From: Sulfuriferula nivalis
GTDB lineage: Bacteria; Pseudomonadota; Gammaproteobacteria; Burkholderiales; Sulfuriferulaceae
DNA: 64,000 nucleotides
Assembly (NCBI RefSeq): GCF_009937995.1
Contig: NZ_AP021881.1
Location: forward strand, 806,001-870,000
Reading direction: 5' to 3'
Part shown: piece after piece, positions 1 through 64,000 of the stretch
Layout of the letters: every line of letters starts with the position of its first letter
Position numbering within the stretch: the first letter of the stretch is position 1
Notes under the pieces: model-generated
The model's database searches: none
Seen by the model: the letters and a program-made list of their open reading frames with translations, nothing else
What the model was told of the DNA's origin: nothing
Position numbers and translations under genes: made by a program

Positions 1-821
1 TGGTGCTGGCCGCTAAGTGGATATACCGAAGCCGCGTCGCCGAATGCCGTATCAAAATACAGATTGGGGTAGCGTTTGATCAAGCTTTCGACGTAGCTGG
101 GCGAATAGCGCGTAGCGCGCTCGATATAGCGAACCTGCGCGAGATGGCACCAGATAACTTTGGCCTTCGGGTACTGCGCTAGCATCTTCTCCAGCGGTGC
201 TAGCAACGCATCTTCGATTTCGTAATGGATCTGGAACGGCAAGCCGGTGCTTGCGCTCATGGCAAACAATCGATGTCCGATAGGCCCATCGATCGGGATG
301 TTGGCATCGCGGTCCATTTCATTGCGTTTCACCTCTCTGGGTGAAGGGTAGTGGCGGAATTCGTATTCTCCCAGCAGCATGATTTGCTTCTTTTCGGCGG
401 CAGCTGCCTGACCGTCGAGGAATTCGTCTGTAGCCTCTGTTAATACTGGGGATTGCCCGCCATTACCAACCGGGATGAAACGATCCGGATAACTGGCAAG
501 CAAGCGCTCCGACAAGTTGTCGAAACGAACACCTTTGTTGAACTGTCCATTACCAATATCCGCCGAAAGCGCCATCAGACCGATGTTGAGGTCATCCATG
601 CTCTTCGCAAAAGCAGCAATATCCAGTTTCGTGGAATTGCATGAGCTTTCTATATCGATATAAGGCAACTCACCCGCGGCCAGAATTCGCTTCAGACGCT
701 GTGCGTATCCGCTTTTCAGTTTCGAGAAATCCACGATTTCCTGAGCGTTTCCAAGTTCCGGCATGCAGGCAACAAGTGGAAGTGCACAGAACGTCTTGAG
801 CAACTGGCGTCTAGTAATCAT
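1..821 (-). CDS. Amidohydrolase-family protein with Tat-type lipoprotein signal (3' end outside window)
   Basis: The reading frame starts at ATG 821 and runs open to the window edge (273 codons visible), so the C-terminus is missing. The N-terminus MITRRQLLK has the twin-arginine pattern, and the hydrophobic stretch ends in LVAC, which fits a lipobox. Tat export followed by lipidation is therefore likely, and the window itself encodes tatABC. The remainder resembles TIM-barrel metal-dependent hydrolases of the amidohydrolase-2 type: there is a QIHYEIED segment near residue 200 and VIWCHLAQ about 25 residues later, which could carry metal or substrate ligands. Substrate unknown. The metal site cannot be judged complete because the end is cut off. 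Family assignment is moderate and is based on overall pattern only. Confidence 0.6.
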   Translation of the reverse strand, partial: MITRRQLLKTFCALPLVACMPELGNAQEIVDFSKLKSGYAQRLKRILAAGELPYIDIESSCNSTKLDIAAFAKSMDDLNIGLMALSADIGNGQFNKGVRFDNLSERLLASYPDRFIPVGNGGQSPVLTEATDEFLDGQAAAAEKKQIMLLGEYEFRHYPSPREVKRNEMDRDANIPIDGPIGHRLFAMSASTGLPFQIHYEIEDALLAPLEKMLAQYPKAKVIWCHLAQVRYIERATRYSPSYVESLIKRYPNLYFDTAFGDAASVYPLSGQH

Positions 822-854
822 ATTGAAGCTAGGCCTCGTTGGGAGTTATAGGAA

Positions 855-876
855 TTTCGGGGTCAGAAGAGATGTA
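855..876 (-). repeat. Dispersed CTGACCCCG-type motif, copy 1
   Basis: Read on the minus strand this gives TCTGACCCCGAAATT. The same core recurs, in either orientation, near 1600, 2210, 3160, 3850, 5760, 5805, 5850 and 34800, always outside genes. Function unknown; it resembles a small intergenic (REP-like) element. Confidence 0.5.
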
Positions 877-945
877 ATTGGCAAAATTCATGCTATGTAT
901 CTAGATTTCCCCTTGCATTTGCGCCCTGATTCTTGGAGCTGATAA

Positions 946-1239
946 CTATTGTCGACGGCGCCAATAGCCAGGACGGCGTCTTTGATGTGCAACGGCAATC
1001 ACAAAAATATGGTCAGGAAAAAGACAATACACGATGTTGAAAGGGAAGCGACGCAAAATAAATCGGCGAGTGCCAGCACGCCATAGCGTGCTTAGTTCGG
1101 GATTTTCAGCTAACAGCAGCGCAGCGTTTTCAAATTCTGTAATTAACGCCAATCCCAATTGTTTACTTGCCTGCGAAGTGTAAAAATCAGCAGCATTATT
1201 AAGATCATCTGCGGCTGCAGGATGAACAACTACTTTCAC
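946..1239 (-). CDS. RelE/ParE-family toxin
   Basis: A 97-residue basic protein with the RelE/ParE fold pattern: an N-terminal strand MKVVVHPAA, helices through about residue 45, the segment ENPELSTLWRAGTRRFILRRFPF, then VYCLF and IFVIAVAHQRRRPGYW at the C-terminus. The AVAHxRRxPGYW ending is typical of ParE-like toxins. The gene overlaps the upstream antitoxin by four bases (ATGA), the usual layout of a translationally coupled type II toxin-antitoxin pair. By family, the protein would inhibit gyrase (ParE) or cleave mRNA at the ribosome (RelE); the sequence alone does not decide which. Confidence 0.85.
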   Translation of the reverse strand: MKVVVHPAAADDLNNAADFYTSQASKQLGLALITEFENAALLLAENPELSTLWRAGTRRFILRRFPFNIVYCLFPDHIFVIAVAHQRRRPGYWRRRQ

Positions 1240-1460
1240 TTGAGCGTGGCTCGGGCTTGTGCAATGACCTCTGCAAGTGGCGTACCAATAACCAAACCTC
1301 CTTCAACCTCGGCAATGCGGTTCTCAACTTCAGCAGCCCAAGCTGAATCAATTTCATTATCTCCATCAAGGCTGGCAATAATATGTTCTGCCAATAATGC
1401 ACGCTCGGTAGGCACTAGCTTTAACACCTCGGCCTCAAGTATCTCAAATTGTGTTGTCAT
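1236..1460 (-). CDS. Antitoxin, addiction-module component family
   Basis: A 74-residue acidic protein, MTTQFEILEAEVLKLVPTER..., ending in a helix rich in E and A. It matches the short addiction-module component family found just upstream of ParE/RelE toxins: a helical N-terminus with the LxxxERxxLAExxxxSL pattern at residues 14-31. It precedes and overlaps the toxin gene by four bases, so it is made first, as expected of an antitoxin. It lacks an obvious ribbon-helix-helix or HTH DNA-binding segment, so autoregulation is uncertain. Confidence 0.8.
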   Translation of the reverse strand: MTTQFEILEAEVLKLVPTERALLAEHIIASLDGDNEIDSAWAAEVENRIAEVEGGLVIGTPLAEVIAQARATLK

Positions 1461-1513
1461 GGCATTTGCTCCCTATTGACTAGGTTTGAATTGTAGCGCG
1501 CGTCGAGTTGTAG

Positions 1514-1613
1514 GTAAATGTTAATGCACCTTACGTTCGGGGGATGGCATCGTATTTGACGTTTGGTTTGGTGAATTTGCGATAACGGATAAAAAGTAAG
1601 ACCTGCCCCCGTG
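1514..1613. repeat. Intergenic repeat unit, copy 1 (pairs with 3107-3175)
   Basis: It begins TAAATGTTAATGCACCTTAC and ends in a CTGCCCCCG variant of the dispersed motif. The copy at 3107-3175 shares the first ~25 bases and the GGTGAATTTRCGATA segment but lacks about 28 internal bases. It fills the gap between the antitoxin gene and the broken acetyltransferase gene. Confidence 0.6.
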
Positions 1614-1616
1614 CAT

Positions 1617-2183
1617 TTATGTAGTCACAGCATAAACGCAGGTGTTACGGAGATTACCATCAGGCGCTTTGCGCTCGTTGACCATGATACCCTCAAGCGA
1701 GAAGCCCGCGCGTTCTGCAACCAATCGGCTTGGCATATTGTCGGCATCTGTGATGCATTCAATGCGGCGCATGTTCAGGTAAGTAAGGGCAAGCAGGGTG
1801 ATCCCTTTGACTGCTTGGGTGATTAATCCTCGTTTCAGGTAGCCACTGTGCCCCCAATAGCCAATCTCGCACTTTGGCGCTTCCCAGTTCAGGCGGTGGA
1901 GTCCAGTAGCGCCAACAAGAATATTTTCGTCTTTAAGAAAAATCAGCATAGGCATATCCGTGCGCGCCAAAAAAGCATGATGGCTTGCATGGCAATATTC
2001 TTCAGATTCACTCGGTTAAGGTTCTGGTATTGCCCAAGGTAAATATGCTGGCCACGCCCGAAGTTCAGACAAGGATACGGTTATAGCCTCATATACAGCT
2101 TCCCCGTCGTTAGGGCGTGGCGCACGAACAAGCAAACGTTCAGTTTCAAAGTGATCGGGAATATCGAGCAATATTGGCGTCAT
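1617..2183 (-). pseudogene. GNAT acetyltransferase (RimJ-like) broken by one in-frame stop
   Basis: The full frame runs from ATG 2183 to the stop at 1617 (188 codons). It encodes an N-terminus typical of RimJ/RimL-type N-acetyltransferases (FETERLLVRAPRPNDGEAVY, then ELRAWPAYLPWA), and downstream the acetyl-CoA part with GATGLHRLNW, EIGYWG, RGLITQAV and MRRIECITDADN. Codon 56 is TAA (bases 2016-2018), with the frame intact on both sides. Either the gene has died recently, or a downstream TTG start (1970) makes a 117-residue fragment. Read-through or a sequencing error are the alternatives. Confidence 0.75.
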
Positions 2184-2207
2184 TTTTTGAACTCAGGTCG
2201 GGCTAAA

Positions 2208-2224
2208 AGCTAGACCTGTCTCCA
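2208..2224 (+). repeat. Dispersed motif, copy CTAGACCTGTCTCC
   Basis: A degenerate copy of the CTAGACCTGACCCC element, in the short gap between the two acetyltransferase genes. Confidence 0.35.
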
Positions 2225-2252
2225 GTGGCTAGCAGTGGTTCTAAGATTATGC

Positions 2253-2750
2253 TTAATTTTTCGTCAGCGCCTTGCCCAGGGACTGCGAACGAACCTCGTA
2301 CCCAAGTTCCTCATATAGCCGCAATGCTGGCTGGTTGAATACCCAAACACTGAGTCGAATATCCACTGCGTCGTTATTAATGGCCCAATGCTCAGCCCGT
2401 GACATGAGTTCACGACCAATGCCCTGTCCGCGAAAGGCCATAGCAACACAAATTGACTCAACGCGTGCGAAGCGCATGGGTTGAAGTATCGTTTCGTTCT
2501 CCGTTATGACAATACGGACAGTAACGAAACCCACAATTTCGCCTGATGTTTCAGCGACGAATATAGTTGAACTGATGTTCCCGATACTTTTTTGCCAGTA
2601 CTCATCGTCACGCTGTGGGTCTGATGCAGGTGAAAATAACTGTGGCCATGCCTCATGATGCAATAAATTAACTACCTGCCCAAGTACGCAGATGGCAGGA
2701 AGGTCAGCGGAAGTGGCTTCACGATAAATAGGCATAATTGAGTCAGACAT
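2253..2750 (-). CDS. GNAT-family N-acetyltransferase
   Basis: A 165-residue single-domain protein with the GNAT fold in order. The N-terminal YREATSADLPAI is followed by a central strand TIFVAETSGEIVGFVTVRI and by motif A, RVESICVAMAFRGQGIGREL (about residues 95-115). That motif contains the Q/R-x-x-G-x-G acetyl-CoA loop. It ends with the strand/helix VWVFNQPALRLYEELGYEV typical of motif B. Substrate unknown; it could acetylate a small molecule or a protein N-terminus. It is the first gene after a ~145 bp repeat that recurs upstream of the HEPN-like gene at 9.5-10 kb. It is a separate gene from the broken acetyltransferase next to it and not a duplicate of it. Confidence 0.8.
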   Translation of the reverse strand: MSDSIMPIYREATSADLPAICVLGQVVNLLHHEAWPQLFSPASDPQRDDEYWQKSIGNISSTIFVAETSGEIVGFVTVRIVITENETILQPMRFARVESICVAMAFRGQGIGRELMSRAEHWAINNDAVDIRLSVWVFNQPALRLYEELGYEVRSQSLGKALTKN

Positions 2751-2823
2751 GGCTAATGTTAAGTTGAGGAGTGCGTTCGCTGGGGTGGGCGTCTTCAGGT
2801 GAGGCGTGTGCTACTTGCAAGGC

Positions 2824-2968
2824 GACCAACCTCTAATAACCACCGAAATTAGTGCTCGTTTATTTGGTATATCGCTATGGTTTTTATACATAAATTTTAT
2901 ACGTCAGTATTAACACACTGATATGCCTAATTTGATAAATGCCTGATTTCGATGTCTCATGCGGATCA
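2824..2968 (-). repeat. Diverged repeat, copy A (pairs with 10021-10210)
   Basis: It shares with copy B the blocks AACNTCTAATA, CACCGAAAT, GTGC, TTTATTTGGTAWATCG, TTTTTATA, TAAATTTATA, ACAC.GAT, CCTAATTT and GATGTSTCA in the same order. Copy B has about 35 extra internal bases. In the minus direction both copies end at a GTTRGYC-like core and are followed by a minus-strand gene (here the acetyltransferase). The hairpin seen in copy B is decayed here. Nature unknown. Confidence 0.6.
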
Positions 2969-3106
2969 GTTTATCACTTGATTATTGCAGTAATTAGAAA
3001 TTAGAGACATTAGAGTCAATCCTCGCAATAACACATTTAGCCATGATTTGGCACGACTAAATCGAGCGAAAATGCAAAATATTGGGTCGCAAGACTTACC
3101 CTCGTA

Positions 3107-3175
3107 AATGTTAATACACCTTACGTTCGGCTCGGTGAATTTACGATAGCTGGTAAAAGTAAGCCCCGACCCTGC
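3107..3175. repeat. Intergenic repeat unit, copy 2 (pairs with 1514-1613)
   Basis: TAAATGTTAATACACCTTAC, then a shortened middle, GGTGAATTTACGATA, and a CCCCGACCC end. It lies about 70 bases before the phosphatidyltransferase gene. Confidence 0.55.
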
Positions 3176-3245
3176 GCTTGCTGTTTGGATGTGCTGCTAA
3201 GTGGCGTACTATCAGTTTCGTGCTTAACTATATAGCAAGGTCAAT

Positions 3246-3800
3246 ATGCCGAATTTGCCGAACATAATCAGCTTGCTGCGTTTGTTGCTGGTACCTGTAG
3301 TCATTTATCTGCTCGCATTATCAGCTTATGGTTATGCGCTGGCGGTGTTTTTGTTGGCGAGCGTGAGTGATGGTGTGGATGGCTGGATAGCTCGCCATTA
3401 TCATTTGCAGACGAAATTCGGCGCGATGATGGATCCTGTAGCCGATAAACTGATTATTCTGTCCTGTTTGCTAATGTTGACCTGGCAGGGGTTGATACCG
3501 CTATGGCTGGCAGTGTTCATGCTGGTGCGCGATATGGTCATCGTACTTGGCGCATTCTCATATCAGCGCGTAACCGGTCACGTGGAAATCACGCCGACTT
3601 TTATGGGCAAAACCCACATATTTTTCGAGTTTTCGTTGTTATGCCTGGTGTTAGCCAACGCGGCAGCTATCGTCACAGTGACAAGCTGGTTGCCGGTACT
3701 GTTCCTGCTGGTATCCGCAACTGCGGTACTGTCAGGCGCGCAATACGTGTGGATATGGAGCCGCAGAACAGCACGTCATCTGGCTGAAAGAACGCATTGA
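3246..3800 (+). CDS. CDP-alcohol phosphatidyltransferase family protein (PgsA/cardiolipin synthase-like)
   Basis: A 184-residue integral membrane protein. It carries the full CDP-alcohol phosphatidyltransferase signature at about residues 42-67: SDGVDGWIARHYH with D-x2-D-G-x2-A-R, then eight residues, then GAMMDPVAD (G-x3-D-x3-D). These Asp residues bind the metal and CDP. Hydrophobic segments cover residues 5-30, 68-100, 120-145 and 148-170. By family it transfers a phosphatidyl group from CDP-diacylglycerol (or phosphatidylglycerol) to an alcohol acceptor in the inner membrane. It is probably a paralogue making phosphatidylglycerol phosphate or cardiolipin, but the acceptor cannot be told from sequence. 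It stands alone, and the TCAAT-ATG start lacks a strong ribosome site. Confidence 0.85.
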   Translation: MPNLPNIISLLRLLLVPVVIYLLALSAYGYALAVFLLASVSDGVDGWIARHYHLQTKFGAMMDPVADKLIILSCLLMLTWQGLIPLWLAVFMLVRDMVIVLGAFSYQRVTGHVEITPTFMGKTHIFFEFSLLCLVLANAAAIVTVTSWLPVLFLLVSATAVLSGAQYVWIWSRRTARHLAERTH

Positions 3801-3845
3801 TTTGTGGCTCGCTCGACAGTATGGATTTGGCTAATCGTATCTGCT

Positions 3846-3860
3846 CTAGACCTGACTCTA
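3846..3860 (+). repeat. Dispersed motif, copy CTAGACCTGACTC
   Basis: A near copy of the CTAGACCTGACCCC element, 45 bases after the phosphatidyltransferase stop. Confidence 0.35.
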
Positions 3861-3980
3861 TTCTTTCTGTTACCTTTGTGTGATCGAGCGCAATGATTAA
3901 GCAATTCGGGTGACAAATAGCTTAGTGCAGACACATAACTGTATCAATCCTGCTGTAATTCATAATTAACGAGAAACTAC

Positions 3981-4886
3981 ATGAAACCAATTATCGGTTA
4001 TATCGGCCTGGGCGTAATGGGAAACGCCTGTGCAAACAATCTGCTCAAAGCGGGTTACCCGCTGCACATCTATGCACGCCGCCCCGAACAAATGCAAGGG
4101 CTCATACAAGCAGGCGCCCAGCCCAGCACCAGCCCGCAAAACATGGCACAATGCTGCGACATCATCTTCACCAATGTTTCCGATACTTCCGATGTACAGC
4201 AGGTCATTCTGGGTGAACAGGGCGTGATACTCGGTGCAAAAGCGGGCAGCGTGGTCGTGGACATGAGCACCATACTGCCCTCCGCCTCGCGACAAATTGC
4301 CGCCGCGCTGGCAGAGAAAAATATCGAGATGCTCGATGCGCCGGTTTCCGGTGGCAGCCAGGGCGCGATCGACGGTACGCTCTCCATCATGGTGGGCGGC
4401 AAGGCGGAGGTGTTTCAGCGGATACTGCCCGTGCTGCAAGTGATGGGTAAAAATATTGTGCACATCGGCGACAGCGGTGCGGGACAAGTCGCAAAAGCCT
4501 GCAACCAGATCATCGTCACGCAAACGCTGGCAGCCATAGCAGAAGCCTTTACGCTGGCGACAGCCGCGGGCGTGGATGCGGGCAAAGTACGGCAGGCGTT
4601 GCTAGGTGGATTTGCCGGCAGTCGCATGCTGGATGTACATGGCCAGCGCATGTTAACGCGCAACTACACGCCAGGATTTAAAGCCCAGTTACATCAAAAA
4701 GACATGCAGATCGTGCAGCAATTCGCAGCCGAGCAGGGCGTCGATTTACCCAGCACCGATCTGGTGACGGCCTATATCAATGCGCTGGTTGAAGCAGGAC
4801 TGGGAGAGCAGGATTCCGCAGCGATGGGCACACTGTTTGAGCAAAAGGCTGGCGTGAATTTCGGTTGTATAGGGAAGGATGGTTAG
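3981..4886 (+). CDS. NAD(P)-dependent beta-hydroxyacid dehydrogenase (3-hydroxyisobutyrate dehydrogenase / tartronate semialdehyde reductase family)
   Basis: 301 residues, the usual family length. The Rossmann loop GYIGLGVMGNACANNL is at residues 6-21. The family substrate motif DAPVSGGSQGA is near residue 118, and GQVAKACNQ near 168 carries the catalytic lysine. The GVNFG ending matches the GlxR/GarR group. By family it reduces a 3-oxo acid such as tartronate semialdehyde, succinic semialdehyde or methylmalonate semialdehyde with NAD(P)H in the cytosol. Substrate is undecided and no pathway neighbours help. A long antisense open frame over its 5' half is a codon-bias shadow. Confidence 0.85.
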   Translation: MKPIIGYIGLGVMGNACANNLLKAGYPLHIYARRPEQMQGLIQAGAQPSTSPQNMAQCCDIIFTNVSDTSDVQQVILGEQGVILGAKAGSVVVDMSTILPSASRQIAAALAEKNIEMLDAPVSGGSQGAIDGTLSIMVGGKAEVFQRILPVLQVMGKNIVHIGDSGAGQVAKACNQIIVTQTLAAIAEAFTLATAAGVDAGKVRQALLGGFAGSRMLDVHGQRMLTRNYTPGFKAQLHQKDMQIVQQFAAEQGVDLPSTDLVTAYINALVEAGLGEQDSAAMGTLFEQKAGVNFGCIGKDG

Positions 4887-5037
4887 GCCGTAGATTGCAT
4901 ATTTCCCGTGTTTTCGGGTCGCTGCTTGCGTGGGACAAGCGAATCAGTTATTTCTTGACTCAATGACTGGGCGTTAGCAGGCATTGCAGCGCAACGAGTC
5001 GCATCGAGAGCCATGCCTGACTATAACTCTGGGCGAA

Positions 5038-5595
5038 CTACTTTTTGAAGTGGGTCACAATGTTGTCAACGGTCTTCTGCATTTCGTCCCAAGTATTTTC
5101 AGCGCCTTTCTTCATATCCTCCCAAGCGCCTTCGCTGTGCTGACGCAAGCTTTTTAGTTTGTCCTTAGCCATCTCACGCTGTGTATGAAAAGCGGCCAAC
5201 TGGGCTTGAACATCCTGATGAAGCTCAATTTGTGCCTTCTTAGCTTTGTTCGTTAGTGCGCTCAGCTTCTTGTCCCATTTTTTGAGCTGTGCTTCAAGTT
5301 GCGCTTGAAAATCCACCTGAGTTGTTATGTTTGTTATCGTGTTCCCGTATAACATGGCATCAATTTCAGCCTCAGCTTGCAGCCAGTCGCTAACAGAATC
5401 ACCATTTTGAAATCCACGCTGCGCCGCTCGAAGATAGGCGGCTTCGGTAATCAAGAGGTGGCGTTGTTCTGGAGTACAGGGCTGATTGCCAGTTATGCAC
5501 GCTTTATCTGCCACCTGTTGATGGGTCTGATCATGGCAGAACTGGTTGCCATCGGCCGTAGCATCGGAAACTATACTTTCACCTCGCTCATTCAT
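5038..5595 (-). CDS. DUF2934 protein with a long C-terminal coiled coil
   Basis: 185 residues. Residues ~35-80 match DUF2934: LITEAAYLRAAQRGFQNG, then SDWLQAEAEIDAMLYG, a small helical domain common in beta- and gammaproteobacteria. From about residue 90 to the end it is a charged amphipathic helix (FQAQLEAQLKKWDKKLSALT, later MKKGAENTWDEMQKTVDNIV) resembling coiled-coil or apolipoprotein-like stress proteins. No signal peptide or membrane span. A strong AGGAGG lies 7 bases before the ATG. Function unknown. The composition suggests a structural or stress protein that might bind membranes or other helices; this is inference. Confidence 0.7.
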   Translation of the reverse strand: MNERGESIVSDATADGNQFCHDQTHQQVADKACITGNQPCTPEQRHLLITEAAYLRAAQRGFQNGDSVSDWLQAEAEIDAMLYGNTITNITTQVDFQAQLEAQLKKWDKKLSALTNKAKKAQIELHQDVQAQLAAFHTQREMAKDKLKSLRQHSEGAWEDMKKGAENTWDEMQKTVDNIVTHFKK

Positions 5596-5754
5596 GTTGC
5601 GCCTCCTTATTTAATGACTCGCATCAATCACTTATATCACAGAAATAGTATAGCGGATTCAATCGATAAAACAATAAGTTAATATGGTATGGGCGGTTGT
5701 AGGATGGCAGGATCAGATATTACATTGGTATTTTCTCCGTTGTGTTCGCGTGAA

Positions 5755-5864
5755 ATGTAAGGCCTGCTCTCTGACCCAGAATTTCTTTTGCGCTACAAAT
5801 CTAGACCTGACCCCGAAGTTTCTTTATGTGCAAGGAGGGAGTGTAAAATGTAAGGCCTGACCCC
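5755..5864 (+). repeat. Cluster of three dispersed CTGACCC motifs
   Basis: Within 110 bases the motif occurs three times: TGTAAGGCCTGCTCTCTGACC, CTAGACCTGACCCCGAAGTT and TGTAAGGCCTGACCCCGTT. The last copy is fused directly to a truncated attC-like site. The rest of the gap 5596-5754 is AT-rich with no gene seen. Confidence 0.6.
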
Positions 5865-5868
5865 GTTG

Positions 5869-5911
5869 TTCGCGGCTTTTCGCGCAGGTCCGCTCGAACG
5901 CAGTATTAGAT
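5869..5911 (-). other. Truncated attC-like site (integron recombination site remnant)
   Basis: On the minus strand, one base after the stop codon of the next gene, ATCTAAT fits the RYYYAAC core in six of seven positions. It is followed by TTCGAGCGGACCTGCGCG, AAAAG and CCGCG, closely resembling the first half of the site at 6999-7061. The second half is missing and a CTGACCCC motif follows instead. A stop codon directly beside an attC is the normal layout of an integron gene cassette. Confidence 0.5.
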
Positions 5912-5912
5912 G

Positions 5913-6986
5913 TCATATGCATAGCAATTGCTTCAGGTCTAGTAGCTCGTCTTCACTGAGACGCGAGAATAGATCGCTGGTCAGGTCAAATGTGAATTCA
6001 ATGGACCCATCCGGTGAACACTCTCCGCGTGCAGAAAGCGCTGACCACAGAAGAGCCATCGGTCTATCACAGGTACAGAGTGAGAAGGCGTCCTGCTTAA
6101 GGTAAGCTTGACCGGCGGCTGCCAACTCAATGTGGCGTAGGTCGCTGAGAGCGTTGAAGGCGTCAGCCTCTGAATATACCGACCTAGGCTTGAGTATTCG
6201 CCTCCCGATGGCAGGTTTTGTGCCGTGGATATCCTCATACAGGCATGAGAGAACCGCGAGGGTTGCTAGCGAGCCTCGGGTCAGTTCGAATTTGTCGGCG
6301 ATTCTAACGATTGCTTCGGCTACCTCGACTTCCGTGCGGCGCGGGACACGCTGTATGACAAGAGGACAGGCTGTTTGTAGAAACTTGGTTTCGCGCTCGT
6401 TGCGCTCGTCGAAGGCTTCTAGTTGGGCATATGCAGCTCGGTAGTGGGTGTCCTCAAACCTCACAATGTGACATTCGGGTAGCGCATCTCTCAACTCGGA
6501 TGATCCTTCGTCGAACGCCGACACGAACTCTGCCATCGTGGGCTTTCGCCGGAACCCGGCCTCAAACGCATACGGGAGAGGATTGAACATTCCCGTCCCC
6601 TCGGCAAAGAAGTTGGTCCACCACTGTAGTGCTTGAGCATTTGCCGCAACCTTGCCTTCGCGAATTTTGCGTAACGAAATGACAACATTGCGATCCACCA
6701 AGAAGCGCGCTGGTATTGAAAACGGCAAGGGCAGCCAACCGCCACGGACAAGCGCAAAGATCGTAGTTGGATTATTGAATGCCACCTTCGTCTTTACGGT
6801 GGCTCGGCCCGGCGACACGACTCCATCAACAATTGCATTTTCGCCTTCAAACGTCAGTTCGAAAGCTGAGGTGTCGTCTTCCTCCAGCTTGTGAATTTCC
6901 TCGACTCCACGCGGGTGAATGAATGTTGGAACGATATCAATGCTCCGGCCCTCTTCGAATTCGGCACGAAATGAAAACGGAGCCAT
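5913..6986 (-). CDS. Unknown protein, probable integron cassette gene (possible PIN-like fold)
   Basis: 357 residues, not recognised. It has no signal peptide or membrane span. The region RFLVDRNVVISL (residues 94-105, Asp98) resembles the first acidic strand of PIN-like nucleases, and LCTCDRPMALLWSAL near residue 310 resembles a late PIN Asp segment. A middle helical region includes RVPRRTEVEVAEAIVRIAD. A PIN-like nuclease is a guess from pattern only. The ATG lies 13 bases from one attC-like site and the stop lies one base from a truncated second one, which is what a cassette gene looks like. There is no good ribosome site beyond GAGGT at -16. Neighbouring genes give no pathway hint. Confidence 0.6.
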   Translation of the reverse strand: MAPFSFRAEFEEGRSIDIVPTFIHPRGVEEIHKLEEDDTSAFELTFEGENAIVDGVVSPGRATVKTKVAFNNPTTIFALVRGGWLPLPFSIPARFLVDRNVVISLRKIREGKVAANAQALQWWTNFFAEGTGMFNPLPYAFEAGFRRKPTMAEFVSAFDEGSSELRDALPECHIVRFEDTHYRAAYAQLEAFDERNERETKFLQTACPLVIQRVPRRTEVEVAEAIVRIADKFELTRGSLATLAVLSCLYEDIHGTKPAIGRRILKPRSVYSEADAFNALSDLRHIELAAAGQAYLKQDAFSLCTCDRPMALLWSALSARGECSPDGSIEFTFDLTSDLFSRLSEDELLDLKQLLCI

Positions 6987-6998
6987 GGGATGGGTGAC

Positions 6999-7061
6999 CT
7001 CTAAAGTGGAGCTAAGGGGCTGCGCGCTTTTGCGCAGTTCCGCTTGAGCGTAGGGTTGAAC
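6999..7061 (-). other. attC-like site (63 bp imperfect dyad)
   Basis: On the minus strand it runs from GTTCAAC (a perfect RYYYAAC core) through CGCTCAAGCGGAACTGCGC, an AAAAGC loop and GCGCAGCCCCTTAGCTC to TTTAGAG (a weak second core). The two arms pair with bulges, as in attC sites. The length is the same as the site at 9445-9507. It lies directly before the start of the 357-residue gene. On the plus strand its GAAC end abuts the presumed left end of the IS91-type element. Confidence 0.6.
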
Positions 7062-7166
7062 GAAGCCGCTATCGCGGAGAAATATTCCCGAACCATCAAA
7101 TTACGCAGCATAATTTCGTCTCCCCCAGCAATGGAATTTTGATTACTGTACCACGAGGAGACGACA

Positions 7167-8080
7167 TTGACAGCCCCCACACCCATCCCCGCGCACTTCG
7201 AGCACAATCACCAGCGACTGCTGAATTGCCTCAAGCTCAGAGGCATGCAGCCTAAAACCATCGCCTTGTATTCACACGGCGTACGGCGCGCAGCGGTGTA
7301 TTTTAATGACCAGATAGACGCGCTCACCAAGCCACAATTAACCGACTATTTTGTTCGCATCCTGGATACCCATTCATGGAGTACGCTCAAACATGATCTG
7401 TATGGACTGAAGTTCTATTATGCCCATGTACTCAGCCAACCCTGGCCAGGTGCGGATCTGGTTAAACCACCCAAGTCATATAGCCTGCCCGACATCATTA
7501 CCGTCGCCCAGGCACAACAAATCTTCATGGCCACCCGCGTATTGAGCTACCGCGTATTCTTCTTCACCCTCTACAGCCTGGGCTTACGATTAGGCGAAGG
7601 CTTACGCTTGCAGGTAGGGGATATCGATGCGGATCGGATGCGGGTGCAAGTACGCAACGCCAAAGGCAACCGTGATCGATTGGTGCCGTTATCAGAGAAC
7701 ACCTTGCAGGTATTGCGCCGTTTCTGGCTCACCCATCGCAACCCAAGCTTGCTCTTTCCTAATCGACACGGCGGTCTTGCCAAATCGCACTTGGCACGCA
7801 CCCCGCTGGATCGTGGTGGTATCCAGACCACCTTGGGTCAAGTGACCCGTGACTGTGGCTTAAAAAAAGAATTACACCACACAGCCTGCGCCACAGCTAT
7901 GCCACCCACCTGATAGAAGCTGGCATCGATTTACTCGAAATTCAGCAGATACTCGGACACCAGTCCATCCTCACCACCATCCGCTACACCCACCTCACCG
8001 AACAACGCCATCAGAGCGCACACACTCGCCTTAATCAATTAATGGAGAAATTCCACATTCATTGGGGCAAAGTCAAATGA
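7167..8080 (+). CDS. Tyrosine recombinase of the IS91-type element, needs a -1 frameshift
   Basis: A TTG start follows GAGGAG. In the first frame (codons 1-234) it has the N-terminal SAM-like core-binding domain and the first catalytic Arg in [18 protein letters not shown], then the beta-strand Lys ([12 protein letters not shown]). That frame would end at 7911 without the rest of the active site. At 7860-7869 the sequence TTAAAAAAAG occurs. A -1 slip there continues as [32 protein letters not shown] and TIRYTHLTE, supplying HxxR, the second His and the Tyr nucleophile. The joined product is 304 residues, the normal length. Either programmed frameshifting or RNA polymerase slippage on the A7 run makes the enzyme, or one A has been lost. 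It lacks the IntI-specific insertion, so it is not an integron integrase. Confidence 0.75.
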
Positions 8081-9192
8081 TCAGACTGGCGCACATCGTA
8101 GCAACCTACGCAGCTAAACTGCTTGCACAACACGGTCATCACCTATTGCCCAGCCAGCAAGCTGCCTTAACCGCCTTTCAAACCTGCCGTAGCCAGATGA
8201 GCCCGAGGATGCAACTTGCCTGTGATGATTGTCAAACACCCAGCTACCTGCCACATTCCTGCGGTCATCGGCATTGCCCGCATTGCCAGGCGCACGAATC
8301 ACAGCGCTGGATAGACCAGCAATTACACAAATCCATCCCCGCCAACTACTTCATGCTCACCTTCACCGTGCCCGCCCAGTTGCGCACACTGGCCTGGCAA
8401 CATCAGCGCGTCATGTATGACTTGATCACACGCTGCGCGTGGGAAACAGTCAACACCTTCAGCCAAAACGACAACAAGCTGCGCGGCAGCGCAGGGGCGG
8501 TGACTGTACTGCATACCCATAACCGCCGACTGGACTATCACCCCCATGTGCATCTCGTCATGCCCGCTGTCGCCTTTAACCCCAAACAGCGACGCATGCG
8601 TCATAAACACGGCAACTACCTGTTTAACCACAAAGCCCTGGCCAAAGTATTTCGTGCCAAATTACTGGCAGGCATCAGACAAGCAGGACTCACCCTGCCA
8701 AACGATTACCCGACCGATTGGGTGGTGGATTGCAAAGCCGTCGGCACTGGACAGCACGCTCTGATCTACCTTGGGCGCTATCTGTATCGGGGGGTGATAC
8801 AGGAGAAAGACATCCTCTCCGACCGGCATGGTCAGGTCACCTTCCGTTACCGGAACAGCCAAACCAAACAAATGGAAACCCGTACCTTGAGTGGTGTAGC
8901 CTTCCTGCGACTGATACTGCAACACATTCTGCCCAAAGGCTACCGCCGCGCCCGCAACTTTGGCTACCTGCATCCCAATAGCAAACTACTCACCCAGCTA
9001 CAGCTGACCCACCTATGGCGACGGAACAATCCGCCGCCAGCGCAACCCAGACCAGCGATACGTTGCCAATGTTGCGGTGGGGTGATGAAGATAGTGCGCA
9101 CACGTATCAAAGCGATACCGCTAGCCACATCAGCCCCATCTATAAAACGGGAACACAGAGCAGATGACACAGGGTGGGAGACCATGCGCTAA
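8077..9192 (+). CDS. IS91-family transposase (Y2 HUH rolling-circle)
   Basis: 371 residues from ATG 8077, which overlaps the recombinase stop (ATGA); a TTG at 8062 is possible but less likely. The N-terminal zinc region has [15 protein letters not shown] (residues ~45-75). The HUH metal motif is in [12 protein letters not shown] (~residue 155), and the paired tyrosines are in [10 protein letters not shown] (Y-x3-Y, ~residue 235). A further cysteine pair, CQCCGG, lies near the C-terminus. All parts of the IS91 replicative transposase are present, so it may be active. By family it nicks DNA at the ori end and transposes by rolling-circle replication. Confidence 0.92.
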
Positions 9193-9536
9193 ACCAGCCC
9201 ACACCGCCCACCTGCCAGACTAGGCAGGTATGGCCGTGCTCGCCCTGAAGAAGGCTGAAATTGGGTTAACATGCCCGAAAAGCCGACTAAAAACGGTGAG
9301 TTGAATAGAATAAGTTGCTGCAATGGCAACGTGAAGGTCGTGAAATGGCGGGTGGGATGCGTAACGCGTCCAGTTATGCCAGCATAGTCAAAAAGATATT
9401 TCCATAAGCGCTCAAGCAACACCCGCCCCAGCCATGCCGGGCTTGTCCAACAAACGGTTCAGATTGTGGCTCGCTTCGCGATCACAATCTAACCTTATTC
9501 GTTAGAAGACGTTCTATCATGTAACCCTCATTCGGG
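9193..9536. other. Gene-free stretch: IS91-type right end and attC-like site
   Basis: No gene was seen. Bases 9193-9441 are the presumed ori end of the IS91-type element, 9445-9507 is the attC-like site, and AACCC/GGGTT (9523-9538) forms a small hairpin at the stop of the next gene. Confidence 0.55.
9445..9507 (-). other. attC-like site (63 bp dyad) at the 3' end of the HEPN-like cassette
   Basis: On the minus strand it starts TTCTAAC (RYYYAAC in six of seven positions) and ends GTTGGAC (a perfect GTTRRRY). The arms pair well: TCTAACGAATAAGGTTAGAT on one side against the complement of TCCAAC.AAACGGTTCAGATTGTG on the other, with bulges and a CGCGAAGCG loop. It begins 29 bases after the stop of the 156-residue gene, as expected of a cassette. 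The plus strand reads as an attC almost as well (GTCCAAC...GTTAGAA), so orientation rests on gene placement. Confidence 0.65.
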
Positions 9537-10007
9537 TTAGCGCTTTCGTGTCTTGAGGACGAACTTAGGGTCATATATCTGCACCAAGATTGATATGAAC
9601 TCCTTAGCTTGGGCGATTGCTGCCTGGGCCTCATCTTCGTTGCAGAACTCTCCCTGATGAGCAATTGCGTTGCGCTTGGTGTTGATTTCTCCTGCGACTT
9701 TCTTCAGCGTCTTCATCTTCTTGTACTTCGTTTTGTCCGTCTCACTCAGAGGAATGAGCAGACGGTCAAGCTTTCCAGCAAGACCATTAGCCCAACGAAG
9801 AAGACTGTCAACGAACTCCGAATCAAACTCGCTATTCAATTCAAATTCGCGCCGGATGGCAAAGTTGGCTGCAATTTCAGCGGCGGTAGCGGCGCGGACG
9901 ATAGCAGCGGACCATTCCTCGCGTGTGTGTAGGCCAGACAACTTATGCCATTGCTTCTGTACCTTCTCAAGGTCAGTCAGTTCCTCATATGGTCTACGTG
10001 CGGTCAT
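9537..10007 (-). CDS. HEPN-like protein, probable integron cassette gene
   Basis: A 156-residue, mostly helical cytosolic protein. Residues 111-117, KRNAIAH, give the R-x4-H motif of HEPN ribonuclease or nucleotide-binding domains. It is preceded by a helix with conserved-looking polar residues (VRAATAAEIAANFAIRREFE) and followed by a final helix EAQAAIAQAKEFISILVQIY, as in HEPN proteins. It resembles small HEPN/Swt1-like proteins linked to abortive infection or toxin systems, but no nucleotidyltransferase partner is present. The attC-like site just after its stop and a repeat just before its start suggest capture as an integron cassette. Precise function unknown. Confidence 0.65.
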   Translation of the reverse strand: MTARRPYEELTDLEKVQKQWHKLSGLHTREEWSAAIVRAATAAEIAANFAIRREFELNSEFDSEFVDSLLRWANGLAGKLDRLLIPLSETDKTKYKKMKTLKKVAGEINTKRNAIAHQGEFCNEDEAQAAIAQAKEFISILVQIYDPKFVLKTRKR

Positions 10008-10020
10008 GAGTACTCCAAAG

Positions 10021-10210
10021 CGCTAACGTCTAATAGGCACCGAAATCGGTGCCTATTTTATTTGGTAAATCGGTGTATAACACTTTGTTCTCCCTGATAT
10101 CTGTTTTTATTGATATGATTTTTATATGTAAATTTATAACATCTGAATTAAAACACACCGATTTTCCTAATTTATTAGTCACCTAATTTTGATGTGTCAC
10201 GTAGTTCAGT
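10021..10210 (-). repeat. Diverged repeat, copy B, with strong hairpin
   Basis: Homologous to 2824-2968 but with about 35 extra bases. It contains a perfect 12-base hairpin, AATAGGCACCGA / TCGGTGCCTATT (10032-10057). On the minus strand the repeat ends TATTAGACGTTAGCG and the HEPN-like ATG follows 13 bases later. Copy A likewise lies before an acetyltransferase gene. It may be a leader/promoter or an attI-like region; this is a guess. Bases 10211-10294 show nothing else. Confidence 0.6.
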
Positions 10211-10294
10211 CTAACATCTGAGTCTCGCTTAATGCTGACTAAATTGTCAAATTCACTGGCTACTTGGAACATGCGTTGGTGTTAAGCGTTTTTA

Positions 10295-11596
10295 CTATTC
10301 TGCCGCATCCTCATCCAACCCACGCAAAAATGCCAGTTTCTCCGCAATTTTACTTTCCAGCCCACGCGCCACAGGCTGATACCAATTGATGTCTTCCATG
10401 CCTTCGGGCAGGTAGGTTTCGCCTGCTGCATAGGCATGAGGCTCGTTGTGGGCGTAGCGGTATTCGTGGCCGTAGCCCAGTTCTTTCATCAGTTTGGTGG
10501 GGGCGTTGCGCAAGTGGATGGGGACTTCGCGGGTTTTGTCCTGTTTGATGAATGCCATGGCCTGATTGTAGGCGTTGTAGCCTGCGTTGCTTTTGGCAGC
10601 GACGGCGAGGTAGATGACTGCTTGGGCGAGGGCTAGCTCGCCTTCGGGTGAGCCTAAACGCTCATAGGTGGTGGCGGCATCGTTGGCGATTTGCATGGCT
10701 TTGGGGTCGGCCAGGCCGATGTCTTCCCATGCCATGCGGATGATGCGGCGGGAGAGGTATTTTGCGTCTGCGCCGCCGTCCAGCATGCGGCATAGCCAGT
10801 AGAGCGCCGCGTCGGGATTAGAGCCGCGCACGGATTTGTGCAGGGCGGATATCTGGTCGTAAAAGTACTCGCCACCTTTGTCAAAGCGGCGAGTTTTGGT
10901 GTTCAGGATAGCGCTTAGAAATGCGCTGTCTATGGTGTCTGTGCCTGTAGTCTGGGCGGCGGTTTGGACTTGTTCGATAAGGTTGAGCAAGCGTCGCGCA
11001 TCGCCATCAGCGTAGTTGATTAGTATGTCTATCGCTGCGGCATCCAGAGTCAGCTTTAAGTGTTCAGCTGCGCGGAGTGCGAGCTGGGTTAATTCATCGG
11101 CGCTGAGTGCTTGCAGCACATAGACCTGGGCACGAGACAGCAGCGCGTTGTTCAGCTCAAAGCTGGGGTTTTCGGTGGTTGCACCGATGAACGTCACTAG
11201 CCCTGATTCTATGAATGGGAGCAGGGCGTCTTGTTGCGATTTATTGAAACGATGAATTTCGTCGATAAACAACAGCGTGTGGCGTTGGCGCTGTTGATTG
11301 ATGTCGGCCTGCTCCATTGCGCCGCGTATGTCTTTGACACCTGCGAATACGGCAGAAAGCGCGATAAATTCGCAGTCAAAAGCATCGGCAGTCAGGCGCG
11401 CCAGTGTGGTTTTGCCCACGCCGGGCGGCCCCCACAATATCATTGAGTGGGGTTTGCCTGAGGCGAAGGCCAGGTTCAGCGGCTTGCCTGCACCGAGCAG
11501 GTGGCTTTGCCCGATGACATCTGCGATATGGCGTGGGCGTAGCTGCTCTGCTAACGGGATTTGGCTGGAATTCGTCGCAAATAAATCTTGTGTCAC
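10295..11596 (-). CDS. rarA: Replication-associated recombination protein A (MgsA/WHIP AAA+ ATPase)
   Basis: 433 residues, the full family length. It starts [20 protein letters not shown], has Walker [10 protein letters not shown] (residues 56-64), Walker [12 protein letters not shown], sensor 1 in [14 protein letters not shown], arginine finger ALLSRAQVY, and the MgsA C-terminal tetramerisation domain including SDPDAALYW-type sequence (here [15 protein letters not shown]). It acts on stalled replication forks and SSB-coated DNA in the cytosol. The gene follows ftsK and lolA on the minus strand. Its ATG overlaps the lolA stop by four bases, so it is translationally coupled; ftsK-lolA-rarA is a conserved proteobacterial order. 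Confidence 0.96.
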
Positions 11597-12210
11597 TTGT
11601 TGTCCGAGATGACATCGACACCCGCAGGCGGGGTGAAGCTAAAGGTGCTGGCGGGTAACTTGGGGTTGCGTACCAATTGGCTGAGTTTGAGTTGTGTGGT
11701 GAGCCCAAAATTGTCGCGGATACGCATTTCCATCAGATTGCTTTGGCTAAAACCCATCTGGATTTGGCTGAAGCTGCTGTCTTTGTCCTTGGGTGTGGCG
11801 GTGAGCCAAGTCAGGCCATCGTGCGTGCCTGCTTCGCTGAGCGTGTAGAATTTTTCGATTTCGTTGTTACCCGCAAGCAAGGCGGCTGGGCTGCTGCCTA
11901 ATGCCTGGTCGAGTTTTTTAATGGTGACCTGCGCTAAATCTACGTCGTAGAGATAGATTTTACTGCCATCGCCGACGATAAGCTGTTCGTACGGTTTGTC
12001 ATAAGACCAGCGGAATTTACCGGGGCGTGAGAAAGCCATGGTGCCTTGAGTCTGTTGTTTGGCATTGCCGGCTTTGTCTAATACGACCTGGTTAAAGTGT
12101 GCCTGGGCTGTTTTGGTTTGCGAGATGAAAGCTTTTAGTTCGGAAACGCCAGTCGCAAAGCTGGTGACAGGGAGTATTGCTAATATCAAACTCAATAAGA
12201 TTCTATTCAC
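11593..12210 (-). CDS. lolA: Outer-membrane lipoprotein carrier protein LolA
   Basis: 205 residues with a cleavable signal peptide [19 protein letters not shown] (cleavage after residue ~19). The mature part has the LolA pattern: [19 protein letters not shown], then [21 protein letters not shown] and [20 protein letters not shown], and the terminal strand [12 protein letters not shown]. It carries lipoproteins released by LolCDE across the periplasm to LolB. It overlaps ftsK by eight bases upstream and rarA by four downstream, so the three genes form one transcription unit. Confidence 0.95.
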
Positions 12211-14488
12211 GGTTTTGTCCTATTACCTCTCGGTTACCATTGTGCTGCATAGGTGTGACCAGCCCCGCACTTTCCATCGCTTCGATGAGACGGGCAGCGC
12301 GGTTATAGCCTATGCGCAGATGGCGTTGTACGGCGGAAATGGATGGACGACGGGTGCGCAATACTAGTGCGACGGCTTCGTCATACAGTACGTCGGCTTC
12401 GGCATCACCTCCCCCGTTCTCGCCACCACCAGCGGCTTCTTTTTCCTCTGGCGTATCTAGGATGCCTTCGATGTAATTAGGTTCACCCATCTGTTTGAGA
12501 TAGTCGACTACTTTGTGGACTTCGTGATCCGCTACAAATGCGCCGTGTACCCGTACTGGGTAGCCGGTGCCGGGTGGCATGTAGAGCATGTCGCCCTGTC
12601 CTAATAATGCTTCGGCGCCCATTTGGTCGAGGATAGTGCGCGAGTCTATTTTGCTGGAAACCTGGAAAGCAACACGCGTCGGCACGTTAGCTTTGATCAG
12701 GCCGGTAATCACATCAACTGATGGACGCTGGGTAGCGAGTATCAGGTGCACGCCAGCGGCACGCGCCTTTTGTGCCAGTCGCGCGATGAGTTGTTCTACA
12801 GATTTGCCGACGACCATCATCAAATCGGCCAGCTCGTCGATAACGACGACGATGAGTGGCAGATGTTCCAAAGGCTCGGGATCGGATGGGTTGAGGCTGA
12901 AAGGATGGGTGATAGGCGTGCCTGCCTTTTTCGCTTCGGCGATTTTCTGGTTGTAGCCAGCAATGTTACGTACGCCTAGTGCAGACATCAGTTTGTAACG
13001 ACGTTCCATCTCGGCAACGCACCAGTTGAGCGCGGCAGCGGCCTGGCGCATATCAGTGACCACAGGTGCAAGCAGATGCGGTATGCCGTCGTAGATGGAG
13101 AGCTCCAGCATTTTTGGATCAACCAGTATCAGGCGTACCTGGGAAGCATCGGCTTTGTATAGCAGGCTTAATATCATGGCGTTGATGGCGACGGATTTAC
13201 CTGAGCCTGTGGTACCGGCAACCAGTACGTGCGGCATTTTGGCCAGATCGGCGACCACGGGATTGCCGGCGATGTCTTTACCCATCGCCATCGTCAGCGG
13301 GCTGTGCATGTCGTGATACACCTTGGCTTCGAGGATTTCCGACAGCCGTACAATCTCACGTTTGGGGTTAGGGATTTCCAGCGCCATGGTGGTTTTGCCG
13401 GGGATAGTCTCGACGATACGGATGCTGACTACAGATAGCGCACGTGCCAGATCCTTGGCAAGATTGAGTACCTGACTGCCTTTAACCCCTGATGCGGGTT
13501 CGATTTCGTAGCGGGTGATGACAGGGCCAGGTAATGCAGCAACCACACGTGCTTGCACATTAAACTCATTCAGCTTGCGTTCGATAAGTCGTGAAGTGAA
13601 TTCCAGCGTGTCGGCGGTCAGGCTTTCTACTGGCGGGCTGGCAGGGTCAAGTAAATGCAGCGGTGGTAATGGGGTGTCAGGCATCTCGGCAAACAGTGGT
13701 ACTTGTTTTTCGATTTCTACGCGCTCGGATTTGATAATGGTCGGCGTCGGTGTTTCTATAATGATAGGGTCCTGATGTTCGAAGCGTTGTTTTTGTTCTT
13801 GTACGATTTCTTCACGTTGGCGAGTTGCAGTTACGCCGGCGCGTTTGATGCGCTGGTTAGCAATAAACTCACTGAGATTGAACCAGCCTGTTTCTAATTT
13901 TGCGCCTATGGATTCCGCAACAAACAACCAGGATATACCGGTGAATAAGCTCCAGCCAACCGCCATCATTACCAGCAGGAAGATGGTGCCACCAGTAAAT
14001 CCGAGTAGCTGCGTAATATTATCGCCACCTAGTGTGCCGACGATACCACCTGCATGTTCAGGCAGGCTGGTGCCTAAACTGTGTAAACGAGCGGATTCCA
14101 GGCTGCAACTTGCAAGAAATAACGTGATAAAACCGAAATGCCTTATCCATTTAGACCGTGGATCAGTTTCGTGTTGCGTATCAAGCTGATAATAGCTGTG
14201 GTAGGTATTTGCACCCGCAAATATGACCAGCCACCAGGCTGAATAACCAAAAATGGTATATAGAATATCCGCTACATAAGCACCGAGACTCCCACCCAGA
14301 TTAACGGTGGCAGCCGTGCTGCTATGCGACCAGCTGGGGTCGGTTGCTGAGTAGCTGGCAAGGGTAAGTGTGAGGCCAAAAGCTAATAATGCGCTGAATA
14401 TCCAGCTGACTTCACGCAACAAGCCGCTGACTTTAGGCGGTAGCGGTTTGCGTGGCACGGCTGTGTTTTTGCGGGTGGGTGTGAACAT
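12203..14488 (-). CDS. ftsK: DNA translocase FtsK
   Basis: 761 residues from ATG 14488 ([14 protein letters not shown]). An in-frame start at 14596 would extend into the trxB start codon and adds unlikely sequence, so I reject it. Four membrane spans lie between about residues 20 and 170. A short linker is followed by the FtsK motor: alpha domain, Walker [14 protein letters not shown], Walker [23 protein letters not shown], then the C-terminal gamma winged helix ([20 protein letters not shown] ... [13 protein letters not shown]) that reads KOPS sites. It pumps the chromosome terminus through the division septum and activates XerCD. The linker is short compared with E. coli FtsK, as in most betaproteobacteria. 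Confidence 0.96.
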
Positions 14489-14522
14489 AATCGTAACAGC
14501 TGACTCGAAGTTAAAATTATAA

Positions 14523-15551
<1,029 letters not shown>

Positions 15552-15553
15552 TC

Positions 15554-16117
15554 ATGATGGCAGGTAAATCTACATTACCTGCTGCGATAGACCCTGATGA
15601 CCTGGCTTTATTCCAGCAGGCCGTCAGCGGTGTTCAACCTATTGCCGATACGGGGCGCATTGCCCCTGCGGTAAATACGAATCCCCTTACCCCTAAAAGT
15701 TTTCTCCAAGACGAGCGTCAGGCGCTGCAGGATAGTTTATCTGACTATATCGGCTGGGACGATGGTATAGAAACAGGCGAGGAACTTGCTTATATCCGTA
15801 CAGGCTTGCGTCGCGATACCTTACGCAAGCTGCGTCGAGGCCATTGGGTATTGCAGGCGGAATTGGATTTGCATGGGATGATTAGCGTAGAAGCGCGGCA
15901 GGCGGTCGCTGCGTTTTTGGCTGATTGCTGTAAACGTGGCAAACGCTGCGTGCGGATTATTCACGGCAAAGGGCTGGGGTCGAAAAACAAGGAACCTGTG
16001 TTGCGCACCAAGATAAAACATTGGTTGATGCAAAAGGATGAGGTATTGGCGTTCTGTCAGGCGCGCGCAGTTGATGGCGGTAGCGGCGCGGTAGTGGTTT
16101 TGTTAAAGTCGAGTTAA
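15554..16117 (+). CDS. Smr-domain protein (SmrA-like)
   Basis: 187 residues. The N-terminal 80 are poorly conserved and polar. The C-terminal Smr domain has LDLHGMISVEARQAVAAFL (the DLHG motif), then RCVRIIHGKGLGSKN (HGKG) and the final ...GSGAVVVLLK strand. Smr domains are nucleic-acid endonuclease modules also found at the MutS2 C-terminus, and standalone proteobacterial SmrA/B proteins act in RNA or ribosome quality control. It starts two bases after trxB, with a second possible ATG at 15557. The order trxB-smr is common in betaproteobacteria. Confidence 0.88.
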   Translation: MMAGKSTLPAAIDPDDLALFQQAVSGVQPIADTGRIAPAVNTNPLTPKSFLQDERQALQDSLSDYIGWDDGIETGEELAYIRTGLRRDTLRKLRRGHWVLQAELDLHGMISVEARQAVAAFLADCCKRGKRCVRIIHGKGLGSKNKEPVLRTKIKHWLMQKDEVLAFCQARAVDGGSGAVVVLLKSS

Positions 16118-16127
16118 AGGAGTGTTT

Positions 16128-16574
16128 ATGCAAATTGATGATTTCGTAGCAGCAGCAACCAGCGGTAAGACGGTTAAGTTAAGCGAGTTGCGTGGTAAAA
16201 GAGTGTTGGTATATTTTTATCCTAAGGATGATACGCCAGGCTGTACAGTTGAAGGCATGGATTTTAGTCGGTTGTATGCTGAATTTCAGGCGTTGAATTG
16301 CGAGATTTTTGGTGTGTCGCGCGACAGCTTGAGTTCACACGAGAAGTTTAAGTGTAAGTTAGAAATGCCATTTGAGCTGTTGAGTGATCCTGATGAAGTG
16401 CTGTGCAAACAGTTCGATGTCATGAAATTGAAGAATTCATATGGTAAAGAAGTAATGGGGGTGGAAAGAAGTACGTTCCTGTTTGATGAAGCTGGTCAAT
16501 TATTACAAGCATGGCGTGGAGTGAAATCCGCTGAACATGCACAATCGGTGTTGGACTATTTGAAATCACTATAA
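16128..16574 (+). CDS. bcp: Thioredoxin-dependent peroxiredoxin, Bcp/PrxQ type
   Basis: 148 residues from ATG 16128, which has AAAGGAG seven bases upstream; a GTG at 16122 would lie inside that ribosome site. The peroxidatic Cys39 lies in YPKDDTPGCTVEGMDF. The usual resolving Cys five residues later (PGCTVxxC) is replaced by Gly. Other Cys residues (in LNCEIFGV, KFKCKLEM, VLCKQFD) may resolve, or the enzyme may work as a 1-Cys type. It reduces organic and hydrogen peroxides using thioredoxin, whose reductase is encoded upstream. It is probably in one unit with trxB-smr and phoH. Confidence 0.9.
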   Translation: MQIDDFVAAATSGKTVKLSELRGKRVLVYFYPKDDTPGCTVEGMDFSRLYAEFQALNCEIFGVSRDSLSSHEKFKCKLEMPFELLSDPDEVLCKQFDVMKLKNSYGKEVMGVERSTFLFDEAGQLLQAWRGVKSAEHAQSVLDYLKSL

Positions 16575-16584
16575 GGAGTTGAGC

Positions 16585-17985
16585 ATGGCTCGCAAAACCA
16601 AAACAGCAACTAAATTGTTTGTATTAGATACCAATGTATTGATGCATGACCCCACAAGTTTGTTTAGGTTTGAAGAGCATGATGTATTTTTGCCGATGGC
16701 AACGCTGGAAGAGCTGGATCAGCACAAAATTGGCATGACCGAAGTCGCGCGCAATGCGCGGCAGGCCAGTCGTTTTCTCGATGAAATCGTATCTGGCGGT
16801 GAGCAGAATATAGAAGAAGGTATTTCGCTCACCAGTCAATCGCGCAAAGGTGCAACTGGTCGTCTGTTCCTGCAGACCCGAGCGGTACAAGGCGGGTTGC
16901 CAGCCAGCTTGCCGTCGAGCAAGGTGGATAACCAAATCCTCGGCGTGATTCTAAGTTTGCGTCAGGAGCAGCCGAGTCGTCCTGTTATTTTAGTCACTAA
17001 AGATATCAACATGCGTATCAAGGCCCGTGCCTTGGGCTTGCCCGCTGAAGATTACTTTAATGACAAGGTGCTGGAAGATACCGATTTGCTGTATGCCGGC
17101 GTACGTGAATTACCCGCTGATTTTTGGGAAAAACATGGCAAAGGTATGGAATCCTGGCAGGTAGAAGGACGTACCTGGTATCGGGTTAAGGGTCCGTTAG
17201 TTTCAACTCTGCTGGTGAATGAGTTTGTCTATCAGGAAAGCGCAACTCCGTTTTACGCGATAGTTAAATCAGTGGATGGCAAGACTGCGGAATTGCAAAC
17301 GGTGAAAGATTATACCCACGCCAAAAACAATGTCTGGGGTATCAATGCACGCAACCGTGAACAGAATTTTGCACTTAATGTCCTGATGGATCCAGAAGTG
17401 GATTTTGTAACGCTGCTTGGTCAGGCGGGTACAGGTAAGACCTTGCTGACGCTGGCTGCGGGGTTGATGCAGACGCTGGAACACAAGCGTTATACTGAAA
17501 TCATCATGACACGGGTGACAGTGCCAGTGGGCGAAGATATTGGTTTCCTGCCGGGTACCGAAGAGGAGAAGATGAATCCGTGGATGGGTGCGCTGGAGGA
17601 CAATCTGGATGTGCTTAATAAGAATGACGAAGCCACGGGTGAGTGGGGACGGGCGGCAACGCAGGATTTGATACGTACCCGTATCAAGGTTAAATCACTG
17701 AACTTCATGCGCGGGCGTACTTTCCTGAATAAATACCTCATCATTGATGAGGCGCAGAATCTCACGCCCAAACAGATGAAAACGTTGATTACCCGTGCTG
17801 GCCCTGGTACTAAGGTGGTGTGTTTAGGTAACATTTCACAAATAGATACGCCATACCTGACCGAAGGCAGTTCTGGTCTGACCTATGTGGTTGATAGGTT
17901 TAAAGGTTGGGAGCATGGCGGGCATATTACGCTGGCGCGTGGCGAGCGTTCGCGTCTGGCAGATTTTGCTGGGGAGACTTTGTGA
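16585..17985 (+). CDS. PIN domain-PhoH ATPase fusion (PhoH2/YlaK type)
   Basis: 466 residues from ATG 16585 (a TTG at 16579 is less likely; AAGGAG at 16572-16577 suits the ATG). The N-terminal PIN nuclease domain begins KLFVLDTNVLMHDPTSL with acidic residues (DTN, EELD near residue 48, later VTKDINMRIKA). The C-terminal PhoH NTPase has GQAGTGKTLLTLAAG (Walker A, ~residue 275), YLIIDEAQNLTPKQMKT (Walker B) and CLGNISQIDTPYL. PhoH2-type proteins are RNA-unwinding ribonucleases in related bacteria. The stop TGA overlaps the GTG of a barnase gene, so a third RNA-acting protein follows directly. Confidence 0.93.
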   Translation: MARKTKTATKLFVLDTNVLMHDPTSLFRFEEHDVFLPMATLEELDQHKIGMTEVARNARQASRFLDEIVSGGEQNIEEGISLTSQSRKGATGRLFLQTRAVQGGLPASLPSSKVDNQILGVILSLRQEQPSRPVILVTKDINMRIKARALGLPAEDYFNDKVLEDTDLLYAGVRELPADFWEKHGKGMESWQVEGRTWYRVKGPLVSTLLVNEFVYQESATPFYAIVKSVDGKTAELQTVKDYTHAKNNVWGINARNREQNFALNVLMDPEVDFVTLLGQAGTGKTLLTLAAGLMQTLEHKRYTEIIMTRVTVPVGEDIGFLPGTEEEKMNPWMGALEDNLDVLNKNDEATGEWGRAATQDLIRTRIKVKSLNFMRGRTFLNKYLIIDEAQNLTPKQMKTLITRAGPGTKVVCLGNISQIDTPYLTEGSSGLTYVVDRFKGWEHGGHITLARGERSRLADFAGETL

Positions 17986-18422
17986 GATTAATACTCACGC
18001 TATGTGCAGCATTGTTATCAACAACGGTGTATGCTGCACCATCATGCCAGTCCGTGGTGGTGCAGTTGAATACCCGTTTGCACCCCGGCGTGGATGTGTT
18101 TGAATTAACACAAATTTTGACCGCGTTGAATACGACGCATAACCTGCCGGACAAGTTTGTGACCAAGCGTGATGCGGTCAGTATGGGTTGGCAGCGTGGA
18201 CATGATTTATGGGATGTGCCTGCATTGCGGGGTAAAAGTATAGGTGGTGACAGATTTTCCAACTATGAACGGCAGCTCCCTCGTGGCCAATGGCGTGAAG
18301 CTGATCTGGATTATCATGGCGGTCATCGTGGCGCAAAACGGCTCATTTTTTCTAGTATAGGGCAACGTTTTGTTAGCGTTGATCATTATCAAACTTACAC
18401 AGAGGTGCCAGCGTGCTTATGA
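17982..18422 (+). CDS. Secreted barnase-type ribonuclease
   Basis: 146 residues from GTG 17982, which overlaps the phoH stop. This start gives a clean signal peptide (VRLILTLCAALLSTTVYA, cleavage before APSC); longer in-frame starts lie inside phoH and break it. The mature part follows barnase closely: LPDKFVTKRDAVSMGW, GKSIGGDRFSNYE, WREADLDYHGGHRGAKRLIF and DHYQTYTEV. The catalytic Glu (WREAD), both active-site Arg (GGHRGAKR) and His (DHYQT) are all present, so an active guanyl-preferring RNase is expected. Cys residues near the N-terminus and at VPAC are unlike Bacillus barnase. The barstar gene overlaps its stop codon. Confidence 0.93.
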   Translation: MRLILTLCAALLSTTVYAAPSCQSVVVQLNTRLHPGVDVFELTQILTALNTTHNLPDKFVTKRDAVSMGWQRGHDLWDVPALRGKSIGGDRFSNYERQLPRGQWREADLDYHGGHRGAKRLIFSSIGQRFVSVDHYQTYTEVPACL

Positions 18423-18685
18423 AAACTTGCCAACTAAATGGTGTGACCAGCCTGAGTAGTTTTTACGATCAAATTGCATTTGCTTTTGATTTTCCAGAAC
18501 ACTTTGGCAAGAATATGGATGCATTATGGGATGTGCTAACCGAGGTGGATGGTCCATTGGCGCTGGTCTGGGAAAAACCTGGTGTGAGCCGTGATGCGAT
18601 GGGTGAAGATTATTGGTTGCTGCTGGAAATTATTGCTGACGCGGTGGCAGAGCGGGATGATTTCAGTTTTACCCTGAAGGGTTAG
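18419..18685 (+). CDS. Barstar-family ribonuclease inhibitor
   Basis: 88 residues from ATG 18419, overlapping the RNase stop (ATGA). The segment FPEHFGKNMDALWDVLTEV matches the barnase-binding helix of barstar, with the two Asp equivalent to Asp35 and Asp39 (DALWD). It is followed by PLALVWEKPG and a terminal strand FSFTL. It would neutralise the RNase in the cytosol before export or after uptake. There is no signal peptide. The overlapping order toxin then inhibitor, behind phoH, means the three genes are likely co-transcribed. Confidence 0.93.
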   Translation: MKTCQLNGVTSLSSFYDQIAFAFDFPEHFGKNMDALWDVLTEVDGPLALVWEKPGVSRDAMGEDYWLLLEIIADAVAERDDFSFTLKG

Positions 18686-18693
18686 TAGCTAGA

Positions 18694-18735
18694 TAAAAAG
18701 ACACCTACCAATTAGCACGATACTTGGTAGGTGTT
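18694..18735 (-). terminator. Rho-independent terminator after sqr
   Basis: A perfect 11-base stem ACACCTACCAA/TTGGTAGGTGT with a 12-base loop. On the minus strand it is followed by CTTTTTA, so it ends the sqr transcript. It may also stop plus-strand reads from barstar less efficiently. Confidence 0.8.
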
Positions 18736-18774
18736 CGGAGAAAAGTTTAAATCTTTAGTGTTGGGTGTGGTGGG

Positions 18775-20043
18775 TTATTTCAGTTTTTTGATGCCTAATG
18801 CACTCAACATGTATTTTTCATATAACGGCTCTGATGTGCCGTTTTTCATTTTGCGGATGAAATATTTTTCAAACGCGATTTTGGCTAAGTGTACCCATTT
18901 ACCTTCTTTGAACCAGTTGACATTGCGTGGTGGTATTTGCGGTAATGCCACAAATGCTGCGCCGCTATCGCCAAAGTCTGCCAGACAGATTGCATTCCAG
19001 GTTGCTTTCTCCGTAGGTTCTTCACCATCTAACAGGCTGCGTATGTTATGCGCGGTAGCCGTGACCATACTTTCTATCATGTAGCCCGTTTTTGGCGTGC
19101 CTGTCGGCACTGGTGTAACTTCTACCGGTGGTATTGCTACGCAAACACCAACTGAGAATATGTTTTTATATTTAGGATTGCGCTGGTAAGGATCAGCAAC
19201 AATGAAGCCGCGTGGATTGGTTAATCCTTCAATCCCGAATACCGCATCTATACCTTTAAATGCAGGCAGCATCATCGAATAGTTAAATGGCAGTTCATGT
19301 TCTTTTTTCACAGTACCATCATCGTTGTGTTCGGTGACAAACATTTTGCCCGCTTCAACTTTGGTGACTTTGGCGTTGCATATCCACTTGATATGACGGT
19401 CACGCATACTGGATTCCAAGATACCTTTGGAATCGCCGACGCCACCGAGACCAAGATGACCTATGTAGGGTTCAGCAGTAACAAAAGTCATGGGGACTTT
19501 GTCACGAACTTTACGTTTACGTAAATCAGTTTCCATGATGAATGCATACTCATAAGCCGGGCCATAACAGGATGCACCTTGTACTGCGCCTACAACAATG
19601 GGGCCAGGGTTGGCACAGAATGCATCCCACTCATTACCTGATTTCGTTGCATGATCAACATGGCAGATGGAGTGAGTATGTCCATCAGGTCCCAAGCCTG
19701 GAATTTCATCAAATGCAAGTTTGGGTCCGGTGGCAATAATCAGGTAGTCATAGTTAACAATGTCACCGTTAGCTAATGCAATCTGGTTCTGTTCTGGATG
19801 TAATTTCGTCGCGCCATGAGGAATAAAGTTGATTCCCTTTTTGGCTAAGTACGGCGCAATCGGAAAGGTGATGTCACTGCGATCACGCCAGTTCACACCC
19901 ACCCATGGATTGGATGGCGTGAATTGGAAGGTGTCTGAGTTGGAAATAACAGTGACGGTATCTTCTTTGCGCGCAAGTTCTTTCATTTCATAGGCCATGG
20001 GCATACCGCCTATACCTGCGCCTAAAATTACAATATGTGCCAT
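18775..20043 (-). CDS. sqr: Sulfide:quinone oxidoreductase (Acidithiobacillus type)
   Basis: 422 residues from ATG 20043, which has AAGGAGCG in front; an upstream in-frame ATG at 20160 gives a nonsense leader covering the promoter. The FAD loop is HIVILGAGIGGMPMAYEMK. The three redox cysteines of SQR are present: Cys127 (SICHVDHA), Cys159 (GASCYGPAYEY) and Cys353 (WNAICLADFGD). PVPTGTPKTGYMIE and FEKYFIRKMKNG near the C-terminus match the membrane-associated SQR of acidithiobacilli. It oxidises sulfide to polysulfide or sulfane sulfur and reduces quinone at the inner membrane. Divergent from it is a sigma-54 activator; a -24/-12 promoter and palindromic upstream sites lie between. Confidence 0.95.
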   Translation of the reverse strand: MAHIVILGAGIGGMPMAYEMKELARKEDTVTVISNSDTFQFTPSNPWVGVNWRDRSDITFPIAPYLAKKGINFIPHGATKLHPEQNQIALANGDIVNYDYLIIATGPKLAFDEIPGLGPDGHTHSICHVDHATKSGNEWDAFCANPGPIVVGAVQGASCYGPAYEYAFIMETDLRKRKVRDKVPMTFVTAEPYIGHLGLGGVGDSKGILESSMRDRHIKWICNAKVTKVEAGKMFVTEHNDDGTVKKEHELPFNYSMMLPAFKGIDAVFGIEGLTNPRGFIVADPYQRNPKYKNIFSVGVCVAIPPVEVTPVPTGTPKTGYMIESMVTATAHNIRSLLDGEEPTEKATWNAICLADFGDSGAAFVALPQIPPRNVNWFKEGKWVHLAKIAFEKYFIRKMKNGTSEPLYEKYMLSALGIKKLK

Positions 20044-20079
20044 GATGCGCTCCTTGTTGTGATTAATATGATTCTTATT

Positions 20080-20095
20080 AGCAGCTTCTGTGCCA
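20080..20095 (-). promoter_or_regulatory. Sigma-54 (-24/-12) promoter of sqr
   Basis: On the minus strand TGGCACAGAAGCTGCT, with GG and GC separated by exactly ten bases, lies 37 bases upstream of the sqr ATG. It matches the TGGCACG-N4-TTGCW consensus closely. Confidence 0.8.
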
Positions 20096-20154
20096 GAATT
20101 TATATCCATGTTTTTAAAGGAATATTTAAAACTATTCTCGTGGATACTGATATT

Positions 20155-20206
20155 TGTCATGACATAATGGCGGGTGTCATATTATGATGTGGAGATTGTC
20201 ATGACA
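20155..20206. promoter_or_regulatory. Two TGTCATGACA palindromes, probable activator binding sites
   Basis: Perfect 10-base palindromes at 20155-20164 and 20197-20206, centre to centre 42 bases (four helical turns). A degenerate TGTCATATTATGA lies between them. They lie 60-125 bases upstream of the sqr sigma-54 promoter and just before the activator gene, so they would serve both sqr activation and control of the activator gene. Confidence 0.7.
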
Positions 20207-20225
20207 TTTTGTCAGGGAGGTCGCA

Positions 20226-21587
20226 GTGGACACTAAATTAAGCCCGGAGTTACTTTCTTTGCTGGAGGTACAATCTGCACCTTTCGTGCTGATTGATGAG
20301 CAATATCAGATAGTGGGTGCCAATCAGGCTTATTGTGAAAATTATGGTATCTCGCAGCAGGAAATAGTTGGCAAGCATTGCTATGAAGTCTCGCATCGTT
20401 CGGATGTGCCCTGTCACCAACATGGTGAAGATTGTCCTCATCAGGCGGTATTCAGTACTGCCAAGCAGCATGAGGTGATACATACTCATTTTGATCGTCA
20501 TCATCGACCTGAATATGCTCGTATCAAAGGACATCCGATTATGGGTGAGGTGGGCGTGCGCTATCTGGGTGAATTGATCGTGCCTATCGCTAATCCTGAT
20601 GAACTTAATTGTGACGAGATGCGCATGGTAGGGCATTCACCTGCATTTTTGCATTGTGTGGAAATGCTGGCGCGCGTGGCAGAGTCTGAAGCGTCAGTAT
20701 TGCTGCTGGGTGAGAGCGGTGTTGGCAAGGAGCTGGCAGCGCAATATTTGCATAAACGCTCTAGCCGGCACGATAAGCCATTTGTGGCGATCAATTGTGC
20801 AGCGATTACAGAAACCATGTTTGAGGACGAGCTGTTTGGCCATGAGCGTGGTGCTTTTACCGGCTGTATCGGACGCAAGCAAGGTTTGTTTGAATTAGCG
20901 CATGGCGGTACCTTATTTCTGGATGAGGCAGGTGAAATACCGTTAACCATGCAGGCCAAGTTATTGCGAGTGCTGGAGAGCGGTGAGTATCGGCGCATGG
21001 GCGGTACGGAAACACTAACAGCAGATGTGCGCATCGTTGCCGCAACCAATCGTAATCTGCTGGATATGGCGGAGACGGGGCAATATCGTCTGGATTTATA
21101 TTATCGTATTGCTGGAATAGATTTACGGTTACCCAGCTTGCGTGAGCGTCGTATAGATATTCCTGCATTGGCTGAAACCATGCTGAAACGCATTACCGAA
21201 GCCGGTGCGCCGCGTTGCAAGCTGACTGACAGAGCGCTGGATAAGCTGATGGCGTATGATTTTCCTGGCAACGTGCGTGAGTTGCGGAATATTCTGTTGC
21301 GTGCAGTGGCGATATGCAATAACAGCGTAATAGATGCGGAACAAATTGTGCTGGGTAGTTCATTGAATAACGCGCCGCAAATTGATGCTAGTCCCGTATT
21401 GCCCAACTCCGGTACGGTTCAGGAAATGCAGAAAGTGGTGGCTGGTATTCCTATTACCCAACTGGAAGCAGACTATATCGCTGAGTTACTAAAAATCCAC
21501 CATGGACACAGGCGTAACGTGGCTGATATATTGGGGATGAGCGAGCGTACTTTATATCGCAAATTAAAACAGTATGGCTTGTCCTAG
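20226..21587 (+). CDS. Sigma-54-dependent transcriptional activator with PAS sensor
   Basis: 453 residues starting at GTG 20226 after GGGAGG. Residues ~12-120 form a PAS domain (LIDEQYQIVGANQAYCENYG). It has an unusual Cys/His-rich segment, VPCHQHGEDCPHQAVF (Cys63, Cys70), which could sense redox state, metal or persulfide. The AAA+ domain has Walker A GESGVGKE (162-169), GAFTG (209-213, the sigma-54 contact loop) and TLFLDEAGEIP. The C-terminal Fis-type HTH includes RRNVADILGMSERTLYRKLK. It most likely activates the divergent sqr promoter in response to sulfide. It is followed seven bases later by a three-gene unit that may belong to the same response. Confidence 0.92.
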   Translation: MDTKLSPELLSLLEVQSAPFVLIDEQYQIVGANQAYCENYGISQQEIVGKHCYEVSHRSDVPCHQHGEDCPHQAVFSTAKQHEVIHTHFDRHHRPEYARIKGHPIMGEVGVRYLGELIVPIANPDELNCDEMRMVGHSPAFLHCVEMLARVAESEASVLLLGESGVGKELAAQYLHKRSSRHDKPFVAINCAAITETMFEDELFGHERGAFTGCIGRKQGLFELAHGGTLFLDEAGEIPLTMQAKLLRVLESGEYRRMGGTETLTADVRIVAATNRNLLDMAETGQYRLDLYYRIAGIDLRLPSLRERRIDIPALAETMLKRITEAGAPRCKLTDRALDKLMAYDFPGNVRELRNILLRAVAICNNSVIDAEQIVLGSSLNNAPQIDASPVLPNSGTVQEMQKVVAGIPITQLEADYIAELLKIHHGHRRNVADILGMSERTLYRKLKQYGLS

Positions 21588-21593
21588 GAGTCG

Positions 21594-23033
21594 GTGTTGT
21601 CAAGTTTAGATCCACATAATAAAGAAGAGTGGCTGGCGTTGCGTCAGCAAGGTCATCGTATGCTCGATGACATGTTTGATTACCTGGAAAATTTACGTGA
21701 GCGCCCCGTGTGGCAGCCTGCGCCTGATGCTGTGCGTCATGAGTTTGATGCGGATATGCCCATAGAGGGACAGGATTTGGCGGTAGTTCACGATACCTTC
21801 ATGCAGGCGATATTGCCTTATGCTATTGGCAACGCGCATCCGGGTTTTATGGGTTGGGTGCATGGCGCGGGTACACCAGTGGGCATGCTGGCAGAAATGC
21901 TGGCGGCAGGGTTGAACGCGAATGTGGGTGGACGTAATCAGGTTCCTGTGCTGGTTGAACAGCAGATATTGCACTGGGTGCGGGATTTGTTTGGCTTCCC
22001 CGAAACAGCCAGTGGTCTATTCGTGACCGGTACGTCGATGGCGAATTTTATTGCTGTGCTGGTGGCGCGGAAAACGGCATTGGGTGCGGCAGTGCGGAAT
22101 GTGGGTGTGAATCAGGTGCAGCAGCGTTTGGTAGCTTACACCTCGGCGGGAGCGCATGGCTGCATTGCCCAAGCAATGGATTTATCCGGGCTGGGCATAG
22201 ATGCGTTGCGTATCATTCCGCTGAACGCCGAGTTCTCTATGGATGTGGCGAAATTGCAAACTGCGATTGCTGAAGATTTGGCGCAAGGCTATGTGCCGTT
22301 CATGCTGATCGGTACTGCGGGTTCTGTTGATGTCGGCGCAATAGATGATTTGCCTGTGCTGGCAGATGTCGCGCAGCAACACCAGCTTTGGTTCCATATC
22401 GATGGCGCCTATGGTGCGCTGGCGATGTTGTCGCCGGGCTTGCGGCCGCGTTTACAGGGATTGGAGCGCGCTGATTCAGTGGCGTTCGATTTTCATAAGT
22501 GGGGGCAAGTGCCTTACGATGCCGGCTTTGTCATCGTGCGTGATGGTACGCAGCATTATGAGACGTTTGCTACTCCCGCAGCTTATTTACGTCGTGAAGC
22601 CTGTGGTATGGCGGCTGGCTCGCCGTGGCCGTGTGATTACGGTCCTGATTTATCGCGAGGATTTCGCGCACTAAAAACATGGTTTACGTTGCAAGTGTAT
22701 GGTGCCGATAAGATCGGCGCCAGTATTGCCTATACCTGTGAGCTGGCGCAGTATCTGCAACAGCTTATTAAGGCGCAGCCACAATTGATTCTGGCAGCGC
22801 CCGTGTCATTGAATGTCGTGTGTTTTCGTTATGATGCCAGTGATGCTATCAATGCTGAGATAGTGACCCAATTACAATTAGCTGGTCATGTAGCCCCTTC
22901 CACGACTACTATCAATGGCAAATTGGTCATACGTGCTGCGCTGGTAAATCATCGGGCAGCGCAGCAAGATATGGATGCACTGGTTGCGGGTGTATTGAAA
23001 TTCGGCGCGGAATTAACAGGAGCTGGTGTATGA
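21594..23033 (+). CDS. PLP-dependent decarboxylase, group II family
   Basis: 479 residues from GTG 21594 with AGGAG in front. It has the glutamate/aromatic amino-acid decarboxylase fold: HPGFMGWVHGAG near residue 83, the cofactor strand GLFVTGTSMANFIAVLVARK, HIDGAYGALAML (Asp that binds the PLP nitrogen) and DFHKWGQVPYDAGFVIV with the Schiff-base Lys. The substrate amino acid is unknown; the substrate-side sequences do not match the well-known Glu, Asp or aromatic enzymes that I can recall. It is the first of three genes joined by 4-base overlaps behind the sigma-54 activator, with an ATP-grasp gene next. The natural reading is that its amine product feeds the ATP-grasp protein; this is inference. 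Confidence 0.85.
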   Translation: MLSSLDPHNKEEWLALRQQGHRMLDDMFDYLENLRERPVWQPAPDAVRHEFDADMPIEGQDLAVVHDTFMQAILPYAIGNAHPGFMGWVHGAGTPVGMLAEMLAAGLNANVGGRNQVPVLVEQQILHWVRDLFGFPETASGLFVTGTSMANFIAVLVARKTALGAAVRNVGVNQVQQRLVAYTSAGAHGCIAQAMDLSGLGIDALRIIPLNAEFSMDVAKLQTAIAEDLAQGYVPFMLIGTAGSVDVGAIDDLPVLADVAQQHQLWFHIDGAYGALAMLSPGLRPRLQGLERADSVAFDFHKWGQVPYDAGFVIVRDGTQHYETFATPAAYLRREACGMAAGSPWPCDYGPDLSRGFRALKTWFTLQVYGADKIGASIAYTCELAQYLQQLIKAQPQLILAAPVSLNVVCFRYDASDAINAEIVTQLQLAGHVAPSTTTINGKLVIRAALVNHRAAQQDMDALVAGVLKFGAELTGAGV

Positions 23034-24268
23034 CACGAAATTGGCATGCGTTGATGCAGGTGTATGAATCTGACCCACCCAAGTTGATTGGATTGCCGAC
23101 GCTGATGCGGATGGCGTTACATGGTGAAGACTTGACGCCGCTGGGCACAGATCTGCTAGCCTATGTTGCGGAATATCCTCAGGCAGCACATGCCTTGATG
23201 GATATGGCTACGTTATTTCAGTTGATGCATAACCCCGAGATGGGGCTGATGGCGCAAGCAGAAGCATTGAAAATACAACAGTTATACCAAGTTCAGGATA
23301 AGGCGGGTGACACACCGCTGCGCTTGTTGGTGATGATGGGGCCTGGCGATTTGATGTCGAATACACCGGTGGAGTTTCTGGTGGCCGACGAGAATGTCGA
23401 ACTTAGTCTGTTGTATGTTGATACCAGTCTGCCCCTGCCTGAATGGGTGCCTGAGCACGATGTACTGTTTGTGGCTGTGGGTGAATCTGATAAAAATCAG
23501 GCATTGCTGGCATTTATCGACAGCTTTATCGGCATCTGGCCACGCCCGGTGCTGAACTTGCCTGCTGAAATTGCGGCTGTTGCCCGTGATCAAGTCAGTG
23601 CGGCGCTGCAATACGAGCCCAACATTGTTATGCCACAAACAGTGCGTGTGACCAGAGCGCAGTTGATGGATTTGGCGGCAGGCGTTCTGTCCCTGTCGGA
23701 ATGGGTTGATGCGCTTGATTATCCTGTGATAGTTCGGCCGGTTGACTCCCATGCGGGGAGAGGGCTGGCGCGGATAACTACGGGTGATGAACTTGCCAAA
23801 TATTTACTTGAACAGGCCGGTGATGATTTTTATCTGGCAAAGTTTGTTGATTACAGCGATGCAGCAGGGCGATATAGAAAATATCGCATTGTACTGATGC
23901 GTGGAAAACCTTACTTGTGTCATCTGGCGATTTCCAAGCATTGGATGGTGCATTATCTGAATGCGGAGATGACAGAAAATGCGGTAAATCGTGATGAAGA
24001 AGCGCAGGCAATGGCAAAGTTCGATGATGACTTTGCCGTGCGTCATGCACAAGCGCTAAGTGCGATTGCGGCGGCTACGGGGCTGGATTATGTCGGTATA
24101 GATTGCGCAGAAACAGCGCAAGGTGAACTTTTGATTTTTGAAATAGATAGCAATATGGTGGTGCATGCCATGGATGATGTGGAGATGTTTCCTTACAAAC
24201 AGCCGCACATGCATAAAGTATTCCGGGCGTTCTATGATTTATTAGTCACTGCGAGTAGCGTGCATTGA
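23030..24268 (+). CDS. ATP-grasp family protein with N-terminal helical (TPR-like) region
   Basis: 412 residues; the ATG overlaps the decarboxylase stop. Residues ~25-90 are helical and TPR-like (LLAYVAEYPQAAHALMDMAT, LMAQAEALKIQQLYQ). The middle (100-200) resembles a pre-ATP-grasp domain. The C-terminal ATP-grasp part has YPVIVRPVDSHAGRGLA (~residue 235, nucleotide loop), FYLAKFVDYSD, KYRIVLMRGKPYLCH and the Mg-binding FEIDSNMVVHAMDD near the end. Such enzymes join a carboxylate to an amine or thiol using ATP. Substrates are unknown. Genomic coupling to a decarboxylase and a second PLP protein suggests a small-molecule or peptide biosynthesis step. Confidence 0.8.
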   Translation: MTRNWHALMQVYESDPPKLIGLPTLMRMALHGEDLTPLGTDLLAYVAEYPQAAHALMDMATLFQLMHNPEMGLMAQAEALKIQQLYQVQDKAGDTPLRLLVMMGPGDLMSNTPVEFLVADENVELSLLYVDTSLPLPEWVPEHDVLFVAVGESDKNQALLAFIDSFIGIWPRPVLNLPAEIAAVARDQVSAALQYEPNIVMPQTVRVTRAQLMDLAAGVLSLSEWVDALDYPVIVRPVDSHAGRGLARITTGDELAKYLLEQAGDDFYLAKFVDYSDAAGRYRKYRIVLMRGKPYLCHLAISKHWMVHYLNAEMTENAVNRDEEAQAMAKFDDDFAVRHAQALSAIAAATGLDYVGIDCAETAQGELLIFEIDSNMVVHAMDDVEMFPYKQPHMHKVFRAFYDLLVTASSVH

Positions 24269-25626
24269 AATTAACAACATCGCAATGGCTGGCCGCAGGT
24301 GGTGATAGGCGTATCGTACCCGACCCCGTAACAGGGCGGAATCAATATGGCTGTACAGTGCAGCCGGATGGTAATTTAATCGCCTTGGGTTCGTCTACCG
24401 CCTCGGTGATTTCTGCAGATGCATGGGATGAAGTCAATCGGTTGGCCAATCAGATCAGTGATGAGCAGGCGTGGAACGACATGCGTCAGCAGTTGCGTAA
24501 TTTTGTTGGTGTGAATGATGATGTAGATGTGGTTTTTGCGGCTTCAGGTACGGATGCACATCATATCGTCGCGCAATATGTACAGGCCGTGAATCAGCAA
24601 GTATTGGCAACCATCATGGTTGCGCCAGAAGAAACTGGCAGTGGTGTGGCAGCAGCGTTAGTACATGACCGTCTGTTACTTGCGACCGTAGCGTTGCGTG
24701 AACAAAATGGTCATCCACGTGACAGTGCATTGATTGATGCTGATATAGACGCGGCAGCATCTGCCGCCATTGCCCAGCAGCAGCACGTATTGATCAATCT
24801 GATTGATGTGTCAAAAACGGGCATGATGGCGCCCAGCCTTGCGTGTGTTGCCAGCTTGCAAGCGCGATATCCTGAACAGATTACTGTGTTGGTCGATGCC
24901 AGCCAATTCCGATTAGCTCCTGCGACGCTGCAATCTTATTTGCAAAAAGACTACGTGGTAGTGGTGACGGGGTCTAAATTCATCACTGGCCCCTGTTTTT
25001 CTGGTGCGATATTGATTCCGCAAAATGTTGCACAGCAGTGGCAACGTTTTCCAGTTCCTGTTGGTTTACAGGCGACATCACATCCGCTCGATTGGCCGCG
25101 AGGATTTGATGTCAGTGGGCTTAATCAGCCAGCAAGTAATCATGGATTGTATTTGCGCTGGCGAGCAGCATTGTATGAAATGCATGCTTTTGCTAAGTTG
25201 GATAGCGGTGAAGTGCTAGCGTTTTTTGCTAATTTTTCGGCAGCAATACACAGCAAGCTTGTTCAGCATGCTGAATTTGAATTGTTGGCTGTGCCTAAAC
25301 TGCAAAGAGATTGTGCAGCATGGGATAGTGAGCAAACTATCTTATCATTTGTACTTTATCGTGATGCGCAGCCATTGACGCAAGCTCAAACTCTATCCAT
25401 TTATAAGCAATTATCGGAAACTTGCTCAAGTGGATTACGGTTTCAGCTTGGTCAGCCCGTTCCCTGTGGCTTACGAGATGATGTTGCAGTCAGTGCATTA
25501 CGCATCAGTGCCAGCGCTCGCCTGGCTGTGGCTGCATTAGCCTCCGATGGATTGGGGCGAGATGCGGTCATAAGCTGGGCAATGCTGGCACTGGATGAGA
25601 TTATAAAACTGGTAAATAACTCCTGA
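24265..25626 (+). CDS. PLP-dependent fold-type I protein, class V aminotransferase-like
   Basis: 453 residues from TTG 24265, overlapping the ATP-grasp stop. Pattern of the aminotransferase class V/cysteine desulfurase superfamily: VVFAASGTDAHHIVAQYV (~residue 91), LINLIDVSKTGMMAPS (~180), the PLP-pyridine Asp in ITVLVDASQFRLAP (~210) and the Schiff-base Lys in VVVVTGSKFITGPCFSGAIL (~240). There is no clear catalytic-loop Cys as in IscS. Reaction unknown; a lyase, desulfurase or transaminase are all possible. It ends directly against the convergent amtB stop with no spacer. It completes a four-gene unit with the sigma-54 activator, decarboxylase and ATP-grasp genes. Confidence 0.75.
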   Translation: MKLTTSQWLAAGGDRRIVPDPVTGRNQYGCTVQPDGNLIALGSSTASVISADAWDEVNRLANQISDEQAWNDMRQQLRNFVGVNDDVDVVFAASGTDAHHIVAQYVQAVNQQVLATIMVAPEETGSGVAAALVHDRLLLATVALREQNGHPRDSALIDADIDAAASAAIAQQQHVLINLIDVSKTGMMAPSLACVASLQARYPEQITVLVDASQFRLAPATLQSYLQKDYVVVVTGSKFITGPCFSGAILIPQNVAQQWQRFPVPVGLQATSHPLDWPRGFDVSGLNQPASNHGLYLRWRAALYEMHAFAKLDSGEVLAFFANFSAAIHSKLVQHAEFELLAVPKLQRDCAAWDSEQTILSFVLYRDAQPLTQAQTLSIYKQLSETCSSGLRFQLGQPVPCGLRDDVAVSALRISASARLAVAALASDGLGRDAVISWAMLALDEIIKLVNNS

Positions 25627-26829
25627 TTACCAGTTTCCGTCATGTTCAGCAGTGGCAGAAATTTTATGTATGCTTAAATCCGCACCATTGAACTCTTCTT
25701 CCTGATCCAGACGTATCCCCACCAGTCGTTTTAGTGTGCCATAGACTATGAATCCGCCTGCGAGTCCCACGGCAATAGCGCCCAACGTGCCTATAAGCTG
25801 CGCCATGAAGGATACGCCACCTAGCCCACCCATAGCGGTTGAGCCGAATATGCCAGCCGCTAAACCACCCCAGGTGCCACATAAGCCGTGTAGTGGCCAT
25901 ACACCTAATACATCATCGATTTTCCACTTGTTTTGGGTGATAGTGAACATCCATACAAATAATGCACCAGCGACACCACCAGTGATTAAAGCACCAAGTG
26001 GATGCATTAAATCAGAACCTGCGCAGACGGCAACCAGACCCGCTAATGCGCCGTTATGCACAAAGCCAGGATCGTTACGACCCACCAGCAATGCAGTGAG
26101 CGTGCCACCAACCATGGCCATGAGTGAATTGATGGCAACCAGACCGCTGATTTTGTCTATGCTTTGCGCGGACATAACATTGAAACCAAACCAGCCAACG
26201 ATGAGTATCCATGAGCCCAGTGCAAGGAAAGGGATGCTGGAAGGAGGGTGTGCCGCTACTTCGCCATTCTTGCGGTAACGTCCATGTCTGGCGCCTAGTA
26301 ATAATACGGCGGCAAGTGCTATCCATCCGCCCATTGCGTGAACTACAACAGAGCCGGCGAAGTCGTGAAAGTTGGCGCCGAATTGTAGTTTCAGCCAGTC
26401 CTGTATACCGTAGTGATTGTTCCAAGCTATGCCTTCAAAAAATGGATAAACCAGACCAACCAGTATAAAGGTCGCTGCAAGTTGAGGGCCGAATTTCGCG
26501 CGTTCAGCTATGCCGCCTGAAATGATGGCGGGAATGGCGGCAGCGAAGGTAAGCAGAAAGAAAAATTTGACCAATTCATAGCCGTTTTTGGCTATGAGGA
26601 TGTCTGATCCATGAAAAAAATGTACGCCATACGCAACCCCATAACCTATGAAAAAATAGGCAATAGTTGAAATGGAAAAATCAGCGAGGATTTTAACTAG
26701 TGCGTTAACCCGGTTTTTGCGGCGGACTGTACCCAGTTCAAGAAAAGCAAACCCGGCATGCATGGCGAGTACCATGATGGCACCGAGCAAAATAAATAAA
26801 ACATCGTTACTGACTTTAAGATTTTCCAT
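25627..26829 (-). CDS. amtB: Ammonium transporter
   Basis: 400 residues from ATG 26829 with AAGGAGAT in front. Eleven hydrophobic spans. The twin histidines of the conduction pore are in GSVVVHAMGGWIALAA (first) and GVWPLHGLCGTWGGLAAG (second), and the phenylalanine/tryptophan gate region AWNNHYG precedes the first. The N-terminus MENLKVSNDVLFILLGA lacks the cleavable leader of E. coli AmtB. It moves ammonium into the cytosol across the inner membrane. No glnK is adjacent, which is unusual. A sigma-54 promoter and two NtrC-like sites upstream point to nitrogen control. Confidence 0.95.
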   Translation of the reverse strand: MENLKVSNDVLFILLGAIMVLAMHAGFAFLELGTVRRKNRVNALVKILADFSISTIAYFFIGYGVAYGVHFFHGSDILIAKNGYELVKFFFLLTFAAAIPAIISGGIAERAKFGPQLAATFILVGLVYPFFEGIAWNNHYGIQDWLKLQFGANFHDFAGSVVVHAMGGWIALAAVLLLGARHGRYRKNGEVAAHPPSSIPFLALGSWILIVGWFGFNVMSAQSIDKISGLVAINSLMAMVGGTLTALLVGRNDPGFVHNGALAGLVAVCAGSDLMHPLGALITGGVAGALFVWMFTITQNKWKIDDVLGVWPLHGLCGTWGGLAAGIFGSTAMGGLGGVSFMAQLIGTLGAIAVGLAGGFIVYGTLKRLVGIRLDQEEEFNGADLSIHKISATAEHDGNW

Positions 26830-26861
26830 ACTATCTCCTTGTGACAATGGGGATAGAAAAA

Positions 26862-26877
26862 AGCAAAAATCGAGCCA
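26862..26877 (-). promoter_or_regulatory. Sigma-54 promoter of amtB
   Basis: On the minus strand TGGCTCGATTTTTGCT: GG and GC are ten bases apart, with one mismatch to TGGCACG-N4-TTGCW, 32 bases upstream of the amtB ATG. Confidence 0.8.
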
Positions 26878-26958
26878 GAAAATTAATCGTTATTAATCAA
26901 TGTTGTTTATTTTTATAATTGATAAATCGCACCTAAATAGTGAATTTATGAAAATAAA

Positions 26959-26992
26959 GCACTATTTATGTGCAATTGCACTGTGTTAGTGC
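26959..26992 (-). promoter_or_regulatory. Two NtrC-like binding sites
   Basis: GCAC-N7-GTGC occurs twice: GCACTATTTATGTGC (26959-26973) and GCACTGTGTTAGTGC (26978-26992), 19 bases apart. They lie about 80-130 bases upstream of the amtB sigma-54 promoter; the second overlaps the tatC stop codon. This is the standard NtrC enhancer layout. Confidence 0.75.
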
Positions 26993-27783
26993 TTATCCAT
27001 ATTATCTAGTTCTTGTTCCATTTCAGCCTCTGATAATGGCTGATACGTATCTTCATCTGCTGCTGGACGAGTAACGAGACTGGCGACGAGTATGCCCAAC
27101 TCATACAGCAGCCATAAAGGTACGGCGAGCATGATTTGTGACACCATGTCAGGAGGGGTGAAAATTGCGCCTATGACAAAAGCACCGACGATGACGTAGG
27201 GTCGAATGTCACGCAATTTAGCGACACTGACAAAGCCAACCTTGACTAACAGTACTACCACGACAGGGACTTCAAATGTAATGCCGAATGCCATGAACAT
27301 GGTCATGACAAAGTCTAAGTACTTGCCTATGTCGGTCATTACTGCAACACCAACAGGCGCTACCCCTGCAATAAATCCAAACACAACAGGGAATACCAGG
27401 AAGTAGGCAAATGACATGCCGCACAAGAACAAGACAACGCTGGCGATGATAAGCGGTATGCCAATTTTCTTTTCGTGTGAGTATAAACCAGGGGCGATGA
27501 ATGCCCACATTTGGTAGAGTATGTAAGGAAGTGCAATAAGAAAAGCGGCCATCATAGTGACTTTGATAGGCACAAAGAATGGGGCAGTGACTTCGGTTGC
27601 GATTAGTTGACCGCCTTTAGGTAGTGCGTGTAATAACGGCTGTGCAAGTAGGGTGTAGATATTGTTCGCCCAGTGAAACAAACCTATAAAAACCAGAATG
27701 AATGCCAATAACGCACGAATGATGCGGTTTCGTAGTTCTATCAGATGTGAAATAAATGTATCTTGATTATCAGGCGTGGTCAT
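26986..27783 (-). CDS. tatC: Sec-independent protein translocase subunit TatC
   Basis: 265 residues with six membrane spans. The cytoplasmic N-terminus FISHLIELRNRIIRA is the twin-arginine signal-binding site. PLLHALPKGGQLIATEVTAP and LPYILYQMWAFIAPGLYSHEKK are conserved. It is the receptor for folded Tat substrates in the inner membrane. It overlaps tatB by 14 bases and ends the his-hinT-tat operon. A likely client is the twin-arginine amidohydrolase at the left edge of this window. Confidence 0.96.
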   Translation of the reverse strand: MTTPDNQDTFISHLIELRNRIIRALLAFILVFIGLFHWANNIYTLLAQPLLHALPKGGQLIATEVTAPFFVPIKVTMMAAFLIALPYILYQMWAFIAPGLYSHEKKIGIPLIIASVVLFLCGMSFAYFLVFPVVFGFIAGVAPVGVAVMTDIGKYLDFVMTMFMAFGITFEVPVVVVLLVKVGFVSVAKLRDIRPYVIVGAFVIGAIFTPPDMVSQIMLAVPLWLLYELGILVASLVTRPAADEDTYQPLSEAEMEQELDNMDKH

Positions 27784-28180
27784 GCGTTTTATGTGTAGTG
27801 GTGTTTGTATCGGCAGGGATATCTAGCGCTAGCTCGCCTTGTATTTGCTCTGGGACAATTTCAGCTGGCGTGTCTGTCTCAGCTACTGGCGTTTCATGAT
27901 GGCTATAGTCCGCTGTTATTGCCTGTGTAGTATCGTGAATTTCATGGCTAATGTGTTGTTCTGTGTCGCTAAGGCTTTGTTTGAATGCTTCGCCGCTGCG
28001 CTTCAATTCATCAAGCTGGATTTCTTGACTGATATCAGCCTTGACTGAGGCCATGTAGCGTTGCATACGTCCAATTAATAATCCTGCAGTGCGTGCCACT
28101 TTAGGGAGTCGCTCTGGGCCTATAACGACTAAGGCGACTACCCCAATGAGAACAATTTCGGAAAAGCCTATGTCAAACAT
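27770..28180 (-). CDS. tatB: Sec-independent protein translocase subunit TatB
   Basis: 136 residues: one N-terminal span MFDIGFSEIVLIGVVALVVIGPERLPKVAR with the TatB-type Glu and GPERLP hinge, an amphipathic helix, then an acidic unstructured tail rich in T, E and H. It partners TatC in the receptor complex. It lies one base after tatA. Confidence 0.94.
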   Translation of the reverse strand: MFDIGFSEIVLIGVVALVVIGPERLPKVARTAGLLIGRMQRYMASVKADISQEIQLDELKRSGEAFKQSLSDTEQHISHEIHDTTQAITADYSHHETPVAETDTPAEIVPEQIQGELALDIPADTNTTTHKTHDHA

Positions 28181-28181
28181 A

Positions 28182-28394
28182 TCAGCTCTTAGTTTTTTCT
28201 TTCACTTCACCGTCTATGGTCTGCCCGGTGCGTGTGCTGTCGATCTGGCTTTGGTCGCCTTCTTTCATAGCGTCTTTGAAATTTTTCACTGCGCCGCCAA
28301 CGTCGCTGCCAATGTTGCGCAGTTTTTTAGTACCAAATATGACCAAAACGATGGCCAATACGATTAACCAATGCCAAATGCTAAAGCTACCCAT
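28182..28394 (-). CDS. tatA: Sec-independent protein translocase subunit TatA
   Basis: 70 residues: [40 protein letters not shown] has the single span, the FGTKKL hinge and the amphipathic helix of TatA, the pore-forming subunit. AAGGAGACATC precedes the ATG. Ends with a charged tail. Confidence 0.95.
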
Positions 28395-28408
28395 GATGTC
28401 TCCTTAAA

Positions 28409-28747
28409 TTAAGTACGGGCGAGTTTGTCGCCGCCGCCAAAAATATGTATGTGTAGGTGGAATACTTCCTGACCACCACCACGACCTGTGTTGATCATGG
28501 TGCGGAAACCAGTTTCCAGGCCATGTTCACGTGCCAGTTGAGGTGCTAATAATAACATTCGTCCAAGCAAAGCTTGATGATTATTCTCGCATTCAGACAA
28601 AGATACTATGTGCGCCTTGGGAATAATTAAAATATGCACGGGTGCAATAGGATGAATATCATGGAATGCAATGATTTCATCATCTTCGTAAACTTTTTTA
28701 CTAGGTAATGCACCAGCAACGATTTTGCAAAAAATACAATCGCTCAT
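28409..28747 (-). CDS. hinT: HIT-family purine nucleoside phosphoramidase
   Basis: 112 residues from ATG 28747, which shares a base with the hisE stop. CIFCKIVAGALPSKKVYEDD is the Hint N-terminus, and GGGQEVFHLHIHIFGG contains the histidine triad H-x-H-x-H. By family it hydrolyses AMP-NH2-type phosphoramidates. It lies between hisE and tatA, the usual betaproteobacterial position. Confidence 0.93.
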   Translation of the reverse strand: MSDCIFCKIVAGALPSKKVYEDDEIIAFHDIHPIAPVHILIIPKAHIVSLSECENNHQALLGRMLLLAPQLAREHGLETGFRTMINTGRGGGQEVFHLHIHIFGGGDKLART

Positions 28748-29067
28748 CAATTCTCCTTGCGTGCGGCTTTTTCAGTATGACCTGATACCCCTTCACGGCG
28801 TGCCAGTTCATTAAGTATGTCTTGAGGTCCCAAGCCTTGTTGCGCCAATAAGATCATCGTATGAAACCATAAATCGGCTACTTCATAAACGATGTGCTGC
28901 TTATCACCATCTTTCGCTGCCATGATGGTTTCTGCGGCCTCTTCTGCAACTTTCTTGAGTATGCTGTCCAGTCCTTTGGCGTATAAGCTGGCAACGTAAG
29001 AACTATCCGCTGTGCTGATTTTGCGTGCTTCCAGCGTAGCAGCAACTCGATTTAATATTTCGCTCAT
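28747..29067 (-). CDS. hisE: Phosphoribosyl-ATP pyrophosphatase
   Basis: 106 residues, an all-helical MazG-like fold: [33 protein letters not shown] carries the Glu residues that bind metal (EEAAE), followed by [18 protein letters not shown]. It catalyses the second step of histidine synthesis, PR-ATP to PR-AMP. Its ATG overlaps the hisI stop by four bases. Confidence 0.94.
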
Positions 29068-29459
29068 TTTTTGTAAATTTCCGCTGGGTCTTTTAATACA
29101 GGCTCAGTAATTTGCCATTCATGGTCAACCAATTTCTGGAAAAAACAATCATGTCTGCCAGTGTGACAACTAATGCCGCCGATTTGTTCGATTTTAATGA
29201 GTAATACGTCTTCATCACAATCCAGGCGGATTTCATGAACTTTCTGGATATGACCCGACTCTTCACCTTTATGCCAGAGTTTCTTGCGTGACCGTGACCA
29301 GTACACCACTTCACCTAGTTCCACGGTACGTTTAAGCGCTTCACGGTTCATCCATGCGACCATGAGTACTTCGTTGGTGTGCATATCCTGAGCAATGACT
29401 GGCACCAAGCCATCAGCTGACCAGTTAACTTTGCTTAAATAACTATCTTGTACGCTCAT
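29064..29459 (-). CDS. hisI: Phosphoribosyl-AMP cyclohydrolase
   Basis: 131 residues: [38 protein letters not shown], the metal-binding DCDEDVLLI and the zinc motif [10 protein letters not shown]. It opens the purine ring of PR-AMP (third step). A monofunctional gene, separate from hisE, as in betaproteobacteria. It overlaps hisF by four bases. Confidence 0.95.
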
Positions 29460-30217
29460 AGCCGGACTTCTATGCCATTTTGCATCATGTGCAATTTGGC
29501 TTCGTGTATGCTGTATTCGCCAAAGTGGAAAATGCTGGCAGCCAGCACCGCATCCGCATGGCCTTGTATGACACCATCTGCAAGATGTTGTAATGTGCCG
29601 ACGCCGCCACTGGCGATAACGGGAATGTTGAGCGCATCTGATACAGCGCGAGTTAGTGCAAGATTAAAGCCGCTTTTGGTGCCGTCTCTGTCCATGCTGG
29701 TAAGCAGAATCTCCCCAGCTCCCAGCTCCTGCATTTTAAATGCCCACTCGACTACATCAAGGCCTGTGGCAGTACGTCCGCCATGAGTGAATACTTCCCA
29801 ACGACCATCTGCATTGGTTTTTGCGTCAATCGCTACAACTATGCATTGCGAGCCAAAGCGCGCAGCAGCATCGGCTACCATTTGTGGGTTGTTGACTGCT
29901 GTAGTATTGATGCTGACTTTGTCCGCGCCAGCATTGAGCAGGCGGCGGACATCGTTGACTTCACGTACACCACCACCGACAGTCAGCGGTATAAACACTT
30001 CAGAAGCAACAGCTTCAATGATGGGGAGGATTAAATCGCGTTGATCTGAGCTGGCAGTAATATCGAGAAAGGTTAGCTCATCTGCACCTTCTCGGTCATA
30101 GCGGCGTGCGATTTCAACTGGATCGCCGGCATCACGTAAATCGACGAAATTGACCCCTTTGACCACGCGCCCCGCGTTAACATCCAGGCAGGGAATAATG
30201 CGTTTAGCGAGTCCCAT
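29456..30217 (-). CDS. hisF: Imidazole glycerol phosphate synthase cyclase subunit
   Basis: 253 residues, a TIM barrel: [21 protein letters not shown] with catalytic Asp11, [40 protein letters not shown] with the second catalytic Asp, and [16 protein letters not shown]. With HisH it makes imidazole glycerol phosphate and AICAR. It starts at the last base of the hisA stop. Confidence 0.96.
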
Positions 30218-30960
30218 CAGACACCTGACAATTCATCAGCCAATGCCTGCGCTGCTTGGAAATCTAGTGTGCCTTCGTAAATCGCACGTCCAGTGATAGC
30301 ACCCATAATTCCCTCATGTTCTACTGCGCATAAATTACGGACATCGTCGAGGTTAGTGATGCCGCCACTGGCAATGATAGGGATAGTCAACGCTTGCGCT
30401 AACTTGACTGTGGCTTCGATGTTTACGCCGCTTAACATGCCATCCCGGCCTATATCGGTATAGATAACACCTTCGACACCATAATCCTGGAATTTTATCG
30501 CCAGATCAATGACATCATGCTGCGTCAGCTTAGACCAGCCATCCACTGCGACTTTGCCGTCCTTGGCATCCAGGCCAACGATGATTTGTCCTGGGAAAGC
30601 ATTGCAGGCATCGTGCAGGAAGCCTGGGGTTTTCACGGCAGCAGTTCCGATAATGACATAGCGTATGCCGCTGTCCAAATAGGTCGAGATGGTATCCAGA
30701 TCGCGTATGCCACCACCCAGTTGTACTGGGATATCGATGCCAACTGCATCAACGATGGAACGTATGGCTGCGCCATTTACAGGTTTTCCTGCAAATGCGC
30801 CATTCAAGTCAACCAGATGCAAGCGTTGTGCACCTTGTGCTAACCAGTGGCGTGCCATTTCGGCAGGGTCTTCGCTGAATACAGTAGACTCTTCCATTAA
30901 ACCTTGTTTGAGGCGTACACAGTGACCGTCTTTTAGGTCTATCGCAGGGATAATTAACAT
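30217..30960 (-). CDS. hisA: ProFAR isomerase
   Basis: 247 residues, a TIM barrel like His[21 protein letters not shown] with catalytic Asp8, [37 protein letters not shown] with the second Asp, and [16 protein letters not shown]. Isomerises ProFAR to PRFAR (fourth step). Confidence 0.96.
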
Positions 30961-30986
30961 GATGAAATAATATATAAATCAGTTGG

Positions 30987-31676
30987 TTAAAGGGCGCATT
31001 CAGTATTGAATGTGTCACATTGGTTGGGGGCAACATTGCCTTCCCAGGTTACAAAATTACCAAGCAGCGTTAAACCAGCCGCCTGGCTCTTTTCCGGGTG
31101 GAATTGCACCGCGAAAATATTGTTGTGCGCAACTGCGCAGGTAAATGGGAAAGGGTAGAGCGTGAACGCAGAAACCAGTTCGGGATTGCCCGCTTCTACA
31201 TAATAGCTGTGTACAAAATAAAACCGTGCGCCATCAGTAATGCCATTCCACATTGGGTGTGGCACCGCTTGATGAACTTCGTTCCAGCCCATGTGCGGGA
31301 CTTTCAGGCGCTCATTGCGATTATCAAACATGGCTTCAGCAGGGAAGCGCAATACGCGTCCAGGCAAAATACCCAAACCCGCGACATCACCTTCTTCGCT
31401 ATGCTCAAACAGCATTTGCATGCCCAGACAAATTCCTAAAAAAGGCTTGCTGGCAGCGGCTTGTTTGACTACGTCGATCAAACCACGCTGATCCAATTCA
31501 GCCATGCAGTCACCCATTGCACCTACTCCTGGAAACACTACGCGCCCAGCGGTTAGGATCACTTCAGGGTCAGCAGTAACAGCAACGCTGGCAGCAGGGG
31601 CGACGTGTTCTAGTGCTTTTGAGACTGAGCGTAAATTGCCCATGCCATAATCGATTACTGCAATATCAACAGCCAT
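30987..31676 (-). CDS. hisH: Imidazole glycerol phosphate synthase glutaminase subunit
   Basis: 229 residues, a class I glutamine amidotransferase: VIDYGMGNLRSVSKALEH, the nucleophile in PFLGICLGMQMLFEHSEEG, and His-Glu in FAVQFHPEKSQ. Feeds ammonia to HisF. The C-terminus extends about 15 residues past the usual GNF ending (WEGNVAPNQCDTF...); this tail is unusual but the frame is open. Confidence 0.95.
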   Translation of the reverse strand: MAVDIAVIDYGMGNLRSVSKALEHVAPAASVAVTADPEVILTAGRVVFPGVGAMGDCMAELDQRGLIDVVKQAAASKPFLGICLGMQMLFEHSEEGDVAGLGILPGRVLRFPAEAMFDNRNERLKVPHMGWNEVHQAVPHPMWNGITDGARFYFVHSYYVEAGNPELVSAFTLYPFPFTCAVAHNNIFAVQFHPEKSQAAGLTLLGNFVTWEGNVAPNQCDTFNTECAL

Positions 31677-31677
31677 G

Positions 31678-32265
31678 CTACAAACATCCTTTGGTAGAAG
31701 GCATTACACCGCCCATACGCGGATCTGGCTCAACCGCCATGCGCAATGCACGACCAAATGCCTTGAATATGGTTTCTGCTTGATGATGTGCGTTATTGCC
31801 ACGCAAATTATCAATATGCAAGGTTACACCCGCATGGTTGATAAATCCCTGAAAAAACTCATGGAATAAGTCTACATCAAAGTCGCCTATGGAAGCACGA
31901 GTAAATGTAACGTGATATTCCAGTCCAGGTCGTCCTGATAAATCTAGAACTACACGGGATAGCGCCTCATCCAGCGGTACATAGGCGTGCCCATAACGGC
32001 GCACTCCTTTTTTGTCACCGATAGCCTTGGCAAATGCCTGTCCCAAGGTAATGCCGATATCCTCAACGGTATGGTGTGCATCTATATGCAAATCACCTAC
32101 GGCATCTATGGCAATATCAATCACGCCGTGGCGGGCAATTTGATCCATCATGTGGTCTAAAAAAGGAACGCCAGTATTAAAACGGCTAACGCCTGTGCCA
32201 TCTAGGTTAATGGCAACGCTAATCTGGGTTTCCAGCGTATTACGAGTCACTTCGGCTGTGCGCAT
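31678..32265 (-). CDS. hisB: Imidazoleglycerol-phosphate dehydratase
   Basis: 195 residues, monofunctional (no phosphatase domain): [38 protein letters not shown] and [17 protein letters not shown] provide the His/Glu ligands of the manganese site. Sixth step of the pathway. Confidence 0.96.
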
Positions 32266-32270
32266 GGTGG

Positions 32271-33344
32271 TTATTCAGTAGTTTGAGTGAGAATTTCAGT
32301 AAGTGCATTGATTAATATAGCACATTGTTCGTCTGTGCCCACCGTAATACGCATAAATGGCGCAATACGTTCAGGGTTGCGGAAATGTCTGACAATGATG
32401 CTGCGTTCACGCAGTTTGGCAGTGAGTGTTGCGCCATCGTGCTGTGGATGGCTGGCAAATACAAAGTTTGCGGCAGATGGCAGCACGTTAAAGCCCAGTA
32501 TGATCAAATCCGTAATCATCTGTTCGCGGGTAGCTATAACTTGTTCGCAAGTAGATTCAAAATATTCGATATCTTGTATAGCTGCTGCTGAACCGATTTG
32601 TGCTAATTTGCCTAACGGATAGGAGTTGAAGCTGTCTTTGACGCGCGTTAGTCCGTCTATTAGCTCGCTATTGCCTACCGCATAACCCACACGTAACCCC
32701 GCCAAACCACGTGATTTGGAGAAGGTGTGGACGACTAATAGTTGCGGATATTTGGTAATTAAATTGACCGCGGAATCCGCGCCATAATCAACATAGGCTT
32801 CATCTATCACCACCACGCTATCGGGGTTGGCAATCAGCAAACGTTCAATATCAGCTAGAGCTACGGGGCATCCCGTTGGTGCATTCGGGTTAGGGAAAAT
32901 AATGCCGCCATTAGGGCGCATATAATCATCCACCCGAATCTGGAAATCCTCAGTTAGCGGTACCAGTGTGTGCGCTATGTCATACAAGCCACAGTAGACG
33001 GGATAAAAGCTATAGGTAATGTCAGGGAATAATATTGGCGATTCATGTTTTAGCAATGCATGAAAAGCATGCGCTAAGACTTCATCTGAACCATTACCGA
33101 CGAATACATTGCTTATGTCTACATTGTGATATTCAGCAATTGCTGTGCGCAATGCCGTGCTGTTAGGATCCGGATAGAGTTGCAATTGATTGGGGATGTT
33201 CTCATGAAATGCCTCCGTCACCCGCGGACTTGGCGGGTAGGGGCTTTCATTGGTGTTCAGCTTCACCAAATTGTCCAGCTTGGGTTGCTCACCCGGTACA
33301 TACGGAGTGAGCTTGTGGGTAATCGCGCTCCAGTAACGACTCAT
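32271..33344 (-). CDS. hisC: Histidinol-phosphate aminotransferase
   Basis: 357 residues, PLP fold type [58 protein letters not shown] and the Schiff-base Lys in [18 protein letters not shown]. Its ATG overlaps the hisD stop by four bases. Confidence 0.95.
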
Positions 33345-34648
33345 GATTTTGTCGTCATGCGGTACTCGGCTGAACGTGCGTGTGCTTGCAGACCTTCGCC
33401 ATACGCAAGCGTGGTTGCGATTTGTCCTAACGTGTTTGCACCTTGGGCAGAAACTTGAATGAGACTTGAACGTTTCTGGAAATCATACACACCCAGCGGG
33501 CTGGAGAACCGCGCTGTGCGTGAAGTAGGCAACACGTGGTTAGGCCCGGCGCAATAATCGCCAATGGCTTCGCAAGTGTTACGTCCCATGAATATCGCAC
33601 CCGCGTGTTTGATTTTTTTTGCCCACACATCTGCATCATCCATGGATAATTCCAAATGCTCAGGTGCAATGTAATTGGCAATTTTCACGGCTTCGTCCAG
33701 ATCTTGCACCTTGATTAAAATGCCGCGGTCACGCAACGAAGTGGCAATCACTTCATGGCGAGGCATTTCGGGTAATAATTTATTGATGCTGACCATCACT
33801 TGCTCGATATAGTCCGCATCAGGGCAAAGCAGAATAGACTGCGCAAGTTCGTCATGTTCGGCTTGCGAGAACAAATCCATCGCGATCCAGTCAGGATTGG
33901 TTTTGCCATCGCAAATAATCAGAATTTCGGATGGTCCTGCTACCATGTCTATGCCCACAGTGCCGAACACGCGGCGTTTTGCTGAGGCGACATAAGCATT
34001 ACCAGGCCCTACGATTTTGTCCACCTGAGGGATGGTCGCCGTGCCATAAGCAAGTGCAGCTACAGCTTGCGCGCCACCGATAGTGAATACACGGGTGACA
34101 CCTGCTACAGCTGCTGCTGCCAGTACCAACTCATTTTGTATGCCGTCTGGTGTAGGTACCACCATGATCAATTCAGCTACGCCCGCGACTTTGGCAGGGA
34201 TCGCATTCATCAATACCGAGGATGGATAGGCTGCTTTACCACCCGGCACATACAAACCCACGCGATCCAGTGCAGTAATTTGTTGTCCCAGCACGGTGCC
34301 ATCGGCTTCTTCGTATGTCCATGAAGTCATGACTTGATGCTCATGATAGCTGCGTACACGTTGCGCAGCCGCTTCAAGCGCGGTGCGTTGATCTGCCGGC
34401 AGATTGTCTAGCGCTGATTGCAAGCGCTCTACAGGCAATTCTAGTTCCGCCATGGTCGCGACATCCAGCCGGTCAAAGCGCTTGGTGTATTCCAGCACTG
34501 CCGCATCGCCTTCATGACGCACGTGGCGCAATATGTCCTCGACCGTACGCTCAATGGCCGTATCCTGTTCACTTTCAAACGCCAGCAGACGATCCAGTTC
34601 AGATTGAAATTCTGCGGTAAGTGTATCTAATTTTTTTATGTTCAACAT
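33341..34648 (-). CDS. hisD: Histidinol dehydrogenase
   Basis: 435 residues from ATG 34648 ([15 protein letters not shown]); an upstream in-frame ATG at 34687 adds 13 unlike residues. It has [61 protein letters not shown], the zinc ligands in [23 protein letters not shown] and [15 protein letters not shown]-like sequence. Last two oxidation steps to histidine. It is the first gene of this operon here; hisG, usually directly upstream, is absent and the next upstream gene is unrelated. Confidence 0.96.
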
Positions 34649-34795
34649 GACAGTAATCCGTGACGAACGTATTAATTGAATTGTCATTATACCGATAAAA
34701 TTAGTGGCGTTGAGATGTGATGAGGGAATGTTATGGGATGTTCACTGTTGTGAAGTGGGTAATTATAAGTATGACAAACCAATCTGCTGGAATGT

Positions 34796-34812
34796 TAGAA
34801 CCGACCCCGAAG
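34796..34812 (+). repeat. Dispersed motif, copy GAACCGACCCCGAAGC
   Basis: Resembles the CTGACCCCGAAGTTT copies at 5.8 kb. It lies in the 216-base gap upstream of hisD, the only copy seen outside the first 6 kb. Confidence 0.35.
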
Positions 34813-34864
34813 CTTTTGACTAGCGGTTTCTAGTGCGCTATTCAAAACGATGGCAATGATGAAC

Positions 34865-36841
34865 TCATTTAGGGATTACGTTGAGCCCATTTGCAATTGC
34901 CTGCAGTTGTGCATCAATATCTTCGCTAAAGTGTGGTGCAAGAATAAGCGGCTTTCCAGTTTCTGAATCTGAACGTACGGCATGCAATTTTTTCTCGATA
35001 GCATCCAGTTCGGGAATGATCTTAGGTGCAGCGAGCTGGCGTAAGGTTTCTACGTTTAATAACTGATGGTCACGGCGGGTGAGAATGTGATGGGTTGCTT
35101 GTTGCAGGGTGTTGATGGCATCGGCACGGTGTCCTTCTGCAACTTGTAATCGAGCCAGCGCAATATAGCTATTCGCATGATAGGGATCAGCCTTTAGGTT
35201 GGCGGTAATGATGCTATGCGCTTTGGCATAAGCTACACCTGTTGGGAGTATTGATTGGTTTGCTACTAGTATCTTGACCTCACGCACGCCAATGTTGGGG
35301 TTGTTAGCGGTTTGGGCGCGAACCTGGTCAAAGCGGGCTAATGTTTCATTCAATAATTCCAGTTGAAAATTTCCTCCAGTCATACTAATACCATCACTAT
35401 TAGCTAAACCAGCTTCGGTAATTTGCAGCATAACTTCCTGCGCAATGCCCTCTTGCGGATGAATGGCGGTAATCAGTTTGGCAATATCGTAAGCGTTAAT
35501 GTTAGGTTTAACAACTTGCAATACCTTTAAACCAGGTTGTGATCCTGTTAAGCAGGCTTGTGCAATAAGGTGCAGGACAAATGGCGTGGCTGCGAGCAGG
35601 ATAATAAATCCAGCCATTATGCGTTTTACGGGTTTACTGATTTGAGCCAGGCTGGGTAATGTGATTATACGGGGCGTTTCGGTGAGCTGGGCGGCACGGG
35701 CAAGGTATAGTCCTGCAATGATGTTCATGAACGCAAAATAGAAAATGAAATTTAAACCAGCATGAATAAAAATTGCTAACACACCTAATAGCAGCGCAGT
35801 GCTTTCCAGCCCTGCCGCTGTAATGCTGAGTTTAACGCTGCGGCGTAACTGCCATAGTATGCCGAGCAAAATAAGTAAGAGTAGTATTGGTGTGATCGCA
35901 CCACCTTCAGTACCTAATTGTAAATAATCATTGTGGGCAAAAACGCCAGCAGTTGTGTTTTCCAGTGGTGAGCGAAAAGCGGGGTAAATTCCCGTAAACG
36001 TACCCCAGCCTGTGCCAGTAAAAGGGTGTGCCCACAACATATGTAGTGCGGATTGCCACATTAACAGCCGTGCGCCTGTGGATGCGTCCTGGCTGAGTGC
36101 GAAACTGCGATTGGCGATATTGGTATCGGAGCCTAAGTTCATGCTTGCGATATAAGCACCGAAGGCGATTAAAGGTATCGCGGCAACCCACCATTTTGCT
36201 TTTGTATAACCCCAGCCTGCCCATAGTAATACTGGTAGTAGTAATAGCCAAGTTACAATTCCTCCACGTGAAGCCGTGGCGAATAACGCCATATTAATAA
36301 TGAATAATCCTGCTCCGTATATCGCTGCTTTGCTGCGAGAGTTGGTATTGGTTAAGAATAAATAAGTTGCTGGAAACCATAATAAATTCATGAGTGCGGC
36401 AAAAGCATTGCGATCCACAAGTGGGCCGACAGGAAAGCCATAACCAATTTTAGCAATTACTTGCCATAAACCCCACAGAGCTAAACCAATTGCACCGAGG
36501 AAAAGCATCATGCGTAATGGAGCCCATGTGCTAGATAAATGAGGGGAATTGCTTGCTGTGATGTAGATCACAGGTAAGCCTGCTAATACAGCAAGCGTTA
36601 GCATGCTGGGGTTAGGGATGTCGCTACTGAAAGTGACAATAAACAACCAAGCCAAATAAATCAGCATGAGCCAAGTTAATGCATGATTTTTCCATGTATG
36701 TCGTGCAAATGTGCTGCTGCCTGAGATGATGACGGCAATGATTATTAGTAAACCCGTTAGGGCGCTGCCTATATACCAAAAGCCAGAGAGAATTAAGCTA
36801 ATAATGAATATTGGATAAACAACAGAGCGGATTGTATTCAT
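34865..36841 (-). CDS. Wzy/O-antigen ligase-like membrane protein with C-terminal TPR, probable pilin O-oligosaccharyltransferase
   Basis: 658 residues. Ten to twelve hydrophobic spans cover residues 5-450. The Wzy_C-type loop holds DRNAFAALMNLLWFPATYLF, ASRGGIVTWLLLLPVLL and GTGWGTFTGIYPAFRS with AHNDYLQLGTEGG, which are the conserved Arg/His/Asp-Tyr positions of PglL/TfpO-like ligases. Residues ~480-658 are periplasmic and TPR-like (DPYHANSYIALARLQVAEGH). It lies directly downstream of the major pilin gene with only a hairpin between, like tfpO after pilA in Pseudomonas. That suggests it glycosylates pilin, but O-antigen ligase is the alternative. Confidence 0.75.
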   Translation of the reverse strand: MNTIRSVVYPIFIISLILSGFWYIGSALTGLLIIIAVIISGSSTFARHTWKNHALTWLMLIYLAWLFIVTFSSDIPNPSMLTLAVLAGLPVIYITASNSPHLSSTWAPLRMMLFLGAIGLALWGLWQVIAKIGYGFPVGPLVDRNAFAALMNLLWFPATYLFLTNTNSRSKAAIYGAGLFIINMALFATASRGGIVTWLLLLPVLLWAGWGYTKAKWWVAAIPLIAFGAYIASMNLGSDTNIANRSFALSQDASTGARLLMWQSALHMLWAHPFTGTGWGTFTGIYPAFRSPLENTTAGVFAHNDYLQLGTEGGAITPILLLLILLGILWQLRRSVKLSITAAGLESTALLLGVLAIFIHAGLNFIFYFAFMNIIAGLYLARAAQLTETPRIITLPSLAQISKPVKRIMAGFIILLAATPFVLHLIAQACLTGSQPGLKVLQVVKPNINAYDIAKLITAIHPQEGIAQEVMLQITEAGLANSDGISMTGGNFQLELLNETLARFDQVRAQTANNPNIGVREVKILVANQSILPTGVAYAKAHSIITANLKADPYHANSYIALARLQVAEGHRADAINTLQQATHHILTRRDHQLLNVETLRQLAAPKIIPELDAIEKKLHAVRSDSETGKPLILAPHFSEDIDAQLQAIANGLNVIPK

Positions 36842-36855
36842 AAGATGCTGGGCTT

Positions 36856-36887
36856 AAAAAAAGGAGCTCGAGAGAGCTCCTTTTTTA
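36856..36887 (-). terminator. Terminator/attenuator between pilA and the oligosaccharyltransferase gene
   Basis: GGAGCTC/GAGCTCC stem with a 4-base loop, flanked by A7 and T6, so it works in both directions. It would end most pilA transcripts and let a minority continue into the next gene. Confidence 0.85.
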
Positions 36888-36906
36888 GTTTCAAAGTTGA
36901 ATATTA

Positions 36907-37344
36907 TTATTTGCAAATGCTAGCTGTTAGACAAGTACTTGTAGGATCAGTAGCCCATGTAATAGGTGATGCATCCGTTGTGGCAGTAGCTGCAGTATAA
37001 GAAGGGTTTAGAATGTAAGTTTCACCCGCAAGACCACCAGTTAAAGTGGCAGTAGCTTTGATTATGCCATTTGTAGTAGTAAGCGAAGCTAGGTATTTAG
37101 TTGCTGTTGTAATATTTTGCGGAACACCATTGCTACCGCCTGAACAGCCTGTCAATGTGTTCAAATCATTTGCACACATTTCAACACCAGTTTTAGCTGC
37201 AGCAGTTGCTTGAACAACTTCAGTAAATTTAGCTTTTTTCGTGTAGTTATTGTATGACGGAATCGCGATTGCAGCCAAAATACCGATAATCGCAACAACA
37301 ATCATCAATTCGATCAAGGTAAAACCTTTTTGCATTTTGTTCAT
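36907..37344 (-). CDS. pilA: Type IV major pilin
   Basis: 145 residues. A short leader MNKMQKG is followed by the type III signal [20 protein letters not shown] with Glu5 of the mature chain; the prepilin peptidase cuts after Gly7. The hydrophobic helix runs on to about residue 50 and the head is Thr/Ala/Gly rich. Four cysteines occur ([21 protein letters not shown]): the last two, near the C-terminus, could form the D-region loop. A sigma-54 promoter lies upstream. The Thr/Ser-rich head fits possible O-glycosylation by the downstream gene product. Confidence 0.94.
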
Positions 37345-37665
37345 GGTGTTTCTCCTAAGTATGTAGTTGAATTTTACAAAACGTCAATAGAGCCGTTTGC
37401 AAACTAATATGCAATCGCTGTGCCAATTTCAATTTGCTGTAATTTTTTTTATAAATTATATATAAATCATATAATTAAATTAAACATTCTGTTTTTGGTT
37501 AAAGTGCTGTGGTATGTTGCTGGTTGGTTTAAGTGAGCGCAACATGGCGGGATGTGACGTTTTGCGTCAGTTTGCCTTGATGAGGGATGCTGGCTAATTT
37601 TTTCAGTCTGTTCCTTGTCTGCAATAAGATATAATTGCGCCTTTGCTGTTATCTCAATTTGCACC
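37345..37665. other. Gene-free divergent region between pilA and prfC
   Basis: It contains the pilA leader (37345-37409), its sigma-54 promoter and an AT-rich stretch (37440-37490) that may bind IHF. Nothing else recognised; the prfC promoter was not identified. Confidence 0.5.
37410..37425 (-). promoter_or_regulatory. Sigma-54 promoter of pilA
   Basis: Minus strand TGGCACAGCGATTGCA matches the -24/-12 consensus at all key positions with GG-N10-GC. It lies 65 bases upstream of the pilA ATG. pilA promoters in other bacteria are sigma-54/PilR dependent. Confidence 0.88.
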
Positions 37666-39240
37666 ATGTCCATAGAATCCGAAATTCACCGTCGTCGCAC
37701 TTTTGCGATTATTTCTCACCCTGATGCGGGTAAAACTACGCTGACTGAAAAACTGCTCTGGTTTGGTGGCGCGATACAGGTGGCGGGTGAAGTGCGGGCG
37801 CGTAAGGCTAGCCGTCACGCGACTTCGGACTGGATGGAGCTGGAGAAGCAGCGCGGAATTTCGGTGACGTCATCGGTGATGCAGTTCCCTTACCGCGACC
37901 ATATTATCAATCTGCTGGACACGCCGGGGCACGAGGATTTCTCTGAAGATACCTATAGAACGCTGACTGCGGTTGACTCTGCGATCATGGTGATTGATTC
38001 AGTCAATGGTGTGGAGGCACAGACGATCAAGTTGCTGAATGTCTGCCGCATGCGTGATACGCCTATTATTACCTTCATCAACAAGCTAGACCGTGAGGGT
38101 CGTGAGCCTATTGAATTACTGGACGAAATCGAATCGGTGCTGGGTATGCAATGCGCGCCGATGACTTGGCCTATTGGCATGGGTAAGCGTTTCCGCGGCG
38201 TGTATCATTTGTATAACGACACCGTGCTGGTATTCGATCCGCAAGCGGACAAAGGCACCAGCGAAATCATACAGGGGCTGGATAATCCGCGATTGAATGA
38301 ATTTATCGGCAAGGAACAGGCGGATGAGTTGCGTGTAGATATCGAACTGGTACGCGGTGCATCGCATACGTTTGATTCGGCGGCTTATCTGGCAGGTAAA
38401 CAGACGCCAGTGTTATTTGGTTCTGCGGTTAATAACTTCGGTGTGCAAATGATGCTGGATGCAGTGGTTGATTTGTCGCCCGAACCTTTGGCGCGTGTAA
38501 CGGAGAGTCGTCTGGTAGCACCTGCCGAAGCGAAATTCTCGGGTTTTGTATTCAAGATACAAGCCAATATGGATCCTAAACACCGTGACCGTATCGCGTT
38601 TCTGCGGGTATGTTCCGGGCGTTTTGATCGGGGAATGAAGATCAAGCAGATTTCGTCAGGTAAATTTATGGCGGTCAATAACGCCATTACCTTTATGGCG
38701 CAAGACCGTAATACTGCGGATGAAGCCTATGCAGGTGACATCATCGGGATTCCTAACCATGGCACGATACGTCTGGGCGACACATTCACCGAAAACGAAA
38801 ACCTGAAATTTACCGGCATACCTTCATTTGCACCGGAGTTCTTCCGCAAAGCGCGAATTAAAAACCCGCTGAAAATGAAACAACTGCAAAAAGGTTTGCA
38901 ACAGCTGGCCGAAGAAGGTGCAACCCAGCTATTCCGTCCGATTTCATCAAATGATTTGATATTGGGTGCGGTGGGTACGTTGCAGTTTGACGTAGTTGCA
39001 CATCGTTTGCAGTTTGAATACGGCGTCGATGTGCTGTTTGAAGGTTGTGAGTTTGCTACGGCACGCTGGTTGCGTGGCTCTGAGCCTGATCTAAAACAGC
39101 TAGTTGATAAGTATGGTTTCAACGTCGCACTGGATGGCGCAGACCAATATGTTTATCTTGCACCTAATCGAGTGAATTTGAGTATGACGCAGGAACGTTT
39201 CCCTGATGTGAAATTCCTGGAGACGCGTGAGGTTTATTGA
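37666..39240 (+). CDS. prfC: Peptide chain release factor 3
   Basis: 524 residues from ATG 37666 ([13 protein letters not shown]); a longer in-frame start at 37615 adds 17 residues unlike the family. The GTPase has [13 protein letters not shown] (P-loop), the switch region with [20 protein letters not shown] and NKLDRE. RF3-typical domain II/III sequences follow ([40 protein letters not shown]). It recycles RF1/RF2 from the ribosome after termination. Confidence 0.96.
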
Positions 39241-39254
39241 TCTGATGCGGACGT

Positions 39255-39294
39255 AAAAAAAGCACGATGCGTATTAAGGCATCGTGCTTTTTTT
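39255..39294. terminator. Bidirectional terminator between prfC and the peroxiredoxin gene
   Basis: Stem GCACGATGC/GCATCGTGC flanked by A7 and T7, serving both convergent genes. Confidence 0.9.
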
Positions 39295-39307
39295 GGCTGT
39301 AAATTAA

Positions 39308-39907
39308 TTACAGTTTGTCAGCGTTTTCAGCCAGATATTTCGCTACGCCTTCAGTTGATGCACCCATACCTGCATCGCCTTTTTTCCAGCCAGCTGGGCA
39401 GACTTCGCCATGCTCTTCGGTGAATTGCAGTGCGTCGATCACGCGCAGCATTTCATCAATGTTGCGGCCTAGTGGCAAGTCGTTCACCACTTGATGACGC
39501 ACAACACCACTACGGTCGATCAGGAATGAACCGCGCAATGCCACGCCGCCGTCCAGTTCTACGTCGTAGGCTTTAGCGATTTCGTGTTTGATGTCTGCTA
39601 CTAATGTGTATTTAACTTGACCAATACCGCCGTTGTTGATTGGGGTGTTTTTCCATGCCAGGTGGGTGAATTGTGAATCAATCGATATACCCAGCACTTC
39701 AACGCCACGCGCAGAAAATTCAGCCAGACGGTGATCAAAAGCGATCAATTCTGATGGGCATACGAAAGTGAAGTCGAGTGGGTAGAAGAAGATGACCGCG
39801 TATTTGCCTTTGGTAAATTCAGAAAAAGTGATGTCTTTAATTTCGTTATTGCCCATTACTGCAGTTGCGGTAAAGTCAGGTGCTTGCTTACAAACTAAAA
39901 CAGCCAT
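39308..39907 (-). CDS. 2-Cys peroxiredoxin (AhpC/TSA family)
   Basis: 199 residues, typical length. Peroxidatic Cys in PLDFTFVCPSELIAFDHR (~residue 50) and resolving Cys in HGEVCPAGWKKGD (~residue 169), with GGVALRGSFLIDRSGVVRH between. The C-terminal part ends ...GVAKYLAENADKL. Reduces peroxides in the cytosol using thioredoxin or AhpF-like partners; trxB in this window could supply electrons. AGGAGA lies before the ATG. Confidence 0.93.
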   Translation of the reverse strand: MAVLVCKQAPDFTATAVMGNNEIKDITFSEFTKGKYAVIFFYPLDFTFVCPSELIAFDHRLAEFSARGVEVLGISIDSQFTHLAWKNTPINNGGIGQVKYTLVADIKHEIAKAYDVELDGGVALRGSFLIDRSGVVRHQVVNDLPLGRNIDEMLRVIDALQFTEEHGEVCPAGWKKGDAGMGASTEGVAKYLAENADKL

Positions 39908-40001
39908 GTGTATCTCCTAAAAAGTTAAGTTCAAATGGGGGTGACTACTGCTAGAATCTATCTATTGCTGCCTTGCTTGTCAATTGCCAAATGGAATGTT
40001 G

Positions 40002-41018
40002 ATGGATAATTTAAATAAACGCCCTACAACGACAGAAATTGTTGCCTGGGTATGTTCTGCTGTACTGCTGATTTTTATATTGATTTTCCATTTACTACCC
40101 GCATTACTGGCTGGTTTGCTGGTATTCGAGTTGGTCCACATTATTTCTCCGCATGTAGCAAAACATCTGCCTGGGCAGCGGTCAAAATTCATTGCCTTGG
40201 GTTTGTTGGCATTTACGATTATCAGTTTGCTGACTTTGGCGGGTATCGGCCTGGTGACTTTTCTACGTTCGGATGCTGCCGGACTGACATTGCTATTTGA
40301 TAAGATGGCAGAAATCATCGAAGGCTCGCGGGAAATGTCTCCTGCATGGTTGCTGAGTTATTTACCAGCTGATGCGGAGACGCTGCGCGTGTCAGTTACG
40401 GCCTGGTTACGTACCCATGCTGCCGAACTGCAGTTGGCGGGTAAAGAAATTGCACGACTTGCTGCACATATATTAGTGGGTATGATCATTGGTGGCATTT
40501 TGGCGGTGCGTGATATGGTGCCAACTCATAAATATAAACCACTGGCTCGTGCCATGGCAGAGCGGGCAGTACGGCTTAGTACGGCTTTCAGGCGTATCGT
40601 TTTTGCGCAAGTGCGTATTGCGAGTATTAATGCTGTTTTTACTGCCATTTATCTGGTGATTGTCTTGCCGGTGATGGGTGTGCATTTGCCGCTGACCAAA
40701 ACCATGATCGCCATTACTTTTGTGGTGGGCTTGATTCCTGTGATCGGTAATCTGATGTCGAATACAGTCATCGTAATAGTCAGCCTTAGTCAATCCATCG
40801 ATATTGCAATAGGCTCGTTGGTGTTTCTAATCCTGATTCATAAGCTGGAGTATTTTCTTAATGCGCGCATAGTCGGCAGTCAAATTCATGCGCGTGCCTG
40901 GGAGTTGTTGCTGGCGATGTTGCTGATGGAGTCGATATTCGGCATCGTCGGCGTGATTGCCGCACCGATATATTATGCCTATATCAAGGATGAATTGAGC
41001 GCGCGTGGTTGGGTGTGA
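40002..41018 (+). CDS. AI-2E family transporter (PerM/YdiK-like)
   Basis: 338 residues from ATG 40002; starts at 39984 (TTG) and 39996 (ATG) are possible. Seven to eight hydrophobic spans with the family motif GLIPVIGNLMSNTVIVIVSL near residue 250 and KLEYFLNARIVGSQIHARAW, LLMESIFGIVGVIAAP near the end. Members export autoinducer-2 or act as ion/proton antiporters; which applies here is unknown. No SD as strong as its neighbours. Confidence 0.85.
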   Translation: MDNLNKRPTTTEIVAWVCSAVLLIFILIFHLLPALLAGLLVFELVHIISPHVAKHLPGQRSKFIALGLLAFTIISLLTLAGIGLVTFLRSDAAGLTLLFDKMAEIIEGSREMSPAWLLSYLPADAETLRVSVTAWLRTHAAELQLAGKEIARLAAHILVGMIIGGILAVRDMVPTHKYKPLARAMAERAVRLSTAFRRIVFAQVRIASINAVFTAIYLVIVLPVMGVHLPLTKTMIAITFVVGLIPVIGNLMSNTVIVIVSLSQSIDIAIGSLVFLILIHKLEYFLNARIVGSQIHARAWELLLAMLLMESIFGIVGVIAAPIYYAYIKDELSARGWV

Positions 41019-41077
41019 CCGTGTTGACTTGCATACTTTGCTATAATCCAGAATTCATTTAATTTGGTTTTCTCGTT

Positions 41078-42733
41078 TTGAATACTCAATCTGCCTTACC
41101 CAAATTCTTACTGTGGCTGATGTTGGCGCTCACCGCAGTGTTGTGGTTCGCCACACTTGATCACAACACGTTGGTTCGTCCTGACGAGGGGCGCTATGCT
41201 GAAATTCCACGTGAAATGGTAGCGACGGGGGATTGGACTACGCCACGCCTGAATGACCTCAAGTATTTTGAAAAGCCTGCACTGCAATACTGGGCGACGG
41301 CAACTGCTTATACCCTGTTTGGCGAACATCATTGGACTGCGCGTCTGTGGGCCGCGTTGACGGGATTTCTAGGTCTGTTGCTGGCGTATTACACAGGCAT
41401 GCGTCTGTATGGGCAGCGCGCAGGCTATATGGCCGCGATGGTGCTGGCGAGCAGTTTCCTGTATTTCGCTATTGGCCATATTAATATCCTCGACATGGGT
41501 GTGAGTTTTTTCATGAACCTGAGTCTGGCGGCAATCTTGCTGGCGCAACGGCCACAAGCGACATCGACGGAAAATCGCTGGTGGATGTATGTGTGCTGGG
41601 TGGGGATGGGTTTGTCGATGTTGAGCAAGGGTTTAATCGGCGTAGCGATTCCTGGTGCGGTATTGATAATCTACACGCTGATACAGCGTGACTGGGCATT
41701 GTGGTCACGTTTGCATATTGTTGCTGGCTTGTTAATTTTCTCAGCGATTACGCTGCCCTGGTTTGTGCTGGTGTCGCAGGCCAACCCTGAATTTCTCTGG
41801 TTTTTCTTTATCCATGAGCACGTGTTGCGCTATTTAACGCCTATCGCTGGCCGTGTGCATCCCTGGTATACGTTTATTCCCGTGGTCATCGTTGGCATAT
41901 TGCCCTGGCTGATGCCTATGCTGTCTGCATTGAAACATGGCTGGACTCGCAATGTGGCAGACAGTAAGGCATTTCAGGCCAATCGTATGCTGATAGTGTG
42001 GATAGTATTTATTTTTGTGTTTTTTTCTACTTCACATTCCAAACTAGTGCCTTATATCGTGCCGATATTTCCTGCTTTAGCTTTGTTGATGGGTGAACAA
42101 ATCAGCAAAATGTCGGGCAAGGTATTCGCATGGCAAACCAGTGTGATGATACCGATTTCTATCGCAGTATGGTTTGCCGCACCGATGGCGTTGAAAGGGG
42201 CGAGCAGTGAAGTGCCTGCAGTGCTATTTGCGAATTTTGTACCCTGGATACAGGCAGCTGCCGCATGTTGGTTACTGGGCAGTATTATCGCTATCATGCT
42301 GGCTCGTCGTGAAAAGATAGTAAGCGCGGTGACAGTGTTGAGTGTTGCTGGTTTGCTCATGGGGCAGGCGATTTATCTGGGCTATAACGCACTCTCACCC
42401 GCGAGTGGCGCTTATGCTATTGCCCAGCAAGTTAAACCCTACCTTAAACCGGGTGTGCCGTTTTACAGTGTGGCGATGTATGAGCAAACTTTGCCGCCAT
42501 ATTTAGACCGTACCATGACGCTAGTGGCACATCCTGATGAAATGGAATTTGGCATAGCGCAAGAACCGAACAAATGGATAGCGGAAATTGCCACGTTCAA
42601 ACAGGTCTGGCGCAAGCAGCCTTATGCGCTGGCGGTGATGTCGCCTGTGACTTATCAACAATTTAAAGATGAAGGATTACCCATGCGTGAAATAGCACGT
42701 GATACACGACGCGTAGTGGTGGTGACACCATGA
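41078..42733 (+). CDS. arnT: Undecaprenyl phosphate-aminoarabinose : lipid A aminoarabinosyltransferase
   Basis: 551 residues from TTG 41078. GT-C fold membrane protein with about twelve spans. RPDEGRYAEIPREMVATGDW near residue 33 is the ArnT/PMT acidic motif (catalytic Asp/Glu in the first periplasmic loop), and FEKPALQYW follows. The long C-terminal periplasmic part starts near residue 440. It moves 4-amino-4-deoxy-L-arabinose from undecaprenyl phosphate to lipid A on the periplasmic face, lowering negative charge and polymyxin binding. First gene of the arn operon; overlaps the next by four bases. Confidence 0.93.
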   Translation: MNTQSALPKFLLWLMLALTAVLWFATLDHNTLVRPDEGRYAEIPREMVATGDWTTPRLNDLKYFEKPALQYWATATAYTLFGEHHWTARLWAALTGFLGLLLAYYTGMRLYGQRAGYMAAMVLASSFLYFAIGHINILDMGVSFFMNLSLAAILLAQRPQATSTENRWWMYVCWVGMGLSMLSKGLIGVAIPGAVLIIYTLIQRDWALWSRLHIVAGLLIFSAITLPWFVLVSQANPEFLWFFFIHEHVLRYLTPIAGRVHPWYTFIPVVIVGILPWLMPMLSALKHGWTRNVADSKAFQANRMLIVWIVFIFVFFSTSHSKLVPYIVPIFPALALLMGEQISKMSGKVFAWQTSVMIPISIAVWFAAPMALKGASSEVPAVLFANFVPWIQAAAACWLLGSIIAIMLARREKIVSAVTVLSVAGLLMGQAIYLGYNALSPASGAYAIAQQVKPYLKPGVPFYSVAMYEQTLPPYLDRTMTLVAHPDEMEFGIAQEPNKWIAEIATFKQVWRKQPYALAVMSPVTYQQFKDEGLPMREIARDTRRVVVVTP

Positions 42734-43101
42734 GCGCGATTAGCTGGTTATTGATATTGTCAGGCGTGATGATTAATGCTGTCGCGCAATTGTTGCTTAA
42801 AGCTGGCACCAACAGCATAGGTACATTTGCTTACAGTGCCGAGAATATTTTGCCTATAGGCTGGAAGTTGGCGACAGAGCCCCATATTATCGGCGGGCTT
42901 GCCTGCTATGTGATTAGCGTAGTGATTTGGATTATGGCGTTATCACGCGTTGAGGTCAGCGTAGCGTATCCGATGTTGTCATTTGGCTATATTGTTAATG
43001 CGCTGGCGGCCTGGTGGCTGTTTGGCGAAGCGGTAAGCATAGAGCGCATGGCGGGCATTGCTGTGATTATTTTTGGCGTATTTTTGATTACGAGAAGTTA
43101 A
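42730..43101 (+). CDS. Small EamA/SMR-type transporter, ArnE/ArnF-like flippase subunit
   Basis: 123 residues with four membrane spans, beginning ISWLLILSGVMINAVAQLLLKAG and ending VEVSVAYPMLSFGYIVNALAAWW, IERMAGIAVIIFGVF, the pattern of ArnE/ArnF. In enterics two subunits flip undecaprenyl-P-aminoarabinose to the periplasm; here only one gene is present, so it may act as a homodimer. It overlaps arnT by four bases and arnB by one. Confidence 0.88.
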   Translation: MSAISWLLILSGVMINAVAQLLLKAGTNSIGTFAYSAENILPIGWKLATEPHIIGGLACYVISVVIWIMALSRVEVSVAYPMLSFGYIVNALAAWWLFGEAVSIERMAGIAVIIFGVFLITRS

Positions 43102-44225
43102 TGGAATTTATCCCTTTTACCCGCCCCACTATAGACGAGGCGACTATTGCGGCGGTGAGTGATGTGTTGCGTTCAGGCTGGCTGACTAGTGGTCCGAAAG
43201 TGCAAGCGTTTGAAGCGCAATTATCAGCCATGATGGACGGACGTACAGTACGCAGTCTGAATTCGGGCACGGCGGCACTGGAAATTGCGCTGGATTTGAT
43301 AGGCATCCAGGCCGGTGATGAAATCATTACCACGCCGCTGTCCTGGGTAGCGACGGCCAATGTTATCGTGCTGGCGGGTGCCAAGCCAGTTTTTGTCGAT
43401 ATTGACCCTGTTACTCGCAATATTGATCTGGCTCAAATCAGCGCTGCCATCACGCCACGCACGCGTGCAATTATTGCGGTGGATCTGGCGGGTTTGCCAG
43501 TTGACAGGGATGCGCTCTACGCTCTTGCCCAACAACATCAATTGCGCGTGATCGAAGACGCCGCTCAATCGTTTGGTGCCAGCTGGAATGGTCGCGCAAT
43601 TGGCAGTTTTGGTGATCTGGTGTGCTTTAGTTTTCATGCCAATAAGAATTTAACCACTGGCGAAGGAGGCTGTCTGGTATTGCCAGATCCAGCGCTCGCA
43701 CCGCTCTGTGAAAAACTGCGGTTGCAAGGGGTGGTTCGCGCTGCTGATGGCACGATGGAAGTCGATGTGGCTGGGGGGAAATTTAATCTCACCGATATTG
43801 CTGCTGTGATTGGTCTGGGTCAATTGCCGCACTTAACCGAGTTCACCGAGAGTCGGCGTGCGTTAGCACGACATTATTTCGAGAAGTTTGATCGTGCGCT
43901 CGGTTGTGAGCTGCCTGTAGCTGATTTGGCTAATAGCAACTGGCACATGTTCCAGGTAGTTCTGCCGTTGGACAACATGAGTATTAGCCGTGGCGAATTT
44001 ATTGCGCGCATGAAAGCGCAGGGTATCGCCATTGGTGTGCATTATCCACCTATCCACTTGTTCCAGCTGTATCGCGGCTTGGGTTACCAGGCGGGACAGT
44101 TCCCGCATGCCGAACATGTGGGCGCGGGTATTGTCACGCTGCCTTTATTCCCGACCATGACCACTGCTGATGTGGATCGTGTATGTGCCAGTATTAGCAC
44201 TGTTTTAACCGAGGTATTATCTTGA
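43101..44225 (+). CDS. arnB: UDP-4-amino-4-deoxy-L-arabinose--oxoglutarate aminotransferase
   Basis: 374 residues from ATG 43101, which shares a base with the preceding stop; an upstream in-frame start lies in the flippase gene and is rejected. DegT/DnrJ/EryC1 fold: FIPFTRPTIDEATI, SGWLTSGPKVQAFE, NSGTAALEIALDLIG, VIEDAAQSFGASWNG and the Schiff-base Lys in FSFHANKNLTTGEGG. It aminates UDP-4-keto-pentose to UDP-L-Ara4N using glutamate. Overlaps arnC (TTGA). Confidence 0.95.
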   Translation: MEFIPFTRPTIDEATIAAVSDVLRSGWLTSGPKVQAFEAQLSAMMDGRTVRSLNSGTAALEIALDLIGIQAGDEIITTPLSWVATANVIVLAGAKPVFVDIDPVTRNIDLAQISAAITPRTRAIIAVDLAGLPVDRDALYALAQQHQLRVIEDAAQSFGASWNGRAIGSFGDLVCFSFHANKNLTTGEGGCLVLPDPALAPLCEKLRLQGVVRAADGTMEVDVAGGKFNLTDIAAVIGLGQLPHLTEFTESRRALARHYFEKFDRALGCELPVADLANSNWHMFQVVLPLDNMSISRGEFIARMKAQGIAIGVHYPPIHLFQLYRGLGYQAGQFPHAEHVGAGIVTLPLFPTMTTADVDRVCASISTVLTEVLS

Positions 44226-45163
44226 GCAATCCACAATTATCTGTCGTCATCCCTGTTTATAACGAAGAACTGGGTTTGCAAGTGCTGTTTGATCGTCTTT
44301 ATCCTGCACTGGATGCGCTCAACACAAGTTATGAAGTTATCTTTATTAACGACGGTAGTCGTGACCGTTCTGCTGCGATTTTGCGTGAGCAATATGGTCG
44401 TCGCCCTGACGTTACCCGCGTGATATTGCTGGCGGGTAATTTTGGTCAGCACATGGCGATATTGTCTGGATTTGAGCATTGCCGAGGTGAGCGCATCGTG
44501 ACGCTGGATGCGGATTTGCAAAACCCGCCAGAAGAAATACGCAAATTACTGTCCAAAATGGATGAGGGTTACGATTATGTTGGCGGTGTGCGCCAGCAAC
44601 GTCAAGATGTGTCCTGGCGCAGGCACGCGTCTTGGGCGATGAATCGTTTGCGCGAACGCATTACTCACGTGGTGATGTCAGATCAGGGCTGCATGTTACG
44701 CGCGTACAGTCGTGACATTATTCATGCCATCAATCACAGCAAGGAAGTTAATACTTTCATTCCAGCGTTAGCCTACACTTATGCGCGTCATCCAGGGGAA
44801 GTGGAAGTCGCGCATGAAGAACGTGCTGCGGGTGAATCCAAATATTCTTTGTATCAGCTGATACGTTTGAACTTTGATCTGGTCACGGGCTTCTCGTTGG
44901 TGCCCTTGCAAATGTTCTCGTTGATAGGCGTGGGTCTGTCGATATTGTCAGCGTTTTTTGTGGTTTATCTGGCTTTGCGTCGCATCTTTATCGGTCCTGA
45001 AGTAGATGGCGTGTTCACGCTGTTTGCTATTCTGTTTTTTCTGATGGGTGTAATGCTGTTCGGTATCGGTTTGCTGGGTGAATACGTGGGGCGTATTTAT
45101 CAGCAAGTACGACAACGTCCGCGTTATTTGATACAAACGATATTGGGGAATGACGAAGTATGA
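44222..45163 (+). CDS. arnC: Undecaprenyl-phosphate 4-deoxy-4-formamido-L-arabinose transferase
   Basis: 313 residues from TTG 44222. GT2 fold: LSVVIPVYNEELGLQVLFDR, VIFINDGSRD, VTLDADLQNPPEEIRKLL (DxD-like site), DQGCMLRAYSRDI, then two C-terminal membrane spans. It transfers Ara4-formyl-N to undecaprenyl phosphate at the cytosolic face. The next gene follows after a 54-base gap. Confidence 0.94.
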   Translation: MSNPQLSVVIPVYNEELGLQVLFDRLYPALDALNTSYEVIFINDGSRDRSAAILREQYGRRPDVTRVILLAGNFGQHMAILSGFEHCRGERIVTLDADLQNPPEEIRKLLSKMDEGYDYVGGVRQQRQDVSWRRHASWAMNRLRERITHVVMSDQGCMLRAYSRDIIHAINHSKEVNTFIPALAYTYARHPGEVEVAHEERAAGESKYSLYQLIRLNFDLVTGFSLVPLQMFSLIGVGLSILSAFFVVYLALRRIFIGPEVDGVFTLFAILFFLMGVMLFGIGLLGEYVGRIYQQVRQRPRYLIQTILGNDEV

Positions 45164-45217
45164 GGTAGTGTGGCATAGTGTTAAAAAATATATAAAAATC
45201 ATAGAGGGGAGCAACTG

Positions 45218-46534
45218 ATGTCGAATGAAAAGTACGATGTACTGCTTGAAGGCGTGGCAGAAGGGCGGGATGCAGTTCAGGTTAAATCCGCATTTGCGCA
45301 GTTGTTTAAACTGGATGTCGATAAGGTTGAGCGGATATTCCAGGCTAAACAGGTAGTGTTGAAGGCTGGGGTGGATCTGGATACCGCAGTCAAATATATT
45401 GCCCGTCTGGCGAGTATTGGTGTGATTGTGAGTAAACGTGAGGCCAAAGCCGCATCAACTATTCCAGTTGCGACTCAGCCGCCCGCTATGATATTTACCA
45501 GCGCAGGTAGAAAAAATGAGGGAGTGCATCGCACTCCCTTTAAATTTACCGGTAAGGGTTTTGAGTATTTCAAAATCTGGATAGTTAATATCCTGTTGAA
45601 TATTGTGACGCTTGGAATATATTCGGCCTGGGCCAAGGTGCGTAACAAACAGTATTTTTATGGCAATACCTTGCTGGATGGTGTCAGCTTTGAATATACG
45701 GCATCGCCATTAAAAATACTGAAAGGTCGTATTATCGCGGTTGTGTTTTATATTGCTTATTCGGTTGCTGTAAAACTTTCGCCTGTCGTGGCCGCGATTA
45801 TGGGTTTGTCATTGTTTCTGTTAATTCCTTGGGTAGTGGTTAATTCATTAAGGTTTAACGCACGCCATTCCAGTTATCGTAATATTAATTTCCGATTTGC
45901 CGGCAGTATCGGTGGAGCAGTCAAGGCCTTTATTGGCTGGCCGCTGTTGGGATTATTGTCGTTAGGCTTGTTGCTGCCGTTTTCATGGAAAAAACAGACC
46001 AGCTATATAACGTCCAATCATTTATATGGTGGTTCACCGTTCACCTTTGATGTGAGTGTCAAAGCTTATTACAAGTTGCTGCTGATATTGATAGGCGGGG
46101 TGCTATTGTTTGGCGGGACGGTGGTGATTTACTTCAAAATGGCATCAGGTCTGATCATAGGTAAACCTTCACCGACTATTATGATTCCAGCTGCAATTGC
46201 GTATGTCGCGTTTTATTTGTCGGTGGGCGCGTACTATATGGTGTCTAAAACGAATATTCATTACAACAATACGCAACTGGCACCACATCGGTTTGAGTCT
46301 AACTGGAAGACGGGTTCTTATGCCATGCTGTTGCTTACAAATACGCTTGGTATATTGTTGACTCTGGGTTTGTTTATCCCTTTTGCGAAGGTGCGCACGG
46401 CTGCTTATAAGGCTGCTCATACAACCTTGGTAGTGACGGGTGACTTGGCTGGTTTCGTTGCGGTTGAACAGGAGATGTCAGGTTCACTTGGTGAGGGTGT
46501 GCATGACATTTTTGATATTGATATTGGTCTCTGA
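45218..46534 (+). CDS. DUF898 (YjgN-type) membrane protein
   Basis: 438 residues. Residues 5-80 form a small soluble domain (YDVLLEGVAEGRDAVQVKSA ... KAGVDLDTAVKYIARLASIG) found at the start of many such proteins. From about 105 the DUF898 repeats appear twice: FKFTGKGFEYFKIWIVNILL with LGIYSAWAKVRNKQYFYGNT, and later LAPHRFESNWKTGSYAMLL with LGLFIPFAKVRTAAYKA. About eight membrane spans. Function unknown. It is paired with the M48 protease gene three bases downstream, a common pairing, and sits inside the arn operon between arnC and arnA. Confidence 0.85.
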   Translation: MSNEKYDVLLEGVAEGRDAVQVKSAFAQLFKLDVDKVERIFQAKQVVLKAGVDLDTAVKYIARLASIGVIVSKREAKAASTIPVATQPPAMIFTSAGRKNEGVHRTPFKFTGKGFEYFKIWIVNILLNIVTLGIYSAWAKVRNKQYFYGNTLLDGVSFEYTASPLKILKGRIIAVVFYIAYSVAVKLSPVVAAIMGLSLFLLIPWVVVNSLRFNARHSSYRNINFRFAGSIGGAVKAFIGWPLLGLLSLGLLLPFSWKKQTSYITSNHLYGGSPFTFDVSVKAYYKLLLILIGGVLLFGGTVVIYFKMASGLIIGKPSPTIMIPAAIAYVAFYLSVGAYYMVSKTNIHYNNTQLAPHRFESNWKTGSYAMLLLTNTLGILLTLGLFIPFAKVRTAAYKAAHTTLVVTGDLAGFVAVEQEMSGSLGEGVHDIFDIDIGL

Positions 46535-46537
46535 TTT

Positions 46538-47698
46538 GTGCATACAGTAATGACAGTATTGCAGGGCTACTGGTTTGATGGCAAAACATCGGCGCGAGTT
46601 GCGGCTGAATTACGTGTCGATAATGCAGCGTTGTGTACTGTTATTAATATGGCTGATGGCAGCTTGCTGCATCAACAACCTGTTGCTGAGATCAAAATAT
46701 CTTCACGCCTGGGCAATACATCTCGTTTCATCTATTTCTCGGCGGGTGAGAAATTTGAAACGCAGGATAATGCACAGGTAGATGTTTTACTAAAGCTGCA
46801 TAAACCTTCGCGTTTTAACACGCTGGCGCATCAGCTCGAATCGCATAGTTACTTTGTAATGCTGACGCTGATTATCGTGGTCAGTCTGTCCTGGGCAGGG
46901 GTGAAATATGGTTTGCCTGCTGCCAGCAAGGCAATAGCCTATCAATTGCCAGCTAGCATCATGAATACCGCCGCAACGCAAACACTGGCATTACTAGATA
47001 AAACGCATTTGGCACCGACGCAGCTTGATAAAGCGACGCAGGCGCGCATACTCAAACATTTTCAGCCTGCATTGCAAGAGAATGCGGCGTTGCATGCGCG
47101 TGTGTATTTTCGTGCAGGCGGTGATATTGGTCCCAATGCATTTGCACTGCCTGATGGCAGTATCGTATTTACCGATGAAATGGTTAAACTTGCGCACAAT
47201 GATGATGAGCTGGTTGCAGTATTGGCGCATGAGCTTGGCCATGTGAAATATCGTCATGGATTGCGTGCAGCGATACAAGGTTCGTCATTAAGCTTTTTTG
47301 TATCGATGCTGACAGGTGATTTGTCAGCGGTATCCAGCGCGTTGGCGGCCTTGCCTGTGTTTTTGACCACGATGTCATATTCTCGCGATTTTGAGCGCGA
47401 AGCGGATCAGAACGCATTAGAATATCTGGATGCACATCACATCGATCGTCATGTGTTTATTGATTTGATGGAACGTGTCACTTACGAAACGCACTGTGAT
47501 GCATTATTGGCTGAAGATCGTGGGGTTCGTGTTTCGACCGACCTGAGTGTGCTTACCAAAGAACAGCTGGCAGCAAGAAAACTGCAGTGTGATGTGTTAA
47601 TAGCCAAACATAGCCATGATAAATCGGTAGTCATGGATTATTTTGCCTCGCACCCGGCTACCGAAGAACGCTTGCAAAAATTCAGGCAAAATCACTGA
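46538..47698 (+). CDS. M48-family zinc metallopeptidase with DUF7092-like N-terminus
   Basis: 386 residues from GTG 46538 (ATG 46550 also possible). Residues ~1-90 are a beta-rich cytosolic domain, a membrane span lies near 105-125, and the M48 peptidase follows with FALPDGSIVFTDEMVKLA, VLAHELGHVKYRHGL (HExxH zinc site) and DFEREADQNALEYLDAHH (third ligand Glu). It likely degrades or processes membrane or periplasmic proteins. Found with DUF898 in many bacteria; here embedded in the arn operon, so it may affect the envelope change, which is inference. Confidence 0.88.
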   Translation: MHTVMTVLQGYWFDGKTSARVAAELRVDNAALCTVINMADGSLLHQQPVAEIKISSRLGNTSRFIYFSAGEKFETQDNAQVDVLLKLHKPSRFNTLAHQLESHSYFVMLTLIIVVSLSWAGVKYGLPAASKAIAYQLPASIMNTAATQTLALLDKTHLAPTQLDKATQARILKHFQPALQENAALHARVYFRAGGDIGPNAFALPDGSIVFTDEMVKLAHNDDELVAVLAHELGHVKYRHGLRAAIQGSSLSFFVSMLTGDLSAVSSALAALPVFLTTMSYSRDFEREADQNALEYLDAHHIDRHVFIDLMERVTYETHCDALLAEDRGVRVSTDLSVLTKEQLAARKLQCDVLIAKHSHDKSVVMDYFASHPATEERLQKFRQNH

Positions 47699-47734
47699 TC
47701 AAAATTCATAATAAATAATTTGTATGAGAGTTTA

Positions 47735-48691
47735 ATGATGACTGCAACACCCTTGAATACCAAGTCAACTACGCGCGCTGTCGTTTTTGCCTATCATGAT
47801 GTAGGCGTACGCTGTTTATCTGTCTTGCTGGATGCGGGCGTTGATGTTGCGCTGGTGGTGACACATGAGGACGCCGCAGGGGACTTAATCTGGTTTGATA
47901 GTGTGGCTGAACTGGCTGCGCGCCACGGCATCCCAACGATTACACCTGATGACCCGAATACGGATGCTGTCGTCGCGCAAATTGCTGCGCTTGCACCTGA
48001 TTTCTTCTTTTCGTTTTACTACAAGCTGATGCTTAAAGCGCCGCTGCTGGAAATTCCCAGACGTGGTGCGTTGAATATGCATGGTTCGTTATTGCCATAT
48101 TATCGCGGGCGTGTGCCGGTGAACTGGGCGATTATTCATGGTGAAACGCAAACGGGAGCGACTTTGCACTATATGACGGTGAAGCCGGATGCTGGGCATA
48201 TCGTTGATCAAACCGCTGTGCCTATTTTGCAGGATGATACTGCGGGCGATGTATTCCGCAAGGTGACGTGTGCAGCCGAAATTACCTTGCATCGTGCATT
48301 GCCGCAACTTATCAATGGCACAGCTGCATCGCGGTCACAGGATTTATCATTGGGTGGATATTTTGGCGGTCGTCGTCCTGAACATGGTCGTATAGACTGG
48401 TCTTTGTCAGCAACACAGATACATAATCTGATACGTGCAGTGGCACCACCTTATCCCGGTACTTATACCACGCTGGATGGTAAGGAATTACGTTTGTTAC
48501 GTAGTCGTGTGGTTAATCAACAAGTAAACAACCATGCCAAGTCTGTGTTTTTTTGCGATAATAGCGGCTGTTATGTGCATTGTGCAGGTGGTGGAACGTT
48601 GCAATTGTTCGCGCTGGAATATGCGGGCAAGCCTGTTCTGCCATCGGAATATTTAACGATATTTGGCACAAGTCAGCACACTTTAGATTAG
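47735..48691 (+). CDS. arnA: UDP-Ara4N formyltransferase, ArnA N-terminal half as a separate gene
   Basis: 318 residues from ATG 47735 (an in-frame TTG at 47720 is weaker). Formyltransferase fold: AVVFAYHDVGVRCLSVLL, FFFSFYYKLMLKAPLLEIPR, GALNMHGSLLPYYRGRVPVNWAI with catalytic Asn/His, and DAGHIVDQTAVPI with catalytic Asp, then an OB-like C-terminal domain (RAVAPPYPGTYTTLDGKEL). It formylates UDP-L-Ara4N. In enterics this is fused to the decarboxylase; here the two halves are separate genes 27 bases apart. Confidence 0.93.
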   Translation: MMTATPLNTKSTTRAVVFAYHDVGVRCLSVLLDAGVDVALVVTHEDAAGDLIWFDSVAELAARHGIPTITPDDPNTDAVVAQIAALAPDFFFSFYYKLMLKAPLLEIPRRGALNMHGSLLPYYRGRVPVNWAIIHGETQTGATLHYMTVKPDAGHIVDQTAVPILQDDTAGDVFRKVTCAAEITLHRALPQLINGTAASRSQDLSLGGYFGGRRPEHGRIDWSLSATQIHNLIRAVAPPYPGTYTTLDGKELRLLRSRVVNQQVNNHAKSVFFCDNSGCYVHCAGGGTLQLFALEYAGKPVLPSEYLTIFGTSQHTLD

Positions 48692-48718
48692 ATTCAATAA
48701 CTTAACCAAGAGACTTTC

Positions 48719-49762
48719 ATGAAAAAAATCCTCATTTTAGGTGTAAACGGTTTCATCGGTCATCATTTGTCCAAGCGCATTTTGGCAACCACAGACTGGG
48801 AAGTCTATGGCATGGACATGATGAAAGATAAAGTGACCGAATTTATGGATCACCCCCGTTTTCACTTTTTTGAGGGTGATATCACCATCAACAAAGAATG
48901 GATAGAGTATCACGTCAAAAAATGTGACGTGATTATCCCATTGGTTGCGATTGCTACGCCTTCAACCTACGTCAGCGATCCATTGCGCGTGTTTGAACTG
49001 GACTTTGAGGCTAATTTGCCTATCGTGCGTCAATGCGTGAAATACCATAAACGTTTGTTGTTCCCGTCGACTTCTGAAGTTTACGGCATGTGCCATGATG
49101 AGCAATTCGATCCTGAGAATTCAGAATTAGTGTTAGGCCCTATCAACAAGCCGCGCTGGATTTACTCTTGCTCCAAACAATTGATGGACCGCGTTATCTG
49201 GGCGTATGGCATGAAAGGTGAACTCGATTTCACCCTGTTCCGTCCGTTCAACTGGATAGGCCCAGGCTTGGACAGTATTTACACCACTAAAGAAGGTAGC
49301 TCACGCGTAATCAGCCAGTTCCTCGGTCATATCGTACGCGGTGAGAACATCAAACTGGTCGATGGTGGTGCGCAGAAACGTGCTTTCACCGATATCAATG
49401 ATGGTATCAGTGCAATGATGAAAATAATCGATAACAAGGATGGCGTTGCATCAGGTCAAATTTACAATATTGGCAACCCGACCAACAATCATTCTATTCG
49501 TGAATTAGCGACGATGATGCTGGAGTTGGCGAAAAAATATCCTGAGTACAGTACCAGTGCCGCTAATGTGAATATCGTTGAAACTACCTCCGATGCCTAT
49601 TATGGTAAAGGTTATCAGGACGTGCAGAACCGCGTGCCTAAAATCGACAATACCATGAAGGACTTGGACTGGAAGCCTGAGTACACCATGGCGCAAGCTT
49701 TGGAGCACGTATTTGAAGCTTATCGTGATCAAGTCGGCGCTGCTCGTGCGTTGATGGATTAA
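48719..49762 (+). CDS. UDP-glucuronate decarboxylase, ArnA C-terminal half as a separate gene
   Basis: 347 residues, an extended SDR: KKILILGVNGFIGHHLSKRI (NAD loop), FPSTSEVYGMCHDEQFD, PRWIYSCSKQLMDRVIWAYG (Tyr-x3-Lys is Y-S-C-S-K), FRPFNWIGPGLDS. These match the ArnA dehydrogenase domain including the Arg/Ser positions used in decarboxylation. It oxidises UDP-glucuronate to UDP-4-keto-pentose, the first committed step for Ara4N. A strong hairpin follows the stop. Confidence 0.95.
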   Translation: MKKILILGVNGFIGHHLSKRILATTDWEVYGMDMMKDKVTEFMDHPRFHFFEGDITINKEWIEYHVKKCDVIIPLVAIATPSTYVSDPLRVFELDFEANLPIVRQCVKYHKRLLFPSTSEVYGMCHDEQFDPENSELVLGPINKPRWIYSCSKQLMDRVIWAYGMKGELDFTLFRPFNWIGPGLDSIYTTKEGSSRVISQFLGHIVRGENIKLVDGGAQKRAFTDINDGISAMMKIIDNKDGVASGQIYNIGNPTNNHSIRELATMMLELAKKYPEYSTSAANVNIVETTSDAYYGKGYQDVQNRVPKIDNTMKDLDWKPEYTMAQALEHVFEAYRDQVGAARALMD

Positions 49763-49773
49763 AAATTGTTCTA

Positions 49774-49801
49774 CAGTACGGATAATGATTTATCCGTACT
49801 G
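49774..49801 (+). other. 12-base-pair hairpin inside the arn operon
   Basis: Perfect stem CAGTACGGATAA/TTATCCGTACTG with loop TGAT, between the decarboxylase gene and arnD. There is no T run, so it is more likely an mRNA processing or stability element, or a weak attenuator, than a terminator. Confidence 0.7.
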
Positions 49802-49828
49802 CTCTCTTCCTCAGTTTCATCATAATCT

Positions 49829-50725
49829 ATGCGCCTAATTGCCCTTAAAATCGACGTCGATACTTACCGTGGCACGCGTGAAGGTGTTCCTCAACTCGTC
49901 AATATGCTGCTGCAACATCAGGCTGGCGCAACTTTCCTATTTAGTCTCGGGCCAGACCACACGGGTCGCGCTGTACGTCGTGCCTTACGCCCAGGATTTA
50001 TGAAAAAAGTTTCACGTACTTCGGTGCTGGAACATTACGGTCTCAAAACCTTGCTGTACGGCACGCTGTTGCCCGGCCCACATATCGGTCGGAAATGCGC
50101 ACCTATCATGCGTGACGTTGCTGCTGCGGGCTTTGAAACTGGCATTCATACATATGACCACGTCAAATGGCAAGATAACGTAGCCAGCCAAACGCCAGCG
50201 TGGACGCAAGCGGAGATGGGCAAGGCTTATCAACAATATGTTGCGGTTTTCGGTCATCCTCCAAGCACGCATTGTGCGGCAGGCTGGCAGATGAATGACA
50301 GTGCTTATTTGCAGGAACAAACGTGGGGCATGCAATATTGTTCAGATGCTCGTGGCACACACCCATTTATTCCCGTGCTTGCAAATGGCGCAACCAGTTG
50401 CGTGCAATTGCCAACGACTTTGCCCACGCTGGATGAAATTATCGGCACAGATGGCATAGATACGCATAACGTCGCACAGGCGATTTTGGACATGACTGCC
50501 AGCGAGAATGAATATGGACATGTTTACACCTTGCATGCAGAGCTTGAAGGGCAGAAGCTTGCTCCTGTATTTGATGAGCTGCTCAGTGGCTGGAAACAGC
50601 AGGGTTACCAGTTAGTCAGTCTGGCTGATTATTATGCTGCACTCGATATTGCTCAACTTCCCAAACAGCGTGTGATCCAGGGTGAGATTCCCGGTCGTTC
50701 GGGTACGCTTGCACTGCAGGCTTAA
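49829..50725 (+). CDS. arnD: 4-deoxy-4-formamido-L-arabinose-phosphoundecaprenol deformylase
   Basis: 298 residues, a NodB-type polysaccharide deacetylase: ALKIDVDTYRGTREGVPQL with the metal Asp-Asp positions, GATFLFSLGPDHTGRAVRRA, TGIHTYDHVKWQDN (His ligands) and HPPSTHCAAGWQMND. It removes the formyl group from the lipid-linked sugar. Directly followed by a glycosyltransferase gene with no spacer. Confidence 0.94.
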   Translation: MRLIALKIDVDTYRGTREGVPQLVNMLLQHQAGATFLFSLGPDHTGRAVRRALRPGFMKKVSRTSVLEHYGLKTLLYGTLLPGPHIGRKCAPIMRDVAAAGFETGIHTYDHVKWQDNVASQTPAWTQAEMGKAYQQYVAVFGHPPSTHCAAGWQMNDSAYLQEQTWGMQYCSDARGTHPFIPVLANGATSCVQLPTTLPTLDEIIGTDGIDTHNVAQAILDMTASENEYGHVYTLHAELEGQKLAPVFDELLSGWKQQGYQLVSLADYYAALDIAQLPKQRVIQGEIPGRSGTLALQA

Positions 50726-52345
50726 ATGCGTATTCCCTTGCCGTTCGTCATCGCGCTTGCAGCTGTCTATGTGCTGTTCGGCTTAATCGGCCATGATCCG
50801 TGGAAGCAGGACGAAACCTACATTTTCGGCATGGTCTACCACATGCTGCAAACGGGTGACTGGGTGTTGCCGCAAAATGCAGGCGAGCCATTTCTGGAAA
50901 AGCCACCGCTGTTTGATTGGGTAGCGGCAGGTCTGGCATTCATGCTGCAAAAATGGCTGCCGTTACATGATGGCGCACGCTTGGCATCCGGATTATTTAC
51001 AGCATTGACCCTATGGTTCACCGCACTCGCCAGTCGTCAGTGGTGGGGTGTTGGTAATGGTCGTTATGCGGTATTAGCACTTATCGCCAGCTTTGGTCTG
51101 CTGTTCGAGAGTCACATCATGATTACCGATGTGCCTATGCTTACAGGTTTTGCCATTGCCAGTTATGGTTTCGCTCTCAGTCTCAGTCGTCCACGTTGGG
51201 CAGGATGGTGGTTGGGGGTAGGTACAGGAGTGGGATTCCTGTCTAAAGGTCTGCTCGTACCCGGAGCGATAGGCGTAATAGCGCTGCTATTGCCTGTGCT
51301 CTTTAGTAATTGGCGACGGCGTGAATATTTACACACCTTGATCATTGGTTGCATCGTGGCCCTGCCTTGGCTGCTGATCTGGCCTGTTGCACTGTATTTG
51401 CGCTCACCCGAGCAATTTTATGTGTGGTTCTGGCTTAACAATGTAGGACGTTTCCTCGGTTTTTCCGTGCCGCAGCTGGGCGCTGGTAACACCCGCTGGT
51501 TCTGGGCGAAGACTTTACCCTGGTTCGCTTTCCCCGTGCTGCCACTTGCATTGATCAGTTTATGGCGACAACGTCATCAGTTACATCAAAGTGCGCCGTT
51601 GCAATTTGGTCTCGTCGGTTTCATCGTTTATCTGGTAGTCATGCAAGTCTCCGCATCAGCCCGCACCGCGTATGGCTTGCCTATGCTGGTCAGCCTCACG
51701 TTGCTCGCAATCCCCGCGATAACTACGCTACCTGCCCAGCTTAATCGTTACACTGATTATTTCGCGCGTTTGCTATTTACACCGTTAGCACTGATTAGCT
51801 GGTATGTCTGGTTAATGATGGTGTTTGCCGGCCACCCCCCAGCGTGGCATGCGCTTACCAAGGGCTTGCCGATGGATTACGTCATGCCTGTTCATCCCTA
51901 TGCTATCGGCATGGCGATAGCAGCGACAGTCATTTACTTTGTCAGCTGGTACTGGTTGCCACGTCTGCTCAGTCGCGCTGTCATGAGTTTAGCGTTAGGG
52001 ATAACGTTGTTCTGGGTGTTGTTCAGCATGCTATGGATGCCGTGGGTAGATAACGCTAAAAGTTATCGCAGTGTGTATATTGCCATGCAGCCGCATATAC
52101 CCGTACAACACGGCTGCATTGCCAGCCAGGGGTTAGGTGAGTCAACGCGACCGATGCTGGAGTATTATCTGGGTATACTCACACAGCGTCTTGAGCTAAA
52201 TCCTCAGGCGCAGTGTAATGTCCTGATCATCGATGGTTGGCCAGCACAGAAACCTTCGCTTTCTTCTGAGTGGCAATTGCTATGGCAGGGCGCACGCCCG
52301 GGTGATGATGAGGAAATGTTTTGGTTGTATGCGAAACGTGTTTAG
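50726..52345 (+). CDS. GT39/PMT-type membrane glycosyltransferase, ArnT paralogue
   Basis: 539 residues with about twelve spans. The first loop has HDPWKQDETYIFGMVYHMLQ (acidic catalytic motif in place of ArnT's RPDEGRYAE) and NAGEPFLEKPPLFDW. The C-terminal periplasmic part begins near residue 440. It uses a polyprenyl-phosphate sugar donor by family. It is only distantly similar to the arnT product at 41 kb, so it probably transfers a sugar to another acceptor or lipid A position. Last gene of the arn operon; its stop overlaps that of the convergent LysR gene. Confidence 0.85.
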   Translation: MRIPLPFVIALAAVYVLFGLIGHDPWKQDETYIFGMVYHMLQTGDWVLPQNAGEPFLEKPPLFDWVAAGLAFMLQKWLPLHDGARLASGLFTALTLWFTALASRQWWGVGNGRYAVLALIASFGLLFESHIMITDVPMLTGFAIASYGFALSLSRPRWAGWWLGVGTGVGFLSKGLLVPGAIGVIALLLPVLFSNWRRREYLHTLIIGCIVALPWLLIWPVALYLRSPEQFYVWFWLNNVGRFLGFSVPQLGAGNTRWFWAKTLPWFAFPVLPLALISLWRQRHQLHQSAPLQFGLVGFIVYLVVMQVSASARTAYGLPMLVSLTLLAIPAITTLPAQLNRYTDYFARLLFTPLALISWYVWLMMVFAGHPPAWHALTKGLPMDYVMPVHPYAIGMAIAATVIYFVSWYWLPRLLSRAVMSLALGITLFWVLFSMLWMPWVDNAKSYRSVYIAMQPHIPVQHGCIASQGLGESTRPMLEYYLGILTQRLELNPQAQCNVLIIDGWPAQKPSLSSEWQLLWQGARPGDDEEMFWLYAKRV

Positions 52346-53256
52346 GGAAAATCCCAATAAGGTGTATCGCCAAAAGATTCGCAAAGCAGATCAATAAACG
52401 CTCTCACTTTCCGTGATAAGTATCGTCTGCTTGGGTATACGGCCTGTATATTGTATGAAGGATGGGTATATTCTGGGAGTAATACTTGTAAAGTTCCTGC
52501 TTCGATGTCTTTCCATACATCCCACAAGGGTCGCAATGCGATACCTGCATCAGCATAGATAGCAGCTCTTAATGCATCACAATTATTTGTTTCAAAATTG
52601 CCAGTCATTTTGATACTGTGTATTTTCCTATTTACATCAATGAATTGCCATTGATCTAAAGGTGCTGGGTTAGCAAATAGCAGCGCATTGTGATTAATCA
52701 GGTCATCAGGTGTTTTGGGATTGCCGAATTTCTTAAGATAAGAATGTGTCGCAACAACTTTGCGTCGATCTATGCCGAGATGTCTGGCCACCAAATTGGA
52801 ATCTTTCATATCGCCAATTCGGACTGCGACATCATATCCCTCTTCAATAATATCAACTTTAGCGTCGGATAAATGTAGAGATAAACGCAGCTCTGGGTAG
52901 CGTTTGAGAAACTCAGGAACTAGGGGTGCAATATGCAAACGTCCGAATGCAGCTGGAACGGTGACGCGTAAGGTTCCTTTAGGCTGGCTATGCCCACTCG
53001 TTATTAGCGTTTCAGCTTCATCAAGCTCGGCCAGTACCCGCACACAATAGTCGTGATAACGACTGCCTTCCTCTGTTATGCACAGTTTTCTTGTCGAGCG
53101 ACTAAGTAGTCGAACACCTAATTGCTCCTCTAAACGTTGTAACCGCTTGCTGACTACAGCACTGGAGAAGCCAAGTTCTCGTCCTGCTGCGGACAAACTC
53201 CCGGCTTTCACAACAGCGACAAAAACAACCAGATCATTGATGTTCTCAACCAGCAT
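52342..53256 (-). CDS. LysR-family transcriptional regulator
   Basis: 304 residues from ATG 53256 (MLVENINDLVVFVAVVKAG); an ATG at 53286 adds ten residues. The HTH is at residues 20-50 (SLSAAGRELGFSSAVVSKRL), followed by the linker helix and the periplasmic-binding-like effector domain (GTLRVTVPAAFGRLHIAPLV, YDVAVRIGDMKDSNLVAR), of the AaeR/CrgA-like group. Divergent from dsrE2, with a 130-base shared region containing ATTA-N6-TAAT. It probably controls dsrE2 and itself; effector unknown. Confidence 0.9.
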   Translation of the reverse strand: MLVENINDLVVFVAVVKAGSLSAAGRELGFSSAVVSKRLQRLEEQLGVRLLSRSTRKLCITEEGSRYHDYCVRVLAELDEAETLITSGHSQPKGTLRVTVPAAFGRLHIAPLVPEFLKRYPELRLSLHLSDAKVDIIEEGYDVAVRIGDMKDSNLVARHLGIDRRKVVATHSYLKKFGNPKTPDDLINHNALLFANPAPLDQWQFIDVNRKIHSIKMTGNFETNNCDALRAAIYADAGIALRPLWDVWKDIEAGTLQVLLPEYTHPSYNIQAVYPSRRYLSRKVRAFIDLLCESFGDTPYWDFP

Positions 53257-53285
53257 ATTATTAACGAAATGAAGAAAGTGAATCA

Positions 53286-53299
53286 ATTATATAAGTAAT
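53286..53299. promoter_or_regulatory. Possible LysR box between the regulator gene and dsrE2
   Basis: ATTATATAAGTAAT has ATTA/TAAT arms around six bases (T-N-A core). The position suits control of both divergent genes. Confidence 0.35.
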
Positions 53300-53386
53300 T
53301 ATCAACTTAACGCGAATAGTAGATGATGATGACTCTGCCAGTCAGGATTTGGTTTTGGCGAAATTTAATAGGAAGGTGCATATTTT

Positions 53387-54007
53387 ATGAACAGAACATC
53401 ATTAGCGATCGTGAATGAAACTGATCAGTTTGAACGAGAAAGGTTCAACCTGTGGTTTAAAGAAGAGTTTGAAAAGGAAACAAATATACGTGCGGAAACG
53501 AAAGCCAATACCATGGCACTGATTGCAACTAAAGGCACATTGGATTGGGCATACCCACCCTTTATCCTGGCATCTACTGCATCAGCACTTGGCTGGGAAG
53601 TGTCTATCTTTTTTAGTTTCTATGGCTTGGAGTTATTGAAGAAGGATTTGCAGTTAGGTGTATCGCCCCTGGGGAACCCAGCTATGCCCATGAAAATGCC
53701 TATAGGGCCAGAATGGTTTCGTGGAATTGACTGGAAAATTCCTAATGCAATAAAAGGCAATGTCCCAGGATTTGAGTTAATGGCCAAATCGATGTTTAAC
53801 AGTAACCTAAAACAGAAAGGTGTTGCTAGTATTGAAGAGCTACGTTCTGCCTGTATTGAAGCCGAGGTGAAAATGGTTGCATGTCAGATGACGGTAGATT
53901 TATTTGGATACGACAAGTCGGATTTTGTGCCAGAAGTATCTGAATGGGTCGGGGCAGCAAGTTTTCTTCCATTGGCAGCTAAAGCGGATGTTTGTTTATA
54001 TATTTGA
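53387..54007 (+). CDS. dsrE2: DsrE2-type sulfur-transfer protein
   Basis: 206 residues. After a charged N-terminus, residues ~35-75 read NTMALIATKGTLDWAYPPFI and STASALGWEVSIFFSFYGLELL, and the conserved Cys is in VKMVACQMTVDLFGY near residue 165, as in DsrE2 (DsrE/DsrF/DrsH-like) proteins. DsrE2 forms with Rhd and TusA move sulfane sulfur to the sHdr or Dsr pathways in sulfur oxidisers; DsrE2 has membrane-associated hydrophobic segments, seen here. No tusA or rhodanese gene lies beside it, so it is an orphan copy. Confidence 0.85.
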   Translation: MNRTSLAIVNETDQFERERFNLWFKEEFEKETNIRAETKANTMALIATKGTLDWAYPPFILASTASALGWEVSIFFSFYGLELLKKDLQLGVSPLGNPAMPMKMPIGPEWFRGIDWKIPNAIKGNVPGFELMAKSMFNSNLKQKGVASIEELRSACIEAEVKMVACQMTVDLFGYDKSDFVPEVSEWVGAASFLPLAAKADVCLYI

Positions 54008-54119
54008 TGAGACTTTAGACGGTGGCTCGACATTGATAAAGGCTGAATCGCTAGCTTGGCGATCTCTCGAAGGAGGACGATGAGGGTTTGCTACACCCTC
54101 ATCCCACAGATTATGCAAC

Positions 54120-56500
<2,381 letters not shown>

Positions 56501-56525
<25 letters not shown>

Positions 56526-56932
56526 GGATTTTTATTGCAATCTACATATAAATGAAGGGAGTGCTCGTGGATGGTAAATCCGCGTTCGGCAGCGATGTTT
56601 TTTTGGCGACGTTCGATTTCTTCATCGAAGAATTCTTCAACCAGACCGCACTGCATACAAACCAGATGGTCGTGGTGCTCTTCGGCATTGAGTTCGTATA
56701 CGGCTTTGTCACTGTCGAAATGATGGCGCAGTAATAAGCCAGCTTGTTCAAACTGAGTAAGTACGCGATAAACAGTAGCCAGCCCAATGTCGATTTCTTC
56801 GGCAATCAGCATGCGATAGATGTCTTCGGCAGTCAGGTGGCGTTTAGCACTATTTTCAAATAGCTCCAGCACTTTTAAACGAGGCAGTGTCGCTTTTAAG
56901 CCTATATTCTTTAAATCAGAGGGTGCGCTCAT
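56501..56932 (-). CDS. fur: Ferric uptake regulator
   Basis: 143 residues: [19 protein letters not shown] and the winged helix [20 protein letters not shown]; metal sites [16 protein letters not shown] and the His/Glu residues [14 protein letters not shown], with CxxC near 93-96 and a second Cys pair in CNKNPC. It represses iron uptake genes with Fe(II). In most betaproteobacteria fur is directly divergent from bamE; here kup-kdpED separates them. The promoter segment upstream has the dyad ATGATA-CCCAC-TATCAT, which could be a partial Fur box. Confidence 0.95.
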
Positions 56933-56935
56933 ATG

Positions 56936-57002
56936 GGGCGTGTTGCTGGTAAATGATACCCACTATCATAGAGGCTTTATCTGATTTTGCAAACACTCGT
57001 TA
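56936..57002. repeat. Duplicated fur/bamE promoter segment, copy 1
   Basis: 67 bases matching 61396-61462 at 55 of 67 positions. It includes GGGCGTGTTGCTGGTAA, CTATCATAGAG and a decayed copy of the bamE 5' coding start in which ATG has become CTG. Confidence 0.85.
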
Positions 57003-57031
57003 CCTGACGAAGTTTCATTGACGATGTGATG

Positions 57032-57059
57032 ACGGGCTGAAATGGTTAATTCAGCCCGT
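57032..57059 (-). terminator. Possible terminator after kup
   Basis: Perfect 10-base stem ACGGGCTGAA/TTCAGCCCGT, 8-base loop, just behind the kup stop. The T run is weak on both strands. Confidence 0.5.
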
Positions 57060-57066
57060 TTACTGA

Positions 57067-58950
57067 TTATAAAACGACTTGAGTCCCCATTTCGACTACG
57101 CAATTTGGTGGAATATTGAAAAATGTCACTGCGCTGCTGGCATTGCGATACATGGTTACAAACAGTTTTTCTCGCCACAAGGGCATGGCAGTCCCTGTTT
57201 TTGGTATCAGGGTCTCACGTCCAAGGAAATAGGAGGTTTCCATAGGATCCAGTATCAGTCCAAACTGATGCGTCATAGCAATTGCCTTGGGGATATCCGG
57301 TTCATCCTTAAAGCCGAAATTGATGATGACTCGATAAAAATTATTCGATAAGGCTTCGAATTCCAGCCGTTCTTCATTTGCAACATAGGGAATGTCGAGC
57401 ATGTTTACCGACAGGATGACGACGTGTTCATGCAATACCTTGTTGTGTTTTAAATTGTGCAGCAGCGCGTGTGGCACATCATTGGGGTTGGCAGTCAAGA
57501 AGATTGCGCTACCGGCTACCCGAGTCACTGAGTCTGGTTGTATGGCGGCAATGAATGGAACCAGTGTTAATGCATTTTGCTGCATGCGATCACGCAATAA
57601 TTGTCTTCCGCGTTTCCATGTGGTCATTAACAAAAATACACCGGAAGCAAACGCCAGTGGGAACCAGCCGCCTTCTTCTATTTTGATGATGTTTGCACTA
57701 AAAAAAGCCAGGTCTACGGAGAGCAGGGCGGCAATCAGTAATCCACCCTTGATCCAGCCCCATCCCCAGATTTTGCGCACGACGATAAAGGCGAGGATGG
57801 AGGTGATCGCCATCGTTCCCGTGACGGCTATGCCATAAGCGGAACCCAGATTGCTGGAGCTGTGAAAACCTATAACCAGCGCGACTACAGCAATGAATAG
57901 CGCCCAGTTGATACCTGGCAGATAAATCTGCCCATACTCTTGCTCCGACGTCTGCTGCGTGCTCATGCGTGGGGCATAGCCTAACTGCATGGCTTGGCGG
58001 GTGATGGAAAATGCACCCGAAATGACGGCTTGTGATGCGATGACAGTTGCAACGGTTGCCAGCATGATGAGCGGATAGAGTGCCCAATTCGGGGCAAGCA
58101 GATAAAAAGGATTTTCTATGGCTTTGGGTGTGTGTATCAATAATGCGCCCTGACCAAAATAATTAAGCAACAAGGCCGGGAGCACGAGGATAAACCATGC
58201 CAGTTGTACCGGACGTCTGCCAAAGTGACCCATGTCAGCATAGAGCGTTTCTGCCCCAGTTACTGCCAGTACTACACCACCAAGGGCGAGAAAACCTATC
58301 CATGGGGAATTGATGAGAAACCTGATGCCGTGTAGAGGATTCAGCGCATTCATGACTGACACTTCGCTCAGGATGTTAATTACGCCCAATGAAGCGAGAG
58401 TACCAAACCAGATCAGCATGACAGGACCAAATAATGCACCTACGCTGGCAGTGCCTCGGCGCTGAAACATAAATAATCCGAACAGCACTGCAATAGTGAC
58501 AGGAATGATGTAGTTATGCAGTGCGGGACTGGCAACTTGTAGCCCTTCGACAGCAGACAGCACGGAGATGGCTGGCGTGATAACACCATCGCCGTAAAAT
58601 AGCGCTGCGCCAAATATACCTAATAGCATGATGGTATTGCGCTGCTTGCTGTTCTTGTCGAGATGCTGCAAAGCCAGTGCCAGTAGCGCCATGATACCGC
58701 CTTCACCTCGGTTATCTGCACGCATGATGAAAACGACATATTTGAACGAAACGACGATCATAAGTGACCAGAAAATTAAGGACAGGATGCCAAGTATATT
58801 TTCCGGGTTTAGCGGCACGGGGGCTAATCCACCTGTAAAGATTGTACTTAATGTATAAAGCGGACTGGTGCCAATGTCGCCATAAACGACACCTAGTGCG
58901 GCGAGCGCGAGCGGTGCGATTTTTTTGGGATGTTGCATGTTTTCCATCAT
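57067..58950 (-). CDS. kup: Kup-type potassium uptake protein
   Basis: 627 residues from ATG 58950 (AGAGGAAACTC before it). Twelve spans; LGVVYGDIGTSPLYTLSTIF is the Kup hallmark, with RADNRGEGGIMALLAL, FYGDGVITPAISVLSAVEG and a cytosolic C-terminal domain ending in SYFLGRETLIPK. K+/H+ symport across the inner membrane. It sits downstream of kdpE-kdpD, so the two-component system may control this transporter rather than KdpFABC, which is not in the window. Confidence 0.95.
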   Translation of the reverse strand: MMENMQHPKKIAPLALAALGVVYGDIGTSPLYTLSTIFTGGLAPVPLNPENILGILSLIFWSLMIVVSFKYVVFIMRADNRGEGGIMALLALALQHLDKNSKQRNTIMLLGIFGAALFYGDGVITPAISVLSAVEGLQVASPALHNYIIPVTIAVLFGLFMFQRRGTASVGALFGPVMLIWFGTLASLGVINILSEVSVMNALNPLHGIRFLINSPWIGFLALGGVVLAVTGAETLYADMGHFGRRPVQLAWFILVLPALLLNYFGQGALLIHTPKAIENPFYLLAPNWALYPLIMLATVATVIASQAVISGAFSITRQAMQLGYAPRMSTQQTSEQEYGQIYLPGINWALFIAVVALVIGFHSSSNLGSAYGIAVTGTMAITSILAFIVVRKIWGWGWIKGGLLIAALLSVDLAFFSANIIKIEEGGWFPLAFASGVFLLMTTWKRGRQLLRDRMQQNALTLVPFIAAIQPDSVTRVAGSAIFLTANPNDVPHALLHNLKHNKVLHEHVVILSVNMLDIPYVANEERLEFEALSNNFYRVIINFGFKDEPDIPKAIAMTHQFGLILDPMETSYFLGRETLIPKTGTAMPLWREKLFVTMYRNASSAVTFFNIPPNCVVEMGTQVVL

Positions 58951-58975
58951 GAGTTTCCTCTGAGTTGATGACAGG

Positions 58976-59662
58976 TTAAAGCTGAAAACGGTAACCTACG
59001 CCGGTTTCCGTTAATATGTGTTCAGGCTGGGTCGGGTTGTCTTCCAGCTTCTGGCGCAGATGCCCGATGTAGATGCGCAGATAATGATTGCTCTCGATAA
59101 AAGCTGGTCCCCAGACTTCGCGTAATAAATAACGATGGGTGAGCACCTTGCTGGTATTGCTGACTAGTTGCGTGAGCAGTCGGTATTCAATTTGGGTAAG
59201 GTGCACAGGCTCGTGGTTGTGAGTGACGATGCGTTCGGCCAGGTTAATCTGATTGTTGCCAAAATGAATGATGTTACTTGCTGTGACTGGGTGACGCCGC
59301 CGCAACAGCGCGCGTACTCGTGCCAGCAGTTCGCCGACACCGAACGGCTTGGTCAGGTAATCATCCGCACCTGCGTCCAGCGCGATGATCTTGTCGTTTT
59401 CTGAAGAGCGGGCAGACAATATCAAAACAGGTGCAGTAGACCAGCTGCGGAAGTCGTGGATGAAGTTAACGCCGTCAAGATCGGGCAGTCCTAAATCAAG
59501 GATGATCAGGTCGGGCTTGCGTGTACCGGCTTCTATTAAACCTTGTCTGCCTGTTTCTGCCTCATATACCTGGCAGCCTTCTGCTTCCAGCGCAGTGCGG
59601 ACAAATCTGCGGATTTGCTTTTCGTCTTCTACTACTATGACATGCGGGGCGAGTGTCGTCAT
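58976..59662 (-). CDS. kdpE: KdpE-like response regulator
   Basis: 228 residues. Receiver domain: VIVVEDEKQIRRFVRTALE, phosphoacceptor Asp in DLIILDLGLPDLDG, GADDYLTKPFGVGELLAR. OmpR-type winged helix: LTQIEYRLLTQLVSNTSKVL, HYLRIYIGHLRQKLE, TGVGYRF. The DNA-binding half is typical of KdpE. It overlaps the kinase gene by four bases, and kup follows 25 bases later. Confidence 0.93.
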   Translation of the reverse strand: MTTLAPHVIVVEDEKQIRRFVRTALEAEGCQVYEAETGRQGLIEAGTRKPDLIILDLGLPDLDGVNFIHDFRSWSTAPVLILSARSSENDKIIALDAGADDYLTKPFGVGELLARVRALLRRRHPVTASNIIHFGNNQINLAERIVTHNHEPVHLTQIEYRLLTQLVSNTSKVLTHRYLLREVWGPAFIESNHYLRIYIGHLRQKLEDNPTQPEHILTETGVGYRFQL

Positions 59663-61233
59663 TTTATGGCCGCTCCTTCATGGTAGTCGGGCTCTTCTTC
59701 AATTATTGGCGGGTTGCCTCTGGGGAGGGTGAAGGTGACAATGGCGCCGCCTGCAGGCAGGTTGGCGATAGTAAGGCTGCCGTGATGTGCCTGGATGATG
59801 GCATGGCAGATGGCCAGACCTAACCCCACGCCAGGTATCGAAGATTCGTGGGTGCCACGTGCAAACATCTCAAAACGGACTAGAGATTGCTGTTGTTCGA
59901 AACCGGGCCCCTGATCGGCAACAGAGATTTCAACAGAGTCTGTGTTGATCTTGGCACTGATGGTAATGACTGTGCCGACTGGGGCATATTTTGCAGCGTT
60001 TTCCAGCAAATTGCAGAAAACGCGTTCCAGCAGGACAGCATCATATTCCAGCAGAGGCAGGTTTTTTTCCAGATTGATCTGCAGGGTATGCTGCTGCAGG
60101 CTATGTTCGAGTAATTTGATGCTGGAACCGATGACTTCTTCCAGTAATTGCCATTCCTTGCGTAAGGTGACACGGCCTGCGTGCAGGCGTGCCATATCCA
60201 GCAGGTTTTCCAGCAGATTGTTTAAACGTAATGCCTGCTCATGAATAGCGACGGCAGATTCCAGGGTGGCTGCCGGGAGTGTGGTGCTGGTGAGGGGTAG
60301 TGATTCAGCGAGGCCTGCTAATGCTGTCAATGGTGTGCGTAAGTCATGTGACAGGGCGGAAAGTATGGAGCTGCGTAGTCGTTCTGAAGTCATTTCCAGT
60401 TGCGTGTCATAAGCCACAGTTACGTAATGTAATCGTTCGATGACGATGGCAATTAATGATGACAGGGTAGATAACAGGGCATGATGTTCTTGTAATGCAC
60501 TGCTGTCATCGGTAGGCATGAAAACAACCACACCGCGAGTTTTCATGGGTGCTTGTAAAGGGAAGTAACTGGCGCCATGTCCTTCGCCCGATAATATGCT
60601 GTCTTCAATAACCTGCCCTTGCTCATAGGCAATCAGCGCGAAACGCTGATCTATCCTGAGATGTTTGTCGTCGTGGTTAATCGGTTGCAGTTGTTCTGCA
60701 GCATCGGGTAGTAACAGTACGGCATTCAGTTTGAAGCCCGTTAACAGGAAACGCTGCAGTATGGTTGCGACTTGTTCAACCTTGATGACACCCGCCAGTG
60801 CACTGGACATGTCATAAAGGTCGCGGGTTTGTTGTGCTTGTATGGCACTCAGCTGTGCTTGTCGGCGTAATCCAGTAGTTAATTGTCCGGTAATCAGTGC
60901 GACGGTGAGCATAACTGCAAATGTCACCAGATATTGCGCATCGTTGACGGCAAAGGTAAAACGCGGTGGGACAAAGAAAAAATCGAATAGCGCAACGCTG
61001 AGAAATGCAGCCAGAATGGCTGGGCCACGACTGAAGCGTGCAGCTATCAATAATACGGTCAAGAGAAATAGCATGACAATATTGACTAGATCCAAATATT
61101 GGCTTAACGGCGTGGCAATGATCGTCGTGACGATGCATCCTATGATGGCCCAGCCATAGCCTGCCGGTGAATTACGGATATTCAGAAGGTGGGTGCTTAA
61201 GTTTGATTTTGGTATATCCATGCTCATAGCCAT
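59659..61233 (-). CDS. KdpD-type sensor kinase lacking the N-terminal KdpD/Usp domains
   Basis: 524 residues against about 900 in full KdpD. It begins with four spans (DUF4118: GWAIIGCIVTTIIATPLSQY, VALFDFFFVPPRFTFAVNDA), then a GAF-like domain, HisKA with LSALSHDLRTPLTALAGLAE (phospho-His) and HATPase motifs NLLENAAKYAPVGT, ISVADQGPGF and GVGLGLAICHAI. The K+-sensing N-terminal KdpD domain and universal-stress domain are missing, so it must sense by the membrane or GAF part. Three start codons (residues 1, 3, 5) are possible. Confidence 0.9.
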   Translation of the reverse strand: MAMSMDIPKSNLSTHLLNIRNSPAGYGWAIIGCIVTTIIATPLSQYLDLVNIVMLFLLTVLLIAARFSRGPAILAAFLSVALFDFFFVPPRFTFAVNDAQYLVTFAVMLTVALITGQLTTGLRRQAQLSAIQAQQTRDLYDMSSALAGVIKVEQVATILQRFLLTGFKLNAVLLLPDAAEQLQPINHDDKHLRIDQRFALIAYEQGQVIEDSILSGEGHGASYFPLQAPMKTRGVVVFMPTDDSSALQEHHALLSTLSSLIAIVIERLHYVTVAYDTQLEMTSERLRSSILSALSHDLRTPLTALAGLAESLPLTSTTLPAATLESAVAIHEQALRLNNLLENLLDMARLHAGRVTLRKEWQLLEEVIGSSIKLLEHSLQQHTLQINLEKNLPLLEYDAVLLERVFCNLLENAAKYAPVGTVITISAKINTDSVEISVADQGPGFEQQQSLVRFEMFARGTHESSIPGVGLGLAICHAIIQAHHGSLTIANLPAGGAIVTFTLPRGNPPIIEEEPDYHEGAAIK

Positions 61234-61395
61234 CTTTCCTGCGCAAGGTTAAGTGCTCTGCCTGTGTACTTAGGCGGATTGTGAGCGCAAACATATAAAA
61301 ATAGTGTAAAGATTTTGATACTGCGTGGATTGGTGTGGCGGGATGGGGGATGCAGAGAGTTTATGTATTTATCAAAATGGCAGCGTGCTGAAATA

Positions 61396-61462
61396 GGGCG
61401 TGTTGCTGGTAATTGATTTAAGCTATCATAGAGCCTTTATATGACTTTGCAAATGCCCGTTA
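61396..61462. repeat. Duplicated fur/bamE promoter segment, copy 2 (active bamE promoter)
   Basis: Second copy of the segment at 56936-57002. It carries TATCAT as a likely -10 and runs into the bamE ATG at 61441. The two copies bracket the kup-kdpE-kdpD block. Confidence 0.85.
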
Positions 61463-61914
61463 TGCGCGTACTCATTATTTCCAGTTTATTTGTAGTTGGT
61501 TTGGCAGGCTGTAGCCATTTGCCGTCCATGCCTAAAATCAATGCTCAGACCTTTTCACCTTACAAAATTGATATTCAGCAAGGTAATTATGTTGATGAAT
61601 CTATGGTTGATAAGTTGAAATTGGGGATGACTCATACTCAAGTCAAATTTATTATGGGCACACCTCTGGTGTCTGATGTGTTTCATGCGAACCGTTGGGA
61701 CTATATTTATACTTATCGTAAAGATGGCAAGCTCACCGAACAGCGTCGCGTGGTGTTGATTTTCAAGGATGATGCGCTCGAGAGTATTGATAAACACATG
61801 GGTGAAACGCCTGTAGATAAACCTGTGGAAGCGGTAAAACCAGTTGATGCTGCGGTTCAGCCTGTGAAAGCAGATGAGAAAAAAGATCTACCTGCGGCAG
61901 CGGGGGCGAAATAA
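61441..61914 (+). CDS. bamE: Outer-membrane assembly lipoprotein BamE
   Basis: 157 residues. Signal peptide with lipobox VVGLAGC (Cys at residue ~21). The SmpA/OmlA domain is IDIQQGNYVDESMVDKLKLG, MTHTQVKFIMGTPLV and ANRWDYIYTYRKDGK, with the strand RVVLIFKDDALESI. The C-terminus is a V/P/K-rich tail. Part of the BAM complex at the outer membrane. dapB begins directly after the stop. Likely once divergent from fur. Confidence 0.95.
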   Translation: MTLQMPVMRVLIISSLFVVGLAGCSHLPSMPKINAQTFSPYKIDIQQGNYVDESMVDKLKLGMTHTQVKFIMGTPLVSDVFHANRWDYIYTYRKDGKLTEQRRVVLIFKDDALESIDKHMGETPVDKPVEAVKPVDAAVQPVKADEKKDLPAAAGAK

Positions 61915-62715
<801 letters not shown>

Positions 62716-62834
62716 TCTGTAACGCTTTGTAACATTTTATTCTGCTTGTGAAATATTCTGTATGTATTTGATCGGCATAATATGCACGTCAGCCCGACAA
62801 CTTATTAACTTTATTCAGTATTTAGGAGTCAGCA

Positions 62835-63185
62835 ATGAAAAAATCCAGTTTAGTCTTATTAGTCTTGGCAGCAATGAGCGCTTCAGTGAGCTTTGCTGAT
62901 GATACAACTCCCAGTATGGACAGTGCGCAGGCACGTGCACAAACATTCCAGAGTTTGACCCCTGAACAACAGCAAGCTGCAATCAATGCAGCTAAACAGC
63001 AAGGTCAGGCAACAGCACAACAAAAACAGGAAAACTGGAACAGCATGACGCCAGAACAACAACAAGCGCAAAAGCAAACCATGCAATCCAATATGCAAAG
63101 TAAAATGGGTGAAATGAAATCCAAAATGCAATCGCGTATGGGTAGCGGCGGTGGCGGTATGATGCGTAGCCGTATGGGTATGTAA
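62835..63185 (+). CDS. Small secreted Gln/Met-rich protein
   Basis: 116 residues. Signal peptide MKKSSLVLLVLAAMSASVSFA, cleavage before DDTTPS. The mature part is helical and repeats a pattern (LTPEQQQAAINAAKQQ, MTPEQQQAQKQTMQ), then a Met/Lys/Ser tail with MGEMKSKMQSRMGSGGGGMM. The TPEQQQ repeats resemble small periplasmic metal-stress or chaperone-like proteins (Spy/CpxP-like motif LTPEQ), but this is only a resemblance; the Met-rich tail could bind copper. AGGAG precedes the ATG. Confidence 0.75.
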   Translation: MKKSSLVLLVLAAMSASVSFADDTTPSMDSAQARAQTFQSLTPEQQQAAINAAKQQGQATAQQKQENWNSMTPEQQQAQKQTMQSNMQSKMGEMKSKMQSRMGSGGGGMMRSRMGM

Positions 63186-63198
63186 TTTACTCAGTCTT

Positions 63199-63240
63199 AA
63201 CAAAAAAGCCCCAAGGATGACGACTTGGGGCTTTTTTGTT
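63199..63240. terminator. Bidirectional terminator
   Basis: Stem AAGCCCCAAG/CTTGGGGCTT with flanking A and T runs, serving the small secreted protein gene and metE. Confidence 0.9.
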
Positions 63241-63242
63241 GC

Positions 63243-64000
63243 CTAGCGCATGGATTTTGCGGCAAGCACCATGTTTTGTAATGCAGTGCTGGTTTCTGCC
63301 CAGCCTCGGGTTTTTAGCCCGCAATCTGGGTTGACCCACAGGTGCTCGGCGGGGATGACTTCAGCGGCTTTTTTCAATAGGCGCACCATTTCATCGACTG
63401 ATGGCACGCGTGGGCTGTGGATGTCATACACGCCCGGGCCGATTTCATTAGGATAATTAAAATCGCCGAAGCCGCGCAGTAGTTCCATATCCGAGCGCGA
63501 GGTTTCTATGGTAATCACGTCGGCATCGAGTGCGGCGATGGCGGGAAAAATGTCGTTGAATTCTGAATAGCACATATGCGTGTGGATTTGTGTGCTGTTA
63601 TCAACGCCGGAGGCACTAATGCGGAAGGCGCGACCTGCCCAGTCCAGATAGGCATCCCAGTCACCACGCCGTAGCGGCAAGCCTTCGCGGATGGCTGGCT
63701 CATCTATTTGGATGATGCCTATATCGGCGTGTTCCAGATCCACTACTTCATCGCGGATAGCCAGTGCGATTTGTAACGCGGTATCACTGCGAGGCTGGTC
63801 GTCGCGCACGAATGACCATTGCAATATGGTGATAGGGCCAGTCAACATGCCTTTCATCGGCAAACTGGTGAGGCTTTGCGCGTATTGTGTCCATGCCACT
63901 GTCATGGCTAGAGGGCGTGATACGTCGCCGTAAATAATCGGCGGCTTGACGCAACGCGAGCCGTAGCTTTGCACCCAGCCGTTCTGACTGAATGCGAAGC
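63243..64000 (-). CDS. metE: Cobalamin-independent methionine synthase (C-terminal part; 5' end outside window)
   Basis: 252 codons of the catalytic C-terminal barrel, open to the window edge. Zinc ligands are present: His and Cys in [10 protein letters not shown], Glu in [14 protein letters not shown], Cys in [21 protein letters not shown] and [20 protein letters not shown] match MetE. It methylates homocysteine with methyltetrahydrofolate-polyglutamate. Ends at a bidirectional terminator. Confidence 0.95.

Follow-up and report, generated by a model that had tools for sequence, protein, structure and literature searches.

Three adjacent genes of Sulfuriferula nivalis, coding for a group II PLP-dependent decarboxylase (DC), an ATP-grasp ligase (AG), and a class V-like PLP enzyme (PT), form one conserved unit that in several lineages lies within or next to a flagellar gene cluster, and not always the same one. 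In a sample of genomes from the same order, the trio was present almost only where a flagellin-family gene was also encoded. We hold its association with the flagellum with high confidence. In many other bacteria the trio is embedded among flagellar genes, and one close relative has neither the trio nor a flagellum; its enzymes therefore probably make or attach a chemical modification of the motility apparatus and do not serve sulfide metabolism. The best single explanation, which we put forward tentatively, is a relocating flagellum-associated biosynthetic cassette, most likely attaching an amine or amino acid made by the PLP enzymes to a flagellar protein.

The genes were found in a 64,000-nucleotide stretch of S. 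nivalis DNA (the window), in which an earlier note had placed three overlapping enzyme genes at 21594-25626. The ORF coordinates agree: all three ORFs are on the forward strand, DC and AG as well as AG and PT overlap by four bases (ATGA and TTGA), and a 6-base gap separates the end of the activator ORF (21587) from the start of DC (21594). The enzyme classes and operon structure given in that note likewise stood up against the ORFs, family profiles, and residues. The positions of all features are listed in Table 1.

Table 1. Features of the trio locus and of the adjoining regulatory region, in window positions.
Feature	Position	Strand	Basis
sqr-like flavoprotein, divergent neighbour	18775..20160	-	PF07992; NCBIfam SQR_III far below cut-off
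Sigma-54 -24/-12 element TGGCAC-N6-TGC, towards sqr	20081..20095	-	4 in window, 1.28 expected
TGTCATGACA palindrome, candidate activator site	20155..20164	no strand	Pattern count
Sigma-70-like promoter candidate of the activator-trio operon	20159..20188	+	Weak consensus; 6 such sites, 3.3 expected
TGTCATGACA palindrome, candidate activator site	20197..20206	no strand	Pattern count
FisR-like PAS/sigma-54 activator	20226..21587	+	PF00158, PAS, Fis-type HTH
DC, group II PLP-dependent decarboxylase, 479 aa	21594..23033	+	PF00282, 6.2e-67
AG, RimK/LysX-fold ATP-grasp ligase with helical TPR-like N-terminus of about 95 residues, 412 aa	23030..24268	+	
PT, fold type I, class V-like PLP enzyme, 453 aa	24265..25626	+	

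DC scores 226.4 bits against PF00282 (cut-off 27) and so belongs to the group II PLP decarboxylases. It is homologous over near full length to the aromatic amino acid decarboxylases of this group, its best solved relative by profile being the Ruminococcus gnavus tryptophan decarboxylase (4obu/4obv, 1.5e-92). The Schiff-base Lys302 (in DFHKW) and His188 are conserved in all 33 aligned DC rows (the window and 32 of 55 DCs), as is PT Lys238 (in TGSKFITG) in all 47 PT rows (the window and 46 of 64 PTs). Both of these motifs and the FEIDSNMV of AG, all three named previously, are present, but the last is conserved only in part: across 45 AG rows (the window and 44 of 60 AG candidates, one of them a paralogue, L057:6004-7242), Glu371 was found in 45 and Asp373 in 44, and Asn375 in only 11.

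The family matches of AG (to RimK-type ligases) and PT (to class V aminotransferases) are weak and stay under the curated cut-offs. AG has the ATP-grasp fold with the Mg-binding Glu, and its nearest folds are RimK and LysX/ArgX at 11-20% identity. It scores 29.2 bits against TIGR00768 (cut-off 143.4), and PF08443 matched one of 45 AG members, at 0.0039; we therefore describe it as a fold relative of RimK and LysX and do not file it as a member of either family. Its TPR-like front is hardly recognised by Pfam. PT has the class V aminotransferase fold with a Lys, an Asp, and a carboxylate Arg, which we take to be its PLP residues. The PT of the window scores 20.9 bits against PF00266 (cut-off 21.5), three of 47 PT members match that family at 0.01, and the PT profile matched no PDB sequence at 0.1. 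A defence or phage origin was rejected, as none of the three proteins matched a PADLOC family (at 0.001) or PHROG. When IMG/VR viral contigs were scanned with the AG profile, 211 pattern stretches came up, none of them a relative.

To determine how widely the trio is kept, we scanned one genome per species with a PT alignment profile. The scan returned 244 relatives, of which the best 80, from named genomes, were kept; because the best-scoring were kept, these favour close relatives, and they may miss records very close to the genome of the window. Among these best 80 of 244, PT is carried by Gallionella, Sulfuriferula, Sulfuricella, Methylobacter, Crenothrix, Undibacterium, and Janthinobacterium, and further by Caulobacteraceae, Geobacter, and a Fibrobacteria bin. 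The order DC-AG-PT on one strand is kept at 69 of the 80 loci, so the trio is not a chance grouping; PT is inverted beside AG-DC at three, and eight have other orders or missing members. The linkage that the earlier note proposed to look for across genomes is thus maintained. Its statement that no named pathway holds this trio also agrees with the open-licence PMC literature, in which we found no description of it, though it may have been mentioned elsewhere.

AG paralogues also exist outside the trio. A scan of genome contigs with the single AG sequence gave no match. The genome of the window has a second AG copy (L035:9283-10488, at C1:1340360). This copy shares 42% identity, has an IS91-type transposase about 2 kb away, and lies in a 19 kb region that shows no flagellar match. 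At L001:8941-11306 and L053:8038-10787, AG paralogues form pairs with another class V aminotransferase, which is annotated serC in Paraburkholderia FT54; such pairs may be a version of the system with two genes. Large AG paralogues are encoded at L054:1188-3680 and by other ORFs of 830-880 aa in the genus; the L054 protein has many TPRs and a SEC-C motif, with the ligase domain on the C-terminal side. The AG of Rhizobium tumorigenes (L002:8986-10698) has about 150 extra C-terminal residues with no Pfam match, in a locus ordered AG-PT-DC. Two Sulfuriferula genomes (L163 of G009, and G004:C53) have a divided trio: a lone DC lies behind the regulator, and AG-PT with a second, divergent AG are on another contig. 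In two relatives the interval from PT to the ammonium transporter holds an Xre/RES toxin-antitoxin-like pair (L036:12206-13351 and L038:6333-7460, the latter assigned by clustering only), so additional genes seem to insert there.

The commonest ORF clusters flanking the trio, the trio itself aside, are flagellar, and chosen members were confirmed by Pfam (FlaG, FlgE, FlgG type, MotA, MotB, FlgA, FlgI, FliD, FlgD, FlgN, FlgM, FliC, FliS, and YcgR). With 30 flagellar queries, matches were found in the flanks of 42 of the best 80 of 244 loci and in none of 37 control regions, the coordinates of which were picked by hand and not drawn at random; in 24 of those 42 loci the nearest match is less than 200 bases from the trio. 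Sixteen of the queries were named by a specific Pfam match (one, FlgB, only as a rod protein), FliA, FliI, and FlhF matched generic families, and the names of the remaining 11 are putative. The first 18 queries had already given 38 positive loci among the same best 80 of 244, and 32 of 59 long loci were positive when compared with the first 17 controls (Fisher 3.3e-5). Flagellar matches were also found at seven of 20 order-sampled loci and at five of 15 loci from Sulfuriferula and its kin, groups that overlap the first, since several of the 15 and at least four of the 20 share their contig with one of the 80. Outside the genus there are 27 PT carriers in the order sample; 19 of them, with the DC locus of G009, make up the order-sampled loci, of which 18 have the complete trio. 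No flagellar gene was found near the remaining 38 of the best 80 of 244, 13 of the 20, and 10 of the 15 loci. The window and its clade belong to the loci without a flagellar gene near the trio.

The flagellar arrangements include flgN/flgM-trio-flgA, trio-GGDEF-fliC-flaG-fliD, the trio beside fliS/fliD in Methylobacter, with fliF/G/I, and with flaG in Undibacterium. On a trio tree of 89 rows, 87 of them different, the flagellar label changes at least 14 times, 10 of these forced by starred branches, a count that is inflated because short contigs were scored negative. Thirteen duplicate or presumed-duplicate loci (L106 and L174 presumed) were left out of the tree, along with loci without long enough matches to all three genes. 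Since the arrangements differ by lineage and the label changes this often, the trio does not share one inherited flagellar neighbourhood. Sigma-28 control was also considered and was not convincing: candidate sites (up to two mismatches) were found in seven of 89 DC upstream regions against 2.9 in shuffles, a mild excess, and only two were good.

We also examined whether carriers of the trio encode flagella. In a sample of 300 genomes from the order, a match to PF00669 is present in 35 of the 36 with PT and in 169 of the 264 without it (Fisher 1.2e-5, optimistic because the species are related). At the genus level the counts are 15 of 15 against 86 of 124 (p 0.011), and in 61 close relatives, largely contained in the order sample, 19 of 19 against 25 of 42. 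A class-level sample of 370 genomes had few carriers, four with the genome of the window included, all with a PF00669 match. PF00669 is the flagellin family and also catches the hook protein FlgL, so some carriers may have flagellar markers other than flagellin. Most flagellated genomes lack the trio, as the 169 PT-negative genomes with a PF00669 match attest; G002, for instance, is flagellated without PT or DC. By gene context the trio is placed like a flagellar modification system, beside flagellar genes and limited to flagellates, with the exception of the loci without flagellar neighbours and of G195, a real-looking exception with the trio, no PF00669 match, and no FlgI. The flagellin of the window genome (L158:8729-9454) is only 241 aa long, with N- and C-terminal helical parts, and its fliC cluster has fliD, fliS, fliK, and ycgR matches followed by glycosyltransferase and methyltransferase genes.

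The trio had previously been read, tentatively, as making a sulfur-linked thiol, carrier, or osmolyte and as being co-induced with sqr. A FisR-like regulator beside sqr was indeed found: the activator has the PAS, AAA, and HTH domains and two Cys residues spaced by 11, palindromes lie upstream of its sigma-54 target, and it adjoins a divergent PF07992 gene. The spacing of its Cys52, Cys63, and Cys70 is kept in all seven Sulfuriferula copies (aligned by eye). The sqr-like protein scores 102 bits against NCBIfam SQR (cut-off 525), and its gene probably starts at an inner ATG near 20043. FisR of Cupriavidus pinatubonensis is described as a sigma-54 activator of sulfide-oxidation genes (PMC9918477), with a reported Cys53-Cys64 tetrasulfide link (PMC9495516). 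Judged from the positions published there, the Cys52-Cys63 spacing of the window activator matches; unlike FisR, this activator heads an operon with the trio, and its binding and sulfur sensing are predicted.

The palindromes noted earlier between activator and sqr are real. TGTCATGACA is expected 0.12 times per window, and two copies occurred in none of 100 shuffles. Their start-to-start spacing is 42 bases in the window and 43-44 in four of the six relatives with the locus, the fifth having one copy and the sixth none; the two are probable activator sites. Similar -24/-12 elements are present in four of the six relatives. In the intergenic region of the window, no sigma-54 element towards the regulator-trio operon was found, the sole element reading to sqr. 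The promoter candidate of the operon is sigma-70-like and is overlapped by the first palindrome, and for this reason sulfide induction of the trio is possible and not indicated; co-induction with sqr may occur inside Sulfuriferula.

Adjacency of regulator and trio is found in the window and six relatives of the genus, where the activator is the first gene of the operon; elsewhere it is not part of the trio. Regulator and sqr adjoin only two of the best 80 of 244 named loci, both Sulfuriferula, so among these loci the link of trio and sqr was not seen outside the genus. In G017, whose regulator is the most similar to that of the window among 60 relatives (92% over the sensor part), HisA, HisF, TatC, the ammonium transporter, the regulator, and sqr are kept in the same order at 86-96% identity. 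Between regulator and transporter are 42 bases with a hairpin (by eye), and the genome has no AG, PT, or DC match, no PF00669 match, and no FlgI. G016 (75% complete), like G017 a Sulfuriferula genome, agrees in all these features. In the flagellate G003 the regulator adjoins the transporter, while the trio occupies another site with a GGDEF gene and fliC behind it; G001 and G008 have regulator and sqr without the trio there, and carry it in a fliC-flaG-fliD cluster. Hence sqr and its regulator do not need the trio, and the trio goes with flagella. Its absence beside sqr in G017 may be a loss or a non-gain, the sequences fitting either. A pathway tied to sulfide oxidation, which the regulator adjacency and the FisR-like cysteines would favour, does not generalise: among the loci examined that adjacency was seen in one genus only, the recurrent neighbours elsewhere are flagellar, and sqr with its regulator persists where trio and flagella are both absent. 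As the general function of the trio it was rejected because of the neighbourhoods and the loss pattern, and we consider this reading very improbable. The cassette does lie behind a FisR-like activator in the clade of the window, so its expression there may be tied to the sulfane-sulfur state.

How the trio might act on the flagellum can be sketched from the enzyme classes. DC would convert an amino acid to an amine, PT would make or convert the amino-acid partner, and AG would activate a carboxylate with ATP to form an amide on a flagellar protein, its TPR-like part serving as the docking part; the first candidate target would be flagellin, before export. We infer amide ligation of the DC/PT product to a flagellar protein because of the precedents of RimK/LysX/ArgX, FlmG, and SfmE, although fold similarity proves no substrate for AG. 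Protein-directed ligation of a flagellar component by AG is plausible while falling short of probable, and flagellin as its target is somewhat less so. The most detailed version is doubtful as a whole: a TPR-fronted RimK/LysX-type amidoligase placing an amide, and neither a glycoside nor a methyl group, on flagellin or an axial protein, from a cassette that moved repeatedly between Proteobacteria flagellar clusters and that in Sulfuriferula came under a sulfane-sulfur regulator coupling flagellar chemistry to sulfide.

Alternatively, no protein is modified: AG would link the amine from DC to a free carboxylate, and the trio would make a small amide or dipeptide-like metabolite (a signal, chemoeffector, or cofactor) for motile cells. 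ATP-grasp ligases of its fold such as GshB and Ddl make small molecules, many trio loci are away from flagellar genes (38 of the best 80 of 244 and 13 of 20), and an ABC-transporter ATPase-type gene is at most two genes from the trio in five examined loci, two from the same genome. We regard this motility-linked small molecule as unlikely, yet a serious rival to modification of a flagellar protein. An amino-acid-type substituent of a flagellin glycan is improbable. Such a role was suggested for Shewanella SfmE (PMC3765264) and is noted by annotation in Clostridium difficile type B clusters (PMC5207246), and the glycosyltransferase and methyltransferase genes after the fliC cluster of the window genome would fit it, but no sugar-biosynthesis gene was recognised by eye in the recurrent neighbour clusters, and in the order sample the 11 genomes that match PF01973 (MptE/Maf-like) include no member of the 36 with PT. 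On the last count a link to a Maf-type flagellin glycosyltransferase was rejected as well. A methylofuran idea (MfnA-MfnD) was considered and not adopted.

The flagellum offers a concrete target for an uncharacterised three-enzyme module whose carriers include iron- and sulfur-oxidisers such as Gallionella and Sulfuriferula and methanotrophs such as Methylobacter and Crenothrix. If AG modifies flagellin, flagellin chemistry would extend beyond glycosylation and methylation; otherwise there is a metabolite linked to motility to be discovered. The trio also cautions against assigning function from one neighbourhood, the sqr link being real in the genus and not seen elsewhere.

RimK and LysX/ArgX act on the carboxylates of proteins or carrier proteins, and the entries 5zk6 and 3vpb among the fold relatives of AG contain protein or carrier-protein partners. 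AG differs from these enzymes in its TPR-like N-terminus and by its low identity (11-20%), and where LysX has HWITNTARGG it has HWMVHY. Like the trio, Shewanella sfmABCDE includes an ATP-grasp protein in a motility operon: SfmE is cytoplasmic, and its loss lowers flagellin mass and soft-agar spreading (PMC3765264). SfmE is described there as of the ATP-grasp_4 type, whereas AG has the RimK/LysX fold, and its partners (NeuB-like, a TPP enzyme, a reductase, and a methyltransferase) are unlike those of AG, a decarboxylase or aminotransferase having no mention in that source. Like AG, the Caulobacter flagellin glycosyltransferase FlmG places a TPR domain before the modifying enzyme, and this front end is reported to bind flagellins (PMC7591256); its catalytic part is a glycosyltransferase, and its TPR region spans about 310 residues against the roughly 95 of the AG front.
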